Shown: positions 1 through 24,038 of the stretch, one piece after another
Position numbering within the stretch: position 1 is the stretch's first letter
How the letters are laid out: each line of letters opens with the position of its first letter
IMG/VR virus record: IMGVR_UViG_3300006175_000029
Coordinates: 1-24,038 of that record
Origin: a virus
DNA: 24,038 nt
Strand: one strand, 5' to 3'
Translations under genes and position numbers: made by a program
The notes under the pieces: generated by a model
The model's input: the letters and a program-made list of their open reading frames with translations, nothing else
The model's database searches: none
What the model was told of the DNA's origin: nothing

Positions 1-64
1 TGCCTTGCTGATCAGCGACGATAAGGCTGCAGGCTCGGAGCCATTGGCGGGCGGTGTCGCTCAT
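1..64 (-). CDS. Baseplate hub-like protein, N-terminus only (partial)
   Basis: The reading frame starts with ATG at 64 and runs off the left edge. Only about 21 codons are visible, beginning MSDTARQWLRACSLIVAD. The RACSLIVAD stretch resembles the first beta strand of phage baseplate hub proteins (gpD-like) that often follow the plug gene. The ATG overlaps the stop codon of the upstream plug gene as ATGA, which suggests translational coupling. The order Dit-like, plug, hub fits a contractile-tail baseplate module. Too little is visible for more than a tentative family call. Confidence 0.65.
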   Translation of the reverse strand, partial: MSDTARQWLRACSLIVADQQG

Positions 65-441
65 CGCGGCGTAAAGAACATTTTGCCGGAGATGCCTAGC
101 CCCTCGAAATCTGGCACCCCGTCTGGATCACCGCTGACAGCAACAGTGAGCGACCCACCAAAGCCTAGGTACTCATACTGACCAAGCAGGTCGATACCGG
201 GGATTAATGGAATGCCGCAGGCGAGGGGATTATTGCTGGCATCCGAGATATCCAGCACCCAATTATCCAGGATGTTGGTATCGATAATCAGGCCGGGTAC
301 CTCGCGGTCAGCACCGGTTGGTGCGCCGAACACCCCTGCATTTGCTTTGCGATAGTTCAAGGCAAAGCTATACGTTACCCCCACCAAGGTGACGGTGAAC
401 GACTGCGGCGATGCGATGAGGGGGATTTCGTAGGTCGGCAT
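61..441 (-). CDS. Phage baseplate plug-family protein (DUF6983-like)
   Basis: A 126-residue protein. It opens with YEIPLIASPQSFTVTL, has a central WVLDISDASNNPLACGIPLI segment, and then IPGIDLLGQYEYLGFGG. This strand-rich layout is characteristic of the small baseplate plug family found beside hub proteins in Mu-like and other myoviruses. It is expected to be a structural baseplate component. The start ATG overlaps the stop of the Dit-like gene by one base (TGATG), and its own stop overlaps the hub start, so all three are probably co-translated. Family assignment is from remembered motif and context, not a search. Confidence 0.8.
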   Translation of the reverse strand: MPTYEIPLIASPQSFTVTLVGVTYSFALNYRKANAGVFGAPTGADREVPGLIIDTNILDNWVLDISDASNNPLACGIPLIPGIDLLGQYEYLGFGGSLTVAVSGDPDGVPDFEGLGISGKMFFTPR

Positions 442-989
442 CAGGCGTTAGGGCCTGCAAGCGCAACCTGGCCACGGCCAACGTTGGCACCGGTTGTCGC
501 GGGATTGACCATCGCCGACTGCGGTACCTGTGTGGTGGCGGTCGAGACGATGATGACCTCGCGGCACACCATGACGGCGTTGAGTGCATACTCAGAAGAG
601 GAATCGGTGACGATGCCTAGCGACTGCACCAGCATATTCTGGTAGCGGGTTTTGCCGGTGTAGATAAAGAACGGCTCCCGCGTCGCCTGCAGGGCCGCTA
701 GGATGTTGTACTGGTCCTGCATAAAGGTGTCGTAGCGACCAGTATTCGACCACGACCAACGCAGCGTCACTTCCCTTGGTTTATTAAAGGCGTGGTCGCT
801 GATCTTCGCACCTTGTTCAACCGGATGGTCGGTGATCTCCAACGTATCGCGGCTGACTTCCTCAATGATGCAATCAGGGATAATGATGCCGTGCTGGGAA
901 TTAATGTAGCGCGGCACACGGATCAGCGCCGCGACCAAGACCTCGGCGGCAGTAATTACGGCGGAGAGTGCGAGTGGGCCAGCAGCCAT
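441..989 (-). CDS. Dit-like phage tail/baseplate protein
   Basis: A 182-residue protein. Its core reads IIPDCIIEEVSRDTLEITDHPVEQGAKISDHAFNKP in short consecutive pieces. The ITDHPVE and ISDHAF elements followed by a strand are hallmarks of the Dit-like N-terminal domain of distal tail/baseplate proteins. Residues 1-30 are hydrophobic and the last 40 are low in complexity. It starts two bases after the stop of the frameshifted chaperone product. In many myoviruses the tape measure gene lies between chaperone and Dit; here nothing does. Its likely role is joining tail tube to baseplate. Confidence 0.8.
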   Translation of the reverse strand: MAAGPLALSAVITAAEVLVAALIRVPRYINSQHGIIIPDCIIEEVSRDTLEITDHPVEQGAKISDHAFNKPREVTLRWSWSNTGRYDTFMQDQYNILAALQATREPFFIYTGKTRYQNMLVQSLGIVTDSSSEYALNAVMVCREVIIVSTATTQVPQSAMVNPATTGANVGRGQVALAGPNA

Positions 990-991
990 CG

Positions 992-1611
992 TCAGCGTCC
1001 CGGCATGTTGGCTTTCTGCACCCGACGCTCGTTCTCGTCGGAGGCATCCAGCGCATCATTCATGATAGCCACATCCGCCAAATCTAACGCCCCATTCTTC
1101 AGTGACTCGTATTGACACAAGCCTCGAATGACCGGCCGCAGCAGCCAGTCCTCACCGTCAGGCAGGCTGACTAGTTCACGGGGCTGACGGAAGTCGTCTG
1201 GGTAGGTGATTGAAATAACGAGGCTGGGGCGGTCATAAAATTTGCTAGGTTCTCCTGCATCACTATAATGGCGATGCGGAGCAGCTGCATGCCGTCGAGG
1301 TCCTCGAACATCAGCCGACCAGCGGGCACGTTCCAGATCGGCGCCCAGATGCCACCGCCCTGTGCCCTTTGTACTACCGAGGCACAGTGGTTTATGATAT
1401 AATTAACATCTTCATCGGGCATCTGCGACAAGCCATCGATGATCGGCCCCATCATCGATAGGAAGGTTGGCCCGGTATCCCCTGACGATTGGGCAGACGG
1501 TACCAACCTAGTGATAAGTGGCGCTACCCTACGCGCTACGTGAAGCTGTTCAAAAGCCGACAGCTTCCTGTTCGTCCGGTACGTGGTACCGTCGATATCA
1601 AACTCACTCAT
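992..1611 (-). CDS. Tail assembly chaperone, predicted -1 frameshift fusion (206 aa)
   Basis: Seen: after the minus-strand heptamer AAATTTT (codons GCA AAT TTT), the -1 frame stays open for 81 codons and ends at TGA 994-992, two bases before the next gene. The extension reads YDRPSLVISITYPDD, then WLLRPVIRGLCQYESLKNG and ALDLADVAIMNDALDASDEN. The second half matches the small DUF6889-type phage family as I remember it. No ATG, GTG or TTG start exists in this frame upstream of the conserved part. Known: tail assembly chaperones commonly use a programmed -1 shift (the lambda G/GT paradigm). Inference: 125 residues of the zero frame are fused to 81 of the -1 frame. Confidence 0.72.
1171..1611 (-). 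CDS. Tail assembly chaperone, zero-frame product (146 aa)
   Basis: This protein lies directly downstream of the tail tube gene and has the composition and position of a tail assembly chaperone. It is helical, with a short N-terminal domain (residues 1-40) and a later segment MFEDLDGMQLLRIAIIVMQ typical of these proteins. The last 21 residues, from MTAPASLFQ to the stop, have low-complexity character. They are replaced by the DUF6889-like segment if ribosomes slip at 1237-1243. The start ATG at 1611 has only a weak GCGGGG ribosome site. Expected role: binding the tape measure protein during tail assembly. Confidence 0.75.
   Translation of the reverse strand: MSEFDIDGTTYRTNRKLSAFEQLHVARRVAPLITRLVPSAQSSGDTGPTFLSMMGPIIDGLSQMPDEDVNYIINHCASVVQRAQGGGIWAPIWNVPAGRLMFEDLDGMQLLRIAIIVMQENLANFMTAPASLFQSPTQTTSVSPVN
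1237..1243 (-). other. Slippery heptamer for -1 ribosomal frameshifting
   Basis: On the minus strand the sequence is A AAT TTT in the zero frame of the chaperone, an exact X XXY YYZ heptamer. A slip moves decoding into an open frame of 81 codons encoding a recognisable domain. A short inverted repeat, GTCAG...CTGAC, lies about 70 bases downstream; a strong adjacent pseudoknot was not identified by eye. Confidence 0.7.
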
Positions 1612-1632
1612 AATACCCCGCTTTTAGTCGAA

Positions 1633-2097
1633 CTAGACGACCGTGGTGCCCGGACCCAAGGTCTCAAACACACGGCCGGCATTGAACGCCCACTCAACGA
1701 TGTTGGCGTCTTTTGCCCAGGAGTTGGCTGGCTGACGGCGGAATGCACACTGCATCCCAGTCGTCACGTCACCACGGCTGGAGTCGGTGATAACGATGGT
1801 GTTCAGCCCCCACGTGGCGCTGGTGGCCGATTGGAAGGCGTACGCCGCTGACAGCAGGAAGTTCTGCGAACTCACCTTCAGCAGACGGATGGTGAAGTTG
1901 CCGCCTTGGCCGGCATGCAACGAGTGCATCGGCGCACCATCGGCACCAATCACCAAGGTATCTTTGTCCTCGATCAATTCGACCGAGATACCCGCTTCAC
2001 CCACACCAGCATCCTGCCCTAGGATGATCGCGAGGCCAGGTCCCACAATGGAGCAATTAACGTCGCGGAACGAATATGCAGTAAAGGCCTGTGCCAC
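1633..2097 (-). CDS. Tail tube protein (DUF3277-like structural protein)
   Basis: A 154-residue protein. It begins with YSFRDVNCSIVGPG, has a central TLVIGADGAPMHSLHAGQGG and then FTIRLLKVS, and ends with a GDVTTGMQCAFRR motif and a hydrophobic strand. These are conserved points of the DUF3277/KPP10 ORF10-type structural family, regarded as the tail tube partner of DUF3383 sheaths. The start is GTG at 2097, supported by AGAGGAG about eight bases upstream. It follows the sheath gene, as expected, but is separated from it by 182 bases containing two hairpins. It should polymerise into the inner tail tube. Confidence 0.85.
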   Translation of the reverse strand: MAQAFTAYSFRDVNCSIVGPGLAIILGQDAGVGEAGISVELIEDKDTLVIGADGAPMHSLHAGQGGNFTIRLLKVSSQNFLLSAAYAFQSATSATWGLNTIVITDSSRGDVTTGMQCAFRRQPANSWAKDANIVEWAFNAGRVFETLGPGTTVV

Positions 2098-2153
2098 TGA
2101 GACACTCCTCTGGTTGACCTGATGGTGGGGTTTTGGCAGCAGCGCACTTGACA

Positions 2154-2178
2154 GGGACCGATCGACTGATTAGGTCCC
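2154..2178. repeat. Inverted repeat in the sheath-tube intergenic region
   Basis: GGGACC at 2154-2159 is complementary to GGTCCC at 2173-2178, with a 13-base loop. It lies about 55 bases upstream of the tube start. No T-tract follows on either strand, so it is not an intrinsic terminator. A 5' leader structure for the tube message is possible. Apart from this, the 2243-2281 hairpin and the tube ribosome site, I see nothing convincing in 2098-2279. Confidence 0.4.
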
Positions 2179-2242
2179 GGCGCCGCATGAGACAGACACT
2201 TGCTGAGTGTTCTGGCCCATTTCGTCGTCAACGAAAGCGGTG

Positions 2243-2281
2243 GCAGGCGCTGGCACTCAGGGAGTGGGCGCCTGCTTTTTT
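2243..2281 (+). terminator. Strong intrinsic terminator, plus-strand orientation
   Basis: GCAGGCGC (2243-2250) pairs with GCGCCTGC (2268-2275). An inner CACTC/GAGTG stem closes a three-base loop, and six T residues follow on the plus strand. It abuts the stop codon of the sheath gene, which is read on the other strand. On the minus strand it is an A-run followed by a hairpin without a U-tract, so sheath-to-tube transcription should pass. It probably stops antisense transcription, or acts as an RNA-stabilising hairpin between two highly expressed genes. Confidence 0.65.
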
Positions 2282-3794
2282 ATCTGTTCACATTGACTAT
2301 GCAGTTGGCGAAGTGCACTGCGCCGGCCAACTTGACCGCGGCCTGAATGGTCGGGGCGATACGTGCTGCGCGTTGACTCTCAGAGATAGAAGATACCTGC
2401 GGGCAGAACACATAATAACCGCGATCGAGGAACTGGTTAGGCACTAGCGTGCCAAACACGCTGTTGGTCGCCCAAGTACCCGGTGCGATCAGCCCGTTAT
2501 TAATCCCATCGATCATCGCTGCTTCAACGCCAGTGACCAGCACATGCATGCCTGGATCGGTCATCGGGATCTTGGTGGTGCTGGTGTAGAGAATGTTGTA
2601 CAGCGTGGTCTGCACGTTGTTCTGCAACCAATCCAGCCCTTGGCGCTCGTCGAAGAAGAAGCCGCCACACATGACGCCTTCCTGGATAATCGCCGTGTTG
2701 TTGTTATAATTGACGAAGACGTTGCAGTTCTTCGCCTTCAATGCTGCAGCTTGGCTGGCACTGAGGAATTCCGCCACGACGCCTGGCTCTTGCTTGAACT
2801 TCAGCGTGATCATCGAGTTGTTGGCGGTGAAGTCGACGGTGAACGCTCGGCCAAGCATCGCAGCAACCGCATAGGCGGAAGAGCTGGAATACTGGATAGT
2901 GGTGTGCTGATAGCTCAGTGCCTCGAGCGAACTGGCCAGATCGCTGGAGTTGGTGATATCCGGCACGGTGGCCGACATCGTGGTGATGCCGAACAGCCGC
3001 GACGGGTTGAGGCCTTCGATCAAGGCAGCACTGTCGATGTACTGCTGGTCGGTGATGTCGGTGGACAGCGTCGGCGCGAACATGGCGCCATACCAGTCGT
3101 TGGAGGCCAGTGAGAGGGCTGTGAGGCAGGCCACGGGTGTCTCCGCGGCGATCCCTGCGACCGGTGTGGAGGCTCCTGCGGCCAACGACAGGCCGGTCCT
3201 GGGCGTGAGGGCGGTGCCGGAGATGTCGGTGCCTCCCCCCGTCGCCGTGGCATAGCTCACCGCGCCGTTGATGCCGGTGACGATGCCCCGCACTTTGAAG
3301 CGATGGTTGCTGGCATCCCAGATCACCTGCGTGCCACCAGGCAGCGCTGCCTGGATGATGCTGGCAATGCCGTTCATGTTGGTGGCAGAGGCGAAGTTGA
3401 GGTTCGACAGCGTGTGCGGCGTACCATCGATGCTGATCGTCATAGAGCCAGCAGTGATGGCGTTCCATAGCGTCATCGACTGTTGGGCGGTCGACAGCGT
3501 CGCCCCACGCAGCCAGCCATGCGTCGCAGTTTGTGCCCACCGACCGATATACACGAACCCGGGCTGCGGTGCCTGGGAGAAGAACAAGTTCGCCGCTAAG
3601 TACTCCGGCACTGTGGTACCAAAGTCCGCTGCGATCGAATCCAGTGTGGTGTACGGCCGCAACCGCTCACCGACATCGATTATACCCTCAGTCGGGCCGA
3701 TAATAACCAAGGCGCCGAAGTTCCGCAGCGGAACCGGCAAAGGAGTCATATTGACCGTGACATTGACAATTTGACTGACGCTCAGGCCGGGCAT
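2280..3794 (-). CDS. Contractile tail sheath protein (DUF3383 family)
   Basis: A 504-residue protein starting MPGLSVSQIVNVTVN. The N-terminal segment PLRNFGALVIIGPTEGII, the TVPEYLAANLFFSQAPQPG stretch with FVYIGRW, and the C-terminal DRGYYVFCPQ with SQRAARIAP are typical of DUF3383 sheath proteins. The length is right for the family. The sheath surrounds the tube and contracts at infection, so this gene is the main evidence for a myovirus. The ribosome site AGGAGTAC (3802-3809) is the same octamer used by the capsid and cement genes. The middle (residues about 105-215) is rich in Ala, Gly, Ser and Thr, probably a surface domain. Confidence 0.93.
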   Translation of the reverse strand: MPGLSVSQIVNVTVNMTPLPVPLRNFGALVIIGPTEGIIDVGERLRPYTTLDSIAADFGTTVPEYLAANLFFSQAPQPGFVYIGRWAQTATHGWLRGATLSTAQQSMTLWNAITAGSMTISIDGTPHTLSNLNFASATNMNGIASIIQAALPGGTQVIWDASNHRFKVRGIVTGINGAVSYATATGGGTDISGTALTPRTGLSLAAGASTPVAGIAAETPVACLTALSLASNDWYGAMFAPTLSTDITDQQYIDSAALIEGLNPSRLFGITTMSATVPDITNSSDLASSLEALSYQHTTIQYSSSSAYAVAAMLGRAFTVDFTANNSMITLKFKQEPGVVAEFLSASQAAALKAKNCNVFVNYNNNTAIIQEGVMCGGFFFDERQGLDWLQNNVQTTLYNILYTSTTKIPMTDPGMHVLVTGVEAAMIDGINNGLIAPGTWATNSVFGTLVPNQFLDRGYYVFCPQVSSISESQRAARIAPTIQAAVKLAGAVHFANCIVNVNR

Positions 3795-3817
3795 CGTTCA
3801 GGTACTCCTAGGCCGGG

Positions 3818-4372
3818 TTATTGTGAGATCGTGGTGGTGCAACCAAGGCCGTCATCAGTGATGAAACTGACACTGGCCTGGCCGATTGTGGGAACGTCGT
3901 AGATACGGTTGATCATCCGCATGAAGGAGCACGGCACGTCGCTGCGTCCGATGTACTGTGCGTTCATTAACTCTGGGACGTGGGTGATATCATCAGCGCT
4001 GCGTAGCTTGATGCCCTGCAACGCCAACACGGTATAATTATCCCAAATATACAGACCGTCACGGAAGCGGGCCGCGTAGCGCGTGCTGTTCGGACCGTAG
4101 AACATCGCCCTCACATCGATGCGCTCATAGCGTGACTGCATGCCAGTCGTTTCATCGATCTGGTGGTACTCGGGATAATCAACGGCAGAGAGGACCGTGA
4201 CGCCAATGCCACACCAATCAATCTCAGCTTCTGGTTGGGTTGGTGGTTGTGGCTGCCAGAGCGGGCGAACGAGGTCAGGATGCAGGCCTGTTATGCCGAC
4301 GATGGCCGCTTGGAAGATCGCGCTTAGGTCGTCGTCCTCCGCGACGTCGGTGATTGGTTGGATGTAATCCAT
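3818..4372 (-). CDS. Phage neck terminator protein
   Basis: A 184-residue protein. DDDLSAIFQAAIVGITGLHP followed by LVRPLWQPQPPTQP and DWCGIGV are strongly characteristic of the neck terminator family that lies beside DUF3383 sheath genes. These proteins cap the tail tube at the neck and help join it to the head. The C-terminal half, with YGPNSTRYAARFRDGLYI and a VPCSFMRMINRIYDVP strand, also fits. The gene lies 23 bases upstream of the sheath start in the same direction. Its start region overlaps the end of a predicted small membrane protein in another frame. Confidence 0.85.
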   Translation of the reverse strand: MDYIQPITDVAEDDDLSAIFQAAIVGITGLHPDLVRPLWQPQPPTQPEAEIDWCGIGVTVLSAVDYPEYHQIDETTGMQSRYERIDVRAMFYGPNSTRYAARFRDGLYIWDNYTVLALQGIKLRSADDITHVPELMNAQYIGRSDVPCSFMRMINRIYDVPTIGQASVSFITDDGLGCTTTISQ

Positions 4373-4479
4373 TGATGCCGCTTTCGCTTATTAAGCAGGC
4401 CAAGTACGCAGCCGATCACCAGCATCAGGCCGATGCTGAACAGCACCTCGGACCAGCGCTCAGCAATGTCTTGCAGCAC
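4324..4479 (-). CDS. Small predicted membrane protein (51 aa, GTG start)
   Basis: The frame begins with GTG immediately after the TAG of the preceding 26-residue ORF and overlaps the first 49 bases of the neck gene. It contains one hydrophobic helix (VLFSIGLMLVIGCVLGLL) followed by a basic NKRKRH cluster, which suggests the C-terminus faces the cytoplasm. No clear Shine-Dalgarno precedes the GTG, so it would depend on reinitiation after the upstream stop. It could be a fortuitous frame, but the hydrophobic-then-basic pattern and lack of any other gene here make it plausible. Function unknown. Confidence 0.4.
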   Translation of the reverse strand: MLQDIAERWSEVLFSIGLMLVIGCVLGLLNKRKRHQWITSNQSPTSRRTTT

Positions 4480-4560
4480 CTAGGAGATGAGCACAGCAAT
4501 CATGGTAAGAACCGACAGCATGCAGAAGGCCGCGATTATTAGGCGGTAGACCTCACTCAT
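4480..4560 (-). CDS. 26-residue single-helix membrane miniprotein
   Basis: The frame starts MSEVYRLIIAAFCML and ends VLIS. Nearly the whole peptide is one hydrophobic helix. Its ATG overlaps the stop of the head-closure gene as ATGA, the same coupling used by real neighbours in this operon. Minus-strand peptides of similar size and composition recur at 7541-7618, and on the plus strand at 11674-11751. Function unknown; membrane-active roles are conceivable, but nothing specific supports one. Confidence 0.5.
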   Translation of the reverse strand: MSEVYRLIIAAFCMLSVLTMIAVLIS

Positions 4561-4952
4561 CGACCGATCGATGCGGGCCCAAGATCCGGCGTCATGTTGA
4601 TTAACTCACAGACCGCCGATACGAAGCCCTGGCCATACTCGGTCCAGTCGTTCAGCAACTTCACCTGGTACGTCTTGTTGTGCCAGATAATGCGGTCGGG
4701 TGCGGTGATATCGCTCAAGGCAATGAGCGGGAACATGGTCACCACAGTTATAAACGAACTGACCCGCTCAGCCTCTGGCAGGATCATTAATGTGTGGCCG
4801 CTGGTTGGCTGGATGCTGCCGAACGTGTAGAACTGCCCCGCCACGTCCACCGTACGGCCGTGCTGATCCACCGTGCGGGTGGAGCGGATAACGGTGAAAT
4901 CCTCGGCAAAGTCAGGATCGCTGAGGACCTCGGTGACATCTACAAGAGGCAT
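4557..4952 (-). CDS. Head-closure / head-tail connector-like protein
   Basis: A 131-residue protein opening MPLVDVTEVLSDPDFAEDFTVIR. The LSDPDFAEDFTV start, then a strand with an RTVDQHGR loop, and a later DRIIWHNKTYQVKLLNDWTEYGQGF segment resemble small head-tail joining proteins encoded between gp10-like and neck terminator genes. Role by position: head closure or stopper at the portal-neck interface. It is divergently oriented from the cupin gene at 5016. Its ribosome site (AAGGTG) lies within an inverted repeat that also forms the spacer of the opposing promoter candidate. Confidence in the exact role is moderate. Confidence 0.65.
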   Translation of the reverse strand: MPLVDVTEVLSDPDFAEDFTVIRSTRTVDQHGRTVDVAGQFYTFGSIQPTSGHTLMILPEAERVSSFITVVTMFPLIALSDITAPDRIIWHNKTYQVKLLNDWTEYGQGFVSAVCELINMTPDLGPASIGR

Positions 4953-4983
4953 TTGACACCTTCAGCGGTGTGTGCTTGCTAAT
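4953..4983 (+). promoter_or_regulatory. Candidate promoter with inverted repeat in the spacer (plus island 1)
   Basis: A perfect TTGACA (4953-4958) is followed after 19 bases by GCTAAT (4978-4983), a weak -10 match. ACACC (4956-4960) and GGTGT (4967-4971) form an inverted repeat overlapping the -35 and spacer, and also the ribosome site of the divergent minus-strand gene. Location is right for driving the 5016-5901 genes. The poor -10 lowers confidence. Confidence 0.4.
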
Positions 4984-4985
4984 AA

Positions 4986-5008
4986 CCTAGGGGCCTTGAC
5001 CCTAGGAG
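4986..5008 (+). promoter_or_regulatory. Leader hairpin overlapping the cupin gene ribosome binding site
   Basis: CCTAGGG (4986-4992) is complementary to CCCTAGG (5000-5006), a 7-base-pair stem with a 7-base loop. The Shine-Dalgarno AGGAG at 5004-5008 begins inside the 3' arm. The fold would hide part of the ribosome site, so translation of the first plus-island gene could be structure-controlled. No T-tract follows, so it is not a terminator. Confidence 0.45.
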
Positions 5009-5015
5009 AAAGCTG

Positions 5016-5282
5016 ATGAGCGACCAGAGCGTAGAATTTGAGAACGAGCGGGTCCGGGTTTTGCGTGTTCGCGTCGACGCCGGTGATTCACATCGCCCGC
5101 CTTCCCGCAATGACCGTGTACTGGTTTGGCTGACCGGGGCGGAGCATGTACGCAGGGAGCCGAACAGCAAATCCGAGAGCCTGCAGCGTCGGCCGGGAGA
5201 GGTGGTCTGGCGCAGCGCGTCCGAGCACCAGATCGACAATCACGGCGATGCGCATGAAGTGCTCATTATCGAACTGAAGTGA
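5016..5282 (+). CDS. Small cupin-like protein
   Basis: An 88-residue protein with cupin-like order. VEFENERVRVLRVRVDAGD is followed by a segment containing HRPP and DRVLVWLTGAEHVRR, then PGEVVWRSASEHQIDN and a final VLIIELK strand. The E-N-(x)-RVRVLRV start and the W-x-x-x-x-E-H motif resemble small single-domain cupins, which often bind a metal or a sugar-like ligand. Metal ligands are incomplete by eye, so function is uncertain. AGGAG lies about eight bases before the ATG. It leads the first plus-strand island, pointing away from the virion operon. Confidence 0.7.
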   Translation: MSDQSVEFENERVRVLRVRVDAGDSHRPPSRNDRVLVWLTGAEHVRREPNSKSESLQRRPGEVVWRSASEHQIDNHGDAHEVLIIELK

Positions 5283-5293
5283 GGAGGGGGCCG

Positions 5294-5518
5294 ATGTTTG
5301 TAGTTATGGGCACTAGTCGTGGTGACGATCTGTTCAGCCCTACCAGCACGCCGTTATTCGCTTCGACTTCTCGCGAAGCATGTGAGGCGAAGATGGCGCA
5401 GATAACCAAGAAACGCGATGATTGGCTAGCGACCAACCCGGTCGCTCCATGGGAGGAATGCGTGATTAATGTTAGGCTCAAGATCGTCGAAACAGTATTC
5501 AGCGGAGAGGAAACATGA
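5294..5518 (+). CDS. Hypothetical protein (74 aa)
   Basis: The chosen start is ATG at 5294, because GAGGAGGGGG ends four bases before it; an upstream in-frame GTG lies inside this ribosome site. The product begins MFVVMGTSRGDDLF and has a mixed strand-helix character, with a central AKMAQITKKRDDWL helix. I recognise no domain. It lies twelve bases after the cupin gene, and its stop overlaps the next start as ATGA, so the three genes form one translational unit. Confidence 0.65.
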   Translation: MFVVMGTSRGDDLFSPTSTPLFASTSREACEAKMAQITKKRDDWLATNPVAPWEECVINVRLKIVETVFSGEET

Positions 5519-5901
5519 ACACCATATGCCCGAAGTGTGGCTCACAAGCGCCATGGGGCGCGGCGTGTCTCTCTTGTGGATATAGTACAGCGCACCTGTA
5601 CCGGCTTGCGTGTCAGATGCCCACCGAAACATATCGCACTGTAGACAAGGAGGCAGAGAAGGCGTACGAGATTCTAAAGACAACAGTGGCGATCCATCGC
5701 GATACGTCTTATCTCTGGCGCCAGAGAGCGGAGCTGGCCGAAGCCAAGGTCAAGGTGCTGGAAGCAGAGAATGTACAGCTTCGCGAACGCTGGGCAGCCA
5801 AGGCGCACGAGCTTCACACCCTCAAGCAGGAAATAGCGGGGCAGGAGCCTGAACCACGCCGTGTGGCGGATGTAGCAATAGGTCGTATTATTCAGCGCTG
5901 A
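5515..5901 (+). CDS. Zinc-ribbon protein with C-terminal coiled coil
   Basis: A 128-residue protein. Cys5-Pro-Lys-Cys8 and Cys18-Leu-Ser-Cys21 form a CxxC...CxxC zinc ribbon near the N-terminus. Residues about 65-110 are a charged heptad-like helix (LAEAKVKVLEAENVQLRERW), likely a coiled coil that oligomerises the protein. A nucleic-acid or protein adaptor role is common for such architectures, but nothing here defines it. It ends 14 bases inside the 3' end of a convergent minus-strand gene, so the two messages are antisense over that short stretch. Confidence 0.7.
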   Translation: MNTICPKCGSQAPWGAACLSCGYSTAHLYRLACQMPTETYRTVDKEAEKAYEILKTTVAIHRDTSYLWRQRAELAEAKVKVLEAENVQLRERWAAKAHELHTLKQEIAGQEPEPRRVADVAIGRIIQR

Positions 5902-6103
5902 TGGGCTCGAACAGCTTGCCGTCTCGCCCACACACCATCACGTCACCACGGGCGTTCTGGCACTTCCAGCTCAGCTGCTCGCCAGTGACTATGTCAAACA
6001 CCGCATCGCATACGTAGTCACTGGCCATCACCTTGGAGGCTGCTGGGCTAGCAGTCAGATGGGCGTGCTTACAGTTAATACAAAATGGCGGTGCTTTGGC
6101 CAT
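5888..6103 (-). CDS. Small cysteine-rich phage protein (71 aa)
   Basis: The minus-strand protein has Cys8-Ile-Asn-Cys11 near the N-terminus, then Cys32, Cys48 and Cys58, and ends VCGRDGKLFEP. The arrangement CxxC ... C ... VTGE ... C-x-x-AR ... CGRDGKLFEP is one I recognise from small uncharacterised phage and bacterial proteins with a probable zinc site. It sits alone on the minus strand within the first plus island, with convergent and divergent neighbours. AGGTG six bases before the ATG is an acceptable ribosome site. Function unknown. Confidence 0.65.
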   Translation of the reverse strand: MAKAPPFCINCKHAHLTASPAASKVMASDYVCDAVFDIVTGEQLSWKCQNARGDVMVCGRDGKLFEPISAE

Positions 6104-6126
6104 TCAACACCTAGAGGAGAAAGATA

Positions 6127-6348
6127 ATGGAAGGTCCCGGCGGCGGCATCCCTTGGGCCCACCAGGACATCGAACTGGCACGGGCCATGATGCGGGCCAT
6201 GGCGAGAGCAGCAGTCGCAGAGGACAAGGTCGTCAAGCTGACCGAGATGGTGAAGATCTGTATCGAGCATCTTCGCGCATATGGTTGCTACACGGTACCA
6301 CTTCAGGCCGAAAACCTATTGGCCGAGCTCCAAGCATCCGAGGAATAG
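6127..6348 (+). CDS. Hypothetical helical protein (73 aa)
   Basis: A strong GAGGAGA ribosome site lies seven to eight bases before the ATG. The product starts MEGPGGGIPWAHQDIELARAM and is largely helical, with an Ala/Met-rich region followed by EDKVVKLTEMVKICIEHLRAYG. No known family recognised. Only 23 bases separate it from the divergent Cys-rich gene, so its promoter, if separate, must lie inside that gene. Convergent with the next minus gene, three bases apart; a short palindrome GCTCTTC/GAAGAGC (6357-6371) marks the junction. Confidence 0.65.
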   Translation: MEGPGGGIPWAHQDIELARAMMRAMARAAVAEDKVVKLTEMVKICIEHLRAYGCYTVPLQAENLLAELQASEE

Positions 6349-6351
6349 CCC

Positions 6352-6537
6352 TCAAGGCTCTTCTGAAGAGCTTAACTCTAGTTGCGCCAATAGGAACGCA
6401 GCGAACAGGGTCAGTTGGCGTGGGTCGTTCTGTGGCGTTAATTCATAGGGCGGAGGCTTCTGACCGCACAGGCAGCATTCCTGCGGTTCGATCTGCTTCC
6501 AACCGCTTGCCAGCAGCTGCTCAGAGCTTTGTATCAT
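6352..6537 (-). CDS. Hypothetical protein (61 aa) next to the endolysin
   Basis: The ATG overlaps the endolysin stop by one base (TGATG), which supports coupled translation. The protein contains a CCLCGQ cysteine cluster around residue 20, a proline-rich turn, and a C-terminal helix LTLFAAFLLAQLELSS. It has no signal peptide and is not obviously a spanin. Neighbourhood suggests a lysis or late-gene role, but I cannot assign one. It is the last gene of this minus-strand segment before the plus island. Confidence 0.55.
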   Translation of the reverse strand: MIQSSEQLLASGWKQIEPQECCLCGQKPPPYELTPQNDPRQLTLFAAFLLAQLELSSSEEP

Positions 6538-7049
6538 CAGGCAATCCTACGATCTGGCGAAGTGATAAACTTGTACGGATCGTAGATCTCGTCTGGGTAG
6601 AACGTCCCAGCGAACAGCTGACCTTGGTCGCGTACAGCAATGCGCTGCAGGTGGCCAGAATCAACGAAGCCTGGATGATGTCCATTATGCGGCTGCCCCC
6701 AATCGATCCCAGATATCAGGCCATGCTTGCGGGCGAGTGGCAGCATGAAGCTGAAGTCGCCCTTCCAGGATGGCTGACCACCGACGTTCTTAACTATGTC
6801 AGCAGCAATGCCATAATGATGGCAGCCCACCGTCTTGAGCTGGGTCGCACCGTGGGCGAATAACTGCTCCTGCCGCTCTTGGCTACGATAGGTCTCGAAC
6901 ACCAATAATGGGTGGCCCTGGGCGGCCGCGTCCTCCAGCAGGTTCTGCAGGGCGGTGCGCATATGCGGCTCCAGATAGTCCAGCGAGCTGACGATCGCTG
7001 TACTCCGGAACATTGGGGAGGTTTTTAGGAAGGTCTCGTAGAAGTTCAT
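6537..7049 (-). CDS. Endolysin, M15-family peptidase (L-Ala-D-Glu / D-Ala-D-Ala type)
   Basis: A 170-residue protein with the M15 zinc-peptidase layout. FETYRSQERQEQLFAHG (residues about 51-67) is the typical substrate-side helix. His77 and Asp84 in HHYGIAAD are zinc ligands, and His133 in DSGHLQ is the third. The canonical Ser before the first His is Gly75 here. Such enzymes cut peptide stems of peptidoglycan and release progeny at lysis. No signal peptide, so a holin would be expected; none is recognised with confidence. It overlaps the gp10-like gene as ATGA. Confidence 0.88.
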   Translation of the reverse strand: MNFYETFLKTSPMFRSTAIVSSLDYLEPHMRTALQNLLEDAAAQGHPLLVFETYRSQERQEQLFAHGATQLKTVGCHHYGIAADIVKNVGGQPSWKGDFSFMLPLARKHGLISGIDWGQPHNGHHPGFVDSGHLQRIAVRDQGQLFAGTFYPDEIYDPYKFITSPDRRIA

Positions 7050-7531
7050 TTATTCCGTATGACGTAGGTGATCGAGTTCAATAGCTGAGCCGTATCGACG
7101 AGAATAGTATGGGGGCCTTTCCCCTTCCGATCTATCGTTGACTGAGCAAGCTTCTCGAAGGGCGGCTCCCCACCAGACACGATATTCACCTTGACGTTGC
7201 TCACCGCTTTGCTGCCCAGATCGTTGAGAATATTTTCCGCGAGGTCTGGGCGTTTCTGCATGGTGAACTCGGCTGCCTGGCGCAGCATGGCAGCAGCCTC
7301 ATCCTTCATCCGTGCGATCGGTGGGATCAGCCACGGCCTGGGCGGCATCTTCGAGGTGCCGTAGTGCAGCATGTAGCCCAGCGTGGCATTATTAATAGGA
7401 TCACCGGAGCGGCTTGCAGCGGTTGCTGGGATGCCCACCATGACCTTCTGGGTGGTCAGCTGGCCGACACGCTTGGTGAAGTCCTCCACCAGGTCCACGA
7501 CCACGCTGACGCCATTAGGTTGCTGGGCCAT
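7046..7531 (-). CDS. HK97 gp10-like tail completion / connector protein
   Basis: A 161-residue protein. It contains LGYMLHYGTSKMPPRPWLIPPI in the middle and a C-terminal LVDTAQLLNSITYVIRNK. The MPPRPW motif and the L-V-D-T-x-Q-L-x-x-S-I-T-Y ending are diagnostic of the gp10-like/virion morphogenesis group. These proteins sit at the head-tail interface and complete the neck or tail terminator. Its position after DUF4054 and before the neck proteins agrees, although the endolysin and the plus-strand island separate it from them. The CGGAGGT ribosome site is strong. Confidence 0.83.
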   Translation of the reverse strand: MAQQPNGVSVVVDLVEDFTKRVGQLTTQKVMVGIPATAASRSGDPINNATLGYMLHYGTSKMPPRPWLIPPIARMKDEAAAMLRQAAEFTMQKRPDLAENILNDLGSKAVSNVKVNIVSGGEPPFEKLAQSTIDRKGKGPHTILVDTAQLLNSITYVIRNK

Positions 7532-7540
7532 AGACCTCCG

Positions 7541-7618
7541 TCACCTGAGCAATGCGATAATAATAGCGAGCGCATTAAGCCCTAAGGAAAGATAACTCAC
7601 GAACGCCGTGATCGTCAT
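7541..7618 (-). CDS. 25-residue single-helix membrane miniprotein
   Basis: The peptide starts MTITAFVSYLSLGLN and ends ALLR, almost entirely one hydrophobic helix. GAGGA lies five bases upstream of ATG, and the stop is nine bases before the gp10-like start, so it fits cleanly in the operon. A similar miniprotein lies at 4480-4560 on this strand and another at 11674-11751 on the plus strand. It could modulate lysis or membrane events in this endolysin-bearing segment, but that is inference only. Confidence 0.5.
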   Translation of the reverse strand: MTITAFVSYLSLGLNALAIIIALLR

Positions 7619-7625
7619 TACTTCC

Positions 7626-7937
7626 TCACTTGCCGGCTATTGCTATATCAACGACGGCCTGGACCTCTTCCAACGTGTGGCTATCATTGAACTTGCCAAC
7701 ATCACTGGCGTAGTGCACGCCTACGGCATCCCTTAGCCGGCTAAGAGCCTTACCGTACTTTCGCGTATAAACCCCTCCACCCAGCACGTGCCACAGCTGT
7801 TGAAGCAGGCAGCCGCGACCATTCACGAACTCGGGGGTTTCACACGGATACGGCCGCCAATTCTCAGGCGTCAGCCTGCCCCGCAGCTCCAGAAGCAAGG
7901 TGGTGGTGACGTCTATTTCAGCTGCATCAAACGGCAT
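7626..7937 (-). CDS. DUF6197-like protein
   Basis: A 103-residue protein. Two elements match the DUF6197 family as I know it. One is a central GRGCLLQQLWHVLGGG, in which a Cys-Leu follows a glycine. The other is a C-terminal KFNDSHTLEEVQAVVDIAI helix (FND...HT-x-x-EV). Members are small proteins of actinobacteria, phages and others with no established function. It lies between DUF4054 and the tiny membrane protein, so it may be virion-associated or merely carried with this operon. Confidence 0.65.
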   Translation of the reverse strand: MPFDAAEIDVTTTLLLELRGRLTPENWRPYPCETPEFVNGRGCLLQQLWHVLGGGVYTRKYGKALSRLRDAVGVHYASDVGKFNDSHTLEEVQAVVDIAIAGK

Positions 7938-7955
7938 GTGTCTTCTCCCTACAGG

Positions 7956-8462
7956 CTAGCCCAGGAACAGTGGGCCAACAGGGGAAGGTCGTAGCATGGT
8001 GCCGTCGTTGGTGCCAAACGCATCCAGCCCAACGATCTGCACCGGGCCGGAGCCCACCATCTGGGCGAAGTACAGGAAGCGCAGGCCGTAGCTGGTCAGG
8101 TTCCAGTGGCCACCACCCTGCATTACAGCGAGGGAATTGTTGTAGCTGATGCTGACCCCATTGACTGACTTGGATGCCACTAGCCCCATGTTCATGCCAG
8201 GCACGCCACCTCGTTGCACCTGCAGTTCGGACATCTTTCCTAAAGCCAACATATGGGCTACAAATAAACTTACGCCCATGCGATAATACTGCCGCCATCT
8301 GGCTGTATCTAACGATGCATTAGCGATCTGTATCCACTGTTCGAGGGCCTCATCAGTCCAGATCGAGCTATCGCGGAACTCGGGGAGTTGGTTGCGGAAG
8401 AATCGGGCATTAATATCTAGCTGGGAGGTGGCGTCTTCGTCAGGTGTTACAATGTCAACCAT
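7956..8462 (-). CDS. DUF4054 head-completion / head-tail adaptor protein
   Basis: A 168-residue protein with a DUF4054 signature. FRNQLPEFRDSSIWTDEALEQWI opens the helical core. Then ARWRQYYRMGVSLFVAHMLAL is followed by ASKSVNGVSISYN and GHWNLTSYGLRFLYFAQMVG. This family corresponds to the ring that binds below the portal (gp6/gp15-like adaptor). AAGG seven bases before ATG is an adequate ribosome site. Order on the minus strand is DUF4054, gp10-like, head-closure, neck terminator, sheath: the canonical connector series with insertions. Confidence 0.87.
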   Translation of the reverse strand: MVDIVTPDEDATSQLDINARFFRNQLPEFRDSSIWTDEALEQWIQIANASLDTARWRQYYRMGVSLFVAHMLALGKMSELQVQRGGVPGMNMGLVASKSVNGVSISYNNSLAVMQGGGHWNLTSYGLRFLYFAQMVGSGPVQIVGLDAFGTNDGTMLRPSPVGPLFLG

Positions 8463-8542
8463 GGTGCCTTACCTGGTCATTAAATGCTGGGATGTTTTCG
8501 AGGAGGCTGCACACTACCGGGGGTGCCGCCAGCAGCGAGTTA

Positions 8543-8575
8543 TGAGAGCAAGGTTCTCCCCCCTTGTGGCTCTCA
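8543..8575. repeat. Long inverted repeat upstream of the DUF4054 gene
   Basis: TGAGAGC (8543-8549) is complementary to GCTCTCA (8569-8575). AAGG/CCTT continue the stem after a three-base bulge. No T-tract follows on either strand. It lies in the 161-base gap between the 366-residue protein and DUF4054, and could be a processing or attenuation site. I see no convincing gene in that gap. Confidence 0.4.
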
Positions 8576-8623
8576 AACAGGAACACACTCCAGGGCTTTG
8601 CGGCCCCGCTCCTCGAAAGCTCT

Positions 8624-9724
8624 TTACCTGGTGCCTGCACCTGCTCCGGGGATCGCAGTATTAATTGTCGGTGGCTTGGGGGGTGGCTGCATGTGATATT
8701 CTTTGGTGTGGCTCTCCACGATCTTCGCTAGACCATGGCCACCACCTGGGATCCCTGCGGTGCCTTGGGTTGGCCGGGCTGCTTGGGCCATTGGTCGGGC
8801 TGCTGCAGCACGGGGTTGGACACCCCCACCTAATTTGGCGACAGCTGCTACATCTGGATGTACCAGATCCTTGGTGGAGATGAATCGCTTGATCGCATCC
8901 TTGGCAGAGCCCTTGAAGTAGACCAAGCTGGGTGGAGTTTTATCTGGGCCGGCCATGGGTACACCCCAACCAGACAGGGTCTCGCCGGGTTGACCCATCT
9001 GCAGCGTGTTCTCTGCCCCATCAATATCGCGGGAGGTGGCACGGCGTTTATCAGCGAAGGCTTTTACGACTGAGCGGGCATCTTTGGTCTGGTCGTATGG
9101 CTGCCAAGTATGTGCACCGCCCTCGCGCGTACCCCAAGTGATTCCGGACTGCCACAGCTTGGGCAGCGGTTCGCCGGGGCGTACCGTGTCAAACGCCTTG
9201 GATAATTTGGGGCTGGAGCGGATGGCATCACGTATATTGCGCTTGGCGTCGTTGGTTGGCTTGCCCTTCCTATAGGCGTCCCAATTGGCGGTGGGGACGA
9301 CTCCATAGGGGGTCTCGCTGTAGCCCGGGGGCAGCCTTTTATCATCGGTGTGGTCTGCTGTTGTGGGGCGTCCCATACGAGGGGCCCGGCGGAGCGTGTC
9401 GCGGGCGAGTCGGCTGAGCTTGCCCACTGCACGTACCACAGCACGATTATCGTGGGTCTCACCAATCGAGCGGATGACCGAGCGGGACGTGCTAGGCAGG
9501 CCCTCACGGGCGTTGTACGTTTGTGGGAGCTCGTCGGTGGCCTTGCGCTTGCGGGCGTCGTAGGCCGCGGCGAGGCGATCGACCACCATGCGGGCTCTGG
9601 CCGCGTCCACACCCTTGATCCGGCCCTTGTTGCGGCTAGCATAGAACACGCGCTTGCCCTTCTCCGAACCGTACTCAGAGCTCATGGCCGACATGATCTT
9701 CTGCCCCTTCGAGGTGAGCGGCAT
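8624..9724 (-). CDS. Unknown protein (366 aa), first gene of the DUF4054 segment
   Basis: The start chosen is ATG at 9724, preceded by GGAGA ten bases upstream. A longer frame would run 50 codons further, through the divergent promoter. Residues 1-45, from MPLTSKGQKIMSAM through EKGKRVFYASRNKGRIKGV, match a short motif common in phage proteins of unknown function. The middle is basic and charged. The rest contains LPKLWQSGITWGTREGG and a KTPPSLVYFKGSAKDAIKRFI segment that I do not recognise. The last 60 residues are Pro/Gly/Ala rich. It could be an internal virion protein or injected effector; no enzymatic motif is evident. Confidence 0.7.
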   Translation of the reverse strand: MPLTSKGQKIMSAMSSEYGSEKGKRVFYASRNKGRIKGVDAARARMVVDRLAAAYDARKRKATDELPQTYNAREGLPSTSRSVIRSIGETHDNRAVVRAVGKLSRLARDTLRRAPRMGRPTTADHTDDKRLPPGYSETPYGVVPTANWDAYRKGKPTNDAKRNIRDAIRSSPKLSKAFDTVRPGEPLPKLWQSGITWGTREGGAHTWQPYDQTKDARSVVKAFADKRRATSRDIDGAENTLQMGQPGETLSGWGVPMAGPDKTPPSLVYFKGSAKDAIKRFISTKDLVHPDVAAVAKLGGGVQPRAAAARPMAQAARPTQGTAGIPGGGHGLAKIVESHTKEYHMQPPPKPPTINTAIPGAGAGTR

Positions 9725-9740
9725 GGCCCTATTTTCTCCA

Positions 9741-9771
9741 TTGACAAGAGCGGGCCAAATGGCCCTATACA
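9741..9771 (+). promoter_or_regulatory. Candidate promoter with operator-like palindrome (plus island 2)
   Basis: A perfect TTGACA (9741-9746) and TATACA (9766-9771) are separated by 19 bases. The spacer contains GGGCC-AAAT-GGCCC (9752-9765), a perfect inverted repeat ending exactly at the -10. This is where a repressor would block RNA polymerase. The first gene downstream is a small HTH protein, so autoregulation is plausible. The 75-base divergent gap also carries the ribosome site of the 366-residue gene. Confidence 0.5.
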
Positions 9772-9799
9772 GATCGGACGAATAATTGGAGGGACGATA

Positions 9800-9991
9800 A
9801 TGACCAGAGAACAACTCCTGGACCGTCTTAGGCAGGCGTGCGACCAGGCGGGTGGCTCTGCTGCCTGGGCACAATCACACGAGTTATCGGCTAATTATGT
9901 GGCCGAGGTTCTTGCCGGAGAACACCAGGTGATCGGGCCGGCCTACGCGCTGTTAAAAGCCCTGGGCTTGGAGCGCGAGGCAGTTGAATAA
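9800..9991 (+). CDS. Small helix-turn-helix DNA-binding protein (63 aa)
   Basis: MTREQLLDRLRQACDQAGG leads into SAAWAQSHELSANYVAEVLAG, with a helix-turn-helix around residues 19-40, and then ALLKALGLERE. This arrangement is typical of very small Cro/XRE-like phage proteins whose second helix follows a Q/S-AAWA motif. GGAGGG precedes the ATG. The frame extends upstream into the divergent gene, but only this 63-residue part has the conserved motif and a ribosome site. A 13-base repeat AATAATTGGAGGG precedes this gene and the next (9781-9793, 9987-9999). Confidence 0.75.
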   Translation: MTREQLLDRLRQACDQAGGSAAWAQSHELSANYVAEVLAGEHQVIGPAYALLKALGLEREAVE

Positions 9992-10004
9992 TTGGAGGGG
10001 GCCC

Positions 10005-10127
10005 GTGCTGATCGCGGCGTTCATCCTCGGGCTCGTAGGCACCCTCACAGGGTGCTTCTCTCTGTTCATCCTCTCGGGGGTGGCCAAAGCTATAACTAAG
10101 GGCGCCCAACGTGCGGGCATTGAATGA
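10005..10127 (+). CDS. Small membrane protein (40 aa, GTG start)
   Basis: A GTG at 10005 is preceded by TTGGAGGGGG. The peptide has one hydrophobic helix (LIAAFILGLVGTLTGCFSLF) and ends with a basic KAITKGAQRAGIE tail, so the C-terminus is probably cytoplasmic. It begins 13 bases after the HTH gene stop and 16 bases precede the next start. The frame fits neatly between its neighbours. Function unknown. Confidence 0.6.
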   Translation: MLIAAFILGLVGTLTGCFSLFILSGVAKAITKGAQRAGIE

Positions 10128-10143
10128 CGGAGGAGCAATATAA

Positions 10144-10404
10144 ATGAGTGACGACGACCTAAAGGAGTTCCGGTTCAGCCCGGATCGGACCAACGCCGGC
10201 ATCCGTTACATGCTCGAACATCACGCCGAGAAGGCCTTTAAGAAAAAGGACCGGGCGCTTGCCGCGGCCTTTGCTCAGGCCGCAGGATTATATGCTGTAG
10301 CAACCGCGATGGACCATTTATTCGATAACGAGACCTTGGAGGTCGCGCTACAGCAAAACACCGACGCGCCCTTGGTAGTCAAGCTAGAGAAAGCCGATGA
10401 GTGA
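10144..10404 (+). CDS. Hypothetical protein (86 aa)
   Basis: GGAGGAG lies eight bases upstream of ATG. The product starts MSDDDLKEFRFSPDRTNAG and contains an Ala-rich helix (KDRALAAAFAQAAGLYAVATAM). The acidic C-terminus ends KLEKADE. It looks soluble and helical. No family recognised. Its last 8 bases overlap the next gene start, as is usual in this tightly packed island. Confidence 0.65.
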   Translation: MSDDDLKEFRFSPDRTNAGIRYMLEHHAEKAFKKKDRALAAAFAQAAGLYAVATAMDHLFDNETLEVALQQNTDAPLVVKLEKADE

Positions 10405-10621
10405 AAAGGAGGAAGCAGAAGAATTCGTCGCCAAAATGAACAACCTGCTAGATCAGCAAGAAGAACTACTCGACAAGCTAGCCGTCGTGGTCATGCAATA
10501 TGAACAATTGGTGGCTGAGAGGGATAGCCTAACACCCGAGGAGATCACCAGCAGACTAGGCAAGCTGCACGCATTGGCGGACTCATTGGACGATATCCAC
10601 AGCAAGCAGGCAGAGGAGTAA
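10397..10621 (+). CDS. Hypothetical coiled-coil protein (74 aa)
   Basis: The protein starts MSEKEEAEEFVAKMNNLLDQ and is helical and acidic throughout. Leucines at heptad-like spacing (LLDQQEELLDKLAVVVMQYEQL) suggest a coiled-coil dimer. It overlaps the preceding gene by eight bases and ends one base before the next ATG. No function is apparent. A role partnering the adjacent HTH protein is possible only from co-expression. Confidence 0.62.
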   Translation: MSEKEEAEEFVAKMNNLLDQQEELLDKLAVVVMQYEQLVAERDSLTPEEITSRLGKLHALADSLDDIHSKQAEE

Positions 10622-10622
10622 G

Positions 10623-10814
10623 ATGGATAAGAGGATGTTCACCAAAATGGTGCAGCAGCTGCGCGACAAGCTGCATGTCACTCAGGCCCAGTTCTGCGAG
10701 AAGCTGGTCTGCAACGATCGCACGCTCAGACGCTGGATGACCGGCGAGCGCAACATCACAACCGAAGTTGAGGAGCGGCTGCGTAAGCTCTGGGATAGAG
10801 AGTTCCCAAAATGA
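10623..10814 (+). CDS. XRE-like helix-turn-helix protein (63 aa)
   Basis: MDKRMFTKMVQQLRDKLHVT is followed by QAQFCEKLVCNDRTLRRWMTG. Helix 2 (TQAQFCEKL) and the recognition helix (NDRTLRRWM) give a clear XRE/phage-repressor type helix-turn-helix at residues about 19-40. The protein has no extra oligomerisation domain. It is the second HTH protein in this island and could regulate the 9741-9771 operator or host genes. The start follows the preceding stop after a single base; GAGG lies just upstream. Confidence 0.75.
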   Translation: MDKRMFTKMVQQLRDKLHVTQAQFCEKLVCNDRTLRRWMTGERNITTEVEERLRKLWDREFPK

Positions 10815-10839
10815 GCCCGATCAGTGGTAGGATGGCCGG

Positions 10840-11220
10840 ATGCTGGAAACCGTTGGCTATACCGCCGTCTCAATCAACATCGCCTTGTGCGTCTGGCTGG
10901 TGTGGCAGTGCAGACAATTATACCGCCGCTCGGCGGAGGTGGACCGCGTCCAGACCCAGGCAGAACGCAACCTAGCCAAGGGCATGGAGGCGTATGCAGA
11001 GGCAAAAGAACTTCTCACCCATACACAAGCCGTAGACCGGTTTCTTGCTGGCGTGGCGGCCGACGCAGCAACTAATTATATACTGCACAAGATGCCGGTA
11101 CATCTGCCGTGGATAGACACCATGGGAGAACTACGCGTGAAGGCGACAGTTCATCGGAACCTTTGGCAGGCCGAAAGCGAAGGCTTCCCCAACGACGAGG
11201 AAACGGAGAGCGAAGAATGA
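10840..11220 (+). CDS. Membrane-anchored hypothetical protein (126 aa)
   Basis: An N-terminal hydrophobic helix (residues about 5-25, including SINIALCVWLVWQC) is followed by a basic RQLYRRS stop-transfer sequence. A long charged helix RVQTQAERNLAKGMEAYAEAKE follows. The C-terminal half is soluble and ends in an acidic DEETESEE tail. The topology suggests a single-pass protein with a cytoplasmic coiled region. The ribosome site GTAGGA is moderate. Its stop overlaps the next start as ATGA. No family recognised. Confidence 0.65.
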   Translation: MLETVGYTAVSINIALCVWLVWQCRQLYRRSAEVDRVQTQAERNLAKGMEAYAEAKELLTHTQAVDRFLAGVAADAATNYILHKMPVHLPWIDTMGELRVKATVHRNLWQAESEGFPNDEETESEE

Positions 11221-11516
11221 AACTCGCAGGTTATGTCGCAGCTTTGGCTGTTGACTGGGTTATTTATGGCTTTGGCGAAGACGAGCAGGAGGCGAGGCAT
11301 GACTGTGAGCTTAGCCTGAAGGCCTATAACATCCAGCTCGTCGAGGAAGAGACGGCAATGCCACCCCTACCAGAGGGTCCTACTTATGTCCGGCGCAGGG
11401 ATATCATCGTGTTACCCGCTACCGAGGCGCTGCTACAGGCCGTCAAGGATGGCGGTGGTACTGTGGTGTGGAAGCAATGCCTCGTCGCCTGTCTACCACG
11501 AGAACTAGCCACATGA
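11217..11516 (+). CDS. Hypothetical protein (99 aa)
   Basis: Start chosen at the ATG coupled as ATGA to the previous stop; the frame extends upstream without a better start. The product begins MKLAGYVAALAVDWVIYGFG, then has acidic and helical character (EDEQEARHDCELSLKAYN), and ends with ALLQAVKDGGGTVVW. It resembles small alpha/beta phage proteins, but I recognise no family. It ends at the start of the next membrane protein, with another ATGA overlap. Confidence 0.6.
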   Translation: MKLAGYVAALAVDWVIYGFGEDEQEARHDCELSLKAYNIQLVEEETAMPPLPEGPTYVRRRDIIVLPATEALLQAVKDGGGTVVWKQCLVACLPRELAT

Positions 11517-11677
11517 GAGCAATCCTCACCAAGGTGCTAGAAGGGATGGCGGACGATTATCGGCAGACGTGGCGATGGTTTCGCCACCCATCCAGCAAGG
11601 CACCAAGGGGTGCCTACTTCGTGTTCGGTGGCTGGCTGGTGGGGGCTATTCTTCTCACCCTGGCGGTCAGCCTATGA
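11513..11677 (+). CDS. Small single-pass membrane protein (54 aa)
   Basis: ATG at 11513 overlaps the preceding stop as ATGA. The first 35 residues are soluble and basic (DDYRQTWRWFRHPSSKAPRG), followed by a hydrophobic C-terminal helix (VFGGWLVGAILLTLAVSL). This is a tail-anchored arrangement. Its stop overlaps the next miniprotein start. No family recognised. Confidence 0.55.
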   Translation: MRAILTKVLEGMADDYRQTWRWFRHPSSKAPRGAYFVFGGWLVGAILLTLAVSL

Positions 11678-11751
11678 CAGACATATTGATCGGTCTACTC
11701 ATCATCGCCTCTGTGGCCTGGTTGGTCTATTTTTGCGCGGTGATCCTATAG
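11674..11751 (+). CDS. 25-residue single-helix membrane miniprotein
   Basis: Begins MTDILIGLLIIASVAW and ends CAVIL. Apart from the first three residues it is all hydrophobic. The ATG is coupled to the preceding stop as ATGA. It ends seven bases before the tRNA gene. The size and single-helix design match those at 7541-7618 and 4480-4560 on the other strand, although the sequences differ. Confidence 0.5.
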   Translation: MTDILIGLLIIASVAWLVYFCAVIL

Positions 11752-11758
11752 GAGTTAC

Positions 11759-11830
11759 GGCAGCGTAGCTCAGTGGTAGAGCAAGGACTTCATAAGTCCT
11801 GAGCCGGTGGTTCGATCCCACCCGCTGCCA
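11759..11830 (+). tRNA. tRNA with anticodon CAU (Met, or Ile2 if modified)
   Basis: A complete cloverleaf can be drawn. Acceptor GGCAGCG (11759-11765) pairs with CGCTGCC (11823-11829), and A11830 is the discriminator. The D-arm is GCTCAGTGGTAGAGC. The anticodon stem AGGAC/GTCCT encloses loop TTCATAA, anticodon CAT. The T-arm is GGTGG-TTCGATC-CCACC. CCA is not encoded. The G1-C72 pair rules out a typical initiator tRNA. CAU can be elongator Met, or Ile if the host TilS adds lysidine. It ends the plus island and overlaps the sulfotransferase 3' end on the other strand. Confidence 0.95.
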
Positions 11831-12353
11831 TAATATCCATGGGAAACAGCTTAGCCACCAGGGCCAGCGCGGTGTCGTTGTAGTACTCGCTCATAGACAG
11901 CTGAGCAGCAGAGTTTCGATGCTGTAGGTCGAGATCGCCAAGCCCGAGCTTGTCGCATATGGCTTTGAAGTCTTCCTCAAGCCACTCAAATTGCCCGAGC
12001 TCCACGTGACGATCGCCAGCGAAGTACTCCACCTGCTGCCGCATAAGCTGTTGGCCTATAATCCATTCAGCATCTTTGGGCGGGTTGGTGAGGAAGTCGA
12101 TGAAGCCTTGCGGTGTAGGGCGTCGCCTTCTTCGCACATGATATGCGTAGAGTGATAACGCCCGCTGCCACGGATTACGAACAAAGACGACCACTCGATA
12201 ATCGTGATACCCATTCAGAACGGAAATGGGCGAATGGATCCCATGGATCTGCACAATGTCCTGGACGCCTCGAGTGAAGGCCTCCGTAATCGATGATCCT
12301 GCGGTTCTGGGAATATGGACGAAGACAAACCGGTGCTTATGTGAGATCAGCAC
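11790..12353 (-). CDS. Sulfotransferase (PAPS-dependent, family 2-like)
   Basis: A 187-residue protein. HIPRTAGSSI (residues 13-22) is the 5'-phosphosulfate-binding loop, and VVVFVRNPWQRALSLY (residues 54-69), with Arg59 and Ser67, is the 3'-phosphate site. It should transfer sulfate from PAPS to a hydroxyl on a glycan or protein. The usual Lys of the first loop is Arg16. The GTG start follows the adhesin stop with no gap. The last 13 or so residues (AAGGIEPPAQDL and stop) are antisense to the tRNA, so the native C-terminus was probably altered. It is the last gene of the modification-adhesin unit. Confidence 0.83.
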   Translation of the reverse strand: MLISHKHRFVFVHIPRTAGSSITEAFTRGVQDIVQIHGIHSPISVLNGYHDYRVVVFVRNPWQRALSLYAYHVRRRRRPTPQGFIDFLTNPPKDAEWIIGQQLMRQQVEYFAGDRHVELGQFEWLEEDFKAICDKLGLGDLDLQHRNSAAQLSMSEYYNDTALALVAKLFPMDIMAAGGIEPPAQDL

Positions 12354-14372
12354 TTACGGCAGCGTTCCTGGCCTAATTGCTACTCCCCACACTAGCAGGT
12401 TATCCGTACCATTGCCAGTGAAGAAGTTGTTGAAGCCTTGTGCCACTTGGACTTCTGGGAAGGCCGGCACAAGGCCAAGATTGAATGTCGCCCACACACG
12501 CCACCAACCATTGCCCACACTCTGGCTACCAGTCGAGATAATCGTGGCAGATCCAGTGTGCTGTGTTAGCCCAACAAAGGAACCATCCGTTATGCTGAAG
12601 ATGGCGCCGATGGTACTGGTGAAGAAGCCTGGGTCATAGGCGACAAGCACTGGGTTCAAGCTGCCGGTTCCTGCGTGGAAATAACCGGACATGGTGTTGA
12701 CGCCGGTCGATCCCCCAGCAGCTGCAGTAGCAGTAATCCGGTGGCGATTATTATTCCCATCCACCGTGAGCTTCGCTGCTGTACCACCGCCCAATGGGTC
12801 AGTGCCAGCCGCTGCTGTCAGTGTAGCATTGGTCGTGCTCCACCCCGACGCTAGCCCAGCACCGGCTGGGTCTAGGTTCGGGGACGGCTCAATGCAATAA
12901 TAGTAGATCTTCCCGCTAGTGAGCCCAGAGCTTAGGTTTATAGTAACTGCCGTCGTGCTGGGGGCGGAGGCCATACTCGCATTGGAAGAGGTCGAGCTGG
13001 TGTTCGGCGTGCAGACCGGCGCATAGGTATAGGCCACAGCGAATGTCAGGGTGCACGCTGTTGGCGCTCCCGTCCCCGTCGTGATGATGCCAGCGGTGTC
13101 GTCACCTGCCACAGAGGGACTACTGCCGCATGAACTCACCGATGGGGTAAAACCGCGGCTGGATACGTGGCTACCGGGATATTGCGACAATGCCGACACA
13201 CCAGACACGGTGTTCGCTATATCCCCAAGGTTCGACCCCATGTGCGGCTGCACGACGCTTTGCGTGAAAGCATCAGCAAACAGATTGGTGGTATCAGTTA
13301 TCGCTACATTACGTTCGTTGATGGTCGACGAGGCGCCGAGGGAGCAGCTGGTACAGGTATAGAACGGCGCACCATCAACGCCCCAGGTATTGCCAGACAT
13401 CTGCACATTATCAGAGCCAAGGAAGGCTACATCGGTCGTACCACCGAAGTTAACGGCGTGCCCGGTGTTTCCAACGATGGAGGCACTGACATTGTTTAGC
13501 TTAAGGCAACCGATCTGGTCGCACATATTCCCGGTGATAGTAATCTCACCGCTGTTCTCAATGACTATACCCCAAGGGGCATCCTCGAAGCGATCGCCTA
13601 CAATCTGGACAGAGGCTGCGCCGTTTAAGTAGATCGCTGACCCGGCGGAGTTACCATTTGCAACGACAACGAAGTCATTGTGCGGGCCGTACACCTCATC
13701 CGAAACAAACCCGCCGTTACTAAAATCCCCACGAATTCCGCGATCGGTCTGGCCATAGAACAGGTTATCGTGGATATGTGCCAGCTGTGAGAAGACGGCC
13801 GTATGTCCTGCGATGCTGCCATTTGAGAACCTGTCAACGCCGTATTTGCACCAGAATAGGTTATTGTGGTCGATCTCGACACTGGTTGCATTCAGCGCAT
13901 TGATGTTATTGAATGTCGGACTAGAGCCGAAGTTACACCAGATATCAAGCCCGCGGATTACGTCACTATCCTGAAGCGCGAAGAACGCCTGACCCGCGGA
14001 GAATGATCCATTGTTGGGGCATTGAACGATGACCTGGCCATTGCTTTGCTGTGGCCCATTTGAGCCAGGGTTCGAGATATTGCTGGTCCCTTCGATAATC
14101 CGAAACGGGGGCACATTGATTTGCGAACAGACCTGCCAGGTGCCAGCAGCCATCTTCACCGGCTGGCGTCCAACCAAGGCATTGTTGATCGTGGTAACGT
14201 CGGCGGATGTGTTGGTGGGATAGATCACATTCCATCCCGCCATCCATTGGCTCAGCGTGTGCGAATTGCCCTGCGGCGACGTCACCGTTATTCCAGATCC
14301 TACGCCGGTCTGCGCATAGGCGCTCGATAGGACGCAGAACAACAGGAAGGCCGAGAGCAGGTATCTCTTCAT
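12354..14372 (-). CDS. Beta-helix adhesin / tailspike-like protein with signal peptide
   Basis: A 672-residue protein. Residues 1-20 are a Sec signal peptide (KR, then LLSAFLLFCVLSS, cleavage after AYA). Residues about 60-380 have repeated short strands with Asn and Gly turns (IDHNNLFW, IHDNLFYG, IVGDRFEDA, ITGNMCDQ, IVGNTGHA), a right-handed parallel beta-helix of the pectate-lyase fold. Residues about 410-500 form a Ser/Thr-rich Cys-containing module. The rest, with NGWWRVWATF and NLLVWGVAIRPG, resembles lectin-like adhesin ends of tail fibres. Function: receptor binding or glycan degradation. A signal peptide is unusual for a virion protein. Confidence 0.8.
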   Translation of the reverse strand: MKRYLLSAFLLFCVLSSAYAQTGVGSGITVTSPQGNSHTLSQWMAGWNVIYPTNTSADVTTINNALVGRQPVKMAAGTWQVCSQINVPPFRIIEGTSNISNPGSNGPQQSNGQVIVQCPNNGSFSAGQAFFALQDSDVIRGLDIWCNFGSSPTFNNINALNATSVEIDHNNLFWCKYGVDRFSNGSIAGHTAVFSQLAHIHDNLFYGQTDRGIRGDFSNGGFVSDEVYGPHNDFVVVANGNSAGSAIYLNGAASVQIVGDRFEDAPWGIVIENSGEITITGNMCDQIGCLKLNNVSASIVGNTGHAVNFGGTTDVAFLGSDNVQMSGNTWGVDGAPFYTCTSCSLGASSTINERNVAITDTTNLFADAFTQSVVQPHMGSNLGDIANTVSGVSALSQYPGSHVSSRGFTPSVSSCGSSPSVAGDDTAGIITTGTGAPTACTLTFAVAYTYAPVCTPNTSSTSSNASMASAPSTTAVTINLSSGLTSGKIYYYCIEPSPNLDPAGAGLASGWSTTNATLTAAAGTDPLGGGTAAKLTVDGNNNRHRITATAAAGGSTGVNTMSGYFHAGTGSLNPVLVAYDPGFFTSTIGAIFSITDGSFVGLTQHTGSATIISTGSQSVGNGWWRVWATFNLGLVPAFPEVQVAQGFNNFFTGNGTDNLLVWGVAIRPGTLP

Positions 14373-14632
14373 GAGAGGCGGATCATCAAGAAATTGCCGT
14401 TCCTATAAATGCCTCCAACAGGCACACCGCCTGTCCCAGCAGCGGTGTCATTGTCGTAACTTGGCGAAGAAGCCAGCGTCACACTCCCGGGGAGATTGAG
14501 GTACGACACAATGACATCTTCCATTAACTGTCGCAGGCGGGCCGCAGTGATCGCCCCACTTGGCTGTCCAGATGCCAGGACGTTATCCGCCTCCGCAGTT
14601 AGGTTGAGCGTGGTTTGAACGTTTCCGGCCAT
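14369..14632 (-). CDS. Small virion-like protein (87 aa)
   Basis: The C-terminus DNDTAAGTGGVPVGGIYRNG followed by NFLMIRLS is a pattern seen at the ends of small phage structural and fibre-associated proteins. The N-terminal part contains a helix AARLRQLMEDVIVSYLNL. It ends in an ATGA overlap with the adhesin start, so it may be a partner such as a connector or chaperone. AAGGAG lies four bases before ATG. Exact role unknown. Confidence 0.6.
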   Translation of the reverse strand: MAGNVQTTLNLTAEADNVLASGQPSGAITAARLRQLMEDVIVSYLNLPGSVTLASSPSYDNDTAAGTGGVPVGGIYRNGNFLMIRLS

Positions 14633-14660
14633 CGGACTCCTTGGGAACTAAAGGAACGGT

Positions 14661-15215
14661 TCAAAAGCCGCGCATCCGGAGATGTTCCTCCTGGGTGAAC
14701 CACGCAAGGACTGAGTACCGCACGCCAGAGCGTATTGGCGGTACTTCGTGTTTGAATGCCCGGCTGTTGGGGAACGCCACCAAGGTACCGGTCATCGGCG
14801 ATATCGTCATGCCGCGCTCGGGGAACGTCAGTTCGCCACCCTGATAATCTGTACCACAGGTGTTCAGGTATAGATTGCAGGTGTGGGAGCGGTGCGGTGT
14901 GTGGTTGGGACCACCCTCATCCGTGCAGTTATCGCAATGCGGCTCACAGAAATCGCCAGGGAAACTGGCTTTCAGTATGCAGTATTCTAGATGGACGAAT
15001 TGCTGGAAGACGCCGCGCACCAACTGCGTCATCTCGTCGCGGTACACCCGCAACGTGGCCAAGGCCGGTGGGTATATCGCCTCCCATGCTGGGATCTCGA
15101 TACGATTATCGGCAACCTTGTTGAGATATCTTTCGGACTGCAGCTTCATCGGCCAGATCAGGTCGTCACACAGCGACGCGGACAGAAAGTCCGAGCGAAC
15201 AAGAACATCGTTCAT
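14661..15215 (-). CDS. 2-oxoglutarate/Fe(II)-dependent oxygenase (prolyl hydroxylase-like) 1
   Basis: A 184-residue protein (ATG at 15215; a TTG one codon upstream is an alternative). The double-stranded beta-helix metal site is visible: His93-x-Asp95 in EPHCDN and distal His156 in AFKHEV, with Arg166 in GVRYS to bind 2-oxoglutarate. LYLNTCGTDYQGGELTFPE is the typical P4Hc core strand. It should hydroxylate a protein, nucleotide or small-molecule substrate using O2. It lies 16 bases downstream of a second oxygenase of the same family, with only partial similarity. Confidence 0.88.
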   Translation of the reverse strand: MNDVLVRSDFLSASLCDDLIWPMKLQSERYLNKVADNRIEIPAWEAIYPPALATLRVYRDEMTQLVRGVFQQFVHLEYCILKASFPGDFCEPHCDNCTDEGGPNHTPHRSHTCNLYLNTCGTDYQGGELTFPERGMTISPMTGTLVAFPNSRAFKHEVPPIRSGVRYSVLAWFTQEEHLRMRGF

Positions 15216-15231
15216 CAATCGCAGCGACCTT

Positions 15232-15783
15232 TCAAAGTACGACTCCTACCAAGGGATCTTGATGAGCTCGATTGCGCGTAAACCATGCGGGCGACGTGTA
15301 GCGTGCGCCACCTCGTGTGGCCTCGACTCCATGGCGAGTTACGGCAGGAAACAATATAAGGGAGCCTTGCACCGGCTGATAATATTCATTTGTCTCAGGG
15401 AAATATATCCGCCCACCTTCATAATCGCTATTAAGGTAAATGACCCCCGCCCACTCACGCCACGGTGTCGCGTTCGGGGAGCCATCTGGGTGGCGATCAT
15501 CCTGATGCGGACTCATGGCCTCTGTAGTCCAGCGCACTATTTGGATGGTGTCTGGGTACATCTGTTGGCGGGCGGCTTCACTAGCGGCGATTGTCTCCCG
15601 ATTGCGCCAACTCTGCATAATTCGTCGCGTCTGAATTTCGCTTTCAGGAAAGCTGGTGATGAACATCACCCGGTGGTCGAAGAACGGGTCACCGTAGACA
15701 TGGGCATTAGCACACCATCTGTCATAGGCTTCAATAACTGTGCGGCATTCGTCCGGACTGGCAAACTGTGCAATCTCGATCAT
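15232..15783 (-). CDS. 2-oxoglutarate/Fe(II)-dependent oxygenase (prolyl hydroxylase-like) 2
   Basis: A 183-residue protein. His93-x-Asp95 in SPHQDD, His151 in VTRHGVE and Arg161 in GARYTSP are the iron and 2-oxoglutarate ligands. AGVIYLNSDYEGGRIYFPE is the core strand pair. The ligand spacing nearly equals that of the next oxygenase, suggesting an ancient duplication or the recruitment of two related enzymes. Its start overlaps the stop of the DUF6065 gene as ATGA. Product unknown; tandem hydroxylases in a virion-adhesin operon suggest modification of a phage or host surface polymer. Confidence 0.88.
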   Translation of the reverse strand: MIEIAQFASPDECRTVIEAYDRWCANAHVYGDPFFDHRVMFITSFPESEIQTRRIMQSWRNRETIAASEAARQQMYPDTIQIVRWTTEAMSPHQDDRHPDGSPNATPWREWAGVIYLNSDYEGGRIYFPETNEYYQPVQGSLILFPAVTRHGVEATRGGARYTSPAWFTRNRAHQDPLVGVVL

Positions 15784-16514
15784 GCCAGGCTCCCACGTTT
15801 ATCTATAGGAGCTTTCAGCCGCACCCTGTTGGTATGCGCCAAATCTGTCTTCTGCCCATCGGCATATCGGCCGACGAAATAATCCTTATCCCAAGGATCT
15901 TTGATCGCAGTCGGATCGCCTTGTGCAAGAAGATCCCGCATCCTGGTACGACGCTCACGCCAAGCATTATGCTGCGCAGAAAACTGCTGGTCGTCAGTTA
16001 TGTTACGAATGACTGGCTGTACATTATCCTGCACATTGGCATGGATTACGCATATCTGCGCATAAGGCTCCCCAGCACTCCAAGCCACCCGACCAGGACG
16101 AGTGAACTTGTAGTTCATGGTGAATGTGTAGGGTAGCCAGTCGCTCTCGACGATGCCGGTCATTGGCGCCACACCATCCTTGAACTGGTTGGTGGGGCCG
16201 GTGATCAGCAAGTGGTACCCGGGCGGTGTGCGGAAGATGTAGGAAACGTCGAGCGTCAGGATGCCGGTGGCAAAATTGCTTTGAGCTTGGTAGAACGGAT
16301 CACCCTTGATTATTCTGACATCAGGTAGGCCGGGACCTCCTGTCCATTCGGCTATAACGTCGCACGGCATGAGGACTTGCCACCCGTACGTATTGGCGAT
16401 GGTGAGGGGCAAACACCGGTAGGCATGCCGGTTCTGGTCCATCCAGTCGCGCTCGCTCGGAGCTGGCACCAATTCTTGTGGATTATTCGTAACGGCGAGT
16501 GCTTCGAGAAGCAT
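15780..16514 (-). CDS. DUF6065 family protein
   Basis: A 244-residue protein. PAPSERDWMDQNRHAYRCLPL, IANTYGWQVLMPCDV, IFRTPPGYHLLITGPTNQFKD and MTGIVESDWLPYTFTMNYKF with TRPGRVAWSAGEP are strongly characteristic of DUF6065. Its function is unestablished; the family is strand-rich and often occurs near oxygenases or glycan-related genes in my recollection. Here it heads the operon that continues through two 2OG oxygenases to the adhesin and sulfotransferase, with overlaps or very short gaps. AGGATTCTG before the ATG is the likely ribosome site. It starts about 80 bases after the terminator element. Confidence 0.8.
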   Translation of the reverse strand: MLLEALAVTNNPQELVPAPSERDWMDQNRHAYRCLPLTIANTYGWQVLMPCDVIAEWTGGPGLPDVRIIKGDPFYQAQSNFATGILTLDVSYIFRTPPGYHLLITGPTNQFKDGVAPMTGIVESDWLPYTFTMNYKFTRPGRVAWSAGEPYAQICVIHANVQDNVQPVIRNITDDQQFSAQHNAWRERRTRMRDLLAQGDPTAIKDPWDKDYFVGRYADGQKTDLAHTNRVRLKAPIDKRGSLA

Positions 16515-16597
16515 CAGAATCCTGTTGCGTGGGGAGGGCAGTCCAGTTATAAGGGCAGGGCGGGCCAGGGCGGTCCCCGGGCTCGCAGGTACTCTTG

Positions 16598-16645
16598 AAA
16601 ACCCCCACTTGGGGGCAGGTTTTCGCCATCCTGCCCCCGTTTTTT
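16598..16645. terminator. Back-to-back terminator with mutually exclusive hairpins
   Basis: GGGGGCAGG (16611-16619) pairs with CCTGCCCCC (16630-16638), followed on the plus strand by G and six T: a strong plus terminator. On the minus strand the same CCCCC block can instead pair with GGGGG (16602-16606 with 16611-16615, loop four) and is followed by TTTT (16601-16598), a minus terminator. The two minus-strand folds cannot form together, as in terminator/antiterminator pairs. It closes the 16652-17948 genes and precedes the DUF6065 unit. A TATAAC at 16551-16546 (minus) is a weak promoter candidate. Confidence 0.7.
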
Positions 16646-16651
16646 CAGTAA

Positions 16652-17011
16652 TTACGGCCCGGGCGGCGGAGTGACGACCTTATCGGCAGGAGCGCCGAGG
16701 GCCAGGGTTAGGACCTTCGCCTCATGCGACGGGCCGAGGGTCACGGTGACATCCTCAGAGACGCCGGTAAGGGTATCCACACCCGGGGTCGGATCGCCTT
16801 CAGCAGTAACCGAAATCCGCCCAGTGCCTGGCGCTACCGTCTGTACAGCCGCACTCATGCCGTCAGCAGCGACCACAACAGTCAGCACGGTCTCATCCGA
16901 ACTTGCCCAGATCGGCACACCGAACAGTGGGGCAGCGACCCCAGCAGAATCAGCAGCCGAGAGCGCTACGGAGGGATAGAATTGGTCAGTCGTTAGTGTA
17001 GCCATTGACAT
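16652..17011 (-). CDS. Ig-like domain virion protein
   Basis: A 119-residue protein. LTVVVAADGMSAAVQTVAPGTGR followed by ISVTAEGD (two short blocks) and VSEDVTVTLGPSHEAKVLTL are typical of a bacterial Ig-like (BIG2-type) fold in phage decoration and tail proteins. The C-terminus is proline-rich. Such domains decorate capsids or tails and bind carbohydrate weakly. AAGGAG is four to five bases before ATG, and the start overlaps the previous stop by one base. It lies immediately upstream of the terminator element. Confidence 0.72.
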   Translation of the reverse strand: MSMATLTTDQFYPSVALSAADSAGVAAPLFGVPIWASSDETVLTVVVAADGMSAAVQTVAPGTGRISVTAEGDPTPGVDTLTGVSEDVTVTLGPSHEAKVLTLALGAPADKVVTPPPGP

Positions 17012-17400
17012 TACTCCTTAGGTTTATCCGCAGCAGCCCCTAGCCCGACACTTAAACGGCTGGCCTCTTGCGAGAACACACCAACCGCCGCCTGCAGATC
17101 GGCTGCCTCACCCTGCAGTTCGGTAAACTGAGAATTAACGATCGTGACTTTTGGTAGTGATGGGTAACCATCCTCTTCCAACGCAGTGCGTGCCGTGAGC
17201 GTAGAATCCAAGTTGTTTATTACTGCTTGGATGAGACCACGGCGCCTCTCACGCTTCTGCACCACATCAGAAAGCTCGGCGTGCAGTTCGTCAGAGATCG
17301 ACACATTAAGCAGATCATGCATACCGCGGATCTGCGGTGCGAGTACTTCGAGCGCCGCACTAAGTTCAGCGCGCAGCTCGGGATTTACGTCGTCCGCCAT
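17011..17400 (-). CDS. Hypothetical helical protein (129 aa)
   Basis: Begins MADDVNPELRAELSAALEVL. It is largely helical, with an RERRRGLIQAVINNLDS segment and later an ELQGEAADLQAAVGVFSQEA helix. It has no signal or membrane segment. GAGGA lies eight bases before the ATG. The start lies 35 bases inside the 3' end of the previous gene. Coiled-coil character fits a structural or assembly protein, but no family is recognised. Confidence 0.65.
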   Translation of the reverse strand: MADDVNPELRAELSAALEVLAPQIRGMHDLLNVSISDELHAELSDVVQKRERRRGLIQAVINNLDSTLTARTALEEDGYPSLPKVTIVNSQFTELQGEAADLQAAVGVFSQEASRLSVGLGAAADKPKE

Positions 17401-17587
17401 GATTATTTCCTCGTGGGATAAAGACGTGGTAGTGCCCGAGGCTGTCGCGCGAGAGACAGCTACCCGAGCCGAAGTACCCCAGCTCTTCTAGGTCGGCGAG
17501 CTTCTCCTGCGCCTTAGCCTGGCGTTCCTCTGGCGTTTCGTCGCGCGTCTGTCGGCAGCTCAGACAGCCACAACCTCTATTACGCAT
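17366..17587 (-). CDS. Small cysteine-containing protein (73 aa)
   Basis: Starts MRNRGCGCLSCRQTRDETPE, with CxCxxC near the N-terminus and one more Cys around residue 44. A charged helix and then SLGHYHVFIPRG follow, and the end is basic (RRKSRAAR). Both ends overlap neighbours (8 bases with the iron permease gene, 35 with the next), so it is translationally linked to them. A metal-binding role is possible from the Cys cluster; no family recognised. Confidence 0.55.
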   Translation of the reverse strand: MRNRGCGCLSCRQTRDETPEERQAKAQEKLADLEELGYFGSGSCLSRDSLGHYHVFIPRGNNHGGRRKSRAAR

Positions 17588-17948
17588 GGGGGTTCTCGTC
17601 GGAGATTTGGTCGAAATCTAACTTCAACTGCTCCAGCTGGCGCTCGGTGAGCTTTTCCAGCCGTATCATGCGATTATGCGCGTGCTCGTTAGCCCGGATT
17701 AATTCATCCAGCTTTAAGTTTATCTCGAGCGTGTCGCGGTTTTGGGTGTTTTGCAGCAGGAAGATCATGAGGTACGTGGCGATAGTCGTGCCGGTATTGA
17801 TCAAGAGCTGCCAGGTATCGGAGTAATTGAAGATCGGGCCGGTGATGCCCCAGACAATAACTATCGTAACTCCGATAGCGAAGGAGCGTGCGTGGCCTAG
17901 CTGCGTCGCACAGAAGCGAGCAACCCGACCGAACCAAGCGTCCACCAT
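17580..17948 (-). CDS. Low-affinity iron permease-family membrane protein
   Basis: A 122-residue protein. GHARSFAIGVTIVIVWGITG (first membrane helix, residues about 22-40) and SDTWQLLINTGTTIATYLMIF (second, about 43-64) precede QNTQNRDTLEINLKLDELI, the family signature. HNRMIRLEKLTERQLEQL continues as a cytoplasmic helix. The PF04120-type family is widespread in proteobacteria and annotated as low-affinity iron permease, although transport by small members is unproven. Phage copies are uncommon in my experience. GGAGGAG lies upstream. The terminator at 17983-18016 lies 35 bases ahead, so initiation or read-through is unclear. Confidence 0.85.
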   Translation of the reverse strand: MVDAWFGRVARFCATQLGHARSFAIGVTIVIVWGITGPIFNYSDTWQLLINTGTTIATYLMIFLLQNTQNRDTLEINLKLDELIRANEHAHNRMIRLEKLTERQLEQLKLDFDQISDENPHA

Positions 17949-17982
17949 TGCATATGAACTCCTCCCCGCTTCAGAAAAGAAC

Positions 17983-18016
17983 GGCGGTCATGCAATCCAA
18001 GCAAGGCATGACCGCC
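17983..18016 (-). terminator. Intrinsic terminator, minus strand
   Basis: GGCGGTCATGC (17983-17993) is perfectly complementary to GCATGACCGCC (18006-18016), 11 pairs with a 12-base loop. On the minus strand it is followed by GTTCTTTTCTG. It ends transcription from the 18104-20269 genes. Two further hairpins precede it: ACCAGT/ACTGGT (18043-18061) and CAGGAC/GTCCTG (18099-18115, over the stop codon). The 155-base gap otherwise shows nothing. Confidence 0.75.
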
Positions 18017-18103
18017 AAGTTTGAACTAGGGAGGAAACGTCAACCAGTGTAACCGACTGGTCAGCGGGTGTGCGGCCGCGAGACCCTCACACGACGGACA
18101 GGA

Positions 18104-18394
18104 CTAGTCGTCCTGAATTTCGTCCAGCTTGTTCGCTACCATGCGGGCAAACAGAGTTGGAGATAACCCCTCTTGCGAGAAGTGGGTATAGAGATCCTGG
18201 TGTTCAATCAGAACTTGATGGATCGCTTCCGCTAGGTTTACCTGATTGGTCTGCACTGCTGGCGAGAACCATCGGATTAACCCCTTTATCGAAGTAGCAG
18301 ATTGCATCACCAAACTTTGGGCCTGAGATGGAAGGGAGAATAGGAAGAGTGCGTATGTATGGAGGAATTTCGCCATTTCTGCGCGGGTAACCAT
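18104..18394 (-). CDS. Hypothetical protein (96 aa) overlapping the HTH gene
   Basis: The C-terminal 55 residues look clearly coding (VNLAEAIHQVLIEHQDLYTH, then LSPTLFARMVANKLDEIQDD). The first 40 share 191 bases with the end of the HTH frame, in the +1 frame relative to it. No good ribosome site precedes the ATG at 18394. Codons in the overlap have more G/C in third position here (roughly half) than in the HTH frame (roughly two fifths, hand count). So this frame may be the main one, or the C-terminal part of a frameshifted HTH protein. Confidence 0.55.
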   Translation of the reverse strand: MVTRAEMAKFLHTYALFLFSLPSQAQSLVMQSATSIKGLIRWFSPAVQTNQVNLAEAIHQVLIEHQDLYTHFSQEGLSPTLFARMVANKLDEIQDD

Positions 18395-18767
18395 TCGGGC
18401 TGGTGTGATTGGTCTGTTGCGGCTCTGGTTTCGTCTGCGGTTTCTTCGATTTGGGCGGCTTCGATCCCGTACCCAATTCAGTGGCCCGCCTGCCTACTGT
18501 GGACTTGCTCACGCCCATGATCTCGGCAATGCTAGCAACGCTATGTCCGGCCAGTTCGACCAGCTCGGCATCACGAGCAGGAAACTGTGCAGGAATTCGC
18601 TTGACCTCGTAGCCCATTTTGGCCAGGCGCTTGCGGACGGAGTCGTTGCTGATCCTGATCTGCTTATTGCGCAAGCGCCGACCGATGTCCGCAACGGAGG
18701 CTGTCGGTTCGGCTTCTTTGATCTCTCGTATCTTTGGGTCGGCGACCGTATAATCAACCCGATGCAC
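18204..18767 (-). CDS. Helix-turn-helix protein with overprinted C-terminus (187 aa)
   Basis: Residues about 20-50 (SVADIGRRLRNKQIRISNDS then VRKRLAKMG) form one helix-turn-helix. Residues about 68-95 (AELVELAGHSVASIAEIMGV then SKSTVGRRATELG) form a second, strongly typical one. Such tandem HTH segments suggest a DNA-binding regulator. A Lys/Pro/Gln linker follows, and the last 65 residues have poor coding character where the other frame overlaps. Start GTG at 18767, with no strong ribosome site and a 14-base overlap with the preceding gene. The N-terminal half is well supported; the C-terminus is doubtful. Confidence 0.6.
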   Translation of the reverse strand: MHRVDYTVADPKIREIKEAEPTASVADIGRRLRNKQIRISNDSVRKRLAKMGYEVKRIPAQFPARDAELVELAGHSVASIAEIMGVSKSTVGRRATELGTGSKPPKSKKPQTKPEPQQTNHTSPNGYPRRNGEIPPYIRTLPILPSISGPKFGDAICYFDKGVNPMVLASSADQSGKPSGSDPSSSD

Positions 18768-19179
18768 GGCGTTGTCCCAGTGGTTCGCGGAGGGGCTGAC
18801 GGAGCGGCTGTGGGGCCGCCTTAACGGGTGGTGCCGGAGTTGCTGGCAGGGAACCTGGGCGGTAGTCGGCCAGCCCTAGCGCCTCATTCTGAGCCCGCAC
18901 CTTCTGTTGCATGACAGCAGCCTGTTTCGCCTCCTCGCGCTTTGCGTCTTCGCGCTGCTGGAAGGCTGCATCCTCAGCCCTGTGCATGCGCTCCTCGAGC
19001 TTGGCGCGGGCATCTTCCGGCGTACCCACTTTCGGCGGAACTTTAATCGGGCTGTCGGTGTGGGCCATGACCCAAGGGTTCTTCAGGAACTTCTCGGGCA
19101 CCGGATCTCCCGGATCGAAGAGCTCCTGCTCCTCATAGGAGGTGCCGCTATAATGGCACTTATGTAAGAAGGTCGGCAT
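18754..19179 (-). CDS. Hypothetical coiled-coil protein (141 aa)
   Basis: ATG at 19179 is preferred over ATG at 19185, because GAGG sits six bases before it. The N-terminal part (MPTFLHKCHYSG, FLKNPWVMAHTDSP) looks like a small globular domain. Then a long charged helix (LEERMHRAEDAAFQQREDAK) and an Ala/Pro-rich tail follow. It overlaps both neighbours. Composition and position near capsid genes are compatible with an internal or assembly protein. No family recognised. Confidence 0.62.
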   Translation of the reverse strand: MPTFLHKCHYSGTSYEEQELFDPGDPVPEKFLKNPWVMAHTDSPIKVPPKVGTPEDARAKLEERMHRAEDAAFQQREDAKREEAKQAAVMQQKVRAQNEALGLADYRPGSLPATPAPPVKAAPQPLRQPLREPLGQRRASG

Positions 19180-19576
19180 CGTCATCCTCTTTCGCTAGCC
19201 AGCCGTTGCCTAGACCGTCACTGGCGATCTCACCCAATTGGCGAAACGCGCCGTAACATGCAACGTCTGCTGTGTCCTCGTCACCGAGGCGCATATCCTT
19301 CAGGCGCTGGTCTGCCGTGCGCCCCAACCGCTCGATCAGCTCCAGGGCTCGCTGCATGCGCTTGAATTGTACGTCGTGTGGAATTTCTGGCAGGCGCCAG
19401 GTCTCGAGCGCGCGGTAGAAGCGCATAATCGTGTCGATCGCCTGCTCGGTGTCCTTGGCTACCTGGAGTAGTTTGGGGTTTAGGGCTAGAAGCGGAATTA
19501 GCGAGTCGAGCACATTATTCAATGTGTCGATCACCAAGCTCGCCTGTACCTTCAGGGCTTCGGTCGTTTTTTCCAT
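19160..19576 (-). CDS. Hypothetical helical protein (138 aa)
   Basis: The start is ATG at 19576, because GGAGGG ends seven bases before it; six upstream in-frame codons contain that ribosome site. The product starts MEKTTEALKVQASLVIDTLN and is helical throughout, with hydrophobic faces (LDSLIPLLALNPKLLQVA, MQRALELIERLGRTADQR). It is acidic at the C-terminus. No family recognised. Its end overlaps the next gene start by 20 bases. The gap 19577-19662 upstream holds no clear gene. Confidence 0.65.
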   Translation of the reverse strand: MEKTTEALKVQASLVIDTLNNVLDSLIPLLALNPKLLQVAKDTEQAIDTIMRFYRALETWRLPEIPHDVQFKRMQRALELIERLGRTADQRLKDMRLGDEDTADVACYGAFRQLGEIASDGLGNGWLAKEDDDADLLT

Positions 19577-19662
19577 GGGCAAACCCTCCTGCACGGAAGG
19601 CTACGCCCAGAGATTTGCGCCTGAAAAGTGGGCGCTGTGAGTTATCCACTCAATCCACAAGG

Positions 19663-19848
19663 TTATCTTCCCACCACTTGGATGTCAATCGAGTAGACCT
19701 GCCAGCCCGCAGCATTCACCAGCCGTGAGTCGGTCGACAGTTGGTGGGTAACGCGGGAGGAGACAGCGGCAGCGGACGAGATGCCGACGTAGGTCTCGTC
19801 TAGAATCACGTCCCCATGGACGTCAAGGAACTCGACCAGCCAGTCCAC
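19663..19848 (-). CDS. Hypothetical small protein (61 aa, GTG start)
   Basis: GTG at 19848 follows the stop of the preceding small gene after three bases. The product starts MDWLVEFLDVHGDVILDETY and looks like a compact beta-rich domain (SRVTHQLSTDSRLVNAAGW, VYSIDIQVVG). No clear ribosome site is present, so it probably depends on termination-reinitiation. No family recognised. Confidence 0.55.
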   Translation of the reverse strand: MDWLVEFLDVHGDVILDETYVGISSAAAVSSRVTHQLSTDSRLVNAAGWQVYSIDIQVVGR

Positions 19849-19851
19849 GGC

Positions 19852-20028
19852 TTACGTCAAGTAGCCGCCGAAGTTGCGGAGATACTGAGCCACCAAGAGC
19901 CAGTCTGACTCATCGGCGTCGCTGACCGCAGCAACGGCCTTGGCATTGACTACTACGATTGCAGCAGCCACCGAACCCGCAGCGGTCTTCGCGGCCTGCG
20001 CGGCAGCAACCAGGGGAAGTACGCTCAT
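19852..20028 (-). CDS. Small protein with hydrophobic Ala-rich segment (58 aa)
   Basis: ATG at 20028 has AAGGA nine bases upstream. The protein begins MSVLPLVAAAQAAKTAAG and has an Ala/Val-rich stretch (SVAAAIVVVNAKAVAAVSD), then a more typical globular end DWLLVAQYLRNFGGYLT. The Ala-rich stretch could be a weak membrane or amphipathic helix. It lies directly between the 73-residue gene and the GTG gene. Good coding character; no family recognised. Confidence 0.6.
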   Translation of the reverse strand: MSVLPLVAAAQAAKTAAGSVAAAIVVVNAKAVAAVSDADESDWLLVAQYLRNFGGYLT

Positions 20029-20047
20029 GATCCATGTCCTTCAGTTA

Positions 20048-20269
20048 TTATTCCCCCGCTTGTAGCCAGACCCTTGCTTCAGGGTCTGATAGCCTCAGCA
20101 GCAGGTCCAATCCCTGCGGATCTATCACGTGCGATCGTAGCAGCGCAAAACCGAGGGACGCAAGCAGGCGTACCCGGTCCGTGTCCGTCAGCAGCGCCAT
20201 ACTGGGCTCACTCATGCGCAGTTTATCAACGCACTCCGTGATTGCATCGGGAATGATGTTCATAGGCAC
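20048..20269 (-). CDS. Hypothetical protein (73 aa) after the major capsid gene
   Basis: Starts MPMNIIPDAITECVDKLRMS. Helical, with LLTDTDRVRLLASLGFALLR and SHVIDPQGLDLLLRLSDPEA. It lies 48 bases downstream of the capsid stop, after a strong hairpin at 20291-20307. Coding character is good. I recognise no family; a structural or assembly role is suggested only by position. Confidence 0.62.
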   Translation of the reverse strand: MPMNIIPDAITECVDKLRMSEPSMALLTDTDRVRLLASLGFALLRSHVIDPQGLDLLLRLSDPEARVWLQAGE

Positions 20270-20290
20270 GACGATAGCGGAAGTCAGGTG

Positions 20291-20307
20291 GGAGGGGAAG
20301 CCCCTCC
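20291..20307. repeat. Stem-loop just downstream of the major capsid gene
   Basis: GGAGGGG (20291-20297) pairs with CCCCTCC (20301-20307), loop AAG. It begins 11 bases after the capsid stop on the minus strand. No T-tract follows, so it likely protects the 3' end of the capsid message from nucleases or causes partial termination. Confidence 0.5.
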
Positions 20308-20317
20308 GCCCTGCTAG

Positions 20318-21520
20318 TTAGCCGATTCCGTCAAGATAATATAGGCTCTCACCGTAGACCCGCTCTACCACGCCGAGACGGCCGTAGTAGGTCACGATCT
20401 GGAACAGGTTGCGGTACTCGAGCGGGGTCCGCTGCAGGGGCACCAGCGGGAAGCGCACGCGATTCCGCTCCTTGGTGTACACCATCAGCCGATCGCTAGA
20501 CGCCGCACCCCGGCCTGTTAGCCACTTCACCGGCTGGATGTTCAGCGGCTTGCCGTACGCCGCGTTGCTCAGCGAGTTATTGCGCAGGAACTCGAGAATA
20601 CTAACATTTCCCGCGCTCGAGACCTTCTGGCTGACCAGATAACCGAACTCGACGGGAGGTACCCGCAGCTCGGTAGGCATCAGCGCCCAGCCAGCGTTGG
20701 TCCAGCACTGCGTCAGTGCGTAGTTAACATCGGCCAGGATCGCATCCGGGGTTTTATCGACCCACTTCAGCGACGTTGAATTGCCGGTAGGCGAGGAAGC
20801 ACCTGCCTGCGCAGCATTTGTGCTGGACACCGGCTGATCCGTTGCCGCACAGCCCTGGGCCGTCGTGGCATTTGCCAAACCGACCTGACCAAGTGTAGAG
20901 TCCCCAATGTACACCTGCTCGTCGATGTCCATCTGGTATTTTATTTTGAGGCCATCGTATTTTTGTACATCTATTGGGCGGCCCAGCTTCTGAGCACTTG
21001 CCAATTCTGGGAGCGTATACTTCACCTCAAGCGCCCATAGGTACAAAGGATGCGTAGTCTTACCAATATCGAGAGCGATACCAGTTATCTGATTCGCGTC
21101 CTTGGAGAGCCACGCCTTACCTGACGGCACGATACCACCAGCTGATGCAAAGCTGCTGTTGGTGAAGCTTGAAACTTCATCAGCAATCGTCACATCCTCT
21201 CTTAGGTCAATATCCCTGCCCCAAGTAACGGACGCTAATGGATCATGTAATTCCTGGTCCAACCTCTCCAATTCACCAATTAAAAATGCACCTGTACTAT
21301 CCTTAGTAAAGGTGAATTCATCGAACGTCATAAATGAGTCCGTCGTGAAATGACGGCGACGCTCGGGCTGGGTACCTTCCTTGTACCCCTTCATCCAATC
21401 GATAACCTGTCCATTATCGTAGCGGATCAGGTTACCCTGCACACGCGGATCGCTGTGGCCGGGCAGGATCAGATTCGGGGACAATGCACTTGATCCCCGA
21501 TAGGCGAGACGATTGCTCAT
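20318..21520 (-). CDS. Major capsid protein (DUF2184 family)
   Basis: A 400-residue protein. The C-terminal LVPLQRTPLEYRNLFQIVTYYGRLGVVERVYGESLYYLDGI is, in pieces, the typical end of DUF2184 capsid proteins. The E-loop-like region near residues 50-110 and YLWALEVKYTLPELASAQKLG in the middle also fit. It should form the HK97-fold icosahedral shell. AGGAGTAC (21523-21530) is its ribosome site. The gene follows the cement gene and precedes small unknowns. Residues about 215-250 are Ala/Ser/Thr-rich, likely an exposed insertion. Confidence 0.9.
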   Translation of the reverse strand: MSNRLAYRGSSALSPNLILPGHSDPRVQGNLIRYDNGQVIDWMKGYKEGTQPERRRHFTTDSFMTFDEFTFTKDSTGAFLIGELERLDQELHDPLASVTWGRDIDLREDVTIADEVSSFTNSSFASAGGIVPSGKAWLSKDANQITGIALDIGKTTHPLYLWALEVKYTLPELASAQKLGRPIDVQKYDGLKIKYQMDIDEQVYIGDSTLGQVGLANATTAQGCAATDQPVSSTNAAQAGASSPTGNSTSLKWVDKTPDAILADVNYALTQCWTNAGWALMPTELRVPPVEFGYLVSQKVSSAGNVSILEFLRNNSLSNAAYGKPLNIQPVKWLTGRGAASSDRLMVYTKERNRVRFPLVPLQRTPLEYRNLFQIVTYYGRLGVVERVYGESLYYLDGIG

Positions 21521-21555
21521 AAGTACTCCTGTATCCCCCTGGGGATCGTTACTGC

Positions 21556-22062
21556 TTAGATGTTGAAAGCGATTTCAACAAAATTGCTGGTATCCGCCGG
21601 ACCCATGAAGATCGCGTTCGGGAGCGCGATAGCACTGGTCGACGTCGCCGCAGCAATCCCACCAATCACCGGATTATTTGCATCCGTCGTGGTGGTGTAG
21701 ATATACACCTGTCCGCCCTTGGCCGCGGCTGTCACGCCACCAAGCTTGAGCAGCATGTATCCACTGCGCAGAATGTCGACGATGCCTGAGGCCGGTGGCG
21801 TCGATGTACCGAGCTGATCCTGGCTAGCTCCAGTGGGGAACGGGCGGACCAAGAAGCCGTAGATCGCCGTATCCGCGGTGGATGCAACGCGCATATTACC
21901 GACGTTGCCGCCAGTATTATCTACGACCATCGCGAGGCCGTACTGGCTCGGGGCACCAGTGGTACCAGCCGGGGTAACAATCTGCGCCTCGATCTTCGCG
22001 CTATTAATACGATTGACCTCGCCGGGAATGCCGGCAGGCATGCGATAACTGAAAGCGACCAC
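21556..22062 (-). CDS. Capsid cement / decoration protein (Gp24-like)
   Basis: A 168-residue protein. FSYRMPAGIPGEVNRINSAK and AIYGFLVRPFPTGASQDQLG are characteristic of the structural cement family that lies directly before DUF2184 capsid genes. The rest has a beta-sandwich strand pattern ending ADTSNFVEIAFNI. It is expected to bind the capsid surface or local threefold sites and stabilise the shell. GTG start at 22062, with AGGAGTAC (22067-22074) upstream. Confidence 0.85.
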   Translation of the reverse strand: MVAFSYRMPAGIPGEVNRINSAKIEAQIVTPAGTTGAPSQYGLAMVVDNTGGNVGNMRVASTADTAIYGFLVRPFPTGASQDQLGTSTPPASGIVDILRSGYMLLKLGGVTAAAKGGQVYIYTTTTDANNPVIGGIAAATSTSAIALPNAIFMGPADTSNFVEIAFNI

Positions 22063-22076
22063 TATAGTACTCCTTT

Positions 22077-22535
22077 CTACTTATCTTCAGTGAAGCGACG
22101 AACGCGCTGCGGGGTTGTCCGCGGCGGTCCCGCCCGTGGCCGGTCTGGCTCCGGCCCGGGCCTCGCCGTTTGCGGCAAGTCGCCTTGGTAGAGGCCGCGC
22201 GACTCCTTGGGGTATTCAGGCGGGACTACATCACCGCCATGCGCATGCACGACGCGATGCGCCCGCGCCGCAGTATCTTCAGGAGCACTTTCCACGCTGG
22301 CGTCCATTTCTGAATAATCGACGCCAGGTGAGTCAGGCTCTTGAATTGCGGGACCGGCTGGTAGATTCTGGCGGTGGCCATAATGTACCTCCGGTGCAGG
22401 CGGGGTTTGGATCGGACCACCTGGCTCTAGTTCGGCGGTATGCCGCTCCTCCTGATTAACTTCGGGAGCGGACTGCGGTTCGGCTACGCGGTTAAGTCCC
22501 TCGGAGCCGAACGTTGCGGGGTTGTCTTCCGGCAT
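22077..22535 (-). CDS. Proline-rich, acidic disordered protein (152 aa)
   Basis: The sequence is rich in Pro, Glu, Gly and His, starting MPEDNPATFGSEGLNRVAEP, with no hydrophobic core. It is presumably intrinsically disordered, except perhaps around RAHRVVHAHGGDVV. It lies between the protease-scaffold and the cement protein. A role as an accessory scaffold or internal head protein is possible, but nothing diagnostic is present. The start lies six bases after the previous stop region; the end is close to the cement gene. Confidence 0.6.
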   Translation of the reverse strand: MPEDNPATFGSEGLNRVAEPQSAPEVNQEERHTAELEPGGPIQTPPAPEVHYGHRQNLPAGPAIQEPDSPGVDYSEMDASVESAPEDTAARAHRVVHAHGGDVVPPEYPKESRGLYQGDLPQTARPGPEPDRPRAGPPRTTPQRVRRFTEDK

Positions 22536-22541
22536 TCTAAA

Positions 22542-23633
22542 TTAACGTCCCGACTGTTTCGCCCAAAATTCCGCATTTTTGGTATTCAAGGCGCGGAGCT
22601 GTGCCTGTAGGGTGCGATCGGTGTTGAACCCAATAGACGGGCTGTAATTAACGCCGTCACCGACATGCGAGGTGGCGAGGTTGGAACGCTTCTGACGTAC
22701 TAGCTCTGCGGCACCATTAAACACCGCGGAAACCGCATCGCACGACATCTGTGCGACGTTGCCGCCGCTAGCGACCTGACGTACTGCCGCAGCCGTATCG
22801 TCTTCCTGCAGGGCTTCATTGAGTACACGACGACGGAACTTGCACATCGCATCCATCGTGCGGGTCACACCCAACTTGGAATCCATCGTCGGGTACTTGA
22901 TGCCGGGTGCCAGAAGTTCGGCCTTGGAGACCATCTCCTGCCACGGACCACGCAGCGCTGCCGCGTCGCCAACCGCCACACGACGACGATCGGTGATTGC
23001 GACGTTCTCTTTGCTGGAGGCGTCACTCGGCTCGTCTGTTGGGGGCGGTGCTGGCTCGTCGTCGAGCGCACGGGTCCGCTTGGCGTCACGCATAATGCCG
23101 CGGTCTGCCTCTGGCCTCTGCTCTGTTGGTTCTCCACCAGGAGCACCAACCGCCTGTTCAGCCTGCTGGGCTTCCTGCGGATCCTCGCCTTCCTCGCCCT
23201 GGGCAAGAATGGCGACTGCACGCTCAAGCGCACTGACCCGCTGCTCGAGATCGCCGCCACCGCCTTCAGCACCAGCCATAGCACCAGCACCACCGGCGCT
23301 AGCACCACCACCAGCAGGATCACCCTCAGGGGCATCAGCACCGTGCAGATGGACATGTACGCCACCGCCACCCATATCATCGCGTGAAAAGCGATCGCTG
23401 GTGGGGCTTTCTTTTTCGGCGCCATAATTCTCAACCGGCGCGGTAACTTGAGCGAAGCCGCCGCTTTCGTTTGCGCCAGAAATAACATCGCCGAGCATCG
23501 TAGCGACGCGCTGCAGCTCTTCTACGAGCACTGCATCGAACGAGGGTGTACCTCGAGCCGCCAGAATACGATCGAAACTTGATTTAATAAGGGTGTCGCC
23601 GACAGATGCGCGGCGACGGGCTTGTCCAGCCAT
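22542..23633 (-). CDS. Internal in-frame scaffold product (363 aa)
   Basis: Inside the protease frame, ATG at 23633 is preceded by AGGAG with an eight-base spacer (ATAGGAGACAAAGAG ATG). This initiation site would make the scaffold part alone, without the protease. Known in principle from nested scaffolds such as Nu3 in lambda. The product begins MAGQARRRASVGDTL, the linker region just after the protease core. Whether it is used is not established. Confidence 0.6.
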   Translation of the reverse strand: MAGQARRRASVGDTLIKSSFDRILAARGTPSFDAVLVEELQRVATMLGDVISGANESGGFAQVTAPVENYGAEKESPTSDRFSRDDMGGGGVHVHLHGADAPEGDPAGGGASAGGAGAMAGAEGGGGDLEQRVSALERAVAILAQGEEGEDPQEAQQAEQAVGAPGGEPTEQRPEADRGIMRDAKRTRALDDEPAPPPTDEPSDASSKENVAITDRRRVAVGDAAALRGPWQEMVSKAELLAPGIKYPTMDSKLGVTRTMDAMCKFRRRVLNEALQEDDTAAAVRQVASGGNVAQMSCDAVSAVFNGAAELVRQKRSNLATSHVGDGVNYSPSIGFNTDRTLQAQLRALNTKNAEFWAKQSGR

Positions 23634-24038
23634 CTCTTTGTCTCCTATATGACATGAAGGTCCGCATCTACCGCGGTCTACCAAAGCAACATGGTTTCCA
23701 ATGATCCCGTGTTGTCTTCCTTCTCCTGGGGAAAGCTCTTCGTACTCAGCGTCGTAGCCTGCGCTGACCTCCCGTTTTCCTTGTCGTACATCGCGGATGG
23801 CGACCTCATCTTGAATGAGTAGATCCGCATAAAGAAAATCGTTATTAGTTAGTAAGCCGTCACCACGCCGCGGATTTAGGGTGACCCCGATGGCGTAGTT
23901 GCGCCAATTATGTGGGTTGACCTTCTCGGGTGGGTGATCGTTGGTTACTGGCTTGCCAGCAAAGGAAGCTACCGCTACAGGTGAGAAGACCTCGTCTTCG
24001 TCGCGATAGATTCTAATAATTCCGTCGCGATCGGCAGT
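22542..24038 (-). CDS. Prohead protease-scaffold fusion (DUF2213 family), 5' end outside window
   Basis: The frame is open from the right edge to the stop at 22542 (498 visible residues). SFAGKPVTNDHPPEKVNP with His35, REVSAGYDAEYEEL with Ser92, and GNHVALVDRGRCGPSC are the DUF2213 prohead protease signatures; His and Ser are the likely catalytic pair. After visible residue 136 comes a Gly/Ala/Glu-rich linker with VHVHLHG and a coiled coil (LEQRVSALERAVAIL). Then the LLAPGIKYPTMDSKLGVTRT domain seen in these scaffolds follows. The protease matures the capsid; the rest should act as scaffold. The 5' end is not visible. Confidence 0.87.
   Translation of the reverse strand, partial: TADRDGIIRIYRDEDEVFSPVAVASFAGKPVTNDHPPEKVNPHNWRNYAIGVTLNPRRGDGLLTNNDFLYADLLIQDEVAIRDVRQGKREVSAGYDAEYEELSPGEGRQHGIIGNHVALVDRGRCGPSCHIGDKEMAGQARRRASVGDTLIKSSFDRILAARGTPSFDAVLVEELQRVATMLGDVISGANESGGFAQVTAPVENYGAEKESPTSDRFSRDDMGGGGVHVHLHGADAPEGDPAGGGASAGGAGAMAGAEGGGGDLEQRVSALERAVAILAQGEEGEDPQEAQQAEQAVGAPGGEPTEQRPEADRGIMRDAKRTRALDDEPAPPPTDEPSDASSKENVAITDRRRVAVGDAAALRGPWQEMVSKAELLAPGIKYPTMDSKLGVTRTMDAMCKFRRRVLNEALQEDDTAAAVRQVASGGNVAQMSCDAVSAVFNGAAELVRQKRSNLATSHVGDGVNYSPSIGFNTDRTLQAQLRALNTKNAEFWAKQSGR

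Follow-up and report, generated by a model that had tools for sequence, protein, structure and literature searches.

A tail assembly chaperone very probably extended by -1 frameshifting into a DUF6889 domain in an IMG/VR virus

Tail assembly chaperones produced through frameshifting are an already known kind of protein. In phage lambda, both chaperone forms, gpG and gpGT, attach to the tape measure protein, and through its T part gpGT also binds the tube protein (PMC5009743); the long form is minor and arises from a -1 slip near the end of the tail chaperone gene (Xu et al. 2004, as cited in PMC5009743). In the Vandenendeviridae, as in Pseudomonas phage Adele, the -1 shift of the tail chaperone takes place at a conserved T-rich GTTTTT, and the downstream frame is usually misannotated as a separate gene (PMC12846349). 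According to the description in PMC10885494, T4-like phages obtain their short and long chaperones from separate genes (Vladimirov et al. 2022). Closest to the locus considered here are Klebsiella phage Mulock (MN098327), in which CPT_Mulock_015 is a joined CDS over DUF6889 noted as 'tape measure chaperone frameshift product', and Burkholderia phage Magia (MT701587), in which the joined CDS CPT_Magia_016 carries the same note. The frameshift in the DUF6889 family is therefore already annotated, and the Magia genome announcement reports the chaperone frameshift product (PMC7883833), so that the combination of chaperone and DUF6889, which a preliminary description of our locus considered possibly undescribed, is not new. 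None of the papers searched mentions DUF6889.

The window, that is, the whole stretch of DNA that was analysed, covers positions 1-24,038 (24,038 nt, one strand) of IMG/VR virus record IMGVR_UViG_3300006175_000029. Its locus resembles those of Mulock and Magia in having a homologous chaperone with a DUF6889 extension, readable as a -1 joined CDS, and an equivalently placed slip site. It differs from them in that the identity over the domain is about 50-56% and that the tape measure gene directly follows their locus but not that of the window. From its sequence, the window locus very probably gives rise to a short and a long form of a tail assembly chaperone by means of -1 ribosomal slippage at A AAT TTT.

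The chaperone locus and its reading frames

The minus strand of the window carries a contractile-tail module of tail terminator, sheath (DUF3383), tube-type protein, chaperone, Dit-like protein and Pam3 gp18-like plug. The features around the chaperone are the following:

1633..2097, minus strand: preceding gene, tail tube-type structural protein (KPP10_Orf10; PF11681, E=3.5e-44)
1171..1611, minus strand: tail assembly chaperone, short form, 146 aa (Phage_TAC_15 / phrog_1688)
1252..1256, minus strand: Shine-Dalgarno-like AGGAG, ending 8 nt ahead of the heptamer, a possible stimulator as read from the sequence
1237..1243, minus strand: slippery heptamer A AAT TTT, in frame, kept in the relatives L001-L003
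992..1240, minus strand: -1 frame extension FYDRPSLV...NMPGR and stop, 82 aa from the shared Phe codon (81 new codons), an open frame with no start of its own
1010..1117, minus strand: DUF6889 domain (PF21829; phrog_4364) within the extension, from Pfam and PHROG matches
441..989, minus strand: next gene, Dit-like baseplate protein (PF21821, E=1.6e-31)

The 146-aa ORF matched Phage_TAC_15 (PF21822) in Pfam over positions 2-126 of the 127 in the model (E=1.2e-21; 78 bits, with a curated cut-off of 22 bits) and the phrog_1688 'tail assembly chaperone' (E=3.6e-26). The heptamer noticed in the preliminary description was found again at 1243-1237 of the minus strand, where the codons of the chaperone ORF read GCA AAT TTT ATG. 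A -1 slip at this site would join ...ENLANF to YDRPSLV..., with 81 codons following up to the TGA at 994-992, which ends two bases ahead of the ATG of the next gene at 989, also as described. The -1 frame stays open as far back as 1402. A list of ORFs with start codons (50 aa) contained none in this frame, and its first ATG, GTG or TTG is a TTG within the conserved core, which agrees with the view that no usable start precedes the conserved part. A search with the -1 frame peptide had been recommended, and the peptide matched DUF6889 with 60.3 bits, the curated cut-off of PF21829 being 23.9 bits (E=1.5e-16; residues 42-77 of the extension, P0001, on positions 1-36 of the 40 in the model), as well as phrog_4364 (E=1.1e-20). 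Both are families of unknown function.

Elsewhere on the minus strand of the window, two adjacent genes for 2OG-Fe(II) oxygenases and one for a DUF6065 protein (E=1.1e-80) are located amid structural genes (14661-15218, 15232-15783 and 15780-16514), and a small protein encoded at 17580-17948 matched low affinity iron permease (PF04120, E=3.3e-46), which is unusual for a phage contig. A tRNA-Met (CAT) gene on the plus strand (11759-11830) overlaps the end of an ORF on the opposite strand (11790-12353, minus) that matched sulfotransferase (PF03567, E=3.9e-6).

Conservation in relatives and natural fusions

A heptamer at one locus alone is weak evidence. The 20 window genes contained 3 in-frame heptamers in 4,800 codon registers when Z was allowed to be any base, and codon shuffling of the overlap at the window locus alone gave a heptamer in about 11% of trials. 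It is the conservation across relatives that is decisive. For this comparison, 155 usable loci came from scans of viral contigs and bacterial genomes, plus Mulock, Magia and a Bordetella phage. DUF6889 was in the -1 frame of the chaperone at 151 of the 155, with an equivalently placed slip site (the full heptamer or at least T TTT), a conservation expected of tail chaperones with a programmed -1 frameshift of the lambda G/GT kind. The heptamer was present in 63 of 67 distinct relatives, against 5.6 expected, or in 64 when counting L043, whose slip site sits at the edge of the overlap. At the level of distinct sites, a full X XXY YYZ occurred at 109 of 128 and T TTT alone at 19, the latter often within GCCTTTTA.

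Full heptamers across the relatives included A AAT TTT, T TTT TTN, C CCT TTT, G GGA AAT (4 of the 109) and others. The heptamer of lambda is G GGA AAG, unlike the A AAT TTT or T TTT TTN of the window family. The letters of the slip site vary, whereas its position and the reading of the -1 frame immediately past it, F-[FY]-x-R in nearly all relatives, are constant. The comparison of homologous loci proposed in the preliminary description thus found the slip site kept in close and distant relatives, and the signal for frameshifting is genuine and old.

The DUF6889 core evolves as a protein, in line with its conserved appearance in the window. Among 190 pairs of loci that are 80-97% identical, the core differed 2575, 625 and 272 times at codon positions 3, 1 and 2 of the -1 frame, respectively, the codon changes being synonymous in 2400 cases and nonsynonymous in 617; as sequences recur among the pairs, these counts describe the pattern and do not test it. 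The window and L001 differ at 22 positions ahead of the slip site and at 3 past the overlap, all 3 of them third positions of the -1 frame, while the 73-nt overlap itself, which codes in both frames, contains no difference (P=0.017).

The four exceptions among the 155 loci are L037 and three Methylobacterium loci, L136, L140 and L141 (the last listed as L141/L165), in which chaperone and DUF6889 are a single uninterrupted in-frame gene. At the joint, L136 and L140 read LQPFFSRK, the F-F-x-R that slippage would yield. The tape measure gene is upstream of the fused gene at the fusion loci, and the same genomes also encode separate short chaperone matches, one at G001:C88:4754-5149, with another gene starting 3 nt later, and two further ones on G002:C124; both forms therefore occur as separate genes. 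Because Methylobacterium encodes the fused and short forms separately, there is strong evidence that the fused chaperone-DUF6889 protein is the functional product. The same alternative to frameshifting is found in the T4-like phages as described in PMC10885494, from which the window virus differs in that it would itself use a frameshift.

The fused protein of L140 was modelled with AlphaFold2 from an alignment of the three fused proteins, the short chaperones and the -1 peptides (pLDDT 87, pTM 0.82). The predicted structure consists of a chaperone domain closing in a long helix (111-131), a linker and three DUF6889 helices. For the extension of the window, AlphaFold2 placed helices at residues 31-38, 44-48 and 54-78. 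In a fold search with this model, the named viral structures that matched were mostly tail assembly chaperones, and among the weaker matches was the tail assembly chaperone of Citrobacter phage Moogle (E=0.03). The fold search of the PDB gave no match at E<=0.001, and searching the solved structures by sequence brought no useful match.

Because DUF6889 is in the -1 frame at nearly all loci, is constrained at the protein level and is fused in frame in Methylobacterium, the long chaperone form is very probably the product of -1 ribosomal frameshifting. The conservation of both heptamer and frame supports the programmed slippage into DUF6889 that had been suggested from the window sequence.

Other explanations for the frame change

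An alternative is that DUF6889 is a separate small gene, using its own start codon or coupled re-initiation at the chaperone stop, and we regard this as very improbable. Several GenBank records do annotate it as such (RCIP0034_00015, Hafnia phage yong1 and BgManors32), but certain annotated starts fall inside the homologous region and one further record leaves the DUF6889 region largely unannotated. An independent start in homologues was looked for. An in-frame start was present within 75 nt of the domain at 15 of the 155 loci, in positions that are not conserved, whereas there was none in the 75 nt preceding the domain at the other 140, nor any ATG, GTG or TTG ahead of the core in the window. 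In addition, the -1 frame peptide is conserved right back to the slip site, natural in-frame fusions exist, and a separate gene could be in any frame, yet the -1 frame is the one found at 151 loci.

There is similarly little chance that RNA polymerase slipping on the T run, and not the ribosome, changes the frame. Many relatives have 6-7 T, which would suit such slippage, but the window has only AAATTTT, and only four T are present in many other relatives (in the contexts AAATTTTA, 18; CCCTTTTA, 13; and GCCTTTTA, 11). A run of four T is too short for efficient transcriptional slippage, and the register fits tandem tRNA slippage.

A sequencing or assembly error that broke the frame of one fused gene can be dismissed as the explanation, since the independent contigs L001, L002 and L003, which come from other samples, show identical frames (in L001, despite 25 substitutions, there are 0 indels across the stretch) and 148 other loci agree, even though the Methylobacterium genes are in-frame fusions and L037, with 8 T against 7 T in the near-identical L043, has both halves in one frame, probably through such an error or a recent indel.

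With -1 ribosomal slippage as the preferred explanation, signals that could stimulate it were considered. A downstream RNA structure was rejected as the stimulator in the window, which has no significant structure downstream of the slip site (z=-0.38) and lacks the stem of the TTTTA subgroup. In that subgroup, a stem begins 6 nt past the run (e.g. GGGCTGCT...AGCAGCCC and GATCTGCT...AGCAGGTC), and in 17 of 34 sequences all 8 of its 8 pairs form; the mean number of pairs is 7.1, compared with 6.2 in shuffles, and there are base changes on both sides that keep the pairing. The compensatory stem-loop was observed in L106, L110, L145, L147, L152 and others, which are Acinetobacter, Burkholderia and Achromobacter relatives. 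It was absent in the TTTTT group (5.7 against 5.7 for shuffles). RNAalifold on a MAFFT alignment found no consensus structure, probably owing to loops of varying length and to 3' arms that fail to align. Upstream of the slip, Shine-Dalgarno-like sites were only slightly stronger than in synonymous resampling across 100 relatives.

The tape measure gene and a role in tail assembly

Chaperone genes of this kind usually, though not by definition, have the tube gene on one side and the tape measure gene on the other. The tube gene precedes the window chaperone, and nearly all of the other relatives whose sequence extends far enough have the order tube, chaperone, tape measure. In the window and L001-L003, the Dit-like gene adjoins DUF6889 (gap about 0) and is directly followed by the plug and hub genes (region 1-992 of the window), whereas other relatives with enough sequence have a gap of 1.4-3.6 kb, the size of a tape measure gene, with Methylobacterium L141 as the one further exception. 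Among the larger ORFs of the window there was no protein family match suggesting a tape measure protein, and a search for longer contigs past the hub gene gave no near-identical extension. Since the record is only a fragment, a tape measure gene may be located past the end of the contig, or it may be lost.

We infer that most ribosomes would pass A AAT TTT unshifted and terminate at 1171, giving the short form, TAC-N, while a minority would slip one base back on AAT TTT and terminate at 992. The slipped product, TAC-NC, would have 206 aa and consist of TAC-N, the linker and the three-helix DUF6889 domain. The long form would work in the manner of lambda gpG/gpGT, and a role of DUF6889 in tail assembly is proposed by this analogy: the common N part would cover the tape measure protein, the less abundant copies that end in DUF6889 would bring in tail tube subunits, and TAC-N and TAC-NC would both then depart from the growing tail. 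The family differs from lambda in corresponding to the Phage_TAC_15 and DUF6889 models and in belonging to a contractile tail.

The likeness to the Vandenendeviridae is that a -1 shift at a conserved T-rich site is accompanied by a second frame often called as a separate gene; the matches that DUF6889 had in the phage collection at E<=1e-3 included no Vandenendeviridae record. In most records examined, the DUF6889 frame is a truncated hypothetical gene, unannotated or misnamed. One such record is that of Klebsiella phage ST16-OXA48phi5.2 (L184), in which the frame at 834-986 is labelled 'NTP pyrophosphohydrolase' with a start inside the homologous region, likely a misannotation.

What is new here is modest: DUF6889/phrog_4364 is the recoded half of a Phage_TAC_15 chaperone at nearly every locus found. 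We lean towards a broader interpretation, in which DUF6889 is essentially never free and acts, as this recoded C-terminal half, like the T domain of lambda. At least one lineage, the Methylobacterium prophages, would have swapped the frameshift for a fused long gene and a separate short gene, with the tape measure gene moved, and the window virus would represent another lineage, whose cassette became separated from its tape measure gene without losing the frameshift. The Methylobacterium fusions provide a natural control for the appearance of the recoded protein. In this way an unknown Pfam family would gain a role that can be tested, as the tip that frameshifting adds to a tail chaperone in many proteobacterial phages and prophages.

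Follow-up and report, generated by a model that had tools for sequence, protein, structure and literature searches.

A DUF6065–hydroxylase gene cassette next to a putative virion spike suggests that phages may modify their own attachment proteins

An IMG/VR virus fragment of 24,038 nucleotides from a soil phage, analysed here over its full length (hereafter, the window), carries six minus-strand genes at positions 11790–16514 that encode a DUF6065 protein, two 2-oxoglutarate (2OG)–Fe(II) oxygenases (OGa and OGb), an 87-residue protein (p87), an adhesin and a sulfotransferase. This arrangement raises the question of whether the enzymes act on the adhesin, on another virion protein or on something unrelated to the virion. 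As originally predicted, the six genes are consecutive and co-directional, with overlaps or gaps of no more than 28 bases: DUF6065 and OGa overlap by 4 bp, OGa and OGb are separated by 13 bp and OGb and p87 by 28 bp, p87 and the adhesin overlap by 4 bp, and the adhesin and sulfotransferase genes directly abut (gap 0). The families assigned to DUF6065, the two oxygenases and the sulfotransferase were likewise confirmed, with all Pfam matches above their cut-offs. A second contig, from a separate IMG/VR record, contains the cassette at 99.9–100% protein identity, so the arrangement is not an assembly artefact. Because the major capsid protein gene lies upstream on the same strand, the cassette forms the 3′ end of a head-gene cluster. 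It sits at a strand switch with a tRNA gene adjoining, and its GC content (0.550) is slightly lower than that of the remainder (0.574). The only relatives found for the major capsid protein were in the near-identical contig and in two distant contigs that lack the cassette. When a collection of named phages was searched at the DNA and protein levels, nothing matched the cassette, DUF6065, the sulfotransferase, the adhesin or a fibronectin-III (FnIII) protein from the oxygenase arrays described below.

Features of the cassette and its surroundings in the window, with related copies from other loci in the last line
Feature	Position	Strand	Evidence
tRNA, CAU anticodon	11759..11830	+	ARAGORN; Rfam RF00005, 69.5 bits
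Sulfotransferase, 187 aa, GTG start	11790..12353	-	PF03567; phrog_3347; cofactor loops
Adhesin, 672 aa	12354..14372	-	NF048003 at residues 508-671; phrog_5939
p87, 87 aa, likely spike adaptor	14369..14632	-	C-terminal motif GGVPVGGIYRNGNFLMIRLS
OGb, 2OG-Fe(II) oxygenase, related to OGa	14661..15218	-	PF13640, 1.7e-15; HxD...H...R
OGa, 2OG-Fe(II) oxygenase, prolyl-hydroxylase-like	15232..15783	-	PF13640, 7e-10; HxD...H...R
DUF6065 protein, 244 aa	15780..16514	-	PF19541, E=1e-80
119-aa protein, directly upstream of DUF6065	16652..17011	-	Sequence; role inferred
Major capsid protein, upstream of cassette	20318..21520	-	PF09950, E=1e-69
DUF6065-like paralogue	L264 5052-5777; L266 5054-5779; L327 5156-5893; L315 3583-4377		

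The iron- and 2OG-binding residues of the HxD...H...R motif are intact in both OGa (H93, D95, H151 and R161) and OGb (H94, D96, H157 and R167). Their PF13640 scores are 40.3 and 58.2 bits, respectively, against a cut-off of 27. OGa matches prolyl 3-hydroxylase 1 with E=3.8e-6, and OGb gives weak matches to PKHD-hydroxylase and LH3. A profile built on the oxygenases recovers prolyl 3-hydroxylase 1 (1e-17), prolyl 4-hydroxylases (7e-15) and LH3 (3e-9) as solved relatives. By family the two enzymes are of the prolyl/lysyl-hydroxylase type, and they would hydroxylate peptidyl side chains. With the prolyl 3- and 4-hydroxylases and LH3, the phage enzymes share sequence kinship and the conserved Fe/2OG-binding residues, and those encoded in arrays adjoin proline-rich or collagen-like proteins. 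They differ in being short (~185 aa), phage-encoded and clustered with DUF6065. The neighbours of OGa and OGb in the window are not collagen-like.

The proteins encoded beside these enzymes are consistent with a surface spike. The C-terminal 164 residues of the adhesin match the NCBIfam model NF048003 'GTA_spike_fiber' (42.8 bits, cut-off 36), a model that is not specific to head spikes, given that it also matches 5 of 14 control genomes, three of them above the cut-off. A further match is to the tail protein family phrog_5939 (7.5e-9). The adhesin had been described as a beta-helix protein with a signal peptide. By eye, its N terminus is signal-peptide-like, and its N-terminal part is probably, although weakly indicated, a right-handed beta-helix, judging from repeats seen by eye and a NosD match of 15.6 bits, below the cut-off of 23.6. 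A single-sequence AlphaFold2 model of the repeat region, made without an alignment, was uninformative (pLDDT 39). The description is best amended to a protein ending in a head-spike-fibre domain match and encoded in a head-gene cluster, and its gene, downstream of that for the major capsid protein, would place the protein on the head. The p87 protein, previously called virion-like, has no family match, yet larger phage tail-region proteins (L331, L333 and L334/L335) end in the same C-terminal motif. In three loci (L332, L334 and L335), the next product after a p87-related sequence is a long protein whose N terminus resembles a signal peptide. We therefore regard p87 as the likely spike adaptor and the adhesin as the likely spike fibre. 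The head spikes GhsA/GhsB of RcGTA (rcc01079/rcc01080; PMC8601537, PMC6854486) offer a parallel: the adhesin carries the GTA_spike_fiber domain, and in both cases a small gene accompanies a fibre gene. The RcGTA spike genes, however, are at an ectopic locus (PMC8601537, PMC6854486), whereas those of the cassette lie in the head-gene cluster. A 661-residue protein encoded upstream of DUF6065 in another locus (L090) was compared with the adhesin and shows no similarity to it.

Whether these genes belong together was assessed by co-occurrence. A DUF6065 profile search returned 149 stretches from viruses and 486 from genomes, the best 80 of each being read, and the loci were annotated by local gene calling and profile searches. 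The DUF6065 scan covered 49 viral clusters and took no account of 2OG oxygenases or sulfotransferases. Gene order was shuffled within loci to obtain p values, which serve as guides only, since the clusters are in part related by descent: DUF6065 stands next to a PF13640-like oxygenase in four of the eight loci having one (p=0.014), to a 2OG oxygenase of any type (PF13640-like, PF13759-type or motif-only) in 9 of 14 (p=5e-5), and to a sulfotransferase in three of three (p=0.0017). The DUF6065 gene overlaps or abuts an oxygenase gene in several separate viral clusters; three further phage clusters show a 4-base overlap between DUF6065 and a sulfotransferase gene. A second group of oxygenase-like proteins beside DUF6065 (L099, L101, L104 and L105) keeps the HxD...H motif and was counted separately because it has no PDB or Pfam match. 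In the reverse scan, DUF6065 or a divergent paralogue was found within ~6 kb in 65 of 79 viral oxygenase loci, a proportion that does not describe all viral oxygenases, since these loci are the ones closest to the window enzyme; the loci are often arrays of 4–10 oxygenases. Adjacency no better than chance had been named beforehand as the finding that would speak against the original prediction; the association instead exceeds chance. DUF6065 and the 2OG oxygenases recur together in uncultured phages, and the expectation that they and the sulfotransferase would be found together close to genes for adhesins is borne out. The further proposal, that hydroxyls are installed and then sulfated in a fixed sequence, is not, because the sulfotransferase is optional: a Pfam sulfotransferase match is present in only 5 of 30 DUF6065/2OG contigs. 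The overall reading thus stands in part.

The strongest indication of a substrate comes from the neighbours of the arrays, which lie between tail-fibre genes. Clusters holding both DUF6065 and oxygenases numbered 49 (<75% DUF6065 identity). Among 64 array-flanking proteins, 15 contain fn3 domains, six the Peptidase_S74 tail-fibre chaperone and three collagen repeats; many flanking proteins match tail-fibre or spike PHROGs, and CBM domains also occur. The gene directly upstream of the array usually encodes an FnIII protein with proline-rich repeats at its end, typically FFPPFFPP or PPGFFAPP. Taking as proline-rich any protein with a 30-residue stretch that is at least 30% proline, the upstream gene qualifies in 26 of 33 clusters compared with 11 of 141 other plus-strand ORFs from the same loci (Fisher p=3e-16), a background that includes unfiltered ORFs. 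One or more of the upstream ORFs, that of L092 among them, may not be genuine. The array oxygenases match prolyl 3-hydroxylase 1 (8.6e-6) and prolyl 4-hydroxylase (5e-5) among solved structures, and such relatives of collagen prolyl and lysyl hydroxylases would be a natural match to proline-rich neighbours. Comparable placements occur elsewhere. In L257, a sulfotransferase gene lies between the proline-rich protein gene and the array; in L090, a gap of 3 bp separates DUF6065 from a following beta-helix protein (PF13229, 1e-13), after which come a small protein and a 2OG gene; and DUF6065 immediately follows a collagen-repeat protein (4e-42) in L108 and a capsid protein in L107, and 9 bp downstream of an autotransporter on Sinorhizobium plasmids. 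As a separate observation, three of the proline-rich FnIII proteins (L304 3129–4409, L269 1664–2992 and L257 1–933) seem to have a Hint/intein-like C-terminal domain. Pfam Intein_splicing and Hint_2 matches are found among the array flanks, and these ends suggest self-processing of the proline-rich FnIII virion proteins.

From gene order, family membership, this recurrent association and the proline-rich neighbours in relatives, we infer a scheme of catalysis, substrates, steps and effect on adsorption. In that scheme, which we judge about as probable as its alternatives combined, peptidyl hydroxylases act together with DUF6065 on spike or fibre proteins, and sulfation is optional. The p87 protein and the adhesin would form a host-binding surface spike, as their motif and domain suggest. 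OGa and OGb, being of the prolyl/lysyl-hydroxylase type, may hydroxylate the spike or another virion protein encoded nearby, of which the 119-aa protein is an example. DUF6065 would act as a beta-clip partner of the hydroxylases, probably in substrate recognition or further tailoring. Where present, the sulfotransferase could use PAPS to sulfate a hydroxyl, either of the spike or of a surface glycan, and the outcome would be altered spike stability or receptor binding. The compact operon around spike genes and the DUF6065–2OG association in two separate scans support modification, whereas T4-like replication contexts, sulfotransferase-free contigs and bacterial DUF6065 genes without 2OG or adhesin neighbours count against it. 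Proline makes up only 4% of the window adhesin, so the clue from the relatives does not transfer to it directly; the residue hydroxylated there could be Pro, Lys, Asn or Asp, or the target could instead be in the 119-aa protein. The latter has no Pfam or PHROG match, ends in '...VVTPPPGP' and adjoins DUF6065 directly upstream, which makes it a candidate substrate if it corresponds to the proline-rich proteins that precede the arrays. A broader version, to which we give rather less than an even chance, is that DUF6065 and hydroxylase-like arrays, sometimes with a sulfotransferase, constitute a widespread, undescribed phage system that hydroxylates, and in places sulfates, fibre and spike proteins of proline-rich or beta-helical make-up, thereby tuning receptor-binding proteins.

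The sulfotransferase also brings cell-surface glycans into consideration. Its PF03567 (Sulfotransfer_2) match of 27.6 bits exceeds the cut-off of 22, and both cofactor loops are kept, 'HIPRTAGSS' (5′-PSB-like) and 'VRNPWQRALS' (3′-PB-like), which bears out the assignment as a PAPS-type enzyme. It also matches phrog_3347 (4.7e-13), a family annotated as galactose-3-O-sulfotransferase. The sulfotransferase, with or without the oxygenases, might alter a polysaccharide of the cell surface, perhaps as a barrier to superinfection, with the adhesin recognizing that polysaccharide or being screened by it. DUF6065–sulfotransferase pairs in L158, L165 and L168 lie, by eye, within islands of glycosyltransferase-like and methyltransferase-like genes, in keeping with this possibility. 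However, the solved relatives of the oxygenases are mainly peptide hydroxylases, and the arrays are found among virion genes rather than glycan genes; we consider a glycan target unlikely.

The structure predicted for DUF6065 points in another direction, to nucleotides. The protein matches PF19541 over profile positions 1–236 of 236 (271 bits), and its AlphaFold2 model is confident (pLDDT 91). In a Foldseek search of the PDB, the 50 matches listed are dUTPases or dUTPase complexes, with target-normalized TM scores for the monomer model mostly of 0.5–0.7 against dUTPases; among viral structures, uncharacterized phage proteins come first, followed largely by dUTPases. DUF6065 might on this basis be a dUTPase-superfamily enzyme that acts with TET/JBP-like oxygenases on nucleotides or bases. 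Many T4-like contigs have DUF6065 beside replication or nucleotide genes (DNA polymerase, dUTPase), a placement in keeping with a nucleotide-related role, and in L109, L110, L133 and L134 the gene is directly downstream, within ~4 bases, of a dUTPase gene with canonical motifs. Alignment with hhalign places 'GIVESDW...GEPYAQI' of DUF6065 on dUTPase motif III/IV, although not significantly (E=0.097). By contrast, a consensus built from 64 DUF6065 proteins has no Gly-rich motif V (GGFGSTG-like), and in it an invariant Glu (E123) occupies the motif III Asp slot and a Trp the Tyr slot. DUF6065, at 244 aa, also has extra N- and C-terminal parts relative to dUTPases, with which it has in common the predicted beta-clip fold and the motif III/IV-like region. 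We predict a dUTPase-like beta-clip fold for DUF6065, but the lack of motif V, the Glu substitution and the non-significant sequence homology lead us not to call it a dUTPase. The oxygenases, moreover, are prolyl-hydroxylase-like rather than TET/JBP-like (one array oxygenase has a weak Tet_JBP match, E=0.057), and many divergent oxygenases arrayed among fibre genes are hard to square with a nucleotide substrate, which we rate as improbable, below the glycan alternative.

Phages, and cyanophages above all, carry many 2OG oxygenases; cyanophage S-SCSM1 has 24 such genes, whose viral functions were not specifically investigated (PMC9602691). They are described as auxiliary metabolic genes and, as here, include multiple divergent PF13640/PF13759 enzymes per phage (PMC9602691). 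Two oxygenase queries of the named-phage collection matched only cyanophage or marine-virus oxygenases, whereas two DUF6065 queries of named phage records gave no match. A last alternative, which we rate as improbable as the nucleotide one, is that the cassette is a moron with an auxiliary metabolic role, directed at small molecules or at the 2-oxoglutarate/nitrogen metabolism of the host, and lies next to the spike by chance. The predicted effect of the S-SCSM1 genes on 2-oxoglutarate levels (PMC9602691), the strand switch beside a tRNA gene and the lower GC content would allow this; the recurrent link to DUF6065 and to fibre or proline-rich neighbours in many contigs speaks against it.

The DUF6065–hydroxylase pair beside receptor-binding genes in many phages suggests, then, that phages decorate their own attachment proteins. 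A limited literature search, with most subscription journals outside its scope, found no match for DUF6065 by name and nothing on topic for tail fibres with hydroxylases or sulfotransferases. The tie of 2OG oxygenases to DUF6065 and to proline-repeat fibre genes yields a substrate hypothesis that can be tested directly, and it sets an uncharacterized family in a genomic context. If correct, phage adhesin chemistry would include an unrecognized layer, the hydroxylation and sulfation of adhesins after translation, and hydroxyproline-type chemistry would be a tool for tuning phage receptor-binding proteins.

Several further features of these loci were observed. A divergent DUF6065-like paralogue ('WKACPA...PFNR...GIIDNDK...GTPYAQI') forms a tandem pair with DUF6065 in many of the arrays. 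It is ~20% identical to DUF6065; one first copy that was checked passes Pfam (2.7e-28) and its neighbouring paralogue fails, with no Pfam match for the L264 copy and no NCBIfam match for the L266 copy, so the label rests on our own profile. In L099 (7962–9512), DUF6065 is fused to a long C-terminal extension that ends in a zinc-ribbon-like DUF6171 match (sub-threshold, E=0.0025). On bacterial chromosomes, DUF6065 is usually without 2OG or adhesin neighbours. Its neighbourhood on Caulobacterales chromosomes is housekeeping-like and offers no functional lead, and genes that appear from sequence to be thioredoxin-like, YbaK-like and LON-domain-like recur near it in Caulobacterales and Hyphomonadaceae (L009–L088). 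Finally, the CAU tRNA gene of the window is antisense to the 3′ end of the sulfotransferase gene, overlapping its last ~13 codons, and the C-terminal residues 'GGIEPPAQDL' of the sulfotransferase are read across the tRNA gene.
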